Below are positions 1 through 64,000 of a DNA stretch of 64,000 bases, one piece after another. The translations under genes and the position numbers were made by a program. Source of the DNA: Ignavibacteria bacterium (GTDB lineage Bacteria > Bacteroidota > Ignavibacteria > Kapaibacteriales > UBA2268); contig JAOADV010000008.1 of assembly GCA_026417135.1 (NCBI GenBank), forward strand, positions 1 through 64,000, in the 5' to 3' direction. Within the stretch, counting starts at the first letter, position 1; each line of letters starts with the position of its first letter. The notes beneath the pieces were generated by a model, which made no database searches, had not been told where the DNA came from, and worked only from the letters and a program-made list of their open reading frames with translations.

Positions 1-530
1 CCATCTCTCGTTTTGCTTTTAGTATCTAATTCTACAGAAATCTGATAAAGGCTATTAATATCATAAGATTCGAAATATGCAGAAATTTGTCCATTGGGTA
101 AATATTCCATTATAAAATTCACATCTTTGTATAAATTAACAAGCTTTATTCTTTTATAGCCACGAACACCCACAATACCTTGTGGACAATGGGGTAAGTA
201 AAAGTTATATAATGTATTAACTGGGTCTTCATAAACAATTTTTGCTTTACCGTTCACATTTTTAAAAATTAACTCTGAAGATTTAATACTTCCAACTTCA
301 TTACTTTCCCCATAAGTGAAAAACTTTACAGAGCTAATAGTCAAAGCTACATTGCCAACATCAAGCTTAGTATAACACAATATGTTATCTGTTTCGCTTT
401 GAAATTGCCCCTTATTTTCTATAAAAACTTTATTACCAGTAACATCGCCAACTTCACCAACTAACTCAAATTGGCAATATAAATTTTGACCAAAAATCAA
501 GAAAAACAAAATAAAAAAACTAAAAACCAT
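1..530 (-). CDS. Exported ENKGQ-type (DUF7948-like) protein, N-terminal part, runs off the left edge
   Basis: This is an open frame with no stop from an ATG at 530 to the window edge, about 176 codons. A clear Shine-Dalgarno sequence (AAAGGAG) lies 7 bases before the ATG. The protein begins with a hydrophobic signal peptide of about 20 residues. It then has FIENKGQF near residue 35 and, around residues 115-140, the pattern GVRGYKRIKLVNLYKDVNFI followed by a PNGQ segment. These match the N-terminal domain seen before SBBP-type beta-propeller repeats in large Bacteroidota surface proteins. I infer a secreted or surface-attached protein of unknown function. The C-terminal part, where a sorting signal would sit, is outside the window. 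It is 39 bases downstream of the small exported protein at 570-827 and probably co-transcribed with it. Confidence 0.75.
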   Translation of the reverse strand, partial: MVFSFFILFFLIFGQNLYCQFELVGEVGDVTGNKVFIENKGQFQSETDNILCYTKLDVGNVALTISSVKFFTYGESNEVGSIKSSELIFKNVNGKAKIVYEDPVNTLYNFYLPHCPQGIVGVRGYKRIKLVNLYKDVNFIMEYLPNGQISAYFESYDINSLYQISVELDTKSKTRD

Positions 531-569
531 TGTATTAACTCCTTTCTAATTTGGAACAAAAAAGAATTA

Positions 570-827
570 TTATTTATTTTCTCCATTTTGATTTGGATTA
601 CCCAAAATTTTCTTCTTTGTATCTCCACTTCCAGCTGGTGCTCCACTGCCACCTCCTTGCTGGGGCTGGCCTACGAGGTTCTTATCCTTCGTTTCGTTTT
701 GGCAAATCAAGTTATCGATAAGATATTTTGCCTTTGTTTGATTGTCAGCTGCTTCAATTGGATTTAATGCTAATGCTGAGAAAAGAATGCTAATAGAAAG
801 AACTGTAAAGAAATAGGTCCTTTTCAT
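570..827 (-). CDS. Small exported Gly/Pro/Gln-rich protein
   Basis: This 85-residue protein has a good Shine-Dalgarno sequence (AAAGGAG, 6 bases before the ATG). Its signal peptide covers roughly residues 1-26 (MKRTYFF start, cleavage probably after IEA). The mature part is about 59 residues, hydrophilic and low in complexity, with a run of glycine, serine and proline in the middle. I recognise no domain. The strong ribosome site and signal peptide argue that it is real. It lies directly before the gene for the ENKGQ-type surface protein and may be secreted with it. The function is unknown. Confidence 0.6.
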   Translation of the reverse strand: MKRTYFFTVLSISILFSALALNPIEAADNQTKAKYLIDNLICQNETKDKNLVGQPQQGGGSGAPAGSGDTKKKILGNPNQNGENK

Positions 828-1149
828 AAAAAACTCCTTTAAAAGTGAAACAAACTGATTACATTTTCAAGATTGAATTTTTAAACATTGCAGGAAATTG
901 CAGGCAGGCAAAGTCCAAAATTTTCAAAATTGAAAAATGAAACACTACGTTTAAAAAAAGAAAATGAAATAACAAAATTTTTTTTTTAAAACTTTTAAAA
1001 AATTTTTTTTATTTAACAAAAAGAGAATTTTAACTTTTTAGATACATTTCGGATGATTAGTTTTGGGAGAATTTTTTGCTACTTAATATAATAGAGCAAT
1101 CTAAATTTAAACTACAAGTCAATCATTTTTCTTCATTTATAAAATGCTT
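828..1149. other. AT-rich intergenic region
   Basis: No convincing reading frame is present. The stretch is very rich in A and T, with long A and T runs around 955-1020. It separates the defence operon (which ends at 1150) from the small exported protein gene. It should hold the promoter of the latter, but I find no clear TAnnTTTG element. Confidence 0.5.
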
Positions 1150-2793
1150 TCAAAGTAGTGTATTGAAATTAGAGAAATGAAGTGCGTTGAATGGAAAATC
1201 CGAATAGAGAAAATTCATCATTTCCTTTTTTAAACTAACAGGGAGAAATTGATAAAATTTCCCAAACTTTTTATGCCTTTTAAAGTAAGGAGCGTATGCT
1301 TTGCCTTCATATTTTATAACCCTAATCTCATATTCTTTAACCTTAACGACTTTCCATATGCAACCAGAAAGAACAAAAATTTCGTCGAATATCCCAGTGA
1401 TAGAACCAATCGACTTGCCAGTACTTATGTCAACAACATTGTATTCTTTCGAATCAGGAATATTTGAATGTATGAAACCTTTTTCTCCAAAATCCAAAAG
1501 TTTGGTAGATGGGTAAATCAATTCACCTTTACTTTCTAGCCAATCGCAGTAGGAAAGATGGGACAAAATAAGTTGAATTAAAAAGTTTGGTGCAATTTCA
1601 CTTAGATACTCTGTTAACTTTTTTACTTCTAAACCCGACCTTATCTGAAAAAGAAGAGAAAATATTTGTTGAACTATCACAGAAAAATCTGGGAAATAAT
1701 CTTCGACGGGTAGCAATCCCAATTTAGCCACCTCGAACATTTCAGCAAATAAATTTTTCTCGTGTATCGTCCTGTATATACCAATACAAAAAACTTTATT
1801 TTTTTTTCTGTTGCCTCTTCCAATTCTTTGGAGTAATGAAGTAATACTCCAGGGCAAATCACACAAAATTATGAGGTCAATGCTACCTATATCAATACCA
1901 ACTTCTAAAGATGATGTAGATATGCACGCAGCGGCAATGGCTTCGCGCATTACTTGTTCGGCTTCTTCTCGTGATGCTTTCGATAAACCACTATGGTGAG
2001 TAACGACAGGATATGGAAACAAAAATTTTCTAAAAATCCCTGAATAATTTTCTACCTGTTCACGTTTATTACAAAAAGCAAGGATTTTTTTAAATCCTTT
2101 TTTCTTGGAAAATTCTAAAGCTTCTTCTAAGGAAGGAAAGAGATAATATTCGATTTCACGACAACCGTCGACTGTTACTTTTTCAAAGTCTTTTACATAC
2201 CTCTTTGCAATTCCAGAAGGATTGGACAATGTAGCTGAAAGTAATATTACAGCCATAGATTTAAAGCGTGTTAAAACTGAAATTCTCTTAAGTAATACTC
2301 GTAATTGGTCACCTCTATATGTGTTGTCGAGCAAATGAATTTCATCGATAATAATAGTTCTAACATTTGTAAATAAATAGCTTTGTCTGCAAATCAATGA
2401 ATCGAATGACTCGGGAGTAGTAATTAATATGTTTAAATTCTTCTTCTTTGAAATATTCAATTTATCACCGTGTTTGATACCTAAGAATATATTCATATCC
2501 AGAAGTGGGCCCTCCAACCTCAAATAAATGTCGTTAGCAAGAGCTCGGGTAGGAACAATGTAAACCACTGAAAGTCCTTTCCATTTTTCCTTCTTTATTC
2601 TTTCTGCGATAGGAGCTACAACTGCTTCGGTTTTCCCCGAAGCGGTAGGCGCAGAAATCACTAGGCTTCGACCTTCTAGTACTTTTGGTATAACTTTTAT
2701 TTGAATAGGTGTTAGTTTTCCAAAACTTGAAAAGAAAGGATTCCAAGAATAAAATAATTGTTCTTTAATTTTGAATGTTTCATTTAAGTTCAT
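1150..2793 (-). CDS. DEAD/DEAH-box helicase, Lhr/BrxHI-like, last gene of the defence operon
   Basis: This is a superfamily 2 helicase of 547 residues. The motifs appear in order: a Q-like LTPIQ at 27-31, Walker A APTASGKT at 48-55, PTRAL at 81-85, TTPES at 125-129, DEIH at 150-153, SAT at 186-188, and motif VI QRIGRGNR at 322-329. The C-terminal 200 residues look like the winged-helix/accessory part of Lhr-type helicases, but the protein is far shorter than classical Lhr. It overlaps the end of the upstream ATPase gene by 14 bases, so the two are translationally coupled. In the Shango and BREX type 2/6 defence systems, as I recall them, a similar helicase accompanies DUF2791 ATPases. An antiphage role is therefore inferred from context. 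Confidence 0.88.
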   Translation of the reverse strand: MNLNETFKIKEQLFYSWNPFFSSFGKLTPIQIKVIPKVLEGRSLVISAPTASGKTEAVVAPIAERIKKEKWKGLSVVYIVPTRALANDIYLRLEGPLLDMNIFLGIKHGDKLNISKKKNLNILITTPESFDSLICRQSYLFTNVRTIIIDEIHLLDNTYRGDQLRVLLKRISVLTRFKSMAVILLSATLSNPSGIAKRYVKDFEKVTVDGCREIEYYLFPSLEEALEFSKKKGFKKILAFCNKREQVENYSGIFRKFLFPYPVVTHHSGLSKASREEAEQVMREAIAAACISTSSLEVGIDIGSIDLIILCDLPWSITSLLQRIGRGNRKKNKVFCIGIYRTIHEKNLFAEMFEVAKLGLLPVEDYFPDFSVIVQQIFSLLFQIRSGLEVKKLTEYLSEIAPNFLIQLILSHLSYCDWLESKGELIYPSTKLLDFGEKGFIHSNIPDSKEYNVVDISTGKSIGSITGIFDEIFVLSGCIWKVVKVKEYEIRVIKYEGKAYAPYFKRHKKFGKFYQFLPVSLKKEMMNFLYSDFPFNALHFSNFNTLL

Positions 2794-4117
2794 TTTCTAA
2801 ATACTTAGCTACAGCTTGAACTCCATAAAACCTAACTAAATCAAAAATTTCAACAATTGTTTTAAAAGTTAGCCTCGTTTGTTTGTCGAAAATCTCCTTT
2901 TCAAACAAGGGTTCAATTTGAATAAAATCGGGGATTGAATTATATGAATTGAAATAAAACTCATAAATCCTTTGTATGGCTTGTTTAATAGATTCAAAAG
3001 GTAAGCTATCTAAGTGCACAACGAGAGAATTAAACTCATCATAAATCGAATTTGTGTAATAATTGGTGGTGGCAAAGATTAATTTCAATCCACTTGGTAA
3101 TTTAAATAAAAACGGGACATATTTTCCAAGACCTTGTTTACAAAAATCAAATTCGATATCTATTAAAAATGGCAAATTCAACAAAAACTCAAAATCCATT
3201 GAACAGTAGACTAAAGCTTTAAGGAAATTAAGTCCTTGAAAGTAATTACGTTTATTATTTACAGTTTCGATATTTTCGGCTTCATCAAAAATTAACAATA
3301 AACCGTTTAAACCAAGAACCTCTTTAGCAGCCCAACTAAGAGAACTAATTAAATAACAATATATATTTGCAGCACTCGAAGTGTCGTACAATCCAGGATA
3401 AGGATTACTATAATAGCCATAAAACCCAAATTCAAGAATAGGTTTTGGACTTTTTGAACTTGCTTCTATCCAATTCCATAAATTTTCATTAGCCTCTAAG
3501 GTGATATGCTTGAAATATATATTGTCTTTAAAAGCATTTTGAACTATTGCTTCTTTCAAGAAGTCTCTAAAACCTTTTACCTTTTTATCATTCTTACAAA
3601 GATACTTAAAATTCCTAACTAAATAATGGTAAATACTTTTTGGCTTGTGGAAAGGCGTTTCGTTTGGGTCTATGCTAACAAAAGAAACTGCAAAATTGTT
3701 ATTTAAAGAGGTATAATAAATATGGCTTAGTAGGTGTGTTTTGCCACTTCCATATTCTCCATCTATTAGAATGATTTTGCTTTCATCATTGTTTAAACTA
3801 TCATTAATTGTTTGAATTTCATTCTCTCTGCCAAATGTAAATTCTATAACATAGTCGGCAGGGACAATGCCTAATCTTAAGGCTTCGATTATCCGACGAT
3901 TTTCGTCGGGGGGTTCCGGTAAAATTTTTTGTCTATTATCATTTCCGCCTATACTTGGAATACTATTGGCTTCTATTATTTCTACTTCATCAATTCGAAA
4001 TCTAAACTTACCATTTTCTGGAATTTCAACAAATATGAAGTAATCATTGTAGTTAGTATCAACAACAATACCCTCCCCATATTTAGGATGTCGAACTCTC
4101 TTACCAAGTAAGTTCAT
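2780..4117 (-). CDS. BrxD/DUF2791-type P-loop ATPase with N-terminal Tudor/CarD-like domain
   Basis: I chose the ATG at 4117 (445 residues), 7 bases after the upstream stop; an alternative start 16 codons earlier would overlap that gene. Residues 1-50 (GKRVRHPKYGEGIV) resemble the small beta-barrel found in CarD and at the C terminus of UvrD/PcrA. Next comes the BrxD signature RRIIEALRLGIVP. Walker A is GEYGSGKT at 120-127, the family motif NETPFHK is at 152-158, and Walker B IFDEAEN is at 276-282. Together these place it in the DUF2791 (BREX BrxD / Shango SngB-like) ATPase family. It is a paralogue of the next upstream gene, but only that core is shared. It probably works with the helicase encoded directly downstream. 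Confidence 0.85.
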   Translation of the reverse strand: MNLLGKRVRHPKYGEGIVVDTNYNDYFIFVEIPENGKFRFRIDEVEIIEANSIPSIGGNDNRQKILPEPPDENRRIIEALRLGIVPADYVIEFTFGRENEIQTINDSLNNDESKIILIDGEYGSGKTHLLSHIYYTSLNNNFAVSFVSIDPNETPFHKPKSIYHYLVRNFKYLCKNDKKVKGFRDFLKEAIVQNAFKDNIYFKHITLEANENLWNWIEASSKSPKPILEFGFYGYYSNPYPGLYDTSSAANIYCYLISSLSWAAKEVLGLNGLLLIFDEAENIETVNNKRNYFQGLNFLKALVYCSMDFEFLLNLPFLIDIEFDFCKQGLGKYVPFLFKLPSGLKLIFATTNYYTNSIYDEFNSLVVHLDSLPFESIKQAIQRIYEFYFNSYNSIPDFIQIEPLFEKEIFDKQTRLTFKTIVEIFDLVRFYGVQAVAKYLENELK

Positions 4118-4124
4118 TTTCTTT

Positions 4125-5357
4125 TTATTTAAAATCCAATTCTTCAAGAGTTGGAAAAGACCCATTATTTTTAAAATAGTTTAAAGACTGAATAAATTTC
4201 TGCACAAATAATCTTTTGTAACCGATATCAGCATACCTCATTTGGTAAGCAGCTTGGGCAATTTCTTTGATGGCATCACTTACTAAATTATCATCCGTTT
4301 TAAAATTATAGGCAATTTTATATATTTCAAACAATTTTTCCCCTATTTGATTTAATAATTCAATGGGTTCAATCTCTAAGTTGTCAAGATAAATTTTGAC
4401 ACCTGATGGATTAAAAAAATTGAAAGTAGTTTTTAGTCTCTGTCTTAAAGCCTCATAAATCATTGTTTTGCCTTCTAAAAAGTTTTCATCGGGAACGGCA
4501 TAAAAAATTATTACATTCTGAAAATTTGTGTTTGCGCACTCATCTATTATTTCTCGCAAGTTATTTAAAAGCATTTCTTTATTTCTTGAACTTAAACTGG
4601 AAATTTTTTCCGCTTCATCAAAGAGAATGACAAGACCAGAGTAGCCAATTTCCTTTATCCATCTAGCCATTGAACGAATTAGAGAAAAGGCTATTGTTTT
4701 GTCTATTTTTTGAAATATTCCATATTTTTTGTGTATCTTCCTATCGTAACTCTCACCTATTAACCATTGGAGAATATTGAGAAAGTCTTCATCGTTATTA
4801 TGAATTAAAGATTTAAAAGCTTCTTTGATTGCATGGTAAAAATTAATATTTTCCCAAAAGTCGAAACTATTTATATATTCTAATAAAGCTTCGGTTATTT
4901 GTGTTTTTTCGCGAGTATGTTCAAGTAGTTTTTTATATTTTTCCGAATACCAAGAACGAATAAGAAAACTAATTCCAATTGTAGGACTCTTTAAAAGCTC
5001 ATTAGGATCTAACGGTGGTATTAAACCCTTGGCTAATGCTTTATATACAAACTCTAATTTATGAAAAGGACTTTCGTTAGGACTCAATCTTACGTATGAA
5101 ACAACATAATTGCAATTCCAAGCAAGCTCTCGAATACAATACAAAAGATGTGTTTTTCCACCACCATATGTACCAACAACCATTTTAAAGGCTGACCCAT
5201 TATTAAAAATAAAGGTTTTCAAATAATCCTTTTCAATTATCTTTAAATAGCTCTCAAGTCCAACAGTATAATATTTTACTCCTGCCTCGGGTGGAATACC
5301 ATTAGAACCAAGAGTTTCGATAATTATCTTGGCTGTAGCTGTGTCCAAATTTTCCAC
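4125..5357 (-). CDS. BrxD/DUF2791-type P-loop ATPase
   Basis: This 410-residue protein starts at a GTG at 5357, preceded by a strong Shine-Dalgarno GAGGAGG 6 bases upstream. That site lies inside the end of the upstream gene, so translation is coupled. An ATG two bases earlier is out of frame. The signature features are IIIETLGSNGIPPEAGV near residues 11-27, Walker A GTYGGGKT at 62-69, NESPFHK at 94-100, and Walker B ILFDEAE at 244-250. This is the standard layout of BREX BrxD, here without an added N-terminal domain. No BREX pglX, pglZ or brxC is nearby, so a Shango-like or related defence role fits better than BREX. Confidence 0.87.
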   Translation of the reverse strand: MENLDTATAKIIIETLGSNGIPPEAGVKYYTVGLESYLKIIEKDYLKTFIFNNGSAFKMVVGTYGGGKTHLLYCIRELAWNCNYVVSYVRLSPNESPFHKLEFVYKALAKGLIPPLDPNELLKSPTIGISFLIRSWYSEKYKKLLEHTREKTQITEALLEYINSFDFWENINFYHAIKEAFKSLIHNNDEDFLNILQWLIGESYDRKIHKKYGIFQKIDKTIAFSLIRSMARWIKEIGYSGLVILFDEAEKISSLSSRNKEMLLNNLREIIDECANTNFQNVIIFYAVPDENFLEGKTMIYEALRQRLKTTFNFFNPSGVKIYLDNLEIEPIELLNQIGEKLFEIYKIAYNFKTDDNLVSDAIKEIAQAAYQMRYADIGYKRLFVQKFIQSLNYFKNNGSFPTLEELDFK

Positions 5358-5358
5358 A

Positions 5359-6213
5359 TTAAACCTCCTCGATTTTTAAAAAAGCATATGTTGCGCCATC
5401 TCCATTTTCATTTTCAGGAACCCATAAAAAATTTGATCTGTCTTTAGTCGTGGCTTTTGTTGTGCTAATTAACTTGATTTTATACTGAAACAAGTCGTTC
5501 TTTTTATAAGTATTTAACCTATAAAGGTCGTAGCTGAAGTTCACCCTACCATAACTAAAATAATTCTCTTTCTTTGGGTCCATATAGAATTTTTTATCTT
5601 GGAGAAGGGAGGATAATTCTTTTAGGATGTCGATGATTCTTACCCCCTCTTTTTTCTGATTTTTAGATACACTTACGTAAGCTTGACGTAATTTTTCGTA
5701 TAATTTTTCAAGTGGTATTTTCGATGCTAGTTTTGACTTTTGTGATTGAATTTCTTTCAAAATACTTTCAATTGATAAACTGCGTTTATTAAGAAACTCT
5801 TGTTTAGGACCATACCAAATTCTAAAAGATCCTTTTGTAAAATCTACTTCAATGGTAAACAAACCAATCTTAAATTCCGGAAAAGTTCCCACAAGCCGCA
5901 AACCTACACTATTTAAAGATTCTTCTAATTTTGTCCCAAAATTTCTCTTTTCTTTCTCGAATTTTTTTTCAAAGTTTTCCTTTAATTGGTTAATTTCTTG
6001 TTCTAAACATTGGTAAGTTGTAATATTCGACTCAATTTGTCTCAAGTTCCTGATAAATATTGTATATAAATTAGATAACCGGAAGTAAACAATGTCGTCT
6101 GATTTAAATAGTTTATACATTTCCTTGACTATATTAGAAAGTTCTTTATTCGCTTTAACTAATTGCGTAAGTTTCTGAAATGTTTCGCTTGGTGCTAAGA
6201 CATTTTTCTCCAT
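5359..6213 (-). CDS. Uncharacterised coiled-coil protein, first gene of the defence operon
   Basis: I chose the ATG at 6213 (284 residues). The frame stays open 39 codons further upstream, but that extension crosses a good promoter at 6222-6252, whose transcript should begin within a few bases of this ATG. Residues about 56-100 form a charged coiled coil rich in E and K. A predicted beta-rich segment follows (FPEFKIGLFTIEVDF at about 111-125), then more helix and a C-terminal beta segment. I recognise no domain, and I see no TerB motif, although a TerB protein is expected as the partner in Shango-type operons. It has no signal peptide or membrane segment, so it is cytoplasmic. Its stop overlaps the start region of the downstream ATPase. 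Confidence 0.75.
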   Translation of the reverse strand: MEKNVLAPSETFQKLTQLVKANKELSNIVKEMYKLFKSDDIVYFRLSNLYTIFIRNLRQIESNITTYQCLEQEINQLKENFEKKFEKEKRNFGTKLEESLNSVGLRLVGTFPEFKIGLFTIEVDFTKGSFRIWYGPKQEFLNKRSLSIESILKEIQSQKSKLASKIPLEKLYEKLRQAYVSVSKNQKKEGVRIIDILKELSSLLQDKKFYMDPKKENYFSYGRVNFSYDLYRLNTYKKNDLFQYKIKLISTTKATTKDRSNFLWVPENENGDGATYAFLKIEEV

Positions 6214-6221
6214 AATTGAGG

Positions 6222-6252
6222 CAAAATTACAAAAAAATTTTTGATAATTCAA
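6222..6252 (-). promoter_or_regulatory. Bacteroidetes-type promoter of the four-gene defence operon
   Basis: On the minus strand the sequence reads TTTTG, then 20 bases, then TAATTTTG. This matches the Bacteroidetes primary sigma factor consensus (TTG at -33, TAnnTTTG at -7). Transcription would start about 5-7 bases further on, almost at the ATG at 6213, so the mRNA may be nearly leaderless. No Shine-Dalgarno sequence precedes that ATG. Confidence 0.6.
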
Positions 6253-6473
6253 AATATCTATGCCAAAATTTAGTGAAAATATCCATTTAAGTAGCGAAAA
6301 ATCTGTCGGAAATAAAAGAAATTTAAACAATGCTGAGAATTTTTTATAGAGTTTTATTATTTACTGCTATTAGGAATATTTATATTTTTTTCGAAAATTT
6401 ACAACGCCCAAAGAATAATTATTTAGTTAAGATTAAAAGATTTTAGCAAGTGTGGTTGGACAATGTCAAAAAA

Positions 6474-7262
6474 TTAGCCAAAAAGGGTATTTTGATTTGG
6501 GCTTACAATTCTGCGTTTAGTTGTCTTTTCTGCATATTTTTCTTGAAGGCGGTCCAAGATAATCTGGTAATATTTTTTTGAAATTTCTATTGTAACAAAA
6601 TTGCGATTCAATTTTTTAGCAACGTAGGCTGTGGTGCCAGTTCCGCCAAAAGGGTCTAAAACTAAATCACCTTCGTTTGAACTTGTTTTGATAATTAATT
6701 CCAACAATTCCTCTGGCATTTGGCAAGGATGCCCAGCTATTCGTTCCTTGAAAGTACCACAAACTCTCGGAAAGAACCAAACATCATCGGGAACTTTTCC
6801 CATTGGATGTGCTCTTTTGTCATTATATTTTAGTTGCCTAGCAGAAGGTATTCTAATGAGCTTGTCATTAAAGATATAGTTGCTATTGCTTTTGGTAAAA
6901 AATAAGATGTGGGTATGGGCTCTACTAAATTTCTTCCTTTGATTTTGGCCAAAGGTATAATACCATATTATCCAATTTCTATAATAAAAACCAGTTTTTT
7001 TGAGGATGATATTTATTTCGGCTGCAAACTCGTCTCCAATAGCAACATAAATCGACCCGTTGGTTTTTAATAGTCTGTATGCTTCTTTTATCCACTTTTC
7101 AGACCAATTATAATACTCGTAATATGGCATCTTATCATTGTGTAAATCGTATCTTATTCCTATATTGAAGGGTGGGTCAGCAAATACTAAATCTACAGTT
7201 TGGTCTGGAAAACTTTTCATCACTTCTATGCAATCTCCAAGATAGACTTTATTTAGGTCCAT
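6474..7262 (-). CDS. Beta-class DNA amino-methyltransferase (N6-adenine or N4-cytosine)
   Basis: This 262-residue protein has catalytic motif IV DPPF at 29-32, a variable central region (residues about 100-170, the likely target-recognition part), HPCQMPEELL at 178-187, and SAM-binding motif I DPFGGTGT at 203-210. This order (IV, recognition, I) defines the beta class. DPPF is compatible with N6-adenine or N4-cytosine methylation. Its ATG overlaps the TAA of the upstream endonuclease gene by one base (TAATG), so the two form one transcription unit. It presumably protects host DNA from that endonuclease. Confidence 0.92.
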   Translation of the reverse strand: MDLNKVYLGDCIEVMKSFPDQTVDLVFADPPFNIGIRYDLHNDKMPYYEYYNWSEKWIKEAYRLLKTNGSIYVAIGDEFAAEINIILKKTGFYYRNWIIWYYTFGQNQRKKFSRAHTHILFFTKSNSNYIFNDKLIRIPSARQLKYNDKRAHPMGKVPDDVWFFPRVCGTFKERIAGHPCQMPEELLELIIKTSSNEGDLVLDPFGGTGTTAYVAKKLNRNFVTIEISKKYYQIILDRLQEKYAEKTTKRRIVSPNQNTLFG

Positions 7263-8095
7263 TATTTCCCTTCATCATAATTAAATAAGTCGCAAGGCTT
7301 AATCTTGAATTGCAATTTTTGAGGGTCGGGAGTTCCACCTTTTCTTTGCATAGTTATCCTCCCAATATAAAGACTTCCTCTTGGTGAAACTAGAACCTCA
7401 CCGTATCCGAAAAATTTTATTGCTGAATTAATGTCTTTTAATGTCCAAGTTGTTGTATTTTCATTCTTATCATATTTGGTTACAAGCATCCAGCTTGCAG
7501 AAAGCTCGCCCCTACCCTTTAAAATGTCGCTTACAATTTTGCTTTTATTGGTTAAGAAGAAATTAATAATTTTTCTTTTCACCTCATCTGGCATTTCAGA
7601 TATTAGAACTCTTCCTCTTTCTTTTAATTTATTCATACCACAGTCCTTAGGATTTAGTTCGCCAGTAAATAACTTTAACCACTTTGAAATTTCATCGTCA
7701 AAATTCCACATTTTTTGGTATTCATCTACTTTCCTTTTGTCAACTTGGTTGAAGTTAGCATCAGAATTTGCCTTTTTTAGAGATAAATTTTCAAATTTTA
7801 TTAAGCTCTCGACACAAATAATAATTCTTATTCGAACATCAGTTTTTTTATATTTCGATATTTCGTTGAGTTTATCGTCAGATAATTTCAGTGCATTTAA
7901 ATCCTTCTTCTTGGACCTGTAAGGAATTTGGTAAGCATAAAGTTCTTTTATTTTCGTTAAATCGTAGCCCATTATTTTGAGCCATTCTTGGGCATCCTCG
8001 TCGGATTTCCAATTATTGAACTTGTCGCAAATTGCTTTTTCGTTTGCAAATCCACCTTTCGCAGTCCTTGAACCAAGTGCTTTTTTATCTATCAT
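7262..8095 (-). CDS. Type II restriction endonuclease, HinP1I family
   Basis: I chose the ATG at 8095 (277 residues); a TTG four codons earlier has no usable ribosome site. From memory of R.HinP1I the similarity is extensive. It covers the N terminus (LGSRTAKGGFANEKAI, AQEWLKIMGYDL), FNQVDKRKVDEYQKMWNFDD, a TGEL segment, ILKGRGELSASWML, and the C-terminal SPRGSLYIGRITMQRKGG followed by LQFKI. The putative active site is D86 and, about 20 residues on, S105-L-K107. In HinP1I I recall Q-x-K at that place, so the glutamine appears replaced by serine. HinP1I cuts G^CGC, but the specificity here is unknown. The methyltransferase gene follows directly. Confidence 0.85.
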   Translation of the reverse strand: MIDKKALGSRTAKGGFANEKAICDKFNNWKSDEDAQEWLKIMGYDLTKIKELYAYQIPYRSKKKDLNALKLSDDKLNEISKYKKTDVRIRIIICVESLIKFENLSLKKANSDANFNQVDKRKVDEYQKMWNFDDEISKWLKLFTGELNPKDCGMNKLKERGRVLISEMPDEVKRKIINFFLTNKSKIVSDILKGRGELSASWMLVTKYDKNENTTTWTLKDINSAIKFFGYGEVLVSPRGSLYIGRITMQRKGGTPDPQKLQFKIKPCDLFNYDEGK

Positions 8096-8440
8096 TTTTA
8101 CGTTCAACCTTCAAAAAGGTCATCTATAATATATGAATAAAATGCAAATTAAAGAATTTCTCAATAAGTTAATGTTCGAAATAATATAGGAATGGTGGAA
8201 TAGTGGATTTATTTATTTTATTTTTTGGATATCCTAGTTGCGTATCTCGTTCTTTGAAATTCGGTATAATAATTTTCAAAATTGTTCAAGACAAATAATT
8301 TTTTATAATCACAAAAAAGTTTAGGGTGAATAAAGTTTTAGATTTTTCCAAGGTTAAATTTATTTTAATCTAAAAAGTGTGTAATTTTGTCAACATATTT
8401 AATTTTTTTAATTTGGAAGGTTATTTTGACACAACTTGTA
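8096..8440. other. Divergent intergenic region between the restriction system and the T9SS protein gene
   Basis: This AT-rich stretch has no gene. It must hold the minus-strand promoter of the restriction-modification pair, where I see no clear consensus, and the plus-strand promoter of the next gene (see 8382-8389). Confidence 0.5.
8382..8389 (+). promoter_or_regulatory. -7 element TAATTTTG upstream of the T9SS protein gene
   Basis: This is an exact TAnnTTTG match about 50 bases before the chosen ATG at 8441. No good TTG lies at the -33 position, so the call is tentative. It also argues against the longer frame starting at a TTG at 8387. Confidence 0.4.
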
Positions 8441-10741
8441 ATGTCGATATTAAAATATAAATTAAATTTCTTCCGCATTTTTCTTTTTATGGTTCTTTTT
8501 ACTTGTCGAAATTTGAATTCACAAGTACTTATATTCAATGAATTTACTCCCGCCGATACTATTGATATGGGAATGTGCCAACCCGGCGATTCAATCGAAA
8601 CGGAATTTAATATCATTAATTTAAGTGGGAAAAGATTGAAAATTGGTGGCAACGATTTTACCTTCCTTATTGGTCGGGCGGTCGACGACCCCTTTAACTT
8701 CGACTTTTTGGAATTTTTCGGACCGAGAGAAATTCCTCGAATTATCGACACAAATGAAAATTATATTTTAAAAATTAAGTATAAACCTTTTTCTCCTTCT
8801 TTGCAGTTCCCCGAAGGGAAAAAAATTGTGAGGCTAAGGCTTGGGGTCTTCGACCCAGCCAAAGGAGACCCTCCGGCTACTTTCGACGAGCTTGTCGAGA
8901 TGAGAGAGTTTATTCTTATTGCCCGTAAAAGCGCTACCGAACTTGGAGTTTACGAGCAAATTTTGGACTTCGATTCTGTTTGGATTAACCCGAAAGATAC
9001 TCTTTATCGATACTTAACAATTCAAAATAATACAAGTAGAGAACTAACTATTGATAGTATTATCTTCCATCGCTCCTTTAATGCTGAAATACGAATGAAT
9101 ATAATTCCTACACCTATAAAACTCCCGCAATATCGCTCTGGAGAAGAGAGGTTAAATTGCAGTTTTTCATATTATCCGCAAAATTTTGGGCGCGATACTG
9201 CAGTTGTCCAATTTATCTATCGCCCACCGAGATTTCCCGATAGTATAAAAACTGCTAGTACAATTATTCGCGGCGTTGGAGTTCAGCAAAGAATTAATCT
9301 TTTGAAAGTCGAAAATGCAGAGATAGTTGAAAATTTCATCGATTTAGGCTCTGTACCATTGGATACCTTTAAAAAGGTCAAGTTGTTTATCCAAAATAAT
9401 GGAAATTTGCCTTTTGGATTGTTGTCCCAGAACATTTTAGAATTTTACACAAACTCGAAATCTCTTGGGTTTGAATTTTTCGATACTTTGAACAGCGAGC
9501 GTATGCTCCTTCCGACTCGAATTGATTCATTTTCCGTGGTGTTTCGCCCAACCCAAAGAGATACTTTCCTTGCTCGTATAGTTCTTTATAGCGATATAGT
9601 AAAACGAAGAATATATGGCTATCCCGATTCTGCTAAAACTGTGGTTTTTAATTTACGTGGAGTTGGCTTAGCTCCTAAATTATCTTCCGATGTAACTACT
9701 ATTAATTTCAATAATATTATTATTAATACAGCAGAAGGTTGCCCGATTATTCGCGACACTTTGATTCGCATAACAAATTCCGGAAACTACGTTCTTCAAG
9801 TGCAAAAAGTTTCGGTGGAGCCACCATATCCCCGAACTCCTTTTAGGATTTTCGATGAAAATTTCGAAATTCCCCCATATTCATCGAGATTTCTAAGGGT
9901 TGTCTTCGATTCTATTGCAAAGGAACCCGGAATTTATCGGGCAAATTTAATCTTAACTTCGAGTTTTTCGAAGATGAAAGATACTTTAATTATACCTCTT
10001 AGTGCAGTTGGCGTTCTACCCGATTCAATTTCTATTTCATTCCCAGAGGAAATTTTTGTGAAACCCGGCTCGAGCATTTCTTTGCCAATCCTTGTTCAAA
10101 AAGATAAAATTACACGTGCAAAGGAATATATCGACACTATTACTTTTAACAACAGTATCTTACTTTTCCGTTCTTTTAGAACAAGTGGTACTGCTGCCGA
10201 AAAAGTGGAAAAGACTGAAATTAAGCAACTTGAAAATGGCAGATTGGCTTTGCATCTTCGGACACGCTTCAACGAAAGTTTTGTCCCACGCGATACTCTT
10301 TTGCTCTTGAATTTCGATAGTTTCGTCGGTAACGATGTTACATCCATTTTGGAGTTTACTTCGCCCCGCTTTGGCGATTTGATTTGCGCACGAGTTCTTT
10401 TGCCGAAAGCTCATTCCGGTAAAGTTAATTTGGATTCCTTATGTGGAATTCGACGAAAACTTTTCGATGGAAGTAAAATTTTCTTTAAGTTATTCGACCC
10501 GGCACCTAACCCAGCGAAGAATTCGCTCGAAATAACTTTCGGCGTTGCTTTCGAAACAAGAACAGAAATTAGCCTTTATGGTTCATATGGAAATTTAATT
10601 TCTAATTTAGTCAGCCAAGTCCTTCGTCCAGATATTTACCATCTTAAATTTGATTTAAGCGATTTGCCACAAGGTGTTTATTTTGTTCGGATGCAAAGTG
10701 GTATATTTCAAGAAGTTAAACAATTTATTAAGACTGATTGA
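8441..10741 (+). CDS. Secreted multi-domain Ig-like protein with T9SS C-terminal sorting domain
   Basis: The chosen ATG gives 766 residues; the frame is open upstream to a TTG, but only this start puts the signal peptide (about residues 5-28, ending LNSQ) at the N terminus. Several repeats resemble the HYDIN/ASPM-SPD2 'choice-of-anchor D' Ig fold (LTIQNNTSRELTI, LFIQNNGNLPFGLL, IRITNSGNYVLQVQKVSV). A cohesin-like segment follows at about 540-660. The last 80 residues are a T9SS type A sorting domain: PAPNPAKN, then DLSDLPQGVYFVRM, then a basic end. It is predicted to cross the outer membrane by T9SS and be anchored or released. The function is unknown. The next gene overlaps its stop codon. 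Confidence 0.85.
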   Translation: MSILKYKLNFFRIFLFMVLFTCRNLNSQVLIFNEFTPADTIDMGMCQPGDSIETEFNIINLSGKRLKIGGNDFTFLIGRAVDDPFNFDFLEFFGPREIPRIIDTNENYILKIKYKPFSPSLQFPEGKKIVRLRLGVFDPAKGDPPATFDELVEMREFILIARKSATELGVYEQILDFDSVWINPKDTLYRYLTIQNNTSRELTIDSIIFHRSFNAEIRMNIIPTPIKLPQYRSGEERLNCSFSYYPQNFGRDTAVVQFIYRPPRFPDSIKTASTIIRGVGVQQRINLLKVENAEIVENFIDLGSVPLDTFKKVKLFIQNNGNLPFGLLSQNILEFYTNSKSLGFEFFDTLNSERMLLPTRIDSFSVVFRPTQRDTFLARIVLYSDIVKRRIYGYPDSAKTVVFNLRGVGLAPKLSSDVTTINFNNIIINTAEGCPIIRDTLIRITNSGNYVLQVQKVSVEPPYPRTPFRIFDENFEIPPYSSRFLRVVFDSIAKEPGIYRANLILTSSFSKMKDTLIIPLSAVGVLPDSISISFPEEIFVKPGSSISLPILVQKDKITRAKEYIDTITFNNSILLFRSFRTSGTAAEKVEKTEIKQLENGRLALHLRTRFNESFVPRDTLLLLNFDSFVGNDVTSILEFTSPRFGDLICARVLLPKAHSGKVNLDSLCGIRRKLFDGSKIFFKLFDPAPNPAKNSLEITFGVAFETRTEISLYGSYGNLISNLVSQVLRPDIYHLKFDLSDLPQGVYFVRMQSGIFQEVKQFIKTD

Positions 10742-11508
10742 TGAAGTGGATTTACATTCATAAATTAATATTTTTTCTAACTTCATTTCAAATTTTTGCT
10801 CAAGGTTTTCCTTGGGAATTTTCCCCACGCCTTCCGTTCAAGGTCCCAGAGACTTTTTTGGGGGTTTCGCTTGCAAGAACGAACCTCACTTACTTTGGAA
10901 ATTTAACATTGTACGAGGACAAAGTTTTATGCTCGAAATTTCATAGTGGAAATGGGTTTGCATTTTCGTTCGCTGGAAATATTGAGCATTGGTATTTGCA
11001 CAACCTTGCTGTTAATGTATATTTGGGTTTCCAACAAAGTAATGGCAAATTCGTGGCCTTGGGCGACTCTTTTCCAATATTGGTGCAAAATATTCCGCAA
11101 GTTGTAAATCTCGAAAATGAATTAAACATAAGATATAACTATCTCGCTTTAGGCTTTGCTCTTAAATATCTTTTGTTCGACACAAGGTTTTTTGTCGGTA
11201 TTTCAAATGATTTTGGTTTCAAAACTTCAACCAAATTCGAAATTTTTGAACAAGTAAAATCTCCCCCAGAATATCACTTTACAGATAAAACTCAACGAAG
11301 AAAGCTTTACGAAGGTGAAGTTCCCGACCTTTCATTTTTGGTGGTTAGTACTAAGTTGGATTTCGGTTACGATGCTGTTATTTTGCCAAATATTTATGCG
11401 AGCCCAAAAGTTTGGATTGAACTTCCGATTTTCAATTTTTCGAAGGAAGGTAGTTTACGTGTTTTTTCCTTTGGGTTTGGACTAACTCTATTTTACGGTT
11501 ACCGTTGA
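10741..11508 (+). CDS. Exported outer-membrane beta-barrel protein
   Basis: Translation is coupled to the upstream gene by TGATG, giving 255 residues. The signal peptide runs to about residue 20 (QIFAQG). The rest alternates hydrophobic and polar residues in short aromatic-bounded strands typical of outer-membrane barrels (LAVNVYLGFQQ, YLALGFALKYLLF, LRVFSFGFGLTLF) and ends in an aromatic-rich strand. I find no specific family. The tight coupling suggests that it works with the T9SS protein just upstream. Confidence 0.65.
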   Translation: MKWIYIHKLIFFLTSFQIFAQGFPWEFSPRLPFKVPETFLGVSLARTNLTYFGNLTLYEDKVLCSKFHSGNGFAFSFAGNIEHWYLHNLAVNVYLGFQQSNGKFVALGDSFPILVQNIPQVVNLENELNIRYNYLALGFALKYLLFDTRFFVGISNDFGFKTSTKFEIFEQVKSPPEYHFTDKTQRRKLYEGEVPDLSFLVVSTKLDFGYDAVILPNIYASPKVWIELPIFNFSKEGSLRVFSFGFGLTLFYGYR

Positions 11509-12362
11509 TGTTCAACATTTCAAATATATTAGTCTCTCCTAAAGAAAAAAAGCAACTTTATTTCAATATACAATCGGAATCGCTTGTTTCGGAAGAAAGT
11601 GAATTCAAAATTATCGAAGGTATTCCAATACTTCTTCCGAACGGTACCGTTTCTAATTATGTTGAACATTACCAGAAGGATGCAATATTTTTTGACTATT
11701 TCGAAAAGAAATTTTATGAAACAGTGAAAGAAGAGGAACGGGTTCATCAATATGTTTTTTCCCGCATACCTCCTTCGGCGAAACTTATAGCAGATATTGG
11801 ATGTGGTAATGGTTGGTTAGCTCGTCGACTTCTTTTGGCAAATAGAGTTGTTGTTTCTGTTGATGTCTCTTTAGAAAATGTAAAAAAGGTTCTTAATCTT
11901 TACAATGATGAAAACCACTTTGGTGTTGTTGCCGATGGTTATTTCCTCCCTTTTAAGGATAATTCCTTTGACTGTGTAGTTTGTTCCGAAGTTTTAGAAC
12001 ACCTACACAAGCCATTAGAATTTCTAAACGAAATACTAAGAGTTACAAAAAATAATGGCAAAATAATCTTGACAACACCATATAAAGAGAAAATCAGATA
12101 TACTCTTTGCATACATTGCAATCGACCAACTCCTTGGAATGCACATATCAACTCCTTTGATGAAGAGTTTTTAAACGAGATTGTGAAAAATTTATCTTTT
12201 AAGAACTACAGGTACTTTAAGTTTGGGAATGCGTTAGTCCAATATTTAAGATTATATCGGGTTCTTTCTATATTTCCTTTTGTTTTTTGGAAAATTTTCG
12301 ATTCTATAATTAATCGAATATATCATAGACCCAAGCATTGGTTAATCGAAATAATAAAATAA
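11508..12362 (+). CDS. Class I SAM-dependent methyltransferase
   Basis: This 284-residue protein is coupled by TGATG to the preceding gene. Residues about 1-45 resemble the small Trm112-like N-terminal domain but lack its cysteines (SPKEKKQLYF, EGIPILLPNG). Motif I is ADIGCGNGWL near residue 93. The acidic residue of motif II is in VVSVDVS, and the motif IV/post-I region is FDCVVCSEVLEHL, all as in UbiE/Methyltransf_11-type enzymes. A CIHC pair lies near residue 204. The substrate cannot be told; similar enzymes act on lipids, glycans or small molecules. Confidence 0.8.
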   Translation: MFNISNILVSPKEKKQLYFNIQSESLVSEESEFKIIEGIPILLPNGTVSNYVEHYQKDAIFFDYFEKKFYETVKEEERVHQYVFSRIPPSAKLIADIGCGNGWLARRLLLANRVVVSVDVSLENVKKVLNLYNDENHFGVVADGYFLPFKDNSFDCVVCSEVLEHLHKPLEFLNEILRVTKNNGKIILTTPYKEKIRYTLCIHCNRPTPWNAHINSFDEEFLNEIVKNLSFKNYRYFKFGNALVQYLRLYRVLSIFPFVFWKIFDSIINRIYHRPKHWLIEIIK

Positions 12363-12367
12363 AAGCA

Positions 12368-13126
12368 ATGGAAGGATATGTAAAACGAAAAATTGAAAAT
12401 CAAGTTGGGATTGTAACTTTTTTCCATCCCAAAAGTAACTCTCTCCCGAGAGTTTTACTTTCGCAATTAGAGGAAACTATTCAGTCTCTTGCCAACGAGG
12501 ATGAAGTTCGAGTAATTCTTCTTCGAAGTGATGGCGAAAAGGCTTTTTGCGCTGGGGCCTCGTTCGACGAGCTTTCAAGTCTGAAAGAGTTCGACCGAGC
12601 AAAAGATTTTTTCTCTGGTTTCGGTCGCCTTATTAATGTAATGCGAAAGGCTCCAAAATTCATTGTAGGGCGTATCCACAACAAAATAGTCGGAGGCGGG
12701 CTTGGCATTGTCGCAGCTTGTGATTATGTAGTTGCTTCGACCAAGGCTTCGGCAAGATTAAGCGAATTCTCGATTGGAATTGGTCCGTTTGTTATCAGTT
12801 CCGCCGTAGAGCGAAAGATTGGTAAATCGGCATTTATGCAAATGACAATCGATACTGAATGGTACGATGCAAAATGGTGTTATGAAAAAGGTCTATACAA
12901 TAGGATTTTCGAAACTGAAGAGGCGATGGACGATTATTTAAATGAGTTTCTTAAAACGCTCGTAAGTAGAAGTGTTGCGGCACAAAAGCAATTAAAGAAG
13001 CTTTTTTGGGAAGACGCGACAAGTTGGGATTTTATGTTGTTCGAAAAGGCGGAAATTAGTGCTACATTAGCATTGAGTCGAGAAGCCCAACAAATTATAC
13101 AGAGCTTTTTAACAAAATCTAACTAA
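12368..13126 (+). CDS. Enoyl-CoA hydratase/isomerase family protein
   Basis: The chosen ATG gives 252 residues and lies 5 bases after the previous stop. Crotonase-fold marks are FCAGASFDEL (first oxyanion-hole strand), NKIVGGGLGIVAACDYVVAS (second oxyanion-hole glycine and helix), and LSEFSIGIGP, which carries a candidate catalytic glutamate. The overall pattern is close to methylglutaconyl-CoA hydratase-like members, which would suggest branched-chain amino acid or fatty acid breakdown. The exact substrate is not decided by sequence. Confidence 0.85.
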   Translation: MEGYVKRKIENQVGIVTFFHPKSNSLPRVLLSQLEETIQSLANEDEVRVILLRSDGEKAFCAGASFDELSSLKEFDRAKDFFSGFGRLINVMRKAPKFIVGRIHNKIVGGGLGIVAACDYVVASTKASARLSEFSIGIGPFVISSAVERKIGKSAFMQMTIDTEWYDAKWCYEKGLYNRIFETEEAMDDYLNEFLKTLVSRSVAAQKQLKKLFWEDATSWDFMLFEKAEISATLALSREAQQIIQSFLTKSN

Positions 13127-13212
13127 GTTGGATAATCTTAACAAGTCTTTAATTAATATTGATAGTTTGAACTTTTATTCATAAATTCGTTTTATTAAAA
13201 TTCGTTTATTTT

Positions 13213-14532
13213 ATGGACGAAACCATAAAAGCCACAAGGAAAAAGCTCGAAGAAATTGAAAAAGAATTAGCTCAGCTAAAAAAGGAACGAGAGAAATTGC
13301 GACACCGCTGGGAACTCGAAAAGCAATTTATTCAACAAATCCGGGAAATCAAAGCTCAAATTGAAAATTATCGACTCCAAGCAGATGAATACGAGCGACA
13401 AGGCAATTTGGCGAAGGTTGCCGAAATTCGCTATGGTTTTATTCACGAGTTGCAAAAGAAGTTAGCCGATGCAAATTCGAAACTACAAGAGATACAAAAA
13501 GAAGGAAAAATGATTAAAGAAGAAGTCGATGCCGAAGATATTGCCGAAATAGTTTCAAAATGGACTGGGGTCCCAGTTCAAAGAATGCTCGAAAGCGAAA
13601 GGACAAAATTACTTCGGATGGAGGAAAGAATTCATCAACGGCTTGTAAACCAAGAAGAAGCTGTTCGTGCTGTGGCTAATGCAATTCGACGCTCACGGGT
13701 TGGTCTCCAAGATGTAAACCGACCAATTGGCTCGTTTATCTTTCTTGGTGGTACTGGTGTAGGCAAAACTGAGCTGGCACGCGCTCTTGCTGAATTTCTT
13801 TTCGACGACGAAAATGCAATGGTCCGAATCGATATGAGTGAATATATGGAAAAATTTTCGGTCTCCCGCCTTGTTGGTGCTCCTCCGGGCTATGTTGGCT
13901 ACGAAGAAGGTGGACAGTTGACCGAAGCGGTTCGGCGTCGACCCTATTCTGTTGTTTTACTCGACGAAATCGAAAAAGCTCACTTCGAAGTTTTCAATAT
14001 TCTCCTCCAAGTTCTCGACGATGGACGTCTTACCGATAGCAAAGGCAGAGTTGTAAATTTCAAAAATACAATAATTATTATGACCTCGAATTTGGGAACA
14101 GAGTTGATTCAAGAGAAGCTCGAACTATTGCAAATGAAAGATAATGGAAGTGTTCTCGAAGGGTTGAAACAAGAAATTTTCGAGCTTTTAAAAAGAAAAC
14201 TAAGGCCTGAGTTTTTGAATCGTATCGACGACATAATTCTTTTTAAGCCATTGACAAAACAAGATATAAATCGCATCGCTCTTCTTCAATTGCAAAAAGT
14301 TAAAGAGAAAATCAAAAACTCTGGTATTGAATTAGAAATTGAACAATCTGCTATAGATTTAATTTCTCAAATAGGATTCGACCCACAGTTTGGAGCTCGT
14401 CCGCTTAAACGGGCAATAGACCGAAACATTGTCGATAAGCTTGCCTTGCTTATTTTGGAGGGCAAATTTACATCTGGTGACAAGGTTTTAATTTCATCTC
14501 ATAATGGAGAATTTATCTTTCAAAAAATATGA
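13213..14532 (+). CDS. ClpB-like protein reduced to the M domain and second ATPase domain
   Basis: The protein has 439 residues, against about 860 for full ClpB. Residues 1-105 are the coiled-coil middle domain, including the typical ERQGNLAKVAEIRYG (61-75). Then come the linker and the complete NBD2: EEVDAEDIAEIVSKWTGVPV, Walker A GGTGVGKT at 179-186 (usually GPTGVGKT), pore loop GYVGYE at 226-231, Walker B LLDEIE at 249-254, sensor MTSN, and the normal C-terminal FGARPLKRAI. The N-domain and NBD1 are absent. The 86 bases before the ATG are AT-rich and show no ClpB remnant, so this is a clean short gene, not a frameshift. The next gene overlaps its stop by 4 bases. Confidence 0.9.
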   Translation: MDETIKATRKKLEEIEKELAQLKKEREKLRHRWELEKQFIQQIREIKAQIENYRLQADEYERQGNLAKVAEIRYGFIHELQKKLADANSKLQEIQKEGKMIKEEVDAEDIAEIVSKWTGVPVQRMLESERTKLLRMEERIHQRLVNQEEAVRAVANAIRRSRVGLQDVNRPIGSFIFLGGTGVGKTELARALAEFLFDDENAMVRIDMSEYMEKFSVSRLVGAPPGYVGYEEGGQLTEAVRRRPYSVVLLDEIEKAHFEVFNILLQVLDDGRLTDSKGRVVNFKNTIIIMTSNLGTELIQEKLELLQMKDNGSVLEGLKQEIFELLKRKLRPEFLNRIDDIILFKPLTKQDINRIALLQLQKVKEKIKNSGIELEIEQSAIDLISQIGFDPQFGARPLKRAIDRNIVDKLALLILEGKFTSGDKVLISSHNGEFIFQKI

Positions 14533-16382
14533 AAAATAGTACTTTATTTTTATTCAGCATTTTCTTTTTGTTAAGTTGTGCAACCGAAAAAATTGTTGTT
14601 CGTTATATCTCGGAATCGAAAGAAATCGAATTGGGGGATACAGCAACTGTTTCGTGGCATTTCGGCAATGCCGTTGAAGTAAAAATCCCCATCTTTTCGC
14701 GGGTGTTTAAACCGCAAGATTCTGTTAGAATTGCTCCACGAGGTTCGTTGCGACTTGATATTTATGCTTACGACAAGCGAGGCGACTCCATTTATCAATC
14801 AGTTTATATTTTCGTAAACCCTCGTAAACAAAAAGTCCAAGTAGATGAAAGACCTATTTTGCAACGAGGTCCTTTGCCCATTCCAGAAATTTTGTCTGTC
14901 GAAAGCAATCTCCAAAGCGAATATTTCAGTGGCTTTAGCAAATCTTATTATTTGACAGCCTCAAATCTTAAGATTTTCGGTGTCCACCACGACCAAGATA
15001 CATTCAAAATAAACTTTGGGATACTCGACCAATTCGGAAATATGCTTCAAAACGTTGGTTCATCGGCTGGGGAAGTTAGTCTCGAGGCTTCCATCTCGTG
15101 TCGGAATGGAAAAACCGTAAGACGCCGGTTGAACTTCCCTTCAAGTTTAAATTATAAAGGCAAATCGAATTTCTACATACTTGTCGACTATTCACTATTG
15201 TTTTCAGAACCAAATCTTCATACCTATTTAGTCGAAGGGTTAAAATACTTTGAAAGTGGCGATAAGGCTTCGGTTGTTCTTTTTGGAGTAGTTAGAGATA
15301 ACATCATTCCTCTACAAGTTTTCGACCGTGCTTATTGGGAATTAAAGGATAGAAAATTAACACCAAAATTAGAATTGAGTAGTATTTATAAATCGCTGGT
15401 TCAAACTTTGGAGGAAATCGACGAACGCGACAAAAACCAAATTATTTTACTAACCAACCAGACTGATAATTCCTCTATTACATATACCATAGATGATGTT
15501 CTTACTTATGCAAATTCGAAAAAGGTTCCAATTTATATTATTGGATTTGGGAACGAAATTTCTTATTCGACTTTCAATTACATTTCTGCGAAGACAGGAG
15601 CTTTGTTTTATCATATATTGTTCGACAAGCCAAAAGTCGTAGATGCATTAAGAGAAATACTTCTTTCGACAAAGTATTCGTTCTCCATTTCTATACCGAA
15701 CGATTTAGGTGATGATGAATGTAGAGATATTAATTTAAAAATAACAGCTCGGTTTCCAACGAAATATTTGTCTTCGGAAGTAATTTATCCACTGCGAAGT
15801 CGTGATTTTTATGTAAGATTCCAAGCTGTTGCTCTTTTCTCTTATCTTAATTCTTCGGTGGGGGAGGAATATAAACCTTTAGCCGAATCACTCGCGCAAC
15901 TTTTGACACAGCATAGGGATATGTCGTTAGAATTAATAGGCCATTCAAGTTTACAAGAAACTATGTTCAATCCTACCGAGTTATCGCTTAACCGCGCTAT
16001 TGCAGTAAAGAATTTACTTTTGGATTACGGAGTGAATCCTAAACAGGTTAAAATAAAGGGTTATGGTGCAAGTAAACCACTTTATTTGAATGAGGATGAT
16101 GAAATTGCAAGGTTGTTGAATAGAAGAGTTGAAATTAGATGGCTACATCCATCTGTTTTGCCCTATACAATTGTCGTCGATACCACCGTAAGTGAAGAAT
16201 TAGCCGAAAAAAGGGTAGATTTTTGGAAATCCCAAGGTTTCAAAGCATATTATGATAGATTTTTGATGCTTGGGAAAATACAGTACAAAGTTATACTTTG
16301 GGGCTATTCAGATTATCATAAGGCAGAAAATGATGCTAAAAAAATTTTACGAAGATACAAGAAATACTCAATCGTGGAATAA
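14529..16382 (+). CDS. Lipoprotein with VWA, OmpA-like and SPOR-like domains
   Basis: This 617-residue protein overlaps the ClpB-like gene by 4 bases. Its lipoprotein signal has lipobox LLSC with the acylated cysteine at residue 17. Residues about 205-380 form a von Willebrand A-like fold (NFYILVDYSLLF, VVLFG, IILLTNQTD, VPIYIIGFG), with the metal site only partly conserved. Residues about 440-545 are an OmpA-type peptidoglycan-binding domain (LIGHSS, LSLNRAIAVKNLL, IKGYGASKPL, LNRRVEI). The C-terminal 65 residues look like a SPOR repeat. It probably sits in the outer membrane and holds peptidoglycan. Confidence 0.82.
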   Translation: MKNSTLFLFSIFFLLSCATEKIVVRYISESKEIELGDTATVSWHFGNAVEVKIPIFSRVFKPQDSVRIAPRGSLRLDIYAYDKRGDSIYQSVYIFVNPRKQKVQVDERPILQRGPLPIPEILSVESNLQSEYFSGFSKSYYLTASNLKIFGVHHDQDTFKINFGILDQFGNMLQNVGSSAGEVSLEASISCRNGKTVRRRLNFPSSLNYKGKSNFYILVDYSLLFSEPNLHTYLVEGLKYFESGDKASVVLFGVVRDNIIPLQVFDRAYWELKDRKLTPKLELSSIYKSLVQTLEEIDERDKNQIILLTNQTDNSSITYTIDDVLTYANSKKVPIYIIGFGNEISYSTFNYISAKTGALFYHILFDKPKVVDALREILLSTKYSFSISIPNDLGDDECRDINLKITARFPTKYLSSEVIYPLRSRDFYVRFQAVALFSYLNSSVGEEYKPLAESLAQLLTQHRDMSLELIGHSSLQETMFNPTELSLNRAIAVKNLLLDYGVNPKQVKIKGYGASKPLYLNEDDEIARLLNRRVEIRWLHPSVLPYTIVVDTTVSEELAEKRVDFWKSQGFKAYYDRFLMLGKIQYKVILWGYSDYHKAENDAKKILRRYKKYSIVE

Positions 16383-16809
16383 AAAATATAGATTGATTCT
16401 TTTTGCTTTTTTATTTTTTCTAGCTTTATTTGCTGGAATTACCTTACTTTCGTACGACAAAGAACGGGCAAAGAAGCTTTACCTTGAGCAATGTTCGAAG
16501 TGCCATCGAAAGGATGGGCGCGGAATAAAAGGAGTTTATCCTCCACTAAAAAATTCAGATTATGTTCAGAATGGCGATAAAATTGAACTTCTTCGAGGAA
16601 TGCTCTTTGGCCGCAGTGGAAAAATTATCGTTAATGGCGAAGTTTATTATGGTGTTATGATTACCGAAGTCGATAAAAGTCTTTCCGACGAAGACATCGC
16701 TTTGATTTTGATGTATGTGTATAAAGAGATGAACAATATGGACGTCGAAGTTACTTCAAAGGACGTTCAACGTGCTCGAAAAGAAGGTAAATTACCCCCA
16801 CATAAATGA
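16330..16809 (+). CDS. Membrane-anchored monohaem cytochrome c
   Basis: I chose the ATG at 16330 (159 residues; a second ATG at 16333 is equally possible). The gene starts inside the 3' end of the preceding lipoprotein gene. An uncleaved membrane anchor lies at about residues 20-42. Haem site CSKCH follows at 55-59, and a likely distal ligand is the Met in YYGVM near 110, followed by SDEDIALILMYVY. This is the class I cytochrome c fold, facing the periplasm. Its stop overlaps the start of the haem-carrying barrel protein, so it may be that protein's electron partner. Confidence 0.88.
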   Translation: MMLKKFYEDTRNTQSWNKKYRLILFAFLFFLALFAGITLLSYDKERAKKLYLEQCSKCHRKDGRGIKGVYPPLKNSDYVQNGDKIELLRGMLFGRSGKIIVNGEVYYGVMITEVDKSLSDEDIALILMYVYKEMNNMDVEVTSKDVQRARKEGKLPPHK

Positions 16810-18014
16810 TGGAAAAAAATTACTTGAATTTAAAGTTAGTTTTTATTATTATAGTGTTTCCATACTATCTTTTTTCGACACCTGATTTAGCCTTGTGGAC
16901 TGGAAATCGATGTAGCAAGTGTCATATTAATCCACAAGGCGGAGGGCTACGGACTGATTTTGGATGGAAATTTCTGCGAGATGCTTCGCATTTCCCTATT
17001 GGAAATGAAGAGATAAAAAAGATTTATCAACTTTTTGATAAAGAAAAACACGCCTTCGACGTCGAAATTCAAGATAAAAAAGATACTCTACATTTTGAGA
17101 ATTCCTTTTCTTTTGGTTTCGATTTTCGATTTCAATCTACAAGGTCACATCGAACTGAACTTGCAAAAAGAAAGTATTATCCAATGGAGGCAAACTTTTA
17201 CCTTGGTTTCAAACCGTCCGAAATGTTAAGTGTTAATGGACAATATAACTTAGGCAAAATTGTGTTTCAAGGGCAAGATAATTGGACCGCTTCGATAAAT
17301 CTTAATCTATCCGAGATTTTGCCATCCATACAAATTGGGAAGTTTCAACCCTCGTTTGGGATTCGCGATTGCGATATGACCATTTTCGATAGAAGAATTG
17401 CCTCTATTGACTACACGGTTTCTCTTTTCCCCCCCGATTATTCTGAATTTGGTATAGAGTTGTCTTATCGCAAATTTGAACTTTTCGAAGTTTTTTTGGG
17501 AGCCTTCGATTCTCGTTACCTTTCCCAAGTTACAATTTTTGGAGACCAACCGATAGTCGTGAAACACAATCCTACATTTAATTCTAAGCTAATCTTTTAT
17601 CCACCATTGGATGATATGCCGATTGTTTACTCATTTCTTGGTTCCTCTGCACTTATTAATGGAAACTTCCTTTACTCAAGTTCTTTTCTTGGATTTCTGA
17701 TTTTTGAAAGGCTGTCTTTGTTTATCGAGTATGCGCATTCGCGATTAAAAGATTTGAGAACAACTAACAACGTAATTCTAAAGATACACTACTTTCCATA
17801 TCGGGGCATAATACCTTATGGGAGATTCGAGGTCGGAACTACAAAATTGAGCATTACCCCCCAAAATGTGTGGACTTTGAAAAATACATCTGCACTAATT
17901 GGAATAAAATATTTCCCAATTCCATACTTGGAAGCAAACGTGGAGTATCGATATTTCAGTGGAGAAGAAAATCGTTCGACCCGCTGGGCTTTTCAAATAC
18001 ACATTTACTATTGA
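16806..18014 (+). CDS. Outer-membrane beta-barrel protein with N-terminal CxxCH haem site
   Basis: This 402-residue protein is coupled to the cytochrome gene (ATGATG over the stop; either ATG may be used). The signal peptide runs to about residue 25. CSKCH at 36-40 is followed at once by INPQGGGLRTDFG. From about residue 75 the protein is a run of amphipathic, aromatic-bounded strands (FSFGFDFRFQS, MEANFYLGFKP, LEANVEYRYFSG) ending in AFQIHIYY, as expected of an outer-membrane barrel. One haem site fused in front of a porin is the layout of the Fe(II)-oxidising protein Cyc2, but similar CxxCHxNPxGGG porins of unknown role also occur. Electron exchange across the outer membrane is an inference. 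Confidence 0.8.
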   Translation: MMEKNYLNLKLVFIIIVFPYYLFSTPDLALWTGNRCSKCHINPQGGGLRTDFGWKFLRDASHFPIGNEEIKKIYQLFDKEKHAFDVEIQDKKDTLHFENSFSFGFDFRFQSTRSHRTELAKRKYYPMEANFYLGFKPSEMLSVNGQYNLGKIVFQGQDNWTASINLNLSEILPSIQIGKFQPSFGIRDCDMTIFDRRIASIDYTVSLFPPDYSEFGIELSYRKFELFEVFLGAFDSRYLSQVTIFGDQPIVVKHNPTFNSKLIFYPPLDDMPIVYSFLGSSALINGNFLYSSSFLGFLIFERLSLFIEYAHSRLKDLRTTNNVILKIHYFPYRGIIPYGRFEVGTTKLSITPQNVWTLKNTSALIGIKYFPIPYLEANVEYRYFSGEENRSTRWAFQIHIYY

Positions 18015-18086
18015 GCCAACAGGCGGATTCGAACCGCCGACCTGCTCATTACGAGTGAGCTGCTCTACCTGCTGAGCTATGTTGGC
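18014..18086 (-). tRNA. tRNA-Thr (anticodon CGT)
   Basis: The minus strand folds into a full cloverleaf of 73 bases. The acceptor stem is GCCAACA/TGTTGGC, the D arm is GCTC/GAGC, the anticodon stem is GCTCA/TGAGC with loop CTCGTAA giving anticodon CGT, and the T arm is GGCGG-TTCGAAT-CCGCC. CCA is not encoded. Its 3' end touches the stop codon of the convergent haem-porin gene. Confidence 0.95.
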
Positions 18087-18255
18087 GCTTCGTACGCAAA
18101 ATTATGAAATTTCCCAGAAACCCAATCCATTGAATACTATAAATTTATAAATATTTTATTTTCGACGATTCAAATACTCTACTAAATTTTCTTTATTATA
18201 ATAATTAACAAATGGTTTTGTTAGCTTTGTAATTTTACTTTTAAATGGTAAAATT

Positions 18256-18590
18256 ATGAAATTGCCAATCCAAATTACTTTCTCTGTTATCCTTTCCCCA
18301 CTTTTGCCTTATTGCTCGATGTAAACTTATTGCAGACGCAAGTTCGACTTCCATCTTCTCCAGACCCAAAACCTAAGCGTAAAGGGACGAAGGGGAAATT
18401 TAGCGATAAAAATAAAAAAATAGTTATCGAATGCAAATATGATAGAGCTCTGAGTTGTATCGAAAATCGAACAATTGTTATTAAGGATAATAAAATGCTA
18501 GTATGAAGACGCATACGACTTTGTTTGTGGTATTTCTGAATTTAAATTTAATATATTGACGCAAATGGCAATGAATATTGGGAAGATTAA
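18256..18590 (+). pseudogene. Decayed WG-repeat protein gene
   Basis: No single frame is open, but pieces of WG repeats appear in order in shifting frames. First is a signal-like start at 18256 (MKLPIQITFSVIL, stopped at 18322). Then come DKNKKIVIECKYDRALS at about 18400-18460, YEDAYDFVCGISEFKFN at about 18505-18555, and YIDANGNEYWED ending in TAA at 18588-18590. These match WG-repeat grammar (YIDxxGxxVI...YDxAxxFxEGxAxVKxN), as in the intact gene at 38785-39903. At least three frame changes are needed, so the gene is dead. Confidence 0.6.
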
Positions 18591-18777
18591 AGCTTAGATA
18601 TTTTAAAAAATTTAAAATTAATCAAAGACTTATCTATTCGAAAAATTTGTTCCTTTGAAATATTTAGATTACATCAGTTCGCAATTCTTTCAACTAATTG
18701 TTGGAAATTTAATGGGAAAAATTTTAAATCACCTAAATTCCCCTATTTTGAAAAGTAGTGCGTTTTTAAATAAAAAA

Positions 18778-19146
18778 ATGAAAAAAGTATTTGTCCAAAT
18801 CACGTTTGTTTTATTATCGGTTCTTTTAGCAAGCATTTTGTTTGCCGACACAACTGATTTCTCTGTTCACGTAACAAGAAAGGCGCAAGACCTTTACAAA
18901 GTTGAAGGAACTAAAATCTATATTAAAACTCGCTTTTGCTACGAATACTGTTATTACCAAGAGGCTTTATTGAAGTATTGGGGTTATAGTTATGATAAAG
19001 GGAAATTGATATTTAAAGGTGGGCAAGAATACGATGTAGAGGAGGTTTTCGAAGGAATTGAAGTAAGTTATGGAACTGTTGCACTAACAAATTATGGCCA
19101 ACTTGTCAAAATCAAACTTATTCTCGTCCCAACGGAACTAAGATAA
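18778..19146 (+). CDS. Small exported protein of unknown function
   Basis: The chosen ATG (MKKVFVQ) gives 122 residues with a clean signal peptide ending near residue 23 (ILFADT). The frame is open further upstream, but those codons would bury the signal. The mature part has a CYEYC motif and a predicted beta-rich C terminus. I recognise no family. It faces a hairpin terminator shared with the RRM gene. Confidence 0.6.
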   Translation: MKKVFVQITFVLLSVLLASILFADTTDFSVHVTRKAQDLYKVEGTKIYIKTRFCYEYCYYQEALLKYWGYSYDKGKLIFKGGQEYDVEEVFEGIEVSYGTVALTNYGQLVKIKLILVPTELR

Positions 19147-19157
19147 TTTATAAAAAA

Positions 19158-19179
19158 GGCTGTTCCGAAAGGAACAGCC
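19158..19179 (-). terminator. Hairpin terminator between convergent genes
   Basis: This is a perfect 9-base-pair stem (GGCTGTTCC/GGAACAGCC) closed by a GAAA tetraloop. Read on the minus strand it is followed by a T run (TTTTTT), so it chiefly ends the RRM-protein transcript. It may also act on the plus strand. Confidence 0.8.
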
Positions 19180-19204
19180 TCAAAATTCTACCCCAAGAAC
19201 TCTA

Positions 19205-19504
19205 TTAATATCGGTCTTGGTAATTTCGTGTGTTATTGGAACGCGAGAAATTCCTTTGCTGTCGTTCTTGCTGTTTCGCCTCGTTTACCAAAATATTGCG
19301 TCCGCCAAATTCTTTTCCATTCAGTTCTTCGATTGCTTTTTTCCCGCTTTCTTTACTCATTTCGACGAACCCGAAGCCACGAGACCGACCAGTTTGCCTA
19401 TCCCGTACAATTCGACAAGATTCAACTTCCCCATATTGGGAAAAGAGAGCTTTCAGTTCCTCCGCAGTAGTCGAGAAACTGAGATTTCCAACATAGATAT
19501 TCAT
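19205..19504 (-). CDS. RRM RNA-binding protein (cold-inducible/Rbp type)
   Basis: The chosen ATG at 19504 gives 99 residues, with GAGG 8 bases upstream; the frame extends into the leader but the RRM starts here. A single RRM covers residues 1-80: RNP2 MNIYVGNLSF, RNP1 SRGFGFVEM, and a GxxILVNEA end. A short basic, Arg/Asn/Gln-rich tail follows. Proteins of this kind in cyanobacteria and Bacteroidota bind RNA and are often cold-induced. The roughly 80-base leader from the promoter at 19586-19614 would allow post-transcriptional control. Confidence 0.92.
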   Translation of the reverse strand: MNIYVGNLSFSTTAEELKALFSQYGEVESCRIVRDRQTGRSRGFGFVEMSKESGKKAIEELNGKEFGGRNILVNEAKQQERQQRNFSRSNNTRNYQDRY

Positions 19505-19585
19505 AAAAAGAACCTCAAATAAGTAATACAAAAACCAAAATCCAACACGGACTTTAATTAAATAAAGCCAGGGTTGAATCGATAA

Positions 19586-19614
19586 CAAAATTAAACAAAA
19601 AATTTTATTTACAA
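19586..19614 (-). promoter_or_regulatory. Bacteroidetes-type promoter of the RRM protein gene
   Basis: Read on the minus strand: TTG, 18 bases, then TAATTTTG. Spacing and sequence fit the Bacteroidetes consensus. It leaves a 5' leader of roughly 75-80 bases before the ATG at 19504. Confidence 0.55.
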
Positions 19615-19667
19615 ACAACTTATTGAGGAATATTTGAACTTTATTATGAATTTTCTTTAAAAATTAT

Positions 19668-19675
19668 TATTTTTG
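19668..19675 (+). promoter_or_regulatory. -7 element TATTTTTG of the tRNA-His gene
   Basis: This exact TAnnTTTG element ends 13 bases before the tRNA 5' end, a sensible distance for a short 5' leader. No clear -33 TTG is at the expected distance. Confidence 0.5.
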
Positions 19676-19688
19676 CACTCTAATTGAT

Positions 19689-19763
19689 GGCGAGCTTAGC
19701 TCAGCTGGATAGAGCATCAGATTGTGGCTCTGAGGGTCGCGGGTTCGAGTCCCGTAGCTCGCC
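19689..19763 (+). tRNA. tRNA-His (anticodon GTG)
   Basis: This is a complete cloverleaf. It has the extra 5' G (G-1) opposite C73 that marks tRNA-His, acceptor GCGAGCT/AGCTCGC, anticodon stem TCAGA/TCTGA with loop TTGTGGC giving GTG, and T arm CGGG-TTCGAGT-CCCG. A full CCA is not encoded (CAA follows C73). Confidence 0.95.
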
Positions 19764-19897
19764 CAAGTTAATTTTTCCAACTTATTCGTCAAAATTCTTT
19801 TGTGAAAACATTTATCACTTTGAATTTAAAGTATTGTCGTTACGGGTTTTGTGTATTTAATTAACTTTGTGTTTATTGCATTGGGAGGACTTTCAAG

Positions 19898-20575
19898 ATG
19901 GCTATCTTCGACAGTGAAGCAGAAAATTACGACTTGTGGTACACAAGCAAACTTGGTTCCTTTGTTGATGAAATTGAAACAAATGTTGTTTTAGAGCTTC
20001 TTGAACCTTCGAGCGGAATGAAAGTTCTCGACGTAGGTTGCGGGACTGGGAATTTTTCGCTTAAACTGGCTAAATTGAAATGTATAGTAACTGGAATCGA
20101 TATTTCAACTAAAATGTTGGAAATTGCCCAGCATAAGGCTAAGAAAGAAAACTTGAACATTGAATTTTTAAATGGAAACGCAGAGAACTTACCTTTCGAA
20201 GATAACTTTTTCGATTCAGCCCTTTCTGTCGCTACATTTGAATTTATCGACAACCCGCAAAAGGCTTTGAACGAGATATTTCGCGTTACAAAACCAAATG
20301 GGAAAATTGTGATTGGCTTTATTAATCGGCAAAGTCTTTGGGGGGAATTATATTCAAGCGAAGAATTTCGTAAAAACACAATTTTTAAATATGCAAAATT
20401 TTTTACGCCCGACGAGATTATAAACATTCGAAAAAAAGAGTTTATAAGACTTAAGGAAGCTTTGTTTATTCCCCCAGATATTCGCGAAGAAGATATATCA
20501 TCGCTGGCGGAAGAAAGATACAAAAAAATAAATAAACCGGGGTTTTTCGTAGGGTTATGGAAAAAAATATCATAA
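19898..20575 (+). CDS. Class I SAM-dependent methyltransferase (UbiE/Methyltransf_11 type)
   Basis: This 225-residue protein has a good Shine-Dalgarno (GGGAGG) before its ATG. Motif I is KVLDVGCGTGNF at about residues 44-55, the acidic residue lies in VTGIDIS, and the acceptor region is FDSALSVATFEFID followed by NEIFRVTKPNGKIVIGF. The substrate is unknown. The gene for the thiamine-binding-type protein overlaps its last 19 bases, so the two are one operon. Confidence 0.85.
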   Translation: MAIFDSEAENYDLWYTSKLGSFVDEIETNVVLELLEPSSGMKVLDVGCGTGNFSLKLAKLKCIVTGIDISTKMLEIAQHKAKKENLNIEFLNGNAENLPFEDNFFDSALSVATFEFIDNPQKALNEIFRVTKPNGKIVIGFINRQSLWGELYSSEEFRKNTIFKYAKFFTPDEIINIRKKEFIRLKEALFIPPDIREEDISSLAEERYKKINKPGFFVGLWKKIS

Positions 20576-20811
20576 CTTGTGAAATTTCATTCTTGCCCCT
20601 TTTAACGACAGAGGTCAACCGATATGTCGGTGAAGTCGTTAACATTATCGCAAAATTTGGCTTGAAACACGAAGTCGGATTGATTTCGACCATAGTCGAA
20701 GGTAGCCCCGAAAGTGTTTACGATTTACTTAAGGAGATTTCGCTGCGAATGGGGATAAAAGTGAAGTATTCGATGATAATCAAGGTTTCGAACTTTTGTG
20801 GCTGTGAGTAA
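20557..20811 (+). CDS. Thiamine-binding (MTH1187/YqgV) family protein
   Basis: This small ferredoxin-like-fold protein has 84 residues. The pattern fits the family (PF01910): CEISFLPL at the start, a helix with YVGEVVNII, GLKHEVGLISTIVEGSPESVY, and a final strand KVKYSMIIKVS. Members bind thiamine or related ligands, mostly with unknown cell roles. The ATG lies inside the upstream methyltransferase gene, so translation is coupled. Confidence 0.8.
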   Translation: MEKNIITCEISFLPLLTTEVNRYVGEVVNIIAKFGLKHEVGLISTIVEGSPESVYDLLKEISLRMGIKVKYSMIIKVSNFCGCE

Positions 20812-20830
20812 AAGTATCGAGTTAAAAAGC

Positions 20831-21751
20831 TTAGAGCTGTAAATAACTTTCAAAGGGTGATAATCTTTCTTTAATCAAGTTTTGGTAAGTTATTAATCCT
20901 TGAATTACGGAGGAGAATTTAATCATTAATATTGCTTCGCTTAAAGATTGCTGTAATCCCAGATACTTTGGTTCCTTATGAGCGATATCCTTAATTAAGC
21001 TCAATGGATAGTTGAAAATTTTGGCAATTTTCAAGCCAAACTCAAAAAGGCTAACCCAATCATTCCCACCAAAGTGAAACAAACCGTAGGCATTTTTGTC
21101 GATTACCTTCATAACGCCCCAAGCAACATCTTCGGCGAAAACTGGGTTAGTAAGAACATTTGAAGGTAATTCGATTGTCTGCCCTTCTTTAAGTTGGTCA
21201 AGAATATTTTGGACAAAGTCCTTTCGACCATTGCCATTGACGCCATATACCAAAGGCAATCTAATAATCGTGTATTTAGTTAAATTTACGCTAATTGTAT
21301 TTTCTGCAGCTAATTTTGTTTTTCCAATGTAGTTGCAAGGCTCAACCCGATTATCTTCACGGCAAAAACCAATTTTTCCATTGAATATGCTTTCGCAAGA
21401 AAATGTTATAAGATGAGAGTCGAGAATCTTGGAAATAGAAACTAAATGCTCGACTAAGCTTACATTTAATGCCCAGCATAGCTGTTTCTGGGTTTTACAA
21501 ATTTCTGGATTAGAAATGCCACTTGCATTAATTATTACTTCTGGTTTTTCGGCAAGAATCGTTTTCCGGAGTGCCTTAAAATCGCTGGATGCAATTTCGT
21601 GGTTAACAACGTTGTTGTGTGAATAAAGGCTTTTGGTGCTCGATGAAAAAGAGATTTGGTGTTCAGTTTCTCTGCTAAGCATTTCGAGTATTGCCTCGCC
21701 GACGAGCCCAGTTCCGCCTATTATAAATATTTTTTTACTTGGTCCAAACAA
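20831..21751 (-). CDS. NAD(P)-dependent sugar reductase/epimerase (RmlD-like)
   Basis: This 306-residue protein has the Rossmann motif GGTGLVG near residues 12-18 and the extended-SDR pair in YIGKTKLAAE (Tyr...Lys). INASGISNPE and a C-terminal substrate-binding part resemble dTDP-4-dehydrorhamnose reductases. No other rhamnose or nucleotide-sugar genes are next to it, so the substrate stays open. It lies 13 bases downstream of mnmG, on the same strand. Confidence 0.8.
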   Translation of the reverse strand: MFGPSKKIFIIGGTGLVGEAILEMLSRETEHQISFSSSTKSLYSHNNVVNHEIASSDFKALRKTILAEKPEVIINASGISNPEICKTQKQLCWALNVSLVEHLVSISKILDSHLITFSCESIFNGKIGFCREDNRVEPCNYIGKTKLAAENTISVNLTKYTIIRLPLVYGVNGNGRKDFVQNILDQLKEGQTIELPSNVLTNPVFAEDVAWGVMKVIDKNAYGLFHFGGNDWVSLFEFGLKIAKIFNYPLSLIKDIAHKEPKYLGLQQSLSEAILMIKFSSVIQGLITYQNLIKERLSPFESYLQL

Positions 21752-21764
21752 TTTTTTATTCCTT

Positions 21765-23627
21765 TTATTGCAGATAAAGTGCTAAAATCGTGATATCGGA
21801 AGCAGAGACTCCCGGTATGCGGGATGCCTGCCCGAGCGAGATTGGACGAATGACAGATAGTTTTTCTCTCGCTTCTTTCGATAGTGAATTGACTTTCCAA
21901 AAGTCAAAATTTTCGGGTATGCGTTTATTTTCGCTTTGAAGGAACAGTTCAATTTCCTTGCGTTGCCGTTCAAGATATCCTTCGTATCTAATTTCAACTT
22001 GTAATTTCTGGGTAAGCTCTGGATATCTTTTGAGAAGCGAAAGATTGCCATTTGGTGAATTAATTATTTGGAGGACTTCTTCCAACTTCACGTTGCTGCG
22101 TTTTGCAATGTAATGTAAGTCAACGGTTGTATCTACTGGGGTTTCGCCAACCTCGCAAAGATAATTATTTATCTCATCTGGTTGAATCTTGTATTGTTTC
22201 GATTCAGAATATGCAGACTTAAGAATTTCCATCTTACGGAGATGTTTTTCATATTCTTGTGTCGAAATTAATCCAAATTTGTAACCATAATGTAAAAGTC
22301 TTTCGTCGGCGTTATCTTGTCTTAAAAGTAACCTATATTCGGCAAGCGAGGTAAAGATTCTATAAGGTTCGAGTGGTGCCTTGTTTACGAGGTCATCGAT
22401 TAATACTCCAATGTATCCTTCGCTACGTTTAAGGATGAATGGTTCTTCACCACGATGACGCAGAACTGCATTTATACCGGCAATAATTCCTTGGGCGCCA
22501 GCTTCCTCGTAGCCAGAGGTTCCGTTAATTTGACCAGCAAAGAATAATCCTTCGACTGCCTTAGTTTCTAATGTTAACTTCAGCTGATGAGGGAAGAAAA
22601 AGTCGTATTCGATAGCATAACCCGGACGAATTAGCTCTGCACGCTCTAATCCTGGTATGGTTCTTAGCCCATTGATTTGAACATCTTCGGGCAAACTTGT
22701 CGAAAAACCATTGACGTAAATTGAATTAGTAAACAAGCCTTCGGGTTCGAGCAATATCTTATGAGAGCTTTTATCGGCGAATCGATTAACTTTGTCTTCT
22801 ATTGATGGGCAATACCTTGGTCCAGTGCCTTTAATTCTTCCAGTAAACATTGGGGATTGGTCGAAACCTGTTTGCAGAACTTGATGTGTCGTTTCGTTGG
22901 TAGCAGTCGACCAACAAACAATGCGATTTTTTACCTTTTTTGTGTTTCTATGGAAAGGAATGGGAGGTTCGTCGCCGGGCGAAATTTCGAGTTTAGAAAA
23001 GTCGATACTATCTTTCCATATTCGCGGGGGAGTTCCCGTCTTGAGTCTCCCTGTTTGCAAACCATAGGTGGAAAGCAAATCGGAAAGATATTTTGTTGGT
23101 GGTTCATTAAAGCGGCCCCCGGGAGTTGATTTCAATCCAGTCCACATTACTCCATTTAAAAAAGTTCCAGCACAAAGTATCACATTATTCGCATAAAGGT
23201 ATTCCGAACCGAGGGTTTCGACCCCAAGAACTTTGTCTTTATCTATCAGTATTTGTTTAACAGTGGTTTCGATAATAGTCAAATTTTTCTGCTCGGAAAG
23301 AAGTTGTAATGCGTATATAGGATAAAGGTCCTTGTCAATTTGGCATCTTGGGGACCACACTGCGTAGCCTTTGGAACGGTTAAGCATTTTGAAATGGATA
23401 CCAGCTCTGTCCGCTAAGATGCCCATAGCTCCACCAAGAGCATCGATTTCTTTTACAAGGTGGCCCTTTGCCGTCCCTCCAATTGATGGATTACAAGAGG
23501 GTCTGCCCAATGTATGCTTATTCATAGTTAGCAAAGCCACTTTACAACCCATACGACTCGAGACATAAGAAGCCTCGATTCCAGCATGTCCGCCGCCGAT
23601 AACTATGATATCGAAATACTTATCCAT
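21765..23627 (-). CDS. mnmG: tRNA uridine-5-carboxymethylaminomethyl modification enzyme MnmG (GidA)
   Basis: This is a full-length 620-residue protein. The N-terminal FAD site is [14 protein letters not shown], followed by [34 protein letters not shown] (with a conserved Cys), LKTGTPPRI, the second FAD region [27 protein letters not shown]-like [17 protein letters not shown], and the C-terminal helical domain ending in [13 protein letters not shown]. With MnmE it modifies U34 of certain tRNAs. mnmE is not in the window. Confidence 0.98.
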
Positions 23628-24050
23628 TTACTTAAATGATTTAGATAAAGTTAGACGATTGAGCTTAATATTATTGAAAATTGCTTGAAGTCATTATCTT
23701 TCTAAATTCAATTAAAATCTCGAATGAATTCGATTTGATTGATAAATTTTGCAAAAAAAACTAATGTAAATCGAAAAATATATACTTGTTTTGCGCCCAA
23801 GAAATCATGCTCGAAAACTAAAAACGAAATAAGCTAATCACCACAAAATGTTTCTTTGTAAAGAAACCAATATGACTTCTATGTATTGGATACTTCTTTT
23901 GGTTTCAAATTATCATTCGGGGAACAAGTTTTGGAAGGACTTTAAAAGTTTATTAAACAAACTCGGACAGAAAATACTTGATTTCAAAAGTAGTTCGGAC
24001 CAGCCTTTTTTCGAGAAAAAATAAAAAGTCGTAAAAATTTTAGAAAAAAA
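23628..24050. other. Divergent intergenic region between mnmG and mraZ
   Basis: No gene is seen. A small perfect inverted repeat (GTTTCTTT-GT-AAAGAAAC) lies at 23850-23867 without a following T run on the plus strand. The mnmG promoter must be here, but I find no exact consensus for it. Confidence 0.5.
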
Positions 24051-24080
24051 TTTGGAAATAAAATTTTTTGTTTAATTTTG
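24051..24080 (+). promoter_or_regulatory. Bacteroidetes-type promoter of mraZ-rsmH
   Basis: TTTG at 24051-24054, 18 bases, then TAATTTTG at 24073-24080. Just downstream is a direct run of short repeats (GTGGATGAAAGTGGAAAG at 24082-24099, GTGGTGAAAGGTGG at 24124-24137). In other bacteria MraZ binds TGGGN-type tandem repeats before its own gene, so these could be its operator, though they do not match that consensus closely. Confidence 0.6.
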
Positions 24081-24138
24081 TAGTGGATGAAAGTGGAAAG
24101 ATTTCCCAAAAAAGATATAAAAAGTGGTGAAAGGTGGT

Positions 24139-24627
24139 ATGACTTTTTTTCAAGGTAGCGAAGAATATACAATAGACAACAAAGGCAGAGTGGTAATACC
24201 ACCTTATATGAGGCGCTCTTTAAGTCCAGATGCTCGGGATACCTTTACTTTCACTCGTGGTTTTCGGAAGTTTATTTTGGCATACCCAATCGACCAATGG
24301 AAAAAAATTCAAAATAAATTGATGGAGTTGAACCCCTTTAATTTTGAAAACGATAAGATTATTACTTTCTTCACTATGTTTTGCAAAGAGGTTAGCTTAG
24401 ATGCTCAAAATAGATTACTGATTCCAAAGGAATTATTAAGCTACGCAGAAATTTCTACAAAAGTCTTGATTGTTGGAAAGGTGGACCATATCGAATTTTG
24501 GAACCCAGATGAATTCGCAAAGGTTTACAGTTTCGAACCAGATGAATATGCTAAAATTTTCGAGAAAGTTCTTGGAGCTGGTTATTATTTAGGTTCGAAT
24601 CTGAATGGCAACGAATCATCATCTTGA
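24139..24627 (+). CDS. mraZ: MraZ, transcriptional regulator of the division cluster
   Basis: The chosen ATG gives 162 residues; two GTG codons 5 and 4 codons earlier are possible but only the ATG start fits the family. The first MraZ/AbrB-like repeat is GSEEYTIDNKGRVVIPPYMR. The second is EVSLDAQNRLLIPKELL, near residue 85. MraZ forms ring-shaped oligomers, binds upstream of its own operon and associates with the nucleoid. rsmH follows after 9 bases. Confidence 0.95.
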   Translation: MTFFQGSEEYTIDNKGRVVIPPYMRRSLSPDARDTFTFTRGFRKFILAYPIDQWKKIQNKLMELNPFNFENDKIITFFTMFCKEVSLDAQNRLLIPKELLSYAEISTKVLIVGKVDHIEFWNPDEFAKVYSFEPDEYAKIFEKVLGAGYYLGSNLNGNESSS

Positions 24628-24636
24628 TGTTGTCCG

Positions 24637-25581
24637 ATGTCCGACGAGTCGCAAAGTTTTTTTCATATACCAGTTCTTTTAAAAGAAGCTGTTGAAATAT
24701 TAGTTACAAAGCCCGATGGAATATATGTCGATGGAACAATTGGCGGGGGTGGACATAGCGAGGAAATATTAAGAAGGTTAAATAAAAATGGGAGGTTATT
24801 TGGCTTTGATAAAGACGAGGAAGCAATTAATTTTTGTCGCGAAAAGTTCAAGACTGAGCTTGAACGAGGGGGACGTTCGAGACTTGAACTTTTCAATGCT
24901 TGCTTTAGCTTGGCATGCAGTATAACGAAAGGAAAGGGGCGATGGACTGGCTTCCTTCTCGACCTTGGGGTTTCTTCGCGGCAGCTCGATGAGGGCTGCC
25001 GTGGTTTTTCCTATCGGTTCGATGCAAGTCTGGATTTACGTTTTTCGCAAGTTGGTTCTACTGCCGAAGAACTTGTTAATTCTTTAGCTGAAAATGAATT
25101 GACATCCATCTTTCTTAAGTTTGGCGAAGAACCGTTTTCCCGCAAAATTGCAAGAAAAATTATCGAAAGACGCAAATTCAAACCAATAAAGACAACCTTC
25201 GAATTGGCTCAAATAGTTGAAGATGTCGTACCAAAGCCAATTTTGAAGAAGTCACTTTCACGAATTTTCCAAGCATTGCGTATAGTTGTAAACGACGAGC
25301 TTGCTGTATTAGAGAAGGGTCTTAATTCTGCGCTTGGATGTATGGAAAACGGTGGCCGAATTGTTGTTATTTCTTACCATTCGCTCGAAGATAGAATTGT
25401 AAAAAACTTTTTCAAAAAATATTCACTTGAAGCATTTAAAGGCGAAGAGTTCGAAACTAAATTGAACATTCTAACTAAAAAACCAAAAAGGCCTAATGTG
25501 GAAGAAATAAAATCGAACCCAAGGTCAAGAAGTGCTAAACTTCGAGCGGCAGAAGTGATAAGGAATTTATACAAAAATTAG
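24637..25581 (+). CDS. rsmH: 16S rRNA (cytosine1402-N4)-methyltransferase RsmH (MraW)
   Basis: This 314-residue protein has the full family pattern: FHIPVLLKEAVEIL at the start, SAM motif YVDGTIGGGGHSEEIL, LLDLGVSSRQLD, GFSYRFDASLDLRF, TFELAQIVE, RIFQALRIVVNDEL, and VVISYHSLEDRIVK. It methylates C1402 in the ribosomal decoding site. Usually ftsL, ftsI and mur genes follow. Here the next gene is on the opposite strand and overlaps the rsmH 3' end by 15 bases. Confidence 0.97.
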   Translation: MSDESQSFFHIPVLLKEAVEILVTKPDGIYVDGTIGGGGHSEEILRRLNKNGRLFGFDKDEEAINFCREKFKTELERGGRSRLELFNACFSLACSITKGKGRWTGFLLDLGVSSRQLDEGCRGFSYRFDASLDLRFSQVGSTAEELVNSLAENELTSIFLKFGEEPFSRKIARKIIERRKFKPIKTTFELAQIVEDVVPKPILKKSLSRIFQALRIVVNDELAVLEKGLNSALGCMENGGRIVVISYHSLEDRIVKNFFKKYSLEAFKGEEFETKLNILTKKPKRPNVEEIKSNPRSRSAKLRAAEVIRNLYKN

Positions 25582-26712
25582 CAATATTGCCGACGAAACC
25601 AATCCGTATTTTATTATTGGTTTGACAAGTTTTTCTTGCGTTGCAATTTTTTCAAAGAAATAAGTTAATGCAAGTGAAAAGATTAGAATTAAAGAGCTTA
25701 TTCCAAAAGCCTCTAACAATCCAAGCTGCTTGTGGTAAAAAGTAGCAACTCCAAAGAAAAGTGGCGACCCGTAAAGAAGTAGTAAATGGACAACGTAAAC
25801 AAATAAAGAATTTTTCCCAAGAATTTTACTAAAGTTAGTTAGAAACTCTAAATTGGTGGAAAATTTTTGGTAGAAATATGTAACCGAGGAAAGAAGAGCA
25901 AAAACAATGGAAATTCTAATTATGGACATTCCTGTATTACCTTTGAACAAGTCGTAGAGTGGTAAATTCAATAAATTAATTCCTATATATAGTAGAATTC
26001 CTATTGGGAGCAATATAAAGCTTAGTTTGAATCCACTATGAAAGATTTGTCTCATTCTTTCTTCAACTGGAAATCGTTCAATATAAGTTCCGAAGGCAAC
26101 TCCAAAGAATAAAAAGCCAGAAAATGGAAAAATTGTGAAATAGGAGCCTTTAGTTAAAGATAAATAAGCAGCCAAAGGCAAGGGCAAAATTTTGTACCAA
26201 TCGATAATGTGAACAATCGGAGTGAAAGCAAATATTAATATAGAAGTTACAAGAGATAATTTCCCAAGAGCCACATTGTTTGGAGTAAGTATATAATACA
26301 AAACGAGCCAAAGAAGAGTGACACCAATAAGTTGAAGTATGTTAATTTGGAAAAATGGAGTAAGGTGTGTATAATCGAGTACGAAAATGTGAAATATTTT
26401 TTTAACTGGAAATTGTAAGAAGTAGCCAATAAAAATAAGCAACAAAGCTGTGTATATTCTTCTTATTTTTACATCGGGGGCAAGCTTTCCGTCGATTCTG
26501 GTGTTTGCAAAGACTTGAACCATACCCGAAATAATGAGAAAGATTGGTGCGGTTAACCCTCGAATGAAATCCCAAAAATTCCAAGGGAAATCGGTTATTC
26601 TATAATAATTAGGGCTTGCAAGGTCGAAGAAAGAGTGCCCCAGCACCATCATCGCAATGGCGAAAACTCGCAAAATATCAAGATTTACTAGTCTATTAGT
26701 TTTTCGTTTCAT
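25567..26712 (-). CDS. Multi-pass membrane acyltransferase (HGSNAT/DUF1624-like)
   Basis: The chosen ATG gives 381 residues; a TTG three codons earlier is possible. About ten membrane helices are seen. The N terminus RLVNLDILRVFAIAMMVLGHSFFDL with the catalytic-type His, and GLTAPIFLIISGM in the second helix, match membrane acetyltransferases related to heparan-alpha-glucosaminide N-acetyltransferase and acyltransferase 3. It probably acylates a sugar or lipid carrier at the inner membrane. The substrate is unknown. It converges on and overlaps rsmH. Confidence 0.75.
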   Translation of the reverse strand: MKRKTNRLVNLDILRVFAIAMMVLGHSFFDLASPNYYRITDFPWNFWDFIRGLTAPIFLIISGMVQVFANTRIDGKLAPDVKIRRIYTALLLIFIGYFLQFPVKKIFHIFVLDYTHLTPFFQINILQLIGVTLLWLVLYYILTPNNVALGKLSLVTSILIFAFTPIVHIIDWYKILPLPLAAYLSLTKGSYFTIFPFSGFLFFGVAFGTYIERFPVEERMRQIFHSGFKLSFILLPIGILLYIGINLLNLPLYDLFKGNTGMSIIRISIVFALLSSVTYFYQKFSTNLEFLTNFSKILGKNSLFVYVVHLLLLYGSPLFFGVATFYHKQLGLLEAFGISSLILIFSLALTYFFEKIATQEKLVKPIIKYGLVSSAILLIFV

Positions 26713-26908
26713 TTTAATCAAATATATGTCGAAATATCTCCAAAATTATTTTGAATTAGAATATCTCCCCCACTGGCAAATTCTAAAAACTTTATTATAC
26801 TAAAATTCGTATATCAAAAAAGTGTTCGATTCCACTTACAGCAACAATAGTCAATTTACTCGAAAGTTATTTTAAGCTAAAATTGTTGCATAACAAAAAG
26901 TCCTAAAA

Positions 26909-27583
26909 CTATTTTAAAACATAGCCAGTCTGCATAGCCCAAAGCAAGAGGTCGAGCTCAAGATGGTGAATTTTTGTGATTTTTGCTAATTCAAAAAATT
27001 TTTCCTCGACTAAACGGTAACCTTTTGCAGTATCCAAATATGAACTATTGACCGAGAAACCGAAGAGGGTTAGGTATTTTAAAATGTGTCTGTCGATAAT
27101 TGCAAAAGATTTATATCCAATGTTTCTTAAGAAATGCGAAGCCTCTTTGTATCCAAAACCATCAACAGTTTGGACCAATAATATTCTTTTACACAAATCA
27201 TCAATCTCTTCGCTAAGAATTTTTGAGATTTTGTACCAATTACTTCTTGCCTTAAGTAATCTATTTGCCTTTACATTGTGAAATCGGACGTAATACGATA
27301 CCCTTTTTTGACTTCCATCTGAATAACCTCGTAAAATATTTGTTGGGTCGAAACCTTTTTTAAAAAAGTCGAATTCTTTTAAAATCGAGGTTGCTTGCAA
27401 TGCATCTTTTGCCTTTGTCGAAGGGGTCAAAAGGCAATAGCAAAGCTCATAGAAATATTCTTTTTTTTGTTTCTTTTCGAATTCGAGCAGAGTCCTTTGT
27501 ATTTCGGATTTATATTTCTTGTAATTAGAATACAATTCATCGAGAAATTGTTCTTTATTGTAATTTATTTCTTCGATGTGCAT
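26909..27583 (-). CDS. ogg: 8-oxoguanine DNA glycosylase/AP lyase, Ogg2 (archaeal/Thermotoga) type
   Basis: This 224-residue protein has a helix-hairpin-helix near 137-165 (VDGFGYKEASHFLRNIGY) with the catalytic Lys at K146, and AIIDRH with the catalytic Asp at D164. ELCYCLLTPSTKAKDA near residue 46 is also typical of the Ogg2 family, which is common in archaea and thermophilic bacteria. It removes oxidised guanine and nicks the strand. Its start lies inside the end of rodA (29-base overlap). Confidence 0.88.
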   Translation of the reverse strand: MHIEEINYNKEQFLDELYSNYKKYKSEIQRTLLEFEKKQKKEYFYELCYCLLTPSTKAKDALQATSILKEFDFFKKGFDPTNILRGYSDGSQKRVSYYVRFHNVKANRLLKARSNWYKISKILSEEIDDLCKRILLVQTVDGFGYKEASHFLRNIGYKSFAIIDRHILKYLTLFGFSVNSSYLDTAKGYRLVEEKFFELAKITKIHHLELDLLLWAMQTGYVLK

Positions 27584-28793
27584 TTAAAACTAAACCTAAA
27601 AGGAAGCAATTAATCATAAAAAAGGAACCGCCACTACTCATAAAAGGCAAAGGAATTCCCATTACAGGCAGAATCCCTATAACCATACCAATATTTTGGG
27701 CAATGTGAAGTAAAAGCAAGCTACCATATGCTAATATAGCAATTCGAAAATAAGCAGATGTTGTTTCGAGTCCAATTTGAAATACTCGTTTGACAAAGAT
27801 AAAGTATGCAATAATTATCATTATTGCACCAATGAAACCAAACTCTTCGGCAGGCACAGAAAAAATAAAGTCGGAGTGTTGTGCAAAAACATAACCCAGC
27901 TGTGTTTGTGTTCCCGAAAATGGACCTTTACCAAATAGTCCGCCACTACCAACAGCAAGTAAAGATTGGACCAAATTATAACTACCGTGCAAAGGGTCGT
28001 AACTCGGGTCGATAAATGCAAATATTCTTTGTTGTTGGTGCCGAGGCAAGTATGTTACAATGTCTTTACTAACAAATGCAATTATCGAAATAATTGTAGT
28101 TAGAAGTAACCCAAATAGAAGCTTGTTCCTATTAACATAGATTAGAAGAATCGCGAAAAGGAGGAGAGCAAGGAAGAATTCAACCCAGCCTTTCAACAAG
28201 AACAAAGAAACAATCGTAGTCCCAGCAAAAGTCAACAAAATATTTAAGTCGAAGCCTAACCAAAAAAGAATTCCCCAAAGTAATCCAACGATAATAATGA
28301 TAGTTCCGAAGTCGGGTTGAAGGGCAATCAAAATTATTGGTATAAGAAAGAGAACGAATAATAGCCCAAAACCACGTATATTCTTAACTGTAACACCTGG
28401 AATAGAAAGGAAAAAGGCAGATGCAAGAATCAGTGCAAGTTTAGCAAATTCGGAAGGTTGCGTTGAATATCCGGCAATGTTTAGCCATCCACGAGTTCCG
28501 TGAATTTCCTTGCCAAAGGGTATGCACAATAATAAAAGGAATACAGCAAAAATGTATGCAGGAAGAGAGATGCTTTGAATTCTATTTTCTGGGAGGAAAG
28601 CCACTACAAACATTAGAACGAATCCCCAGAAAGAATAAGCCAAATGCTTATTAAATGTGGAGAACTCGTTCCAATATAATGATGTGCTATAAATTGAATA
28701 TATACCAATAAAGAATATAAAGAAAACAGAAAGAATAATTTGAAAATCGAAGATTTTCAAAATGGGCTTCCCCCCTATTCTTAACCGCTTCAT
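27555..28793 (-). CDS. rodA: Peptidoglycan polymerase RodA (SEDS family)
   Basis: This 412-residue protein has about ten membrane helices. SEDS signatures are STQPSEFAKLALILASAFF, PDFGTIIIIV (with the catalytic-type Asp), FIDPSYDPLHGSYNLVQSLLAVGSGG, GKGPFSGTQTQLGYVFAQHSDFIFSVPAEEFG, and the C-terminal GIPLPFMSSGGSF. The DPLHGSYN and GTQTQL segments are closer to RodA than FtsW. It builds side-wall glycan strands together with a class B PBP, which is not in the window. It lies 5 bases after purC. Confidence 0.93.
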   Translation of the reverse strand: MKRLRIGGKPILKIFDFQIILSVFFIFFIGIYSIYSTSLYWNEFSTFNKHLAYSFWGFVLMFVVAFLPENRIQSISLPAYIFAVFLLLLCIPFGKEIHGTRGWLNIAGYSTQPSEFAKLALILASAFFLSIPGVTVKNIRGFGLLFVLFLIPIILIALQPDFGTIIIIVGLLWGILFWLGFDLNILLTFAGTTIVSLFLLKGWVEFFLALLLFAILLIYVNRNKLLFGLLLTTIISIIAFVSKDIVTYLPRHQQQRIFAFIDPSYDPLHGSYNLVQSLLAVGSGGLFGKGPFSGTQTQLGYVFAQHSDFIFSVPAEEFGFIGAIMIIIAYFIFVKRVFQIGLETTSAYFRIAILAYGSLLLLHIAQNIGMVIGILPVMGIPLPFMSSGGSFFMINCFLLGLVLNAHRRNKLQ

Positions 28794-28798
28794 TCGAA

Positions 28799-29695
28799 TT
28801 AATCTATTTTTTCTCCAGTAATTCTGAAATATGCTTCTTTATATTTTTCGACAATCTTTGCTATAATTTCCTCTGGTAAATGCGGTGGGGGTGGCGTTTT
28901 ATCCCAATTCAAGGATTCAAGGTAATCGCGTAATACTTGTTTGTCGAAATTATATTGAGGCTTGCCAGGTGCATAATCTTCTTTAAGCCAAAACCGAGAA
29001 GAATCGGGAGTCAGGACCTCGTCAATTAAAATTAGCTCGTTTCCATCGATTAGCCCAAATTCAAACTTTGTGTCTGCAAGTATCAAGCCATTTTTTTCGA
29101 GGAACTCACTTGCAAACTCATAAAGTTTCAAAGAAACGTCGCGAACTCGGCTGGCAAGCTCTTCTCCGAGAACTTGTTTAGTATATTCGAAATCAACGTT
29201 TATATCGTGCCCGACCTCTTCTTTTGTCGAAGGAGTGTAAATTGGAAAAGGAAGTTTTTCGAATTCAACCAATCCTTCGGGAAGTGGTATTCCACAAATA
29301 GTTCGTGTTTTTTGATATTCCTTCCAGCCCGAACCAGCAATATAGCCACGAACAATCGCTTCGATAGGTAAAGGCTTACATTTGCGAACTAACATAGAGC
29401 GACCTTCGAGCGAGTCCCGATATTTCCAACAACTTTCCGGATATTCCTCGATCTTGTCTGTGATGAAATGGTTAGGAATTATTTCTTTGGTTCTTTCGAG
29501 CCAGAACTTAGAAATTTGCGTCAATATCTTTCCTTTATATGGAATTGGCTCGTTCATCACAACGTCGAAGGCACTAATCCTATCGGTAGCAACGAAGAGA
29601 AGATACTCGCCGAGGTCGTAAATATCGCGAACCTTACCGCGGTTCTTTAATGTTAAATCTGGAAAATCAGTTTTGTAAAGAGCTGTGGTATTCAT
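28799..29695 (-). CDS. purC: Phosphoribosylaminoimidazole-succinocarboxamide synthase (SAICAR synthetase)
   Basis: The chosen ATG gives 298 residues, with GGAG 5 bases upstream. It overlaps the upstream gene by 4 bases (ATGA). Family motifs are [62 protein letters not shown], and [14 protein letters not shown]. It catalyses the ATP-dependent joining of CAIR and aspartate in purine synthesis. It is a stand-alone purC inside an envelope-gene operon, with no other pur genes nearby. Confidence 0.97.
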
Positions 29696-32259
29696 AATGT
29701 CTCCAAACAAAATAATAAATAATCGACAAAATTATAATAATATTGATGGATTGAAAGTAAAATTATAGCCAAAACAAAAATGAAAAAGAAAGTCCAAAAG
29801 TAAACTTTACTTTTTCTAACACTAAACACAATCCAAATAGATTTCAGCAATCGGAAAAACCACCAGAACATAATAAGGACAAAAACTGCAATGAAGAAAT
29901 AGCTTAGGCTTTCGGAAATTGGAAGAACTCTACTTGCAGAAATGGAAAATGGAATAAGGAGTAATGCAGGTACGCCAGCCCAAATTACCATTTTATATGT
30001 GTCGTTGAAGTAAATCTTAGACCTAACGAAGAGCGAAGCAAATTTTAAAATAAACGCAATCAAAATTATTTTGGAGAGAATTAAAAATGTGAAGACTAAA
30101 ACTGAAATTTCAGGCATCCAAGCTAATTTGTAAAACCATTCTCTAATGAAAATTTGCGGTATCATTATACTCGTCAATTGAAAAAACTCTTCGTTCAGTT
30201 TGTAATGGTTCAGCACAGATGAAAGGAATATTGCTATTGTAAGAGAAATGACTAATCCAAGAGTAATTGTGTGGGCTTCTGAAATAATTCTTCTGTCTCG
30301 AATATCAGCAAAAAAGTTAAAGGTTCTAAAAGATGCCCTGAAAAGATGTTCTCGAAACCTTTTGCTTCGATTGAAAACAAAACCAAGAAGGAAAATGCCA
30401 ACAAAACCACTTATGATATAAACTCCTACGAAGCTTGCTTCATTCGAACCAGGATTTAAAACTGGTAGTTCCTCGTTGTTGAAAAGAGCCTTTAAGGTGT
30501 TGTAACTAACTCGTTGTTGTTTTATATTGGTAATTCCAGAATAGGCAATATAGGGTTGGTGGTATGCAGCTCGGATTTGCGGGTTTTCGGTAAAATAGTC
30601 GTTGTAACTCCAAATAGAAGCTCCACCAAGCCCCAAGTTCTTTTGTGCAAGATATCTTTCGACGATGTAAAATGCCTGGTATTCGACTGAATTTCGGTCG
30701 TTATACCCACTTCGGTTTTCTGGGTCAATTGAAACCCCAAAAGAAAAAATAAGCGGCTTGGTTAGTTGGTTGGCAATTTCGATTAAACTTTTGGAAACTT
30801 TCTCTGAATTTTTGATTTTCCAGTCGTCTTTTACAATAAAAAAGTCGACAAACGGGAAATCTACGACTTTAGACCCCAATGGAAGTGAACAGTAAGTTTG
30901 AATTCGTTCGAAAGATTTAATCCGTTGTGTAATTTTACGAGCGAACTCTTCGACTTTGTCGGTTCCGTACTCTAAACCATTACCAATACCTAATCCCAAA
31001 AAGGAAGGATATATGTTGCAATATTTTAAGAAGTTATCGCTGATTGTTTGCAAATTGACGAACAAATCATTTTTACTTAACAAAGAGTTTGGTATGTAAA
31101 AATTAGGCAAATCTACAAGAACGAAAAGTCCATAGCTATTACAAAGATGGAGGAAGTAGGGATGCGGAGCGGAGAACAAAAAACGGATTGCGTTGGCTCC
31201 TAAAGACTTAATATTTTTTATCTCTTCTTCAATTTTATTCAACAAGTTGCCAGAATAGTAATACTCGTAGTTTTCGATTATTTCTAAACCTTTAAAATGA
31301 AACTGTTTGCCATTTAATTGCCAACTTTCAATTCCTTTGTGTGTTAGAAAATCAAACTTGTAGAAACCTACTTCACAAAAATAATTGTCAATTAAACTAC
31401 CCATAGAGCTTAGTTTTACTTCGAGTTCGTAAAGACTGGGGCTGTCTGGCTCCCATAATTTTGGATTATGGATAGCTAAAAAACCTTCGAATTGAACTGA
31501 ACGCAACGATGCTATTTCGGAACTAATGGAGTTTTGAGCTATTAGTTGTTTTGTTTCTTTCTGACGAAGTGTGTACTCGACAACAATTGGCAAGCGCGGC
31601 GAAAGGTTTTGTAAATTAACCTTTCTTTGAAATGCTTCAATATTGGATGAATTAATTGTTCCTTTAATTTTCAAGTTAATTTTAGCGAAACTATCGAAAT
31701 CATACGAATAAGTTATAGTAGAAAGCCAAACTGGGGCAGTTCGCACTAAAAAAATTTCTCTTGGGATACCAGTAACGATTTTTCTGAAGTAGCGATAATT
31801 TTTTTTTGTAATGTAAGGCAAATACGATGAATGACGGACAATTAACCGAATTTCATTTGTTTCTTGAACTTTAACTTTTTCTGGTACAGTAATCCAAATT
31901 GGAGATGCATCGGAACTATATTTACCAAGATATTGACCATTCCAAAAGACCTCTATTTCATCAGTTATACCAAGAAAATACAAATGCCAAGTGGAGCTTT
32001 CTAAAAGTTGTTTATCAAGTCGCAAAATTTTTCTGAATTCGACTTTTTCGCAGTTATAAAAAATTTTGGGAAGTCGATGGGTTTCGTTTTTACCATTTAC
32101 TATTGTCTCCCAAGTCCCACCCAATTGGATGAAATGTCTTGTGTCGGAAGAAATTAACCAGCGGTAAGACTCCATTTCGTTTAGTTGAGAGTAAGATATG
32201 TTGGGGAAAAATAAAGGAAATACGAAAATACTGAGAAGAAAAAGTATGATATAAATCAT
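29692..32259 (-). CDS. GH2-like (beta-galactosidase fold) protein with C-terminal membrane domain, probably not catalytic
   Basis: This 855-residue protein starts with a signal peptide (1-24). Residues 40-175 form a GH2-type jelly-roll ([23 protein letters not shown]). An Ig-like domain lies at about 185-300, and a TIM-barrel-like part at about 310-600 ([28 protein letters not shown]). The usual acid/base Asn-Glu pair is replaced: the segment reads [11 protein letters not shown] (422-432). At least five membrane helices fill the last 240 residues, similar in layout to Yip1-type domains. It overlaps both neighbours by 4 bases. I infer a membrane protein that binds rather than cuts carbohydrate. 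Confidence 0.7.
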
Positions 32260-33551
32260 TTCTGCTCCAAAGTTTCAGTTTTTGGCATTTTGACCATTTT
32301 TAAAAAAAATAAGCCAAAAAGAAAAAACAAAATTAAAGAGAAAATGGCAATTCGGTATGACTTTGAGATTTGAAGGGCAAAGCCAAAGGCTAAAGGTCCT
32401 ATCCAACTTGTCCCTTTTTCGCTAATTTCGTAGATACTGTAGTATTCTGCTTCGCTGGATTTAGGAATTAAAAGAGAAAATAGAGAACGGCTTAAAGCTT
32501 GTGTGCCTCCTAAAACTAATGTAATTAAAAAGGATAAAAAGATAAATCCATAAATATCTTTTAAAAATAAAAATGCATAAAAAACAATAAAGGACCACAA
32601 AGAAATACATAGTATCAAGGTTCTTTTGGCATTTAATTTCTCGGATATTTTACCCATTAATAATGCCCCAAAGAAGGAAAGAAACTGTACGGCAAGTATT
32701 GTTAAGACGATGGTTTCCATCGCGATTGCTAACTCTCTTCGTGCGAATTGCGCCGAAACTACTATAACAGTTTGAACACCGTCGTTGAAGAAAAGGTAAG
32801 CAAGCAAAAAAATCACAGTGTTCTTATTTTTAAAGAGTTCCTTAAATGTTTCGTATAATTTGCGAAATGGCTTAATTTGAAAGGTTTCGGTTGCTAAAAT
32901 TGTCGATTTCGGGATATTCAAGTTAATATGAGATATAAAAGCAAAAACTGCCCACCAAATTCCAGCCGAAGCTAGAGAAATTCTCGTTGCAGTTTGCTCG
33001 TTTATTCCAAAATTGTTGCGAAAGAAAAAAAGGAGAAGATTCAACGCTAATAGAGTACCGCCCCCCAGATATCCAAAAGCCCACCCAATCGACGAAACTC
33101 TGTCCCTTTCGCTTTCAGTTGCAATTTCATTTAGAAGACTATTATACATTACAACACTTATCCCAAAGGATAAATTCGCGATGATAAAAGAAACAGAGCC
33201 AAAGTGTAAAGTATTTTCATTTAAAAAAAACAAAAGAATGGTTGCGAAAGAGCCTAAATAAGCAAAAGCAAAAAGAAGTTGCCTCTTGATTTGGTAAAAG
33301 TCAGCATAGGCGCCTATAATTGGTAGGAAAATTAACTGTAAAACCACAGAAAACGAAACCAAATAAACAAAAAGGGATTCGGAATAAATTTGCAAACCAA
33401 AAATGTTTATATTCCCATCCGAACTTGCAGATTGAGCAGCAAGCGAGGTAAGAAATGGACCAAGAAAAACGGTTACAACTGTTGTAACAAATCCAGAATT
33501 TGCCCAATCGTATAAATACCAAGCGAAAAGAGTTTTTTTTGGAGTTTTCAT
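32256..33551 (-). CDS. MFS transporter of the Atg22/UMF1 type
   Basis: This 431-residue protein has about twelve membrane helices. The N terminus FAWYLYDWANSGFVTTVVTVFLGPF is the signature of the vacuole effluxer Atg22-like group of bacterial MFS proteins. GAYADF follows near the first cytoplasmic loop and ISEKGTSWIGPLAFG near the C terminus. Relatives export amino acids or other small solutes, but the substrate here is unknown. Its start abuts the end of gmhA. Confidence 0.85.
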   Translation of the reverse strand: MKTPKKTLFAWYLYDWANSGFVTTVVTVFLGPFLTSLAAQSASSDGNINIFGLQIYSESLFVYLVSFSVVLQLIFLPIIGAYADFYQIKRQLLFAFAYLGSFATILLFFLNENTLHFGSVSFIIANLSFGISVVMYNSLLNEIATESERDRVSSIGWAFGYLGGGTLLALNLLLFFFRNNFGINEQTATRISLASAGIWWAVFAFISHINLNIPKSTILATETFQIKPFRKLYETFKELFKNKNTVIFLLAYLFFNDGVQTVIVVSAQFARRELAIAMETIVLTILAVQFLSFFGALLMGKISEKLNAKRTLILCISLWSFIVFYAFLFLKDIYGFIFLSFLITLVLGGTQALSRSLFSLLIPKSSEAEYYSIYEISEKGTSWIGPLAFGFALQISKSYRIAIFSLILFFLFGLFFLKMVKMPKTETLEQK

Positions 33552-34163
33552 TTACTGATTTTTTTTCACCAAGTCGGGGAAAAGATATTCTTCGATTATT
33601 TCACACCATATATGACCAATCATAATGTGGCATTCTTGAACGAGTGCTGTCTCTTTATCGGGGACAATTACACTATAATCGCAGATATGCGAAAGCTTCC
33701 CTCCGTCGCTACCAAGCAAGCCAACTGTTATCAGATTCAACTTCTTTGCTGTATTAACTGCATTTATAACATTTGGGGAGTTACCACTTGTCGATATTCC
33801 AACTAACACGTCACCAGTTTGCCCCAATGCTTCGACTTCGCGTGCAAAGACATTTTCGTAGCCAATGTCATTAGCACCAGCAGTTAAAATAGATGTATCA
33901 ACTGTTAAAGCAATAGCTGGTAGGGCTCTCCTTTGAACTGAGCCACGAAAGCGAATTACTAATTCAGCAGCGATATGTTGACTATCGGCTGCACTACCAC
34001 CGTTGCCACATAACATAACCTTATGCCCTTTGGCAAGTTGTCGGGCAAGAATTAGCCCAGATTCCATAATATCTTTGGTTATATGTTCTATGACTTTACG
34101 TTTCAAGTCGATACTTTTTTCAATTCTTTTGGCTACATCGAATTGTAAATCATAGTCTTTCAT
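33552..34163 (-). CDS. gmhA: Sedoheptulose-7-phosphate isomerase GmhA
   Basis: This 203-residue SIS-domain protein has MLCGNGGSAADSQHIAAEL (substrate and zinc site with His and Glu), AIALTVDTSILTAGANDIGYENVF, VLVGISTSGNSPNVINA, and ALVQECHIMIGHIWCEIIE with the second zinc residues. It makes D-glycero-D-manno-heptose 7-phosphate, the first step to heptose in lipopolysaccharide core or glycoproteins. It is the first gene of the minus-strand operon that runs to the ogg gene. Confidence 0.95.
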   Translation of the reverse strand: MKDYDLQFDVAKRIEKSIDLKRKVIEHITKDIMESGLILARQLAKGHKVMLCGNGGSAADSQHIAAELVIRFRGSVQRRALPAIALTVDTSILTAGANDIGYENVFAREVEALGQTGDVLVGISTSGNSPNVINAVNTAKKLNLITVGLLGSDGGKLSHICDYSVIVPDKETALVQECHIMIGHIWCEIIEEYLFPDLVKKNQ

Positions 34164-34176
34164 ACTGACTCCCGAA

Positions 34177-34204
34177 TTGAGTTGAGTTTTATTTCCTAAT
34201 TTTG
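34177..34204 (+). promoter_or_regulatory. Bacteroidetes-type promoter of the potassium transporter gene
   Basis: TTG at 34177-34179, 17 bases, then TAATTTTG at 34197-34204, ending 19 bases before the ATG at 34224. It sits in the short divergent gap to gmhA. Confidence 0.6.
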
Positions 34205-34223
34205 CTTTTTAAAATTTTCCAAT

Positions 34224-36002
34224 ATGTTACAATCGTTGAACAATTGGATAAAATCAAATTTAAAACTTTTTTTAGATATTATCTTGCTCTTCATTGGTTT
34301 GGTTTCGGGCATAACATTCATTTTCATCATCGGATTTTCTTTGAAACCAGTAGAAATGATTTTCCTTCGCACAATTGTTGAAATATTAGTCTATGCTTTC
34401 GTTGTCGAAGAAGTTATTCGTCTTTTTACTCTAAAAAACCTTATTTCCCATTTTAAGGAAAGATTGTTAGAGCTGACTCTTGCAATTATTTTGCTTATCG
34501 AAATTATTTTTAAACAAGCTATCGCAACAGCAACCAAATCCTTTTTACCATTCCTTGAAATAGAAGAAATTGCCCTTGGATATTTAATACTTTCGCAAGG
34601 AATCATTTTTTTCTCGTTAATTATTAAAATTATCCGACACAGCGATGCAATCTTAAGATTGCGCTTTCCACCGGGATTGCTTATAACAATGAGTTTCGCT
34701 CTCTTTATAATTCTTGGGACCTTCTTTCTTATGTTACCCAAAGCTTCATCGACGGGCCACTCAATTGCCTTTGTCGATGCTTTATTCACCTCGACAAGTG
34801 CAGTTTGTGTTACTGGACTGATTGTGCTTGATACTGCTAAGGACTTTTCCTTGCTTGGACAACTGATTATTTTGTGCCTGGTTCAACTTGGTGGCCTTGG
34901 AATTATGACTTTGACCACTTTTCTTTTTTTATTCGTTGGTGGCGGTCTTTCGATAAGAATGCGAATCTTGATGAAAGAATTTCTTAGCCCCGACACTCTT
35001 TCGATGGTAAGTTCTCTTTTGAAAAAAGTTGTTCTTTACACTTTTTTTATTGAGCTTCTTGGGGCGATTTGTCTCTACTTTTCGCAAGTAGGTTTTTTGA
35101 AATTTGATGCTAATGCCTTGTATGTTGCAATATTCCACTCAATCTCTGCTTTTTGTAATGCTGGTTTCTCTCTGTTCTCCGATAGTCTTCTAAATGCGAA
35201 TCTAAGTGGAAACTATTTTTTTAAAACAGTAGTAGCAATTCTAATAATTCTTGGTGGGCTTGGATTTATAACATTATATGAAACATCTAAGATTAAGGTT
35301 TTCCGTGTTAAAAGACGAAATCTTGGAAATAAGTTATCGATAACTACTAAAATTGTTCTTATTTCAACCTTTACACTTATTATATTCGGCATACTTGCCA
35401 TTTTTTTAGGAGAAATTGGGGGGAAAACATTAGGCGAAAGCCTTGGAATTTCTCTCTTTAATGCTTTCTTTCAATCTGTTACAAGTAGAACAGCGGGGTT
35501 TAATACCGTGCCAATCGAAAGCCTCTCTGTTTTTAGTGCATTAGTTATTATTCTACTTATGTGGATAGGCGCCTCGCCGGGTGGAACTGGGGGAGGTGTT
35601 AAAACAACTACCGTTGCAGTTGCTTTCCTCTATGTTATTAATTATATTCGTGGGAAGGAAAGATTGGAATTGTTCAATAGAAGAATCGACGAAGATATTA
35701 TCAAACGAGCATTTATTATAATTTTTCTTTCGGGTCTTTTGATTTTCGTTGCAACTTCCATACTTATTGTAATTGAACCTAACAAGAATCCGATAAATCT
35801 GTTGTTCGAAGTTGTTTCAGCCTTCGGGACAGTGGGTCTGACGCGAAACACCACTTTTTTTCTAAGCGATACAGCTAAAGTGCTTTTAGTTGTTGTTATG
35901 TTTATTGGTCGGGTTGGAATAATTACATTCCTCTCGTCTTTTATTAAACCAGTTCGAGAGCTTCATTATTCTTTGCCTAAAGCAGTTGTCAACGTTGGGT
36001 AA
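34224..36002 (+). CDS. TrkH/KtrB-family potassium uptake protein
   Basis: This 592-residue protein has an unusual N-terminal part of about 140 residues with four membrane helices (IILLFIGLVSGITFIF, EILVYAFVVEEVIRLF) placed before the TrkH/KtrB core. The core shows the four selectivity-loop segments, for example TSTSAVCVTGL, SISAFCNAGFSL and TSRTAGFNTVP, plus ASPGGTGGGVKTTT and GTVGLTRN. It imports K+ (or Na+/K+). The regulatory TrkA/KtrA subunit is not adjacent. Its 3' end overlaps the convergent YbbR gene by 14 bases. Confidence 0.92.
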   Translation: MLQSLNNWIKSNLKLFLDIILLFIGLVSGITFIFIIGFSLKPVEMIFLRTIVEILVYAFVVEEVIRLFTLKNLISHFKERLLELTLAIILLIEIIFKQAIATATKSFLPFLEIEEIALGYLILSQGIIFFSLIIKIIRHSDAILRLRFPPGLLITMSFALFIILGTFFLMLPKASSTGHSIAFVDALFTSTSAVCVTGLIVLDTAKDFSLLGQLIILCLVQLGGLGIMTLTTFLFLFVGGGLSIRMRILMKEFLSPDTLSMVSSLLKKVVLYTFFIELLGAICLYFSQVGFLKFDANALYVAIFHSISAFCNAGFSLFSDSLLNANLSGNYFFKTVVAILIILGGLGFITLYETSKIKVFRVKRRNLGNKLSITTKIVLISTFTLIIFGILAIFLGEIGGKTLGESLGISLFNAFFQSVTSRTAGFNTVPIESLSVFSALVIILLMWIGASPGGTGGGVKTTTVAVAFLYVINYIRGKERLELFNRRIDEDIIKRAFIIIFLSGLLIFVATSILIVIEPNKNPINLLFEVVSAFGTVGLTRNTTFFLSDTAKVLLVVVMFIGRVGIITFLSSFIKPVRELHYSLPKAVVNVG

Positions 36003-36951
36003 TCTGTTTTCCCAAAAATCTTCGCCAATGATATACATACGGTGGGTCGAAAGAAACAACTGTTGTTGATGGTCGAGCCTCTATTTTTGGGATTAATATT
36101 CCAATTGTATCTTTAATTATATCGTTTATATCAATTTTGGCGCTAATTTGATATTTTTCTGATTGCATAAAATCCGTTACTCCCGAGCGAATGGTAACTC
36201 TAACGTATTTTGGTTCTATATAATGACCTTCTGGTAAATGACCTCCTTCGATAAGAATTGGGACATCTTCGATGACTTGTTCGGCAAATAACTCTACATT
36301 TGCGAGTATTCTTACATTTTCTTGGCTTAAGTTAATTTGCGAGCGTAAAGTGTCGGATAAAGGGACAACAAGGTCGACTGGCTTAAAAACATCCTCGAGT
36401 ATAACTTGCTGGGTTTTCCAAGTTTCAATTTTATCGACAAGTTCTTTTTGCCCATAAATTACAATCATATCGGGTTGGACAATTGGTTCCTCAACAATAA
36501 AGTTTTCGCGAGGTTTTATTACAACATCTGGAACAACTTTGACTATTTTTGCCACGATTGTACCAATTTCTAAAGTTAATAAACCAGGAACAACGTCGAG
36601 AGGTTCGGCGTTGACAGCAAGGTTAAGGCCTCGAATCAAATCCTGTTTCGTAATAACAACTTTGTCGCCAATTCGCTCGAATTCTTCGACTTTTACAATG
36701 CAAGATGATGTTCGGGGGAAAAAGCTTAGATTTATAATTTGCCAGCCAGTTGCTAATATTTGAACGTCAAGGTCGTTTGGAATTTTCCCAATCAAAGAAA
36801 ATTTTTCTGAATGTATGATTTTTAATGGAACTTTTAAGTTGAACTTATATTCAGCATTTAAAATTGAAAAAATCCATATAGATAATGCTATCAAAAAGGC
36901 GAAAAAAAGTCCTTTGATTTGGTCCGACTTGAATTTCCTACCAAATTTCAT
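35989..36951 (-). CDS. YbbR-like domain protein
   Basis: This 320-residue protein has one N-terminal membrane helix (GLFFAFLIALSIWIFSIL), then extracytoplasmic repeats of about 80-90 residues with the YbbR pattern (VPLKIIHSEKFSLIGKIPNDLDVQILATG; PDMIVIYGQKELVDKI; VEPKYVRVTIRS-like PKYVRVTIRS). In Firmicutes YbbR (CdaR) regulates the diadenylate cyclase CdaA. No cdaA is next to it, so only the family is assigned. It overlaps dnaG by 4 bases. Confidence 0.8.
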   Translation of the reverse strand: MKFGRKFKSDQIKGLFFAFLIALSIWIFSILNAEYKFNLKVPLKIIHSEKFSLIGKIPNDLDVQILATGWQIINLSFFPRTSSCIVKVEEFERIGDKVVITKQDLIRGLNLAVNAEPLDVVPGLLTLEIGTIVAKIVKVVPDVVIKPRENFIVEEPIVQPDMIVIYGQKELVDKIETWKTQQVILEDVFKPVDLVVPLSDTLRSQINLSQENVRILANVELFAEQVIEDVPILIEGGHLPEGHYIEPKYVRVTIRSGVTDFMQSEKYQISAKIDINDIIKDTIGILIPKIEARPSTTVVSFDPPYVYHWRRFLGKQITQR

Positions 36952-38771
36952 TGTCGCAACATACTTATTAACTTTTGTTTTAATCGAGACAATTCACTTA
37001 TTTCTTTCATAATTTCTTCTTTCGAATTTTCTTCGCTAATAAGTTTTTTCTTGATTGCATCCAGCTGGTTTTCAACTTTTTTGATGCGTAAGCGAATAAC
37101 CGCAGTGTTGATAAGTTTAATTATATCGACTTCGTTGGAGAAACCAAACCGTTCCCAATTTTCACTTATTTCTTCTCCCGGGAATGCAATGTCTATAAAT
37201 TTTTTCTTGGTTTCTTCCGAAACACTGCTGTCGTTCAAAATGGAATTCAGAACATCCTTCCCTTTGTGGAGCTGTAACACTTCGAAAAGTTCCTTTCCTT
37301 CGTTAGAAATTAATTGGGAAACATCAAATTTATAAAATTTACTTAAATATTCAAATGATTCGGTATGTTCGATACAAACACGTAAAAGGAACTGTTCTTC
37401 GGGTAGCATCTTGCTTTCTACTCCAATAGTGATTGGACGACTTTCCGGTTTTGGCTTTTCGAACTTGTCGGGTTTTAACATTGGCTTTTGTTTGTAAATT
37501 TCTTGTAATTGAGTATAAGATTGACCAGTAAGTTCAGCGAATTCCATAATAAAATCGTCGTGTTGAAGTGGGTCGGGAATTGAGTTGATAAGTTTTAAAA
37601 TGTATCTTGTTAGTTGGGATTTTTGAGCTGGTCGGGACATAATGCCCTTGTTTTGGGCAAGTTCAACAAAATATCGGACAAAACTAACCGAATTTTCGAG
37701 TAAGTTGATGAATGCTCGTGCGCCGTATTTTTTTATTAAGCTGTCGGGGTCTTCGTCGGCAATTATTTTGACAATAAGAACTTCGAAGCCTAAGGGTAGA
37801 GCAAGTTGTATCGCTCTTTCAGTTGCTTTTTGCCCAGCCTCGTCCCCGTCGTAAGCGATATATAAAGTTTGGCAATAGCGGAGAAGCATTTCCAATTGCT
37901 CTTGCGTGAGCGAAGTCCCACAAGAGGCCACAGCATTTCTAACACCGCCTTGGTAAAGTCCTATCACGTCTGCATAGCCTTCGACCAATACAGCGGAATT
38001 CTTACTTCGTATCTCGTTTCTTGCTTGATACAATCCAAAGAGTAGTTTACTTTTATCGAAAACTTCTGTTTGAGGGGAATTTATGTATTTTGCTTGTTCA
38101 TTAGTTTCTTTCAAAATTCGACCGCCAAACCCAACAACCTTGCCAAGCTGGTTGTGTATAGGGAAAATAATCCTTTCCCGAAAAACATCGTAATATTCGC
38201 CGTCTGCTCCTTCCCGAGGCTTGATTAAGCCAGCTCCAAGAAGGATTTGTTCGGAGAAACCCTTTGATTTCATTTCTTTGTAAAGGGTGTCCCAACCAGC
38301 TGGGGCATACCCAATTTCGAATTCTTTAATTATGTCGAGCGAATATCCTCTACCTCGGAGATAAGAAAGAGCAAGTTTACCGCTTTGTGTAAATAAAAGT
38401 TTATGGAAAAATTTGCTCGCAAAATTTAAGGATTGTAGAATTTGTTCACGAAATGAAACTTGTTCCTTCGCTTTTTCAGACCTGTAAGTCTCTAAATTAA
38501 TACCAGCGCGACGAGCCAATTCTTTTACAGCGTCGAAGAACCCAAAATTATAATATTCCATCACAAATGATATAACATTTCCCGATTTACCGCATCCGAA
38601 ACATTTAAAAATCTTTTTTTCGGGCGAAACCGTAAACGATGGTGTTCGTTCTTGGTGGAATGGGCAAAGGCCAACGTAGTTTGAACCACGGCGGCGAAGA
38701 TTTACAAATTCGCTGATAAAATCAATTATGTTTATGTTTTCGATTATTTCTTGGGTAATGTTTTTTTCCAT
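36948..38771 (-). CDS. dnaG: DNA primase DnaG
   Basis: The chosen ATG gives 607 residues; an open stretch of 35 codons upstream is not primase-like and would overlap the WG-repeat gene. The N-terminal zinc-binding domain has C36, H39, C57 and C60 in CPFH...CFGC. The catalytic core begins with YLRGRGYSLDIIKEFEIGYAP, then GRIIFPIHNQLGKVVGFGGR, the TOPRIM motif VLVEGYADVIGLYQGG, and AYDGDEAGQKATERA. The C-terminal part is a helicase-binding-like helical region. It makes RNA primers for replication. Confidence 0.97.
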   Translation of the reverse strand: MEKNITQEIIENINIIDFISEFVNLRRRGSNYVGLCPFHQERTPSFTVSPEKKIFKCFGCGKSGNVISFVMEYYNFGFFDAVKELARRAGINLETYRSEKAKEQVSFREQILQSLNFASKFFHKLLFTQSGKLALSYLRGRGYSLDIIKEFEIGYAPAGWDTLYKEMKSKGFSEQILLGAGLIKPREGADGEYYDVFRERIIFPIHNQLGKVVGFGGRILKETNEQAKYINSPQTEVFDKSKLLFGLYQARNEIRSKNSAVLVEGYADVIGLYQGGVRNAVASCGTSLTQEQLEMLLRYCQTLYIAYDGDEAGQKATERAIQLALPLGFEVLIVKIIADEDPDSLIKKYGARAFINLLENSVSFVRYFVELAQNKGIMSRPAQKSQLTRYILKLINSIPDPLQHDDFIMEFAELTGQSYTQLQEIYKQKPMLKPDKFEKPKPESRPITIGVESKMLPEEQFLLRVCIEHTESFEYLSKFYKFDVSQLISNEGKELFEVLQLHKGKDVLNSILNDSSVSEETKKKFIDIAFPGEEISENWERFGFSNEVDIIKLINTAVIRLRIKKVENQLDAIKKKLISEENSKEEIMKEISELSRLKQKLISMLRQ

Positions 38772-38784
38772 TTCCTTGCAAATT

Positions 38785-39903
38785 CTAATATACCCGACGA
38801 TTGTGTCGTAAGTCGAAATATTTATCTGCAGCGGGTAATTCGATAACCAAGTTACCGTTTTTGTTAATGTAGCCACACTTCCCGTCCTTCGTTGAAATCC
38901 AAGCTAAGCCATTCGCAAAGCTATCGACGAATACGAAGTCTTTGTCGAATATCTTGTTGCCGGCTCCATCGATAAAGAACCATTTGCCGTTAAGTTTGAC
39001 TACCGCGAAACCTTCGCTGAATTCTTTAACATCTTCGTATATGTAATCTGTTATCTTTTCCCCATTTCGATTTATTAATGCCCATCTCAAGTCGGAATCT
39101 TGATTAATGAATTTTCCTACAAAATTAAGTCCCTCTTTGAACTCTTTTGCAATGTAACCATCGACGGTAAATTCGAAAAGACCTTCTTTGTTTAGAAAAC
39201 CAAATGTATCTCCTTTAATCGCAAAAGCTAAACCTTCGGAAAAAGGGTTCACCAAATGGTATTCCAATGGTATAACAAGCTTTCCTTGTGTATCGATAAA
39301 GCCTTGAATCATATTTTTGGTATTTACATCGGCGAGCCCTTCTTTAAATTTGTTTCCAGCGATGGTATCGAGCGATATTACCAGACGATTTGTTGTATCG
39401 ATATATCCTCTCACTTGTTCATTTTTAACGAAAGCCAAACCTTCGCTGAATTCGGTTGCGTCTTGATAAATTAATGGAATAACAACTTTGCCTTGGTAGT
39501 TGATAAAACCAAATTTGTATTCTTCGTTTTCAACCGAGTCCTTACCTTTCCCCTTAAAATATTTTACAGCTAATGCTCTACCGTTGTGGAAGTTAAATAA
39601 GTAAGAGACTCCCGAAACAACCAAAACATTTCCATCGAGGTCAATGTATGCCCAGTATGGTTTATTGTTGTATTTTATGTTTACCCTTATGAAACCTTCG
39701 TTGTAGCCAAGGACATCGATAATTTCGACGTTAAGTTTTTTCTTTTTGAAAAGTTCCTTTCCACTATGGTCGAGAAAATGCCACTTGTTATCTTTGAGAA
39801 AAGCAACAAGTGGTAAGTTTTCAATTTCTTGTTTTTTACAAAATGAGTGGAAAGATAATGAAATTGGTAGAATTAAAATTATAAATAGATTGCAGATTTT
39901 CAT
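38785..39903 (-). CDS. Exported WG-repeat protein
   Basis: This 372-residue protein has an N-terminal signal sequence (residues 1-21) followed by Cys22. The lipobox SFC is not classical, so lipoprotein status is uncertain. Six to seven WG-type repeats follow, for example YKFGFINYQGKVVIPLIYQDATEFSEGLAFV and RGYIDTTNRLVI. Such proteins are probably ligand- or cell-wall-binding, with no fixed function. It is embedded in the operon between an MlaF-like ATPase and dnaG. The pseudogene at 18256-18590 carries the same repeat type. Confidence 0.85.
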   Translation of the reverse strand: MKICNLFIILILPISLSFHSFCKKQEIENLPLVAFLKDNKWHFLDHSGKELFKKKKLNVEIIDVLGYNEGFIRVNIKYNNKPYWAYIDLDGNVLVVSGVSYLFNFHNGRALAVKYFKGKGKDSVENEEYKFGFINYQGKVVIPLIYQDATEFSEGLAFVKNEQVRGYIDTTNRLVISLDTIAGNKFKEGLADVNTKNMIQGFIDTQGKLVIPLEYHLVNPFSEGLAFAIKGDTFGFLNKEGLFEFTVDGYIAKEFKEGLNFVGKFINQDSDLRWALINRNGEKITDYIYEDVKEFSEGFAVVKLNGKWFFIDGAGNKIFDKDFVFVDSFANGLAWISTKDGKCGYINKNGNLVIELPAADKYFDLRHNRRVY

Positions 39904-40682
39904 ACTATCTTAGTTCCGTATCTTTCGATAAATTCATTTATAGCTAGTATTTTCTGAGAAACAAAGTCTTCAACTTTTCCATCAAAAATAAGACGACCTT
40001 CGTCGAGCATCGCTATGAAATTTCCAATTTTGAAAACAGAAAATAAATCGTGTGTTATGACAATCGATGTAACAGAAAACTTTTTAGCAAGGTGAGCTAT
40101 TAATTTGTCGATTTGCTCGGAGGTTACTGGATCCAAACCCGTAGTAGGCTCATCATAGAAGATATATGATGGATTTCCTACCAAAGCCCGGGCAATAGCA
40201 ACTCTTTTTTTCATACCGCCAGATAAATCCGCTGGCATTTTATCCTTCAGTATTTTCCATTCTCTTTCGAATTCTCGATTTTCACCATCCTCTTCGGGCA
40301 AAAGTCCCACAGCTGTAAGACTACGGATAGCTTCGTCGACAAGAATTTTTTCGTTGCGTATCCCTCGCTCCCAAAGTCCTACAATGACATTTTCGTAAAC
40401 GGTGTAAGAGTCGAAGAGTGCCGAGCCTTGGAAAACGAAACCGATTTTTTCCCGAATTTTAAAAAGCTCTTCCTTTTCCAATTTGTGTATATTATGTCCA
40501 TCGATAATAACCTCACCTTCATCCGGTTCAAGCAAACCAACAATATTCTTGATAAGAACACTTTTCCCACAGCCAGAGCGACCTACTATACAATAGGTAA
40601 CTCCATCGGGAATGGTCAAAGAAATACCATCTAAAACTTTCTTAATGCCAAACGACTTGTGAATATTTTTTACTTCTATCAT
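39900..40682 (-). CDS. ABC transporter ATP-binding protein, MlaF-like
   Basis: This 260-residue protein has Walker A GRSGCGKS near residues 34-41, a Q-loop in IGFVFQGSALFDS, signature LSGGMKKR, Walker B IFYDEPTTGLDPVTS, and a switch His in VITHDL. The FQGSALFDSLTV-like and SGGMKKRVAIARALVG segments are typical of MlaF/Mkl ATPases that drive phospholipid transport at the outer membrane. No permease (MlaE) or MCE-domain gene is adjacent. It overlaps both neighbours by 4 bases. Confidence 0.87.
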   Translation of the reverse strand: MIEVKNIHKSFGIKKVLDGISLTIPDGVTYCIVGRSGCGKSVLIKNIVGLLEPDEGEVIIDGHNIHKLEKEELFKIREKIGFVFQGSALFDSYTVYENVIVGLWERGIRNEKILVDEAIRSLTAVGLLPEEDGENREFEREWKILKDKMPADLSGGMKKRVAIARALVGNPSYIFYDEPTTGLDPVTSEQIDKLIAHLAKKFSVTSIVITHDLFSVFKIGNFIAMLDEGRLIFDGKVEDFVSQKILAINEFIERYGTKIV

Positions 40683-41620
40683 TTTTGTATATCTGGAATT
40701 TCAATTAAATAATAATCTTTTGGTTTCGGAAGTTTTCTTTTCAAAATCCAAGGATTTAGATACTTTACCCAAATATAAGTTGTTCCTTGTTCTCTTGCCC
40801 ATTCTGCAAGGTTCGGAATTTCATCCTTCCAAACAATTTTTTTAGTTCTGATGGGATGGTAATATTCAGCTGGGGGAATATCGAAACCATATTTTTTATG
40901 ATTTACCATCAGCTCCTTGATAATCAAAATTCTAAAGACAAATCGCCAAGTTTCCTCGTTAAGAAAAAGTTCAAAATAGTTATTACTTCCTTGAAATTGA
41001 ATATTGTCGGCCAAATTTGTAAAGCCCATATTGTAAGCCGCAGCAGCAAGCGACCAAGAACCGAATCTATCGTAGGCTTGCCGTAAGTATCTACAAGCAG
41101 CTTCTGTGCTCTTGTAAATATTTAGTCTTTCGTCAACAAACTCGTCCACTTGAAGTTTGTACTCCGTAGCAGTGGAAGGGATGAATTGCCATATTCCGTG
41201 TGCTAACTTCGGAGAAACAACATTTTGTAAACCACTTTCGGCTACTGCAAGATATTTCATATCCTCGGGAATATTGTGCTTTTTAAAGATACTATCGAAT
41301 AACGGGAAAAATCGAGCTGAACGTTTCAAATAAAGAATTATCTGCGCCGGGCTTTGAAGATTAATGTAGAATTCGCGTTCTGCTCGTTCTAAAAGTATCG
41401 GATTGTCCAAAGAAACAACTTCGCCACAAAACTCCAACTTTTTTGGAACCTTAATTTTCGAAAGAAACCCATAATAATTTTCGAAGTTTGAGTTCGTGTT
41501 GTTTCCATTTCCAAACGACATCTTCCAATCTGATAACAACAATGTTAAAAGTATAGCAATTAATATAATTTTCACCATAATAAAACCTAAAATATTTAAA
41601 AGAGACGAGTGAATACTCAT
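40679..41620 (-). CDS. Lytic transglycosylase, MltD-like SLT domain
   Basis: Up to 313 residues; the ATG at 41620 overlaps the obgE stop (ATGA), but an ATG 14 codons later would also give a good signal peptide. The SLT domain at about 105-250 has the catalytic Glu at E128 in YLAVAESGLQN, then AHGIWQFIPSTATEY, DERLNIYKSTEAACRYL, and SWSLAAAAYNMG. It cleaves peptidoglycan glycan strands with formation of 1,6-anhydro-muramyl ends, in the periplasm or at the outer membrane. No LysM repeats are seen. Confidence 0.9.
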   Translation of the reverse strand: MSIHSSLLNILGFIMVKIILIAILLTLLLSDWKMSFGNGNNTNSNFENYYGFLSKIKVPKKLEFCGEVVSLDNPILLERAEREFYINLQSPAQIILYLKRSARFFPLFDSIFKKHNIPEDMKYLAVAESGLQNVVSPKLAHGIWQFIPSTATEYKLQVDEFVDERLNIYKSTEAACRYLRQAYDRFGSWSLAAAAYNMGFTNLADNIQFQGSNNYFELFLNEETWRFVFRILIIKELMVNHKKYGFDIPPAEYYHPIRTKKIVWKDEIPNLAEWAREQGTTYIWVKYLNPWILKRKLPKPKDYYLIEIPDIQK

Positions 41621-42633
41621 TTTAATGAAAACTCGGATTTGCGTAAAGACTCAACTTTTTGCCAAAGCAAATACTTCAGCTCTTGAATACCCACTCCTTT
41701 CAAGGAAGATATTCCCAAAGGCTTTGGGAAACCTTTCCCAAAGCTTATTTTTTGTAGTTGTAACCATCTTTCTTTCGAAATTGTATCGATTTTACTAAAT
41801 GCGATAACCTTTTCTTTTTCGAGCATTGTACTATCATACTTTTTAAGTTCTTTAACCAAAGTTTTAAAGCTCTGCTTCGGGTCTATATCGTTGGAATCGA
41901 TTAAAAAAAGTAAGATTTTTGTTCGTTCTATGTGACGGAGGAACTGTATGCCTAATCCTTTACCTTCAGATGAGCCTTCGATTAGCCCGGGAATGTCTGC
42001 AACAACATAGTTTTGATTTAAACCAATTCTGACAACCCCAAGATTTGGGACAAGAGTGGTAAAAGGATAATCTGCAATTTTGGGTTTAGCCGACGATATT
42101 ACCGAAATTAAGGTCGATTTCCCGACGTTGGGGAAACCAACTATACCAACGTCTGCAATGACTTTGAGCTCCAAAAGCAATTCAAGTTCCTCACCGACTT
42201 GGCCATCTTCTGCATATCTCGGAGTCTGGTTCGTAGGAGTTGCAAATTCAGCATTGCCACGACCTCCATCTCCTCCTTTTGCAACAACAAACTTTTGATT
42301 GTGATAAACTAAATCTACAAGTATTTCGCCACTTCTGGCATCTTTTACAATAGTTCCGCAAGGAAGATAAATTATTAAATCTTTTCCGTTTTTTCCGGTC
42401 TTGTTGTTTGGTCCTCCGGGTTTTCCATTTTCGGCTTTAAAATGTTTTCTGTATTTGAAATCCAAAAGTGTAGTTAGGTGCTTATTTGCACATAATACGA
42501 TATCGCCTCCTTTGCCTCCGTTTCCACCGTCGGGACCACCTTTCGGAACGTACTTTTCTCGCCGAAAACTTACAAGACCTTTCCCCCCATTACCAGCTTT
42601 CACATAAATTTTAGCATAATCAATGAACTTCAT
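41617..42633 (-). CDS. obgE: GTPase ObgE/CgtA
   Basis: This 338-residue protein has the glycine-rich Obg domain at 1-158 (VKAGNGGKGLVSFRREKY, GGPDGGNGGKGG, GKPGGPNNKTGKNG). It is followed by the GTPase domain with G1 GFPNVGKS, G3 DIPGLIEG, G4 FSKID and G5-like SSLKG. No C-terminal OCT domain is present, as in many Bacteroidota. It works in 50S ribosome assembly and growth control. It lies 7 bases after the CASTOR-like channel gene. Confidence 0.97.
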   Translation of the reverse strand: MKFIDYAKIYVKAGNGGKGLVSFRREKYVPKGGPDGGNGGKGGDIVLCANKHLTTLLDFKYRKHFKAENGKPGGPNNKTGKNGKDLIIYLPCGTIVKDARSGEILVDLVYHNQKFVVAKGGDGGRGNAEFATPTNQTPRYAEDGQVGEELELLLELKVIADVGIVGFPNVGKSTLISVISSAKPKIADYPFTTLVPNLGVVRIGLNQNYVVADIPGLIEGSSEGKGLGIQFLRHIERTKILLFLIDSNDIDPKQSFKTLVKELKKYDSTMLEKEKVIAFSKIDTISKERWLQLQKISFGKGFPKPLGISSLKGVGIQELKYLLWQKVESLRKSEFSLK

Positions 42634-42640
42634 AATGTCG

Positions 42641-44584
42641 TCATTCGTCGCCTATGACTATAATTTTGTCCCCTTCGCTGAAAAAGATACGGTTCGATTT
42701 TATTGGATTTACACGAACACCATATGCTAGCATAGAGTCGCCTTGGTAACGAGGCTTGGATTCGCGCAATTTATATCCAATTGCAATTTCGTCTCTTTCG
42801 CGAGCAGATTCCAAGACGGTGTAAAAATTAACTGGCCTTCCGAGCTCAACGTAGAATTCAGCCGGCTTAATAAAAATGGACGGATTGGAGGCACTAAATA
42901 AAATCTCGAATATGGTTTTCAATTCCCGATTTTCCGAAATTTGCGAAAGCAACAAGCTATCGAGCCTTACACTAACGATAAAGTCGTCGGCGTGGGTTAT
43001 TTCCGCAAGTTCTCTGTTGCGGTCGTCGAGCATTTCGCTTACTATGGAAAACCGGTGCATCGTGCGGTCAGCAATGTCGCGCAGATGAAGCAAAGTGCTA
43101 AGCGTTCTTGCATCGACGGATTGAACGTCCAACATTTCAGTTTGTGCAAGAACAATTATGTGGTCAAATTGTTCAACAACTAAATTATCCAGTACTCTTC
43201 TATCTGTCGTATCGCCGTAAATGAAGGATATTTCGTGGTTTTTTAATTCATAATTCATTTCCAAAATTGTTCGTTCTGCATAAGGTAAGTCTGTAACTAC
43301 AACAAGTTTAGAATTTGGAGTAACATATTTGTCTAGCTCATTGATAATTAACGGGGCTCGTCTGTTCCAGCCAAGAATTAAAGTATTTTCGGGTGTTCGT
43401 TCTTTTAATTTGGGTTCTTCTCGGATTGCTCCGGGGTCGATTTTGTAATCCAATAGCCCAGAAAGAAGGATTGTGTCGTCGTCTTCGGATATTGCTATTA
43501 TTTTATCTCCTTCTTCGATTCGGGTATTCATTGGCGGTTTTAAAAGAATAGTTCCGTCGAACTTTCGCAAGCCTATTACCATCGAGTTTTCGTATGCAAA
43601 TAGTGCTTCGACGAAAGTTTTTCCAATAAGTTTTGGTTCAAATGCAAAGTAGATTTCGTCGCCTTTGAAATCCAATAACTCTGAAAAAACAACCGATAAT
43701 CCGGGTTGGCGACAAGTTTGTGCAATTATCCGAGAGATAACATAGTCGAAGACAACAAGCTGTACTTCGTCGCGGCCAGCGATCTCTGCGATTGGAACAT
43801 TTCGAGGATGACGGATTTCGGCAACGATATGATATTTCTCTGGTAAAGGCTTTCGATTGGGATTATTCGTTATAGCTAAGATAGTCTTAATTACGTATGA
43901 ATCTGGTTCTGTAACATCAGGTGCAATAACAATTATCGACTTTGCTTGATTGAGATTGACAATTTCCAAATCTCGAAGGTCGATTGGGTTCCCAGTTCGA
44001 GTAATAACTTTTGTGTTCTTTGTATCGCCGACTTTCGCACGTATTTCGTCGTCCATTTCAACTTTATCCTTTTCAGCAAGAATTACAATTGTCGAGCCTT
44101 TTTGATTTTCATTCGCTATAACCAATTCGGAAATAATTTGGAATACTTGAAAAGACCAGCCAAGAATGACAGTATGATTCTTTGCTAAAACCATACTTCT
44201 TCCTTTTCGAAGTTCCATTATCTTGTCCATAACGGTACTGCTGACAACACCAATGAAAACACTCGTCATCAGCAATCCAAAAAGTGTAGAAATTAGCATA
44301 AAAATTAGGAAAGAAGTATCGAGTGGGTCTTCGGCTAAAACTCCACCGTCGAGCGTTCTAAGAAGAACAACCCAAAAAGCATCGAAAAAATTATAATCTC
44401 CACCTTTTGGGAGCCCAACAACATTGCTTCCCTTTGGTATTAAGTTGAAAATTGTAAGACAAGCTGAAAGGATAAGCAGAAAAATCAAGCCCGAAAGAAT
44501 TAACAATAAGAACGGGGGAACAGGTCCTTTCGACATTAGATGGTCGAATTCGTACCGAATTCTGTTCCTAATTTTGTTTTTCAT
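42641..44584 (-). CDS. CASTOR/POLLUX (DMI1)-like ion channel with two RCK/TrkA-N domains
   Basis: This 647-residue protein begins with two to three membrane helices at about 25-125 (LLLILSGLIFLLILSACL, FLIFMLISTLFGLLMTSVFIG) flanking a pore-like loop. Two tandem NAD/RCK-type regulatory domains follow (NHTVILGWSFQVFQIISELV near 136; NTLILGWNRRAPLIINELD near 394). The middle region RSMVLAKNHTVILGW and EPDSYVIKTILAI match the plant CASTOR/POLLUX family, which also has bacterial members. It is probably a Ca2+- or K+-permeable channel in the inner membrane. Its role in bacteria is unknown. It heads the seven-gene operon. Confidence 0.87.
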   Translation of the reverse strand: MKNKIRNRIRYEFDHLMSKGPVPPFLLLILSGLIFLLILSACLTIFNLIPKGSNVVGLPKGGDYNFFDAFWVVLLRTLDGGVLAEDPLDTSFLIFMLISTLFGLLMTSVFIGVVSSTVMDKIMELRKGRSMVLAKNHTVILGWSFQVFQIISELVIANENQKGSTIVILAEKDKVEMDDEIRAKVGDTKNTKVITRTGNPIDLRDLEIVNLNQAKSIIVIAPDVTEPDSYVIKTILAITNNPNRKPLPEKYHIVAEIRHPRNVPIAEIAGRDEVQLVVFDYVISRIIAQTCRQPGLSVVFSELLDFKGDEIYFAFEPKLIGKTFVEALFAYENSMVIGLRKFDGTILLKPPMNTRIEEGDKIIAISEDDDTILLSGLLDYKIDPGAIREEPKLKERTPENTLILGWNRRAPLIINELDKYVTPNSKLVVVTDLPYAERTILEMNYELKNHEISFIYGDTTDRRVLDNLVVEQFDHIIVLAQTEMLDVQSVDARTLSTLLHLRDIADRTMHRFSIVSEMLDDRNRELAEITHADDFIVSVRLDSLLLSQISENRELKTIFEILFSASNPSIFIKPAEFYVELGRPVNFYTVLESARERDEIAIGYKLRESKPRYQGDSMLAYGVRVNPIKSNRIFFSEGDKIIVIGDE

Positions 44585-44912
44585 TTTAATAAAAAAACTA
44601 ATTTACTAAAATTCTTTTTTCGAAAGATATTGAACAATTTTACTAACAAACTTAATAATTTCTCGTAATTTTCGGCAAATTACCATTTAAAGTTTTGAAA
44701 CTCTTTAAAAGTTTCTCTCCGGAAAAATCAATCAAACATTTTTTTGTTGTAAATCCCTCTGGTAACATTAAAGAATAGGATTAAACAGTTTTATTACTTG
44801 CTTAGAACTAATGAAGAAATTCGCACAAACTTTCATTTATTGAATTCAATTGAAATAACAAAATGTAAATGTTTAACTTGCGTCATAATGGAACAAACAA
44901 AAGCTGGATGTT
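44585..44912. other. Divergent intergenic region
   Basis: No reading frame or RNA is recognised. It is AT-rich and lies between the start of the channel operon and the plus-strand YdeI/OmdA-type gene. It must contain promoters for both, but no exact TAnnTTTG element is seen. Confidence 0.45.
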
Positions 44913-45203
44913 ATGAAAGAAACTATTGTAGCAAATGGAATTTTGCACGAAGTGCCCGACGATATCAAAAATGAAATTAAAGCCGATATTTCTGTCCTTG
45001 AAATATGGAATAATCTTACATCTATTCAAAGAAACGAATGGATTTGCTGGGTTACAATCGTTAAAAAATCGGAAACAAGAGAAGAGCGTCTCGGCAGAAT
45101 GATGGAAGATTTAAAAAATGGAAAGCGACAACCTTGTTGCTGGCCTGGCTGTCCACACAGGAAACCTTCTTCCCAAAAATGGTTCAAACAATTCCAAATA
45201 TAA
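44913..45203 (+). CDS. YdeI/OmpD-associated (OmdA) family small protein
   Basis: This 96-residue protein fits the OmdA pattern: a helical core (ISVLEIWNNLTSIQRNEWICWVT), KKSETREERLGRMMEDLKNGKRQ, and a Cys-rich end RQPCCWPGCPHR. Relatives were named for protection against bacteriocins or antimicrobial peptides, but most are uncharacterised. It is a single-gene unit with 364 empty bases after it. Confidence 0.75.
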   Translation: MKETIVANGILHEVPDDIKNEIKADISVLEIWNNLTSIQRNEWICWVTIVKKSETREERLGRMMEDLKNGKRQPCCWPGCPHRKPSSQKWFKQFQI

Positions 45204-45567
45204 AAGCATTTGCTTAAAACTAATTTCTTTTCAAACTCATTAAATCCAACCTTCTGTTTAAGCTAAATTGGGTCTGTGATTTAAAGAGCTTTATTTCCTT
45301 TTATCAAAATTTCTTTTCCGCTAATGTGCAAAATATGGAATGTTCTAAACTTATTTAAGAAAATATGTTTTTATTCATCAGTTGTTGATGATTCCAATAT
45401 GTGTTCCTTTGTGCAAAAGGCTTATTAATTAATACCTTCGCAAAATCTTATACAACAAATTATCAAAAAAGGATTAATAGATATAGAACAATCCCTTCTT
45501 ACTTTTCAGTAGAGCACAAATAGATGAAAACTTTGTTTTTATTTAGCTAATTCTCAAACAAATTCTC
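45204..45567. other. Intergenic region between convergent genes
   Basis: I see nothing codable. It is AT-rich, with only a weak short palindrome (CATCA-GTTGT-TGATG near 45376-45390). No T-tailed terminator is evident. Confidence 0.45.
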
Positions 45568-48294
45568 TCAAATCTGTATGATGTATGCTTTTATTCTGGT
45601 AATATCAACGATTGGGGTGATTTGTTCCAAAGCCTTTTCGAATTCGCTTAGTGTTTTCTTTGCTTGTTCGATAGTATGGAATTTTTCTTTCGAAAGCAAA
45701 ACCAACCCTTCCACTTCTTCTTCGTCAACTGGGAAGCCAATCGATTTCAAGAAGTTAGTCAGCAATAGAAATTCCGCAATGTTCCTCGCTTTGCCGTAAA
45801 CAATTCGATAGCAATATCCTACGCAAGGCATCTCCGAAGGTAAATCGTATGTTGGAATTGGTGGAATAGGCAAAGTATCGATTACTGTTATTAAATCCTC
45901 TGGTTTTGGAATTGGTATCACTTTTTGTTTTGGGGTCCTTGGCTTTTCTTCTTTCCTTTTTTCCACGATTGTGATATAACTTAATGAACCGCATTCTTCA
46001 CGCGCAAATACTCTCCTTTCGATAAGATTGGTACTTACAACATCTAAATATATCATAGCTCGACGGCTATGTGGAAGGTTACAAGGTTCGTTAAGAGTTG
46101 GTGGATATGGTTTATTCGCCAGTTCAATTCCGATAATATCCTTGTCGATGTTTGGGCAAGGTGGTCTTTCGTCGTAAATACCGAAAGCATTTAAGTTGAA
46201 AACAACAAATTTATCGAAAAGCTCGAGTTTCTTTTTGTCTGTGCGATATTTATTTTTAAAACCAGTCTCAATTGTTTTTTTCGTATAGTAAGCCCTTAAC
46301 ATCGCAAGCACGTAATTACCTTGCTGAGCACCAAGAGGTGGTTTAAATCGCACACCCCCAGTTGTCTTTAAATCGGGTTCCTTCATAAGAACGCCAGATG
46401 GTATCAATATCGAAACATCATTTCTTTCGAAAACAATTGATTCATCGCAAGAATAACGCGTGCTATCTTGAATGATTCTTCCGGACTGGTCTCGAATGGT
46501 TCTTAATGGACAAGGGTCTGTGTATCCGTGCACGGTGATAAGAATTTTCTGTGTGGGATTACAAACGTCGATTTCGTGGAGAAGTGAATCGATAGTCGGA
46601 TAGAAAACCTCGTTTAGCCATTTATCGTTTACTTCGGCAGCAGCTAAATAAAAATGGCGTGCGTCTGGTTTAAAATCGACTGAATCAATAAACTTCGAAA
46701 GAGACAAGCAACCAGTTTCGGTTCGTCGCCAAAGTTCACGAAGATTTTCGGTAGTTGTTGGATACCAATAACCTGTAACAAAGAAGGCTAATCCTTTTTG
46801 CATCGAGAAACTTATCTTCTTCGATGGCTTCTCGTAACATCGAGTAATTAGAGTAAATTCAATAACAGTATCTTTATAAATAGAAGATGGGGTTGTAAAC
46901 TCGATAGAGGTCGAAAAACAAGAATCGCAAGGAGAAACATTTTCTAATTGGTTTTTGTTTTTTTCTAAGATATATTTTCTCGCAAGTTCAAGCTCGTATT
47001 CTTTTTTCGAGATTTGCTCTTTTTTATTTAATAGGTAAACCCCATCGTAGTTAATCAGCGAGTCTCTAAGAATACCTTCAGCATTGTAGTAATAATTGTT
47101 CAAACGAACAACTAAGTGTAGCTTTGGAGGCGGTGGCGGTGGTGGTGGTTGGCATTTAAAATCAACGCCAGCCAATTCAAATTGATACAAATCGTATTTA
47201 CCGACGTTTTTCAAAATTATTCGGGTCTCTTTGCCTTTTGCATCTTTTTGAACAAAAACAGCGGAATCGGAATTACGATTGGATGTAAAGTATAACTTAG
47301 GCGTAGGGTTTTTCGTTGAAATGTGTGGATAGGAAATAAATGGAAATCTTTCGTCGGCGCGGGTGTTTATCTGCGAAGCACCATAGGGCAATTTTTCGAC
47401 TATACCTTTGGAAGTTATTTTTTGGTTTATAAAATCAATTTCAATTTTTACAAAATAGATATCGTAAGTACTATCTTTCGTGTCGCGATTCGAAGCAAAA
47501 AGAAGAATCGGATTGTAACATTTACAGAAAAGGAAGGGAGAAGCCTCGAAAAATTCAGTATTTACACCAGCAAGGATTTCCGCAAAATTCCGAACGTTAA
47601 CTTCATTCCAATTTTGGTTTGGTCTTTTAAAAGCAAAATACAGGTCAGTATTTCCATCGTTTTTGTATGGGAAACTAAATCCACCAAAGTTGTCGGGTCG
47701 GTCGGATGCCCAAATTAAAAGCTGATTGCCTAATGCGTCGTTGACTACAAACGGATGAGAATCCCAAAACTCAGAATTAATTGGTTTCGGCAAAACTTCG
47801 AAGAAAATTCTTTCTCCACGAGGATAAAAATAGAATAAATCTGTTCCCCCAACACTCCCGCTTAAGGGTAAATCGTATCGTTGAATGTAGCGTTGTGCTG
47901 GTGGATGTGAAAACGCAGAGTAGCCTTCTTTTGAAGTTAAAAAAGTGATTGCTTCGACATTCGATGTTAAATAATCGATGGCTAATTTGTTGTATTCAGT
48001 TTCGGGAAATTCCCTTTTGATAAATTCTTGGGATGTGATTATTCCTTCGAAAGTTTCTGGACTAAAAAAGTCTGTTTCCCTTTCGCATTGGTCAACTATT
48101 GTTAAGTTGCTTGGTCGTTGGACTGGTGCGACTTCGTCGTCCTTTGTATTGGGCGAGTCCTTTGCAGATATCCTTGTAAGATTCCCAACTGGAAGTTCTC
48201 GAACAATTTTAGGCTGGGCACAAGAAATCATCAATAGTGCAAAAGCATTTAAAAAAATGATATTTCTAAACAGATTTTTAAAGTTATTTTTCAT
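45568..48294 (-). CDS. Large lipoprotein with PD40-like propeller and degenerate OmpA-like region
   Basis: The chosen ATG gives 908 residues, with GGAG 6 bases upstream. Lipobox LMISC puts the acylated cysteine at residue 25. Residues about 160-380 hold PD40/WD40-like blade motifs (PFVVNDALGNQLLIWASDRP, NPILLFASNRD, PKLYFTSNRNSDS), followed by a run of seven or eight prolines near 390. Residues about 600-770 look like a stretched OmpA-type domain (ILITVHGYTDPCP, NYVLAMLRAYY, SRRAMIYLDVV) with insertions. The last 90 residues resemble SPOR. It is probably an outer-membrane, peptidoglycan-contacting protein and the last gene of a four-gene envelope cluster. Confidence 0.72.
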   Translation of the reverse strand: MKNNFKNLFRNIIFLNAFALLMISCAQPKIVRELPVGNLTRISAKDSPNTKDDEVAPVQRPSNLTIVDQCERETDFFSPETFEGIITSQEFIKREFPETEYNKLAIDYLTSNVEAITFLTSKEGYSAFSHPPAQRYIQRYDLPLSGSVGGTDLFYFYPRGERIFFEVLPKPINSEFWDSHPFVVNDALGNQLLIWASDRPDNFGGFSFPYKNDGNTDLYFAFKRPNQNWNEVNVRNFAEILAGVNTEFFEASPFLFCKCYNPILLFASNRDTKDSTYDIYFVKIEIDFINQKITSKGIVEKLPYGASQINTRADERFPFISYPHISTKNPTPKLYFTSNRNSDSAVFVQKDAKGKETRIILKNVGKYDLYQFELAGVDFKCQPPPPPPPPKLHLVVRLNNYYYNAEGILRDSLINYDGVYLLNKKEQISKKEYELELARKYILEKNKNQLENVSPCDSCFSTSIEFTTPSSIYKDTVIEFTLITRCYEKPSKKISFSMQKGLAFFVTGYWYPTTTENLRELWRRTETGCLSLSKFIDSVDFKPDARHFYLAAAEVNDKWLNEVFYPTIDSLLHEIDVCNPTQKILITVHGYTDPCPLRTIRDQSGRIIQDSTRYSCDESIVFERNDVSILIPSGVLMKEPDLKTTGGVRFKPPLGAQQGNYVLAMLRAYYTKKTIETGFKNKYRTDKKKLELFDKFVVFNLNAFGIYDERPPCPNIDKDIIGIELANKPYPPTLNEPCNLPHSRRAMIYLDVVSTNLIERRVFAREECGSLSYITIVEKRKEEKPRTPKQKVIPIPKPEDLITVIDTLPIPPIPTYDLPSEMPCVGYCYRIVYGKARNIAEFLLLTNFLKSIGFPVDEEEVEGLVLLSKEKFHTIEQAKKTLSEFEKALEQITPIVDITRIKAYIIQI

Positions 48295-48308
48295 AGGGAG
48301 CTCCAAAA

Positions 48309-49175
48309 TTAGTTTATCTCACTAAACATAATAGTAAACCGACGTTTGTATGGGTCGAGCGTTCCTTGTCGAATATCAGTAACTGCGAACAGAAAATATT
48401 TTCCATTAACAGCTCGGTAAAGGAAGACTTCGCTTACACGAACTCTTAAATTGATTGCTTGATTTCGGGTCAAATCCAATAACTTGTTGATATCTTGCGT
48501 CAAAGGAGTAACTCCACTGACAACTTTATTGTTCAAATCGAGGACAACGATATTGCCCTGAGTAAAATTAATTACGAAGGAAAATGGTAATCCTAAACCA
48601 AATTTGCTTAGATTTGATTTAAGTTGCCTTATTCTTGCAGTATCGCGGGCAAGATTATTTACGAACTCGCAGAACTGTTGTGAATTTTCGGAATTAAAAT
48701 TTTCGTTTAATCTTACAATTTCCCCACGAACGCGAATATCGGCATAAGAAAAGTCGTTTGCAATCTCGGAAACAAGGATATCGCCAACTATTTCGTCGTT
48801 TTTTGGATAATTATCGAGAATTGCTAAAAAATACGGAGCGTTATTTGTAAAGGGAATTTTAAAGATTGGGATTGCCGAACTTTTAGCAAAACGGTCGTCG
48901 TTGACTAAGGAGCCAGAGGACCTTTGGTCGAATGGGAATTGAAATGTATGAATAGAGTAAGTAGAATCTGGAATGAAAATAATTTCAGTTGTGCCATCGG
49001 GTTTGGTTTCCTCGCGAACGGTTCCATTAGGGTTAAATTTTGTAATTGTCGCTTCGCGCACCTGACAATTTGAAAAGGTATAAGTTTCTTGCAAAGGGCA
49101 ATCACAATTTTGAAATGTGAGTATTGAAAGTATACCCAACGATAGAATAAATATTATTCTTACTAATTTTTCCAT
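48309..49175 (-). CDS. Exported protein, possible lipoprotein
   Basis: The chosen ATG gives 288 residues, with AGGAGA upstream; a GTG two codons earlier is possible. The signal sequence (1-23) leads to Cys24 in FQNCDC. The lipobox is atypical, so anchoring is uncertain. No known domain is found; the mature part is mixed alpha/beta with short repeats of charged segments. It lies 14 bases before the large lipoprotein gene in the same operon. Confidence 0.65.
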   Translation of the reverse strand: MEKLVRIIFILSLGILSILTFQNCDCPLQETYTFSNCQVREATITKFNPNGTVREETKPDGTTEIIFIPDSTYSIHTFQFPFDQRSSGSLVNDDRFAKSSAIPIFKIPFTNNAPYFLAILDNYPKNDEIVGDILVSEIANDFSYADIRVRGEIVRLNENFNSENSQQFCEFVNNLARDTARIRQLKSNLSKFGLGLPFSFVINFTQGNIVVLDLNNKVVSGVTPLTQDINKLLDLTRNQAINLRVRVSEVFLYRAVNGKYFLFAVTDIRQGTLDPYKRRFTIMFSEIN

Positions 49176-49186
49176 AAACACTTCTC

Positions 49187-50377
49187 CTAAAAAGTAATAC
49201 CTGTTCTAACAAAAAACAGATTTATACGCCTGTAAGAAGGAACATTAGAAAATCCAAGTATAGCTTGATTTTCCCCAAAAGCATAATTCCGCCAGCCTAT
49301 ATCGATGGAGAAATCCAAAGTGGAGCTTAAATGAAAATCCAGTCCACCGCCAATTGTAAAAGTAATTGGAACATAGTCAATTTTGAGGTAAGGAGCCGCA
49401 GCTTTTATTTTTTGCTTACAATTAGCGCTCGAAAAGTTCAATTTGAATAAATCTAAAGAAATTCTGTCGAAAGGAATTCCACTTTCGATAAAGAAAAATG
49501 GGCTAACACATTGACCAATGTCAATATCTTGATTGTTCACTATATACTCTTCTGGACAATCTGGACAAGGATATTTCGAACCAAGAGCCAATCCTTTTTC
49601 GGTTCTTTCAGAAACGCATTTTCTTGTTGGGTCCCATCTGAAATGCAGAAGTGCAAGTGGCCGCTGAATATCCTCGCTCGTAAAAGAATTATAAATTGGT
49701 ACACCAGTCGATAACATTAATCCAATTCCATATTGTCTGTTATTACCAAACCTTATACCAGCAGCGACTTCGCCTAAAAATGCCTCTTTCCAATGTTTTG
49801 TTGTTGGCGTCAGATAATCTCGATAAGTTGTATAGCCAGCTCGTATTTCTAAAAAATACCATTGACAAGACTTTAAAGGACATTTTAATGATAACTGAGG
49901 CAGACGAAATCCAAACGGAGTGCAAGTGCATTCTTTGCATTTCAGCTTTATTGTATCCCAATCGACATACCTAAACCGTTTTGGTTCAAGAGGATAGTTA
50001 TAGGTTTCAAAGGTGTTGAACGGTTGCCCAAATTTTGGACCGATAAAGTCAATATCTTCGAAAGGAATAAACTCGACATAATTGAGATTAGGCGACATCG
50101 CGTCTAAGAAAACAGCTCGACTTTGTTCTTTGTAATTTCGAGCACTTCCAGCAATACAAGTATCTGGAAAAATTACTGTTTCTAATCGGATAATGCTTCC
50201 TCGAAGAGCATTACCTTTTCGGACTATGTTTGGGCTGAAAGGATGGGAATAATACTTATAGGATGAATCGGGTTTTATTCGAATAGCATCGTCAGTCCGC
50301 TTGAAAGTTGAACAACCAAAAGAAAGGAAAAGGTATGGCAGAATAAACAAAACAAAGTAAAAAATTTTCTTCCTCAT
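49187..50377 (-). CDS. Lipoprotein with C-terminal outer-membrane barrel-like region
   Basis: This 396-residue protein has lipobox LSFGC with acylated C22. A central Cys-rich stretch (CKECTC, CPLKSC near 155-180) is followed by strands typical of small beta-barrels (LEIRAGYTTY, YGIGLMLSTG, ITFTIGGGLDFHLS, LDFSIDIGWRNYAFG), ending in an aromatic-rich strand with final Phe. A barrel protein that also carries a lipid anchor is unusual; an alternative is an outer-membrane-associated beta-sandwich. It overlaps the upstream barrel gene by 4 bases. Confidence 0.65.
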   Translation of the reverse strand: MRKKIFYFVLFILPYLFLSFGCSTFKRTDDAIRIKPDSSYKYYSHPFSPNIVRKGNALRGSIIRLETVIFPDTCIAGSARNYKEQSRAVFLDAMSPNLNYVEFIPFEDIDFIGPKFGQPFNTFETYNYPLEPKRFRYVDWDTIKLKCKECTCTPFGFRLPQLSLKCPLKSCQWYFLEIRAGYTTYRDYLTPTTKHWKEAFLGEVAAGIRFGNNRQYGIGLMLSTGVPIYNSFTSEDIQRPLALLHFRWDPTRKCVSERTEKGLALGSKYPCPDCPEEYIVNNQDIDIGQCVSPFFFIESGIPFDRISLDLFKLNFSSANCKQKIKAAAPYLKIDYVPITFTIGGGLDFHLSSTLDFSIDIGWRNYAFGENQAILGFSNVPSYRRINLFFVRTGITF

Positions 50378-50946
50378 AAACCCACTCCAAGATTTAAACC
50401 TAAATTAAAATTAGTCAAAGTTGGCCGAAGGTTAGATTTTAAGATGAAATTGGGGGCGGAATAAATGCTACCGAGCTCTATGGTCCAACACATATCGGCA
50501 AAAATGAAGCAAAATCCAATTCCAGCACCAAACGAGCCACCAATTCCAAAATTACTTTCGTCGGTCTTTTGCTTTCTTGTTATCGAAGAAAAATTTAAAA
50601 GGGTCTGAAGAAAAATATAAAAAGTGTCGTCGTAATTTGGCTTTCCGCTGAGCAAAAAGACGTAGCGAAGTTCTGGGGAAAAGAGAAAATAAGAGTCGAA
50701 GAAATTTGTTCCAGCCGGTGCACTTTCGACGGGATCCAACTTTGAGTAGTCGAGACGAAATCCATACCATAAGTTGCAAAGCGAACGATTCTGGATTTGA
50801 AAGTTGAAAGCGAGGCTTGGTTTGTTTGTGTTGTCAAAGTCTCCTGTGGGTATGATATTGTTCACCCCAAAGGCGACATAAAACGGGGAAGCAAAAAGCG
50901 GATATGAGAAAATAACTAAAAGAAGTAATAAAGCAAACTTCTTCAT
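50374..50946 (-). CDS. Small outer-membrane beta-barrel protein
   Basis: The chosen ATG at 50946 gives 190 residues with a clean signal peptide (LFASPF end, about residue 22). The open frame upstream overlaps the divergent aminotransferase gene and is rejected. The pattern is of alternating strands (FYVAFGVNNIIPTGDF, YGFRLDYS, GGSFGAGIGFCFIF, NLGLNLGVGL) as in eight-stranded OmpA/OmpW-like barrels. It is the first gene of the envelope cluster that runs down to 45568. Confidence 0.7.
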   Translation of the reverse strand: MKKFALLLLLVIFSYPLFASPFYVAFGVNNIIPTGDFDNTNKPSLAFNFQIQNRSLCNLWYGFRLDYSKLDPVESAPAGTNFFDSYFLFSPELRYVFLLSGKPNYDDTFYIFLQTLLNFSSITRKQKTDESNFGIGGSFGAGIGFCFIFADMCWTIELGSIYSAPNFILKSNLRPTLTNFNLGLNLGVGL

Positions 50947-51093
50947 TGGAAAACCTAAAAGTGAGTGGAAAATTGCAAAATAAAAAAAATTGAAATTAAT
51001 AACCAAATGGTGGCTTGCAAATATTAAGTTTTGTAAAAACAGATTTTTTTGTGAATTTTGTTCTTTACTTATTTCTAATAAGATAGGAAGTAA

Positions 51094-52311
51094 ATGAGTC
51101 TTAGTCACATTGGTAAATCTATTAAAGAATCGGCAACTTTAAAATTAAACGAAATTGCAGCAATCCTCCAAGAAAAAGGCGAACCAGTTATTCATCTTGG
51201 TGGCGGTGAACCTAAGAGCAAAGCACCGCTGGAAGCAATTATAGCGGCAACGAACTTGATTAACTCTGGCGAGGTTCGATATACTCCTGCCGACGGTATA
51301 CCATTGCTAAAAAAAGCAATAATACGTTACACAGAAGAATTTTACGACCGGCTCGTTGCCCCAGAAAACATCATAGCCTCGAGTGGAGCAAAACAAGCAA
51401 TAATGGTTTGTCTTCAAGCAATTGTAAACCCGCAAGAGGAAGTAATTTTCCCCGCTCCATACTGGGTCAGCTATCCCGAAATGGTAAAACTTTGCGGGGG
51501 AGTTCCAGTTCCAGTTTATTCCGAAGATGGAACTTTTTATCCGAGATTAAAAGATATCGAACAAAGAGTAACATCTTACACTAAAGCCATAATAATTAAC
51601 AGCCCAAACAATCCGACTGGTGCAATGTATTCCGAAGAATTCATTGCTGAAATTGTTGAGTTTTGCGAGAAACGCGGCTTATACCTATTGATGGATGATA
51701 TTTACCACAGATTGATTTTTGACGGTAGAAAACCCATAAACTGTTACAAATATGCCAAAGATTTGAGCGAAAATTCAAAACTGGTCGTTATCAATGGAGT
51801 ATCGAAACAATATGCTATGACTGGTTTTCGCATAGGTTGGGCAATTGCAAATCGCAAGCTTATCGAAGCAATGACAAATATTCAAGCACACCAAACTTCT
51901 GGACCTTCTATCATCACACAAGTTGCAGCTGCAGCCGCTTTGAATGGACCTCAAACGCAAGTCGAAAGTCTTCGTATGACCTTAGAAAATAATCGAAACA
52001 TAATGATTGATAGATTGAACAGTTTCAAAGGAATTAAAGCTTTCAAACCAGATGGGACTTTCTATTGCTTTGCGGATTTTAGCTATTATATGAAAGATTC
52101 ACTAAAATTATCGCAATTTCTCTTGGAAAAAGTTCGCGTCCTTGTTGTTGCTGGCATAGACTTTGGTCTTGATGGTTGGATAAGGCTTTCCACTTGTGGT
52201 GCTGTGAAGGATATCACCGAAGGGATAGAAAGAATAAAATGGGCGCTCGACCCCGATGCTCCCAATGAACTATATATTGGTGAACGCAAATTAATAAGGG
52301 ACTGGCTATGA
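51094..52311 (+). CDS. Class I PLP-dependent aminotransferase (aspartate aminotransferase type)
   Basis: This 405-residue protein has AGGAAG upstream of its ATG. Fold-type I features are GGGEPKSKAP at the substrate-side N terminus, YTPADGIPLLKKAI, SSGAKQAI, NSPNNPTGAMYS, DDIYHRLIF, and the PLP lysine in NGVSKQYAMTGFRIGW, with the C-terminal Arg in WIRLSTCG (usually IRLSxA). It probably interconverts aspartate and oxaloacetate. That links it to pckA, which overlaps its end by 4 bases and uses oxaloacetate. Confidence 0.92.
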   Translation: MSLSHIGKSIKESATLKLNEIAAILQEKGEPVIHLGGGEPKSKAPLEAIIAATNLINSGEVRYTPADGIPLLKKAIIRYTEEFYDRLVAPENIIASSGAKQAIMVCLQAIVNPQEEVIFPAPYWVSYPEMVKLCGGVPVPVYSEDGTFYPRLKDIEQRVTSYTKAIIINSPNNPTGAMYSEEFIAEIVEFCEKRGLYLLMDDIYHRLIFDGRKPINCYKYAKDLSENSKLVVINGVSKQYAMTGFRIGWAIANRKLIEAMTNIQAHQTSGPSIITQVAAAAALNGPQTQVESLRMTLENNRNIMIDRLNSFKGIKAFKPDGTFYCFADFSYYMKDSLKLSQFLLEKVRVLVVAGIDFGLDGWIRLSTCGAVKDITEGIERIKWALDPDAPNELYIGERKLIRDWL

Positions 52312-53963
52312 AATATCTCGAATTCGAAACCCCAGCAAGCAAACACTCGTCTGCATTGGCAAGTGAGTTTAAATTGTCAAATCATGGGCTAATCAATCTC
52401 GATAGAGTTTATTGGAATTTGCCCACTTCTGCTCTCTACGAAGAATCAATTTTCCGAGGTGAAGGACACATTGTCAACGGTGGTCCTCTTTTAGTTTACA
52501 CGGGAAAATGGACTGCTCGCGCTGCAAATGACAAATATATTGTTAAAGAACCCACAACCGAAGACAAGATTTGGTGGGGCGTTTACAATCGGCCCTTTGC
52601 TCCCGACAAATTCGATGTGTTACTTCATCGTATCCAAGCCTATCTCGAAGGCGAAGAATTATTTGTTCAAGATTTGTATGTTGGTGCCGACCCAAATTAT
52701 CGTATGCCAATAAGAGTTATCACCGAAAGTGCTTGGCAAAGCCTTTTTGCAAGAAATATGTTTATCACTCCTAAAACACAAGATGAATACAAAAAACACT
52801 TACCCGAGTTCACAGTTATTGCTGTCCCATCTTTTCGTTGCGACCCAAGAGTCGATGGAACCCGAACTGAAACTGCAATCATTATTAATTTTGCCTCGAG
52901 GATTGCATTGGTAGCAGGTTCAAGTTACGGTGGCGAAATTAAAAAGTCAATTTTCACAATTATGAACTTCCTACTTCCAATGAAAGGTGTTATGGCAATG
53001 CATTGCTCTGCTAACGTGGGCAAAAGTGGCGATGTCGCTCTTTTCTTTGGATTAAGTGGTACTGGAAAAACCACTCTTTCGGCGGACCCAAACCGACGGC
53101 TTATCGGCGACGACGAGCACGGTTGGAGCGACGACGGCATCTTCAATTTCGAAGGGGGCTGTTATGCAAAGGTGATTCGCCTTTCGGCGGAACACGAACC
53201 TCAAATCTGGGCTGCTACCCACCGCTTTGGGACTATACTTGAAAATGTCGTTTACGACGATGTAACAAGAAATGTTGATTTCGACGATGACCACTTTACT
53301 GAAAACACACGTGCTTCTTATCCTTTGGAATTTATTCCAAATGTTGTCGAAGAGAAAATGGTTCGTGCTCATCCCAAAAATGTAATATTTTTGACTTGCG
53401 ATGCCTCGGGCGTCTTACCGCCAATCGCTCGTTTGAACTTAAACCAAGCAATGTATCATTTTATCAGTGGATATACATCGAAAATTGCTGGTACGGAAAT
53501 AGGATTAGGAATCGAACCAGAAATAACTTTTTCGGCTTGCTTCGGCGCACCTTTTATGGTACACCATCCATTTTTTTATGCCAACCTTTTGAAACAAAGA
53601 ATGGAAAAATATGGAACTAAATGCTGGTTAGTAAATACTGGTTGGGTAGGGGGTAAATTTGGTGTAGGTAAAAGGATTAGCATCCGTCATACTCGAACTC
53701 TTTTGAATGCCGCACTTAATGGTTTGCTCGATGATGTACCGTATAGAACCGATAAAATCTTCGGCTTCGAAGTTCCACTCATCTGCCCCGATGTTCCCGA
53801 CGAGGTTTTAGACCCATCATCCTCTTGGGGTAATAAAGATGAATACTGGCAAAGGTACGATAGCCTTGCCGCTCGATACATTGAAAATTTTAAACTTTTT
53901 GCCGAAGGTTGCCCACAAGAAGTAATCAATGCTGGTCCGAAAAGAATAAAGGATTTAACTTAA
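52308..53963 (+). CDS. pckA: Phosphoenolpyruvate carboxykinase (ATP)
   Basis: This is a full-length 551-residue enzyme. Signatures are RVITESAWQSLFARNMF, the oxaloacetate-binding region with SSYGGEIKKS (metal-binding Lys), MHCSANVG (metal-binding His), kinase-1a loop GLSGTGKT at 248-255, kinase-2 LIGDDEHGW, and EGGCYAK. The ATP-type form converts oxaloacetate to PEP and CO2, and can run in reverse. The ATGA overlap with the aminotransferase gene suggests shared control of aspartate/oxaloacetate flow to gluconeogenesis. Confidence 0.98.
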   Translation: MKYLEFETPASKHSSALASEFKLSNHGLINLDRVYWNLPTSALYEESIFRGEGHIVNGGPLLVYTGKWTARAANDKYIVKEPTTEDKIWWGVYNRPFAPDKFDVLLHRIQAYLEGEELFVQDLYVGADPNYRMPIRVITESAWQSLFARNMFITPKTQDEYKKHLPEFTVIAVPSFRCDPRVDGTRTETAIIINFASRIALVAGSSYGGEIKKSIFTIMNFLLPMKGVMAMHCSANVGKSGDVALFFGLSGTGKTTLSADPNRRLIGDDEHGWSDDGIFNFEGGCYAKVIRLSAEHEPQIWAATHRFGTILENVVYDDVTRNVDFDDDHFTENTRASYPLEFIPNVVEEKMVRAHPKNVIFLTCDASGVLPPIARLNLNQAMYHFISGYTSKIAGTEIGLGIEPEITFSACFGAPFMVHHPFFYANLLKQRMEKYGTKCWLVNTGWVGGKFGVGKRISIRHTRTLLNAALNGLLDDVPYRTDKIFGFEVPLICPDVPDEVLDPSSSWGNKDEYWQRYDSLAARYIENFKLFAEGCPQEVINAGPKRIKDLT

Positions 53964-54164
53964 CTTACAGGCTTTTAAGTTAAATTATTACTTAAAATCC
54001 CTTTTTAAGGTTAAACAAATATTAGTTGGACGAGTATTCCAGAAAGTAATTTTATTTTTTCGATTTTGAAAAGGTATCTTCTTATTTTCCTTGATTTATC
54101 CAAACACTTAAAGCAAAAATTGACAAATTTTTTTTATTTTAGTTTTTTGTAACTATTGGTATAT

Positions 54165-54172
54165 TAATTTTG
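54165..54172 (+). promoter_or_regulatory. -7 element TAATTTTG upstream of a T9SS protein gene
   Basis: This exact TAnnTTTG lies 39 bases before the ATG at 54212. A TTG occurs 15 bases upstream, shorter than the usual spacer, so only the -7 part is convincing. Confidence 0.45.
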
Positions 54173-54211
54173 TTTAATGAATTTGTTTAAATTTATTCGA
54201 AGGAGATTTAG

Positions 54212-56188
54212 ATGAAAAAATTAACATCGCTTTTAGTTTTAATTTCGATTTTTCCATTTTACTTGAACTCCCAATTTATGCTCGAAAAAATGAATCAACC
54301 AGTTAACTTTTTGCCGAACATTCCACAAGTATCACTCAATGATGCGAACTACTACGATTCAAAGTATGAAGGGGAACAAACGAATTTGACTTATCGTACC
54401 CTTACTTCTGTTGTTTCTGGAAGATTCTCCCTTTTTAATATGATTACACCTTTTGTATACGAACCAATTTCGAAAACTTTAATACTTGCAATATGCAACT
54501 ACTCCTCTACTGGACAGGAACTTGTTGGGACAATTAATCTCCATATTTCAACAAATAACGGAGTTTTTTGGTCAACGAAAAATATTTTCACCAAAGCTGG
54601 AGAGGTGCCCGTCTTGGGTTCTCTTGCAGTTGTTAATCCAGAAAAGTCCAGCGACCCGGGTAGGTTGTCGTTTATGGTTTTTGCACCCCTTGCTCGTAGG
54701 GACATTTCTGGAAATTACCCGTGGGTTGGTGGATTGTTTGCTTTTTCTACCCCACAAGGAAATGAAAGCATAGATGCACAATATCCCGGGAATCTTTCTG
54801 GATACAGATGGTGGGTTGGTCGTACTACTGCACACACCACATCGGATGGTAGTTTTGCTTATGTTGTTGGTATGTTAACTAACCAACCTACAACCCAATA
54901 CGGTCAATATGGTTTTGCTTCCTTTAGTTTTGCCGATTACGATTTCCTTGCCGAAGGCTGTCCACCAGCTTGGAGCTTATCCAAATTTAGACAAAGCACT
55001 GAATTAACAAGCACTTTCAATTCCAATATGCACATAGAAGCTGACGACGCTGGCAATGTTTATGCTGCTGTTCTAAACTTTTTCCAGCCTAATGTAAATC
55101 GTGGGGTTGACCGTGTCCCTGGCATTTCCAAGTCCACCGACTATGGTATGACTTGGAATGATTTCCAACCTGCCCCTGTTTTTGCTTTTAACGACTATGC
55201 TTTTTCTTGGGGTGGAGAAGTAAATGAAAATTCGGGACATTTTCCATTTCCATATCATCCAAATTCCTTTATCGTCTTTGGACCCGACAATTATAGTTTC
55301 TTTACTCGTTTTTGGATTTTATCTGGAAATCAGATTAGAGCTTTACACCTAATAGAAGCAAATTATTCTGGGGGACTCTGGACTGTAACAAAGGTAGCCG
55401 ATTGGATTGGGCTTCCTTTAGTTATCTCAGATGTTAATATAGACGAAAATGTGATTAAAGATTCTATTTACACCAGTTTCCTTGGTCATGAAATACAAGC
55501 TGCAAAAACCGCCGACGGCAGGTATGTTGTTTTAAAATGGATAGATTACAATCAAAATAAACTTGTGGTACTGAATCCGCCTTTTGTGATTTCTAATGGT
55601 GAACAAACTCTCGATACTCTTGTCCCAACCGACGTATTTTTCAGTTATCGGGAGTCAAATAATTTCTATTGGAATCAACCAATCAATGCAACTAACGACA
55701 CTTTGATTGATAAAGCAACCTGGATTCCAAAAATTCTTCCATCGTTGACACAAGTACCTTTGATTCAATTAAGAACCCAAAGAGCAACAAATCCACAGCA
55801 TCCAAGATATGCTTATCCCGAATTTGTTCAACAATACATTTATGACCAACCTCAACAAGTAATTTTCGCCACTGTTAACCTAACAGGTGCAAATGTTAAT
55901 AATTTCAGAAATAAGCCAGAATATTCATTCTACTTAAACGAACCAAAACCGAACCCTGCAATGAATGAATTTGTTGAAATACCCTTCGTTCTCGACCAAC
56001 CAATGCGCATTAAAGTACAAATTGTTGATGCTCTTGGGAAAGCCATAAAGGTCCTCTACGAAGGGTTAGCAACCGAAGGAGTTCATTCGGTTATGCTTAA
56101 TACGAATGAATTGAACTCGGGTATTTATTTCTGCCGACTTATTACTGAACGCGGAACTTTAAGCAAACAATTGAACATAATCAAGTAG
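54212..56188 (+). CDS. Secreted protein with T9SS C-terminal sorting domain, sialidase/BNR-like body
   Basis: This 658-residue protein has a strong Shine-Dalgarno (GAAGGAGA) and a signal peptide ending at about residue 20 (YLNSQF). The body contains short segments like BNR/Asp-box beta-propellers, for example ISTNNGVFWSTKN and STDYGMTWNDF. The C terminus is a T9SS type A domain: NEPKPNPAMNEFVEIPF, then VDALGKAIKVLYEG, then NELNSGIYFCRL and a short basic end. It is predicted to be exported across the outer membrane and found on the surface or outside. The substrate is unknown. A strong terminator follows. Confidence 0.85.
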   Translation: MKKLTSLLVLISIFPFYLNSQFMLEKMNQPVNFLPNIPQVSLNDANYYDSKYEGEQTNLTYRTLTSVVSGRFSLFNMITPFVYEPISKTLILAICNYSSTGQELVGTINLHISTNNGVFWSTKNIFTKAGEVPVLGSLAVVNPEKSSDPGRLSFMVFAPLARRDISGNYPWVGGLFAFSTPQGNESIDAQYPGNLSGYRWWVGRTTAHTTSDGSFAYVVGMLTNQPTTQYGQYGFASFSFADYDFLAEGCPPAWSLSKFRQSTELTSTFNSNMHIEADDAGNVYAAVLNFFQPNVNRGVDRVPGISKSTDYGMTWNDFQPAPVFAFNDYAFSWGGEVNENSGHFPFPYHPNSFIVFGPDNYSFFTRFWILSGNQIRALHLIEANYSGGLWTVTKVADWIGLPLVISDVNIDENVIKDSIYTSFLGHEIQAAKTADGRYVVLKWIDYNQNKLVVLNPPFVISNGEQTLDTLVPTDVFFSYRESNNFYWNQPINATNDTLIDKATWIPKILPSLTQVPLIQLRTQRATNPQHPRYAYPEFVQQYIYDQPQQVIFATVNLTGANVNNFRNKPEYSFYLNEPKPNPAMNEFVEIPFVLDQPMRIKVQIVDALGKAIKVLYEGLATEGVHSVMLNTNELNSGIYFCRLITERGTLSKQLNIIK

Positions 56189-56219
56189 TATCTTATAACT
56201 TCTGGATTATCACAATTCG

Positions 56220-56249
56220 CCCTCTCGAATTATGTTCGAGAGGGTTTTT
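56220..56249 (+). terminator. Rho-independent terminator after the T9SS protein gene
   Basis: A 10-base-pair stem CCCTCTCGAA/TTCGAGAGGG with loop TTATG is followed directly by TTTTT. It starts 31 bases after the stop codon at 56188. Confidence 0.9.
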
Positions 56250-56725
56250 AATTATTTAAAAGCAATTACAATTCTAAAACTTTGTATTTTTCGACAAAAA
56301 TAAAACAGAACCATTTTCAATGTTCATCCATTTTGAATTTATCAAAAATTGCATCCAAATTATTTTCTTGTTCACTAAAAAAACTTATGTAAAACAACAG
56401 CCCCGCCTTTACCATTGAAGTATCGAAAGCACCTCTGCTTTCGGAATTATGTTTTCTAAACACCCCTTTATCCCCTCTAAAAGAGGGGAATTTTCGCTCT
56501 TTTTCCCCTCTCGTAGAGGGGCATAGGGGTGTTAAATGAAATCATATATGCACAAACAAGATGCTTGTGCTACTATTCGGGCGGGGAGGGTGAGCGAGCT
56601 ACCATTGGATAGTTCATTGCGAAATGTTTGTTTATAAATTAATTTTGATTGTTGCACAAACTTAATTGTTTACATCCTCACTTAATTTTGGGTTAAGTAT
56701 GATAGGGAAAGGATACCAGACCTAT
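56250..56725. other. Non-coding region holding a palindromic repeat element
   Basis: No gene is seen. The stretch contains the compound palindrome at 56459-56533 and a short G-rich patch at 56579-56592. It separates the terminator of the T9SS gene from the convergent end of the fusion protein gene. Confidence 0.5.
56459..56533. repeat. Compound palindromic repeat element (two hairpins inside an outer inverted repeat)
   Basis: The outer arms AACACCCCT (56459-56467) and AGGGGTGTT (56525-56533) are inverted repeats. Inside lie two near-identical hairpins, CCCCTCT-AAA-AGAGGGG (56472-56488) and CCCCTCT-CGT-AGAGGGG (56505-56521). The base make-up (C/G blocks in an AT-rich gap) is unlike its surroundings. 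It looks like a REP- or MITE-type dispersed element. I see no second copy in this window. Confidence 0.7.
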
Positions 56726-59700
56726 TTATTTTAACTTGAAGGACTTTTTCTTTTGTAAATCCATTATTTCCGAAAAGAAGTAGTTGTCGTTAGTTAATTC
56801 TGCATCGGTGATATAATAAACATCTAATGGTTTTGGATGAAGGAAACCAGTTTGATAGTAAATCAAATCCCGAAGCATACCACTCCAAGCATCGAACCAA
56901 GCACAAAGTTTTTGCCTATTCATTTCTTGTCCGTCGTAGTGTACCAGCAAGTCGACGTCGGCTGTTTCTGTCGCAGTTTTGGTGAAAACTGTGCCAAAAA
57001 GATAAATTCCACGAACGCCATAGTGGTGAATTTTCATTTTTCCAACCATTCGGTCGACAAATTTCCAGCGAAGTTCCCAAGGTTCTACAATTTGCATAAA
57101 AGAACGGTCGCTATCTTCGATGTGTGAATAAAGCACAGGCAAAGATGGTAGCGATAAATATGATACCGCTAAATTTTGTTCCCCATTCATCAGTATTCGA
57201 AGTACCTTTCCAGATGTTTCTTTGGGGATGAAGAACAGTTTAAGTATATGCGATATATGGTAAAATTCTGGTAAAAAATTACTTAATGAGTTTGAAAATT
57301 TATTTAAAAACATTTCGTTGAAAAAAGTCCCGTCTTCACCAGAATAAATTGGAATATACTTGATTCCAGTTTCTAATAAGTCTTGGAAAAAGTGTGTTCC
57401 AAAAGATAACTCGGGTACGTAGTTGCCAATTTTATGTGCCAACTCTACCAAAACAGCAGTGTTGTTTATTGACGAATAAGAAACCTTCACTCCTAAACGG
57501 TAGTCGTCGCGAGTTCCCCAGCGTCCCGGACCGACTAAAATAAATTTTTTTGCTGGCAAAAGTTGGTTCAGCTTGGCTATTGCTTCGCTTATGTCTAAGT
57601 AATACTTAATATCCTTGACTTTGTAATAGTTTACTGGGTCGACGTAGACGATATACTCGATGTCGGGAATTTTTCCAGAGGTTACAAACTTCGTAACTTT
57701 GAAGAATATTTCATCTTCTGGAATATTATTTGGAATAACAGCGTTTATTCTTTCGAAGCTTTCATTTTGCGAACGACATTGGAGGATGAAAATATTTTCG
57801 CCGTCGCAAGCAAATTCGACATCAACTGGAAATTGCAGTTCTTTTTGCAAAATCTTTATTACTTTTTGGATAGTAGCAATAAAGCTTGTTCTTTGAATAA
57901 GATTATTAAAAGTTGGGACAATTTCATCTTTTTGTGGGTTAATACCTATTCCGATTGGATTTCGAATATAATCGCCTTCGTAAGTAGAAAAAATATGATT
58001 CAGTAGAGGGAAATTAGAACCAACTTCTCGAACTAAGCGGGAAATTTCAATTGTCTCGAAGGAATTTGTTTCTAAGTTTATTACATCGGCTTTTCTTGGA
58101 GCATATCTTAAATAATCTTCTAAGGAAGCAAAAAGGGATATTTCTGGTTTAAATATTGAAAGCAGTAATGCATAGTCGTCGCCTAATCTATCGACAGCCC
58201 TTGTTCCAAGTCCGACAACCAATCGCATTAAACCATCATCGTGAGAGATTCTTGGGGACCAGCAAAATTCATTGTAGGTAAAAGCAACTCCCGCAAAAGC
58301 TGGAAAATAATATTTACCAACTCTCTTTCCGACAACTTCTTGCAGCATAATTCCCATTTCTTCGTTGAAATCGAGTAATCCGTGTTCTATACGATATGCA
58401 ATCGGTTCGGGACTAAATATGGAAGCGTAAACTTCTGCAACAGCCTCGGCTAAAGCATTAAGACGCTCTTGTTTAGTTCCTTGATTAGCTAGAAATATGC
58501 TTATGTATTTTCCGGGAAAGGAAGTCCCAAATCTATCTTCTAAAAGGCTCGAAGAGCGAACAATGATTGGATTGTCGCCAAAGTCGTCGAGTGCCCGCGC
58601 TAATCCATTGATTAATTCTGGTGGGAGTTGGGAATTTTTGAAAACTTGAACGATGTTGTGATATTCACTTCGAATTTCATCGAGAGGTTTATATTTTTGC
58701 TCAATTATGTCTTCGAGATTATTGTAATATAAAAAATCGTAGAATGCATCCGAAGGTATGAACCAAGTCTTAGGGAACTTGATATTTGTTATGTTGAACT
58801 TAGAGTTTGTGTCGAGCAAAGGTCCAAGGTTTTTGAGTTGAGTTTCGAGAATCTTTTGTGCGATAATTAATCCAGCTGCTTTACCGCCAAGGTGGCCAAC
58901 CCCTTCGCTGGAAATTATTGTTCGTTGTAGAATTTCTTGGAAATCATTTATAGAAACAAATTTCTTTGCAATATGAATGAATTTCAGCTCTTCGGACAAA
59001 AGCCGTCGGATAAGCGATACCCTAATTCCTTGAACCGAAGGAGAAGCGGAAAACTTCTCTTCGAAATCGTCGAGCCTTGGGGTTTGATGCAAGTATTTTC
59101 GTATTGCATCGGCTATTTCTTTCAATGGAATAGATTGATTCGCAAGTAAACGGACCAAAAAACTCGCTTTTTCTTCTTGTATCCATTTTTGTAAAAGATA
59201 TATGATTTGCTCGTCCGAAAAACTTTGGGATGCAATTTCAAAAATCGAGTCGGTAAATTCAAGGGTGCTTTTTAGTATTTGCTTCCTTGTCGGTTTATTT
59301 GTTTCGATAAAATTTTTATAATTCGAAAATTCCAAATATCCTATTTTTTGAGCAAGTTCCTTTGCCTCGTTAATCCCTCGGCAAAGTAAGTAATTTAACA
59401 TTTTATGGGACAAGACCGAAAGAAGATGGGGGTCGATTTCGGACAATATTTTAATTATAGGCGTCCATTCGGGTATTTTGCTGTGATAATCGAGAGATTT
59501 TTCATATCGTTCTCGTATCTTCTTCAAATATATGTTCTTGGCAATCAATTTTGCGAGATGTTGGAAAATATTTGAAACCAACGTGGAAATATCTTGTTGG
59601 TAAGAATCAAGTCCTACACTTAATTCACCAAAAGTTTTTTTCCCATACTGAATGGGAAATTTCCAAACGCTACTATAGTTTTGAATGTCTGAGCCAAATA

Positions 59701-59860
59701 TTTTCCCTTCTAATTCGATTGAAAATTGAAAAGGCAGCTCGATTAATTGAAATAACAGCGGCGATATTTCCTTTAACTTCTCTTCGAACGATGCTTCTTC
59801 TTCGATAAGAATTTCTTCTATTTTTAAAAAAATTTTGACCTTCGTTTCGGAATCAACCAT
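56726..59860 (-). CDS. PEP-synthase/PPDK-like ATP-grasp protein fused to a nucleotidyltransferase domain
   Basis: The protein has 1044 residues. The first 310 are helical with no recognised domain. The central part matches the N-terminal ATP-binding domain of pyruvate phosphate dikinase/PEP synthase (GHLGGKAAGLIIA, NPIIVRSSSLLEDRFGTSFPGKY, GVAFTYNEF, LVVGLGTRAVDR, FPVDVEFACDGENIFILQCR). The phosphohistidine and PEP-binding domains that should follow are missing. The C terminus has a nucleotidyltransferase-type motif: GIYLFGTVFTKT at 951-962, then D968-V-D970; the usual GS is GT. Its reaction cannot be told; it may modify RNA, protein or a small molecule. Confidence 0.82.
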   Translation of the reverse strand: MVDSETKVKIFLKIEEILIEEEASFEEKLKEISPLLFQLIELPFQFSIELEGKIFGSDIQNYSSVWKFPIQYGKKTFGELSVGLDSYQQDISTLVSNIFQHLAKLIAKNIYLKKIRERYEKSLDYHSKIPEWTPIIKILSEIDPHLLSVLSHKMLNYLLCRGINEAKELAQKIGYLEFSNYKNFIETNKPTRKQILKSTLEFTDSIFEIASQSFSDEQIIYLLQKWIQEEKASFLVRLLANQSIPLKEIADAIRKYLHQTPRLDDFEEKFSASPSVQGIRVSLIRRLLSEELKFIHIAKKFVSINDFQEILQRTIISSEGVGHLGGKAAGLIIAQKILETQLKNLGPLLDTNSKFNITNIKFPKTWFIPSDAFYDFLYYNNLEDIIEQKYKPLDEIRSEYHNIVQVFKNSQLPPELINGLARALDDFGDNPIIVRSSSLLEDRFGTSFPGKYISIFLANQGTKQERLNALAEAVAEVYASIFSPEPIAYRIEHGLLDFNEEMGIMLQEVVGKRVGKYYFPAFAGVAFTYNEFCWSPRISHDDGLMRLVVGLGTRAVDRLGDDYALLLSIFKPEISLFASLEDYLRYAPRKADVINLETNSFETIEISRLVREVGSNFPLLNHIFSTYEGDYIRNPIGIGINPQKDEIVPTFNNLIQRTSFIATIQKVIKILQKELQFPVDVEFACDGENIFILQCRSQNESFERINAVIPNNIPEDEIFFKVTKFVTSGKIPDIEYIVYVDPVNYYKVKDIKYYLDISEAIAKLNQLLPAKKFILVGPGRWGTRDDYRLGVKVSYSSINNTAVLVELAHKIGNYVPELSFGTHFFQDLLETGIKYIPIYSGEDGTFFNEMFLNKFSNSLSNFLPEFYHISHILKLFFIPKETSGKVLRILMNGEQNLAVSYLSLPSLPVLYSHIEDSDRSFMQIVEPWELRWKFVDRMVGKMKIHHYGVRGIYLFGTVFTKTATETADVDLLVHYDGQEMNRQKLCAWFDAWSGMLRDLIYYQTGFLHPKPLDVYYITDAELTNDNYFFSEIMDLQKKKSFKLK

Positions 59861-59929
59861 AAACTAATTATTGTTATTTCACATTAACGATTAGTGAAAA
59901 GTAAGAAAGGATTTTTTATTGTAAGTGGC

Positions 59930-61756
59930 TTATCTCGACTGGTAGGAGTAAAGTTTATAGTAAACTCCCTGCAAAGACATTAGTTCGTGATGTTTCCCTT
60001 TTTCGACAATACGACCATCGTCGAAAACCAAGATTTCGTCTGAATCAATTATAGTCGAAAGTCGGTGGGCAACGATGATTGCAGTTTTGTCCTTCAAAGA
60101 TTGATTTATAGCTTCTTGAACGACTTTTTCCGATTCTGTATCGAGCGACGAAGTTGCTTCGTCGAAAATCAAAATTTTAGGATTACGAACTAAAGCTCTT
60201 GCGATGGCAATCCTTTGACGCTCGCCGCCCGAAAGCATTGTTCCGCGTTCCCCGACAACTGTATCCAAGCCATTTGGGAGCTTTGTTATGAAATTATATG
60301 CATTTGCTATTCTACAAGCTTGAATGAGTTCTTCTTCGTCAACCGATGGATTGCCAATCAAAATATTGTTTCGGATAGTATCGTTAAAAAGAAAAATATC
60401 TTGCGATACAATTCCAAATAAATTCCTATACGAAATTATGTCTAAATCCCTTATGTTTTTCCCATCTATTGAAACGACACCTTCGGTTGGGTCGTAGAAC
60501 CTTACAATTAAATCGACAACGGTCGATTTACCGCTCCCACTTGCACCAACCAAAGCAATTTTCTTACCTTTCTGAATTTCGAAAGAAATATTTTTCAGCA
60601 CCAACTCGTGGTTGTAGCCGAAACAAACATTTTCGAATTTTATGCTTTCTCGGAAATCGTATATTTTTTCCTTACCACTTGTAATATGGTAATCTTGGTC
60701 TAAAATATCGAAAACCCTTTTAATGCTAACAATTCCTCTTTGAAATTGAGAAAAATTGTGGACAATAGTAGCAACAGGGCTCATAATCGAAAACAAGGCA
60801 AAAAGGAACAACATCAAATCTTCACCTTTCATCTGGCCCGAAAGAACTTGGTTGCCACCAACGAGGAAAACCACAACAAGTGCCACAACTCCAAAGACTT
60901 CGTTTAAAGATGGCACTAATGCAACAATCCGTTGGAACTTAATTGATGAACGGTAATACTTAGTTGTTTGCGCGAAAAACTTATTTTTGACAAATTCTTC
61001 AAGGTTGTATCCTTTTACAATTCTTACACCAGAAAGCGACTCTTGGAGCACGCTTGTAAAGTCTGCCATAGCACCTTGCATCCTACTAGCATATCTTCGT
61101 AAATAGATTGTCGAGGTACGAAGAATTGCAATTGTTATGACACTTGAACTAAACGCAATCAACAAGAGAAAAGGGGAAACCGCAAGTAGAAGAAATAAAT
61201 ATAAAAGCACTTGGATTAACTCTCGGAGCAAACCAGTTAATGCGGAAATTGTTGTCGAATTAACAACACTTACGTCATTTGTAACAATGGAGATAATCGA
61301 CCCAGCGGGTGTTCTGTTAAAAAAACCAATATCCAACGATGTAAGTTTCGAAAAAGTTTTATTCCGAATAAATCTAATTATGTTCTCTTCAAGCTTAGCG
61401 TTGGTAGTCGAGCCGAGATATTTGAACAAATTTTTTAAAATAAAAATGACAACAATAAAAATTCCCAGATTAACGAGCGTTTTTTTTATGTCGTTTGGAT
61501 TGACAACCAAACCTTTCATAAATCTGAAAAACTCGTTTTTAGCTTGTTCAAGAACTCCAATTTTATTGCCTGGTTCATCTGGTAGAATTTGGGCGTTGAA
61601 AATCAGTTCGAAGATTGGCTTTATCGTAGCAACCGAAATAGCGGTAAAAGTTGAAAATATTGTATTCAAAAGGAGAGTAAGAATAAATAAAGCTACAAAA
61701 GGCTTAACAAATCCAAAACTTCGAAGAAAATAGTAGGTTCCACTTTTTCCACTCAT
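59930..61756 (-). CDS. ABC exporter, MsbA-like half-transporter
   Basis: This 608-residue protein has an N-terminal membrane domain with six helices (residues about 15-330). The ATPase domain at about 365-600 has Walker A GASGSGKS, Q-loop FGIVSQDIFLFND, signature MLSGGERQR, Walker B ILIFDEATSSLD, and switch His in IVAHRLS. It is closest in layout to MsbA/lipid A or peptide exporters. The substrate is unknown. A TlpA-like thioredoxin gene ends 4 bases before it, so the two are co-transcribed. Confidence 0.9.
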   Translation of the reverse strand: MSGKSGTYYFLRSFGFVKPFVALFILTLLLNTIFSTFTAISVATIKPIFELIFNAQILPDEPGNKIGVLEQAKNEFFRFMKGLVVNPNDIKKTLVNLGIFIVVIFILKNLFKYLGSTTNAKLEENIIRFIRNKTFSKLTSLDIGFFNRTPAGSIISIVTNDVSVVNSTTISALTGLLRELIQVLLYLFLLLAVSPFLLLIAFSSSVITIAILRTSTIYLRRYASRMQGAMADFTSVLQESLSGVRIVKGYNLEEFVKNKFFAQTTKYYRSSIKFQRIVALVPSLNEVFGVVALVVVFLVGGNQVLSGQMKGEDLMLFLFALFSIMSPVATIVHNFSQFQRGIVSIKRVFDILDQDYHITSGKEKIYDFRESIKFENVCFGYNHELVLKNISFEIQKGKKIALVGASGSGKSTVVDLIVRFYDPTEGVVSIDGKNIRDLDIISYRNLFGIVSQDIFLFNDTIRNNILIGNPSVDEEELIQACRIANAYNFITKLPNGLDTVVGERGTMLSGGERQRIAIARALVRNPKILIFDEATSSLDTESEKVVQEAINQSLKDKTAIIVAHRLSTIIDSDEILVFDDGRIVEKGKHHELMSLQGVYYKLYSYQSR

Positions 61757-61760
61757 TTAA

Positions 61761-62294
61761 TTATTTCGAATTTTCTTCCGATTTTGCTTTCCTTTCCTCT
61801 TCGATAAGCTTAAGTATCTGTTCGTACAAGATTTCTTCGTCGCCTTTTGCATAACCGGAATGTTCCCAAACAATTTCACCTTTTGAATTTATTAGAAAAG
61901 AATGAGGGGGATGATTAACATTCATTGCACGACGGAAATCACCATTTTCATCGAGATAGACTTCGTACTTCCAGTTTCTGCCTTTAACAAAAGGAGCGAC
62001 TTTCCGGGAGTTACGAGAATCGTCGATTGAAACTGCTATGATTTTCACGCCAGTTTCTTTTTGCCATTTCTCGTACAGTTCGTGTAGAGTGCTTAATTCA
62101 ACGATACAAGGTTTGCACCAAGTCGCCCAAAAATTTAGTACAAAGGGTTTCCCGTCATTATTAAACGATTTGGTTTCGACCACTTCGCCTTTCAGATTTT
62201 TAATTCTAACGTTTGGAATAGTTTTCTTATCCTTCGCTTGCGAAAGAAAACTTAAAACCAGAAACAAAACCAGAAAACTAAACAACTTATTCAT
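61761..62294 (-). CDS. TlpA/ResA-like periplasmic thioredoxin
   Basis: This 177-residue protein has a signal peptide of about 20 residues (SFLSQAKD). The thioredoxin fold shows PFVLNFWATWCKPCIVEL with the WCKPC active site near residues 59-63, and the cis-Pro in VNHPPHSFLINSKG. Such proteins reduce disulfides outside the cytoplasm, for example during cytochrome c maturation. That fits the CxxCH proteins at 16330-18014, although they are far away. It is the first gene of the operon with the ABC exporter. Confidence 0.92.
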   Translation of the reverse strand: MNKLFSFLVLFLVLSFLSQAKDKKTIPNVRIKNLKGEVVETKSFNNDGKPFVLNFWATWCKPCIVELSTLHELYEKWQKETGVKIIAVSIDDSRNSRKVAPFVKGRNWKYEVYLDENGDFRRAMNVNHPPHSFLINSKGEIVWEHSGYAKGDEEILYEQILKLIEEERKAKSEENSK

Positions 62295-62321
62295 ACTAAA
62301 TTCAAAAAAATTTATAATTTG

Positions 62322-62329
62322 TAGTTTTG
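62322..62329 (+). promoter_or_regulatory. -7 element TAGTTTTG upstream of the exported protein at 62352
   Basis: This exact TAnnTTTG match lies 22 bases before the ATG at 62352, in the short divergent gap to the thioredoxin gene. No convincing -33 TTG is present. Confidence 0.4.
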
Positions 62330-62351
62330 AAAAACAAAATTAAAAATAAAT

Positions 62352-63050
62352 ATGAAAAATGTCTTTGTTTCTTTATTAATTTTATTTTGGGTAAATTTCC
62401 CTTTATATTCATCGAGTATAACACTTATTTCAGCCGATACATTATTGTTTACACATCCAACTGCTGAAGATGTAAAAGCTTATTGCTCTTTCAAGAATAC
62501 TTCGGAGCAAAAGATTAGCGTAAAACTTAAACTAAAGCTGCTCGAAATTACCGATGGCTTAGAGATTTTGTATTGTTGGGGACCGCTTTGTCGACCTTCG
62601 CCAACATTAGGGCAAGTGGATGAGCCTGATGAATCCATTCCGCTCCAACCGGGAGAAATAAGTAATCCAAGCGATTTTTATTTTACTTTCAACCCTTATG
62701 GACAAGTTGGAAAAGCCCGTCTCGAAGCAATTATTTACAACGTGGATAATCCCTTCGACTCGCTTCGTCTTGAATTTACTTTTACCTCCTCTTTTCCCAA
62801 CAATGTTTCTGAACACAATAATACACTATTCCGAGATAATAGATTTTTTATTCTTGGGGACGCGGATTATCTAATTAACCTATTATGTTCATTGGATAAT
62901 TACGAAATTTATAATTACAAAGGTATGAATATTTCAATGGTTAATAAATTAGAAACCAACACAATTTCAACATTGCCAAATGGCTTGTATTTAATTTTAG
63001 CCCAAAAAGAGAAAGCACTTTACAAGATCTTGTATTTACACGTAAAATAA
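62352..63050 (+). CDS. Exported protein with a degenerate T9SS-like C terminus
   Basis: This 232-residue protein has a signal peptide of about 20 residues (NFPLYSSS). The middle looks like an Ig/CARDB-type beta sandwich (FKNTSEQKISVKLKLKLLEI, PLQPGEISNPSDFYFTF) with a CWGPLC motif. The last 60 residues end as T9SS domains do (STLPNGLYLILAQKEKALYKI) but lack the usual NPxxN start. It could be a short T9SS cargo or an unrelated periplasmic protein. Confidence 0.7.
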   Translation: MKNVFVSLLILFWVNFPLYSSSITLISADTLLFTHPTAEDVKAYCSFKNTSEQKISVKLKLKLLEITDGLEILYCWGPLCRPSPTLGQVDEPDESIPLQPGEISNPSDFYFTFNPYGQVGKARLEAIIYNVDNPFDSLRLEFTFTSSFPNNVSEHNNTLFRDNRFFILGDADYLINLLCSLDNYEIYNYKGMNISMVNKLETNTISTLPNGLYLILAQKEKALYKILYLHVK

Positions 63051-63105
63051 AAATTTTTGGCACATATTTTTCAAATTATAAAATTTATTTTGATAGGTTC
63101 TATTT

Positions 63106-64000
63106 ATGGACATATTAGAATTAATTCATAATTTATTGGCATTAGTTGCTATCGGGGTATTTTCTGGGTTTATCGAAACCAAATGGAAAAGAGAAACCTT
63201 GACTGGGCAAACACTGCAAGGGCTTACTTTTGGGTTAATAGCTATCGTTGGTATGATGATGCCATACGAAGTTGAAAAAGGCTTATTCTTCGATGGGCGA
63301 ACAATTGTCATTAGTCTTTGTACGCTCTTTTTTGGGCCCATAGCCGGAGGAATTTCAGCCATTATCCCTTTAGCTTATAGGATTTCCATAGCTGGGGTTG
63401 GGTTGCTGATGGGAATATCAACAATTGTATCAGCTTTCTTAATTGGTTGGATTTTCAATGCTATTCTTAGAAAGCGGGGTTTCGAATGGTTAACCATTTG
63501 GCGATTGTATATCTTCGGGCTGATTGTTCATCTAGTTATGTTCCTTTTATTGTTTACTTTGCCACCAAAATATCTAACAAATTTGCTTAGCACTGTTGGA
63601 TTAGCCATAGTAATAGTTTACCCATTGATTTCAGTTATTTTAGGAAAGGTATTATCCGACCAAAAAGTTGCTTCTGCTTTCCTTTCAGAATTGAGAAAAA
63701 GAGAATATCTTTTCCGAACAACATTATATTCTATCGGCGACGCTGTAATAACGACAAACAAAGATGGGCTTATCCAAAATATGAATAATGTTGCCGAAAA
63801 TTTAACTGGGTGGAAAGAGGCCGAAGCTAAAAATTTACCTATCGAAAAAGTCTTTCAAATTGTCAACGAATTTTCTTTAGAAAAGGTCGTCAATCCAGTC
63901 GAACGGGTTATTCGCGAAGGTGTTGTTGTTGGTTTAGCAAACCACACTCTTTTAATTACGCGCGACGGGCGTGAAATACCCATTGCCGATAGCGGTGCAC
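63106..64000 (+). CDS. Membrane sensor (5TM-5TMR_LYT plus PAS), N-terminal part, runs off the right edge
   Basis: This is an open frame of 298 codons with no stop before the window ends. Residues 1-190 hold about six membrane helices matching the 5TM-5TMR_LYT receptor domain: TLQGLTFGLIAIVGMMMPYEV, DGRTIVISLCTLFFGPIAGGISAIIPLAYR. A PAS domain follows from about 200 (REYLFRTTLYSIGDAVITTNKDGLIQNMNNVAENLTGW). The missing C terminus would be a histidine kinase, GGDEF or similar output. I infer a signal-transduction protein. Confidence 0.85.
   Translation, partial: MDILELIHNLLALVAIGVFSGFIETKWKRETLTGQTLQGLTFGLIAIVGMMMPYEVEKGLFFDGRTIVISLCTLFFGPIAGGISAIIPLAYRISIAGVGLLMGISTIVSAFLIGWIFNAILRKRGFEWLTIWRLYIFGLIVHLVMFLLLFTLPPKYLTNLLSTVGLAIVIVYPLISVILGKVLSDQKVASAFLSELRKREYLFRTTLYSIGDAVITTNKDGLIQNMNNVAENLTGWKEAEAKNLPIEKVFQIVNEFSLEKVVNPVERVIREGVVVGLANHTLLITRDGREIPIADSGA

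What the first reader, a model, noticed from the sequence alone, without database searches (positions are those of the whole stretch)
1150..6213. Four-gene defence operon with two different BrxD-type ATPases, a helicase and an unknown coiled-coil protein
The genes run coiled-coil protein, DUF2791 ATPase, Tudor/CarD-linked DUF2791 ATPase, Lhr/BrxHI-like helicase, all overlapping or within 7 bases. Shango (SngA TerB, SngB ATPase, SngC helicase), as I remember it, has one ATPase and a TerB protein. BREX needs PglX/PglZ. Neither set is complete here: the ATPase is doubled and the first gene has no TerB motif I can see. Adjacent restriction-modification genes support a defence island. This may be a Shango/BREX-related but distinct system.
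Basis: partly seen in the sequence, partly recalled or inferred. Interest (0 to 1): 0.82.

Follow-up and report, generated by a model that had tools for sequence, protein, structure and literature searches.

The report
Undescribed four-gene ATPase–helicase defence-like module
Four adjacent genes here (an unknown protein, two different ATPases and a DNA helicase) belong to a gene set that recurs in the same order in scattered bacteria and archaea but that I could not find described, most likely a mobile system that loads a helicase onto foreign DNA.

Summary
On the minus strand lie A (284 aa, no known family), B (BrxD-like AAA+), C (Tudor + divergent BrxD-like AAA+) and D (Lhr/BrxHI-like helicase), tightly packed. 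It is not an isolated oddity: 34 other loci carry the genes in the order A-B-C-D, in Cyanobacteria, Desulfomonile, Acidobacteria, KSB1, Nitrospinae, Sumerlaeota, Clostridiales and archaea; 24 have all four. Of 25 loci found with the A profile alone, 21 have B adjacent. A is not TerB/SngA; AlphaFold gives a confident model with no convincing PDB match. B and C group apart from BrxD and SngB (four divergent B sequences fall outside the main B clade). No BREX core gene adjoins the window's copy, and PADLOC, Pfam and NCBIfam have no model for A. The module is sporadic (1/123 genomes of its order), occurs on two plasmids, and here sits where a sister species carries another defence system. Against a pure defence reading, most relatives sit among housekeeping genes, and in one Methanosarcina-like genus it is fixed (4/4) with helicase motifs destroyed in D yet purifying selection. 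Verdict: a distinct system sharing the ATPase–helicase core of BREX-2 and Shango; defence likely, unproven.

The parts
5359..6213 (-). Gene A: 284-aa protein; N-terminal helical/coiled-coil region (res. 8-102), alpha+beta middle (107-183), C-terminal helix-helix-helix-strand region (193-283) that may be a winged helix (inference from order of elements)
   Evidence: No Pfam/PADLOC/NCBIfam/PDB family; AF2 pLDDT 84.5; best PDB Foldseek E 0.5; homologous to gene A of Desulfomonile and Aulosira by hhalign, 97%
4125..5357 (-). Gene B: BrxD-like ORC/Cdc6-type AAA+ ATPase, Walker A GTYGGGKTH, Walker B VILFDEAE
   Evidence: Pfam BrxC_BrxD 2.2e-51; PADLOC BrxD 6e-39, SngB 1.3e-29; NCBIfam BrxD equivalog 128 bits against cut-off 350; main B clade with SH-aLRT 99
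2780..4165 (-). Gene C: N-terminal Tudor-like barrel (res. ~19-60) plus second, divergent BrxD-like AAA+ ATPase, Walker A GEYGSGKTH, Walker B LLIFDEAE; probable true start ATG 4117
   Evidence: Pfam BrxC_BrxD 3.2e-23; PcrA_UvrD_tudor 5.8e-4 in one family member; AF2 pLDDT 81.5; Foldseek matches ORC/Cdc6, TnsC, RdrA and other AAA+; motif check
1150..2793 (-). Gene D: SF2 DExH helicase, short Lhr/BrxHI type (547 aa); all checked helicase motifs intact (PTASGKTE, DEIH, SAT, QRIGRGNR); lacks the long C-terminal region of BrxHI
   Evidence: Pfam DEAD and Helicase_C; PADLOC BrxHI 3.9e-67, SngC 1.1e-61; motif alignment
6474..7262 (-). Neighbour, not part of the module: N6/N4-type DNA methyltransferase of the R-M pair
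   Evidence: Pfam N6_N4_Mtase 4e-60; PADLOC MTase_II
7262..8107 (-). Neighbour, not part of the module: HinP1I-type restriction endonuclease
   Evidence: Pfam R-HINP1I 2.1e-52

Best explanation
The genes form a distinct, stand-alone four-gene system, carried as a mobile accessory unit and here lodged in a defence hotspot. Most likely B and C, two long-diverged ORC/Cdc6-type AAA+ ATPases, assemble into a mixed ATPase complex that uses ATP to load or activate the helicase D on target DNA, as proposed for BrxD and BrxHI. A, a protein of unmatched fold with a coiled-coil and a possible DNA-binding C-terminus, would act as adaptor or sensor. C's PcrA-type Tudor domain would tether the complex, perhaps to transcribing RNA polymerase. 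No nuclease or modification enzyme is in the module, so D would block or strip foreign DNA replication or transcription, or expose it to other nucleases. Shown: gene order, families, motifs, conservation, sporadic distribution. Inferred: complex formation, loading, target and antiviral outcome.
For: Same A-B-C-D order in 34 other loci across bacteria and archaea; 21 of 25 loci found through A alone have B adjacent. B and C group apart from BrxD and SngB with similar internal branching. Walker motifs intact in B and C, helicase motifs intact in the window's D. C model matches ORC/Cdc6 and TnsC DNA-loading ATPases. Helicase loading by BrxD is the published proposal for the related dyad (PMC12839542). 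Sporadic: 1/123 own order, 1/82 KSB1, 17/186, 12/247 genomes. On a conjugative plasmid beside BREX-2 and on a small plasmid. At the same flank a sister species has PDC-M23 plus a type III methyltransferase.
Against: No experiment. Most relatives have tRNA synthetase, topoisomerase VI, SecDF, radical SAM and transport genes as neighbours, not defence genes. In one Methanosarcina-like genus the module is in 4 of 4 genomes and D has lost Walker A and motif VI, in some copies the DExH box too, yet evolves under purifying selection, dN/dS 0.22-0.25; so helicase activity is not needed in that lineage and a cellular role is possible. Four copies (L046, L063, L066, L067) show no D after C. Not found in phage records, and no convincing copy in viral contigs.
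Confidence: 0.55

Rival explanations
1. The module is an accessory DNA-maintenance system rather than an antiviral one: B and C load D (or a helicase-dead D as a DNA-binding subunit) at stalled forks, R-loops or transcription complexes to keep the host genome intact.
For: Housekeeping neighbourhoods in most copies; two Methanoperedens-like copies directly follow topoisomerase VI genes (L049, L056); fixed in 4/4 of one archaeal genus with strong purifying selection, dN/dS 0.07-0.12 for B; PcrA/UvrD-type Tudor in C.
Against: Present in only a few percent of sampled genomes per group, on plasmids, and at a spot with exchangeable defence genes in the window's genus.
Confidence: 0.28
2. It is a Shango variant in which TerB/SngA has been replaced by A and SngB duplicated into B and C.
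For: B and D match SngB (1.3e-29) and SngC (1.1e-61) in PADLOC; a small operon of first protein, ATPase, helicase is alike.
Against: A shows no TerB domain and no profile similarity to SngA; B and C are not each other's closest relatives and neither lies within SngB, although three divergent B sequences group next to SngB at 85% support, so this is no recent duplication of SngB.
Confidence: 0.1
3. It is a BREX accessory or the remnant of a BREX locus.
For: In Aulosira laxa the module directly follows a type 2 BREX operon; B and D resemble BrxD and BrxHI.
Against: Aulosira's BREX keeps its own BrxD and BrxHI next to the module; no PglZ, BrxC or PglX adjoins the window's copy, the genome's only PglZ match is PorX-like, and the Desulfomonile plasmid has no BREX.
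Confidence: 0.05

Closest known systems
BrxD-BrxHI dyad of type 2 BREX (Pgl)
   Same: ORC/Cdc6-type AAA+ ATPase next to an Lhr/Ski2-like helicase; helicase loading is the published proposal (PMC12839542)
   Different: Two ATPases instead of one, a first protein of unmatched fold, a Tudor domain on C, a shorter helicase, no PglW/X/Y/Z; B scores 128 bits against the NCBIfam BrxD cut-off of 350
Shango (SngA TerB, SngB ATPase, SngC helicase; PMC10250203)
   Same: Small stand-alone operon with BrxD-like ATPase and BrxHI-like helicase; tested as antiphage
   Different: No TerB protein; two ATPases; B and C lie outside SngB
PcrA/UvrD C-terminal Tudor domain
   Same: C's N-terminal motif VxHPxxGxGxV; one member passes E 5.8e-4 for PcrA_UvrD_tudor
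   Different: Here fused to an AAA+ ATPase; the window's own copy is below Pfam detection
ORC/Cdc6 and TnsC AAA+ DNA loaders
   Same: Fold of the C ATPase core by Foldseek, E about 1e-4 to 1e-3
   Different: Low overall TM-scores (about 0.3-0.4) and about 11% identity

Membership tests
Shango | TerB-domain protein SngA as first gene | tested here: not met
   No TerB hit in 12 members of the A family; hhalign of A profile with an SngA: probability 0.1%
Shango | One SngB-type ATPase | tested here: not met
   Two ATPases, neither within the SngB group
Shango | SngC-type helicase | tested here: met
   SngC 1.1e-61, but BrxHI is better at 3.9e-67
BREX | PglZ/BrxZ phosphatase in or near the locus | tested here: not met
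   The only PglZ match in the genome is a response-regulator fusion (PorX-like) on another contig
BREX | BrxC/PglY ATPase and PglX methyltransferase at the locus | tested here: not met
   No such genes beside the operon among the ORFs scanned; the nearby methyltransferase is the partner of the HinP1I-type enzyme; the contig begins at window base 1, so the left side is not fully seen
BREX | BrxD equivalog | tested here: not met
   B 128 bits and C 68 bits against the NCBIfam cut-off of 350
ORC/Cdc6-type AAA+ ATPases (PF10923) | Family score and intact Walker A and B | tested here: met
   B and C over the Pfam cut-off; motifs intact in both window proteins
SF2 helicases | Motifs I, II, III, VI | tested here: met
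   All intact in the window's D
Anti-phage defence system | Protection against phage or plasmid | not testable with these tools
   Needs expression and infection assays
Anti-phage defence system | Location among defence genes | tested here: inconclusive
   Yes in the window's hotspot and in Aulosira; mostly housekeeping neighbours elsewhere; no random-gene control was run

The most novel reading that the evidence does not exclude
An ancient, cross-domain immune or genome-surveillance system built on a mixed pair of ORC/Cdc6-type loaders and a new-fold adaptor or effector (A), which in one archaeal genus has been domesticated into a fixed complex with a catalytically dead helicase.
Probability: 0.35. 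Interest if true: 0.85.

Novelty: new variant of a known kind. Interest (0 to 1): 0.66.

Why it matters
The BrxD-BrxHI and SngB-SngC pairs are widespread in defence, but how the ATPase acts on the helicase is unknown. This module offers the same core free of BREX, with two specialised ATPases and natural variants in which the helicase is dead, so the loader hypothesis becomes directly testable. It also supplies an operon marker (A) that the defence libraries searched here do not cover, across bacteria and archaea.

Tried and rejected
Single-protein pattern scans of viral contigs with B and C found nothing; a B-profile scan gave one weak locus. tblastn of B against phages found nothing, and of A against plasmids found nothing; the relatives appeared only through C. 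A as SngA/TerB: rejected. A as a relative of the three small genes upstream of Aulosira's BREX core: rejected. Defence-island enrichment: a pooled scan of 130 neighbours gave few defence families; the RT and Cas1 hits probably come from a group II intron reverse transcriptase in L049 (inference). BREX remnant: rejected. The TerB_N search of the genome is uninformative because no control rang. Fold searches of A: no convincing match in PDB or viral models. Promoter scan: no more sites than in shuffles; the best site, 6469-6440 upstream of A, is only suggestive.

Full report
What is there. Four minus-strand ORFs run 6213 to 1150: A (5359-6213), B (4125-5357), C (2780-4165) and D (1150-2793). B starts at a GTG one base after A's stop and behind AGGAGG; C's ORF begins inside B, but an ATG at 4117 in front of the Tudor domain is a likelier start; D overlaps C by 14 bases. 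B and C both match BrxC_BrxD (2e-51 and 3e-23) and D matches BrxHI and SngC. A matches nothing in Pfam, PADLOC or NCBIfam.

It is a family, not an oddity. A tblastn search of plasmids with C led to Aulosira laxa plasmid3, where four genes of matching sizes follow a type 2 BREX operon, and from there to Desulfomonile tiedjei pDESTI.01, which has the four genes without BREX. A scan of genome contigs with the C alignment found 11 loci in Acidobacteria, Clostridiales, Methanosarcina, Ca. Methanoperedens, Nitrospinae, KSB1, Sumerlaeota and others, all with A and B. Searching genomes with the A profile alone gave further hits; of 25 such loci, 21 have B next to A, and one of the four exceptions is at a contig end. 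In total 34 loci besides the window share the order, 24 with all four genes; six of the other ten are cut by contig ends, and four (L046, L063, L066, L067) show no D after C.

Homology of A. A is poorly conserved but real: the profile of A5 matches the Desulfomonile and Aulosira first genes at 97% probability, E 5e-11 and 2.5e-10, against 0.1-0.8% for an SngA and for the small genes upstream of Aulosira's BREX core. The most conserved residues lie in a stretch around Q205, F209, P213, K215, Y221, R223, F226, Y228, D229, L230 and L233. AlphaFold gives mean pLDDT 84.5; no PDB or viral structure matches convincingly (best E 0.5 and 0.02). The order helix-helix-helix-strand-strand at the C-terminus suggests a winged helix; that is my inference.

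The two ATPases. In a quick maximum-likelihood tree of 83 sequences, C is one group (89), the main B group of 26 rows including the window has support 99, and BrxD and the SngB-like set lie apart. Four divergent B rows fall elsewhere: those of Aulosira, Desulfomonile and L080 group beside SngB (85), and L046 is unplaced. Branches are long and the tool warns about long-branch joins. The internal order of B and C is similar, as expected if they travel together. Both window ATPases keep Walker A and B. C begins with a Tudor-like barrel of the PcrA/UvrD kind in most members, absent in the Aulosira, Desulfomonile, L080 and Methanosarcina copies. The C model resembles ORC/Cdc6, TnsC and other AAA+ proteins.

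The helicase. The window's D has all motifs checked and is of the short form (about 520-560 aa) shared with the archaeal, Nitrospinae and Sumerlaeota copies; Acidobacteria, Aulosira and Desulfomonile have the long form (about 680-770 aa). In the Methanosarcina-type copies Walker A and motif VI, and in some the DExH box, are lost. These D genes are still full length and under purifying selection (dN/dS 0.22-0.25, against 0.07-0.12 for B and 0.11-0.19 for A), and the module is present in all four held genomes of that genus.

Distribution and setting. A was found in 1 of 123 genomes of the window's order, 1 of 82 KSB1, 17 of 186 of the archaeal order and 12 of 247 of the Acidobacteria phylum (three of those 12 lack B); C in 1 of 395 genomes of the window's phylum beyond weak BrxD/SngB-type matches. 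Four genomes of the window's own genus lack it; they keep the flanking 784-aa secreted-protein gene (about 58% identity), and at that flank one carries a PDC-M23 candidate defence system with a type III methyltransferase and another has a weak dynamin-like LeoBC match. So in the window the module and the HinP1I-type R-M genes sit in a variable, defence-rich spot. Elsewhere the neighbours are mostly ordinary genes. No control of random genes was run, so I claim neither enrichment nor its absence.

Mechanism. Best supported: B and C form a mixed AAA+ assembly that loads or activates D on DNA, with A as adaptor or sensor and the Tudor domain as tether. The loading idea is the published proposal for BrxD-BrxHI (PMC12839542, section 24). 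The dead helicase in one archaeal lineage shows that unwinding can be dispensable there, which either marks a domesticated derivative or points to D as a DNA-binding subunit. The strongest rival is a genome-maintenance role.

Novelty. Text searches of the 2026 survey of BREX and related systems (PMC12839542) showed no such module, nor did library searches for Shango, BrxD, PF10923 or the locus tags. The library holds only open-licence papers, so an earlier description elsewhere cannot be excluded. I rate it a new variant of the BrxD-BrxHI/Shango kind.

Noticed in passing
L047, L051, L057, L058, L059 (Methanosarcina-type archaea), gene D: Helicase motifs destroyed (for example PEKEGISEAV for Walker A, DGVH for DExH in some, motif VI lost) while the ORF stays full length and under purifying selection: a conserved pseudo-helicase.
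   Followed up: partly
L091 (genus relative G970), upstream of the gene homologous to window 8387-10741: At the spot where the window has R-M plus the module, a sister species carries PDC-M23A/B (candidate defence system) and a type III methyltransferase: a defence hotspot beside a secreted-protein gene.
   Followed up: partly
window 6474-8107: HinP1I-type restriction endonuclease with an N6/N4-type methyltransferase, packed head to tail just upstream of the module.
   Followed up: no
L043 (Aulosira laxa plasmid AP018310) 4762-24287: A type 2-like BREX operon with its own BrxD and BrxHI is followed at once by the four-gene module, giving three BrxD-like ATPases and two helicases in one stretch.
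   Followed up: partly
L075:997-2010, L076:9125-10138, L079:9531-10364 (Acidobacteria): Proteins matching the A profile without B, C or D beside them; possible stand-alone relatives of A.
   Followed up: no
L063, L066, L067 (archaeal MAGs): A-B-C present but no D downstream; L063 keeps only about the first 17 codons of D.
   Followed up: partly
G000:C61:13853-14431 (L096:796-2373): Response regulator fused to a PglZ domain, PorX-like; explains the genome's only PglZ hit without BREX.
   Followed up: yes
L049:4607-7554 and L056:2090-5037: In two Methanoperedens-like genomes gene A directly follows the topoisomerase VI genes on the same strand.
   Followed up: no
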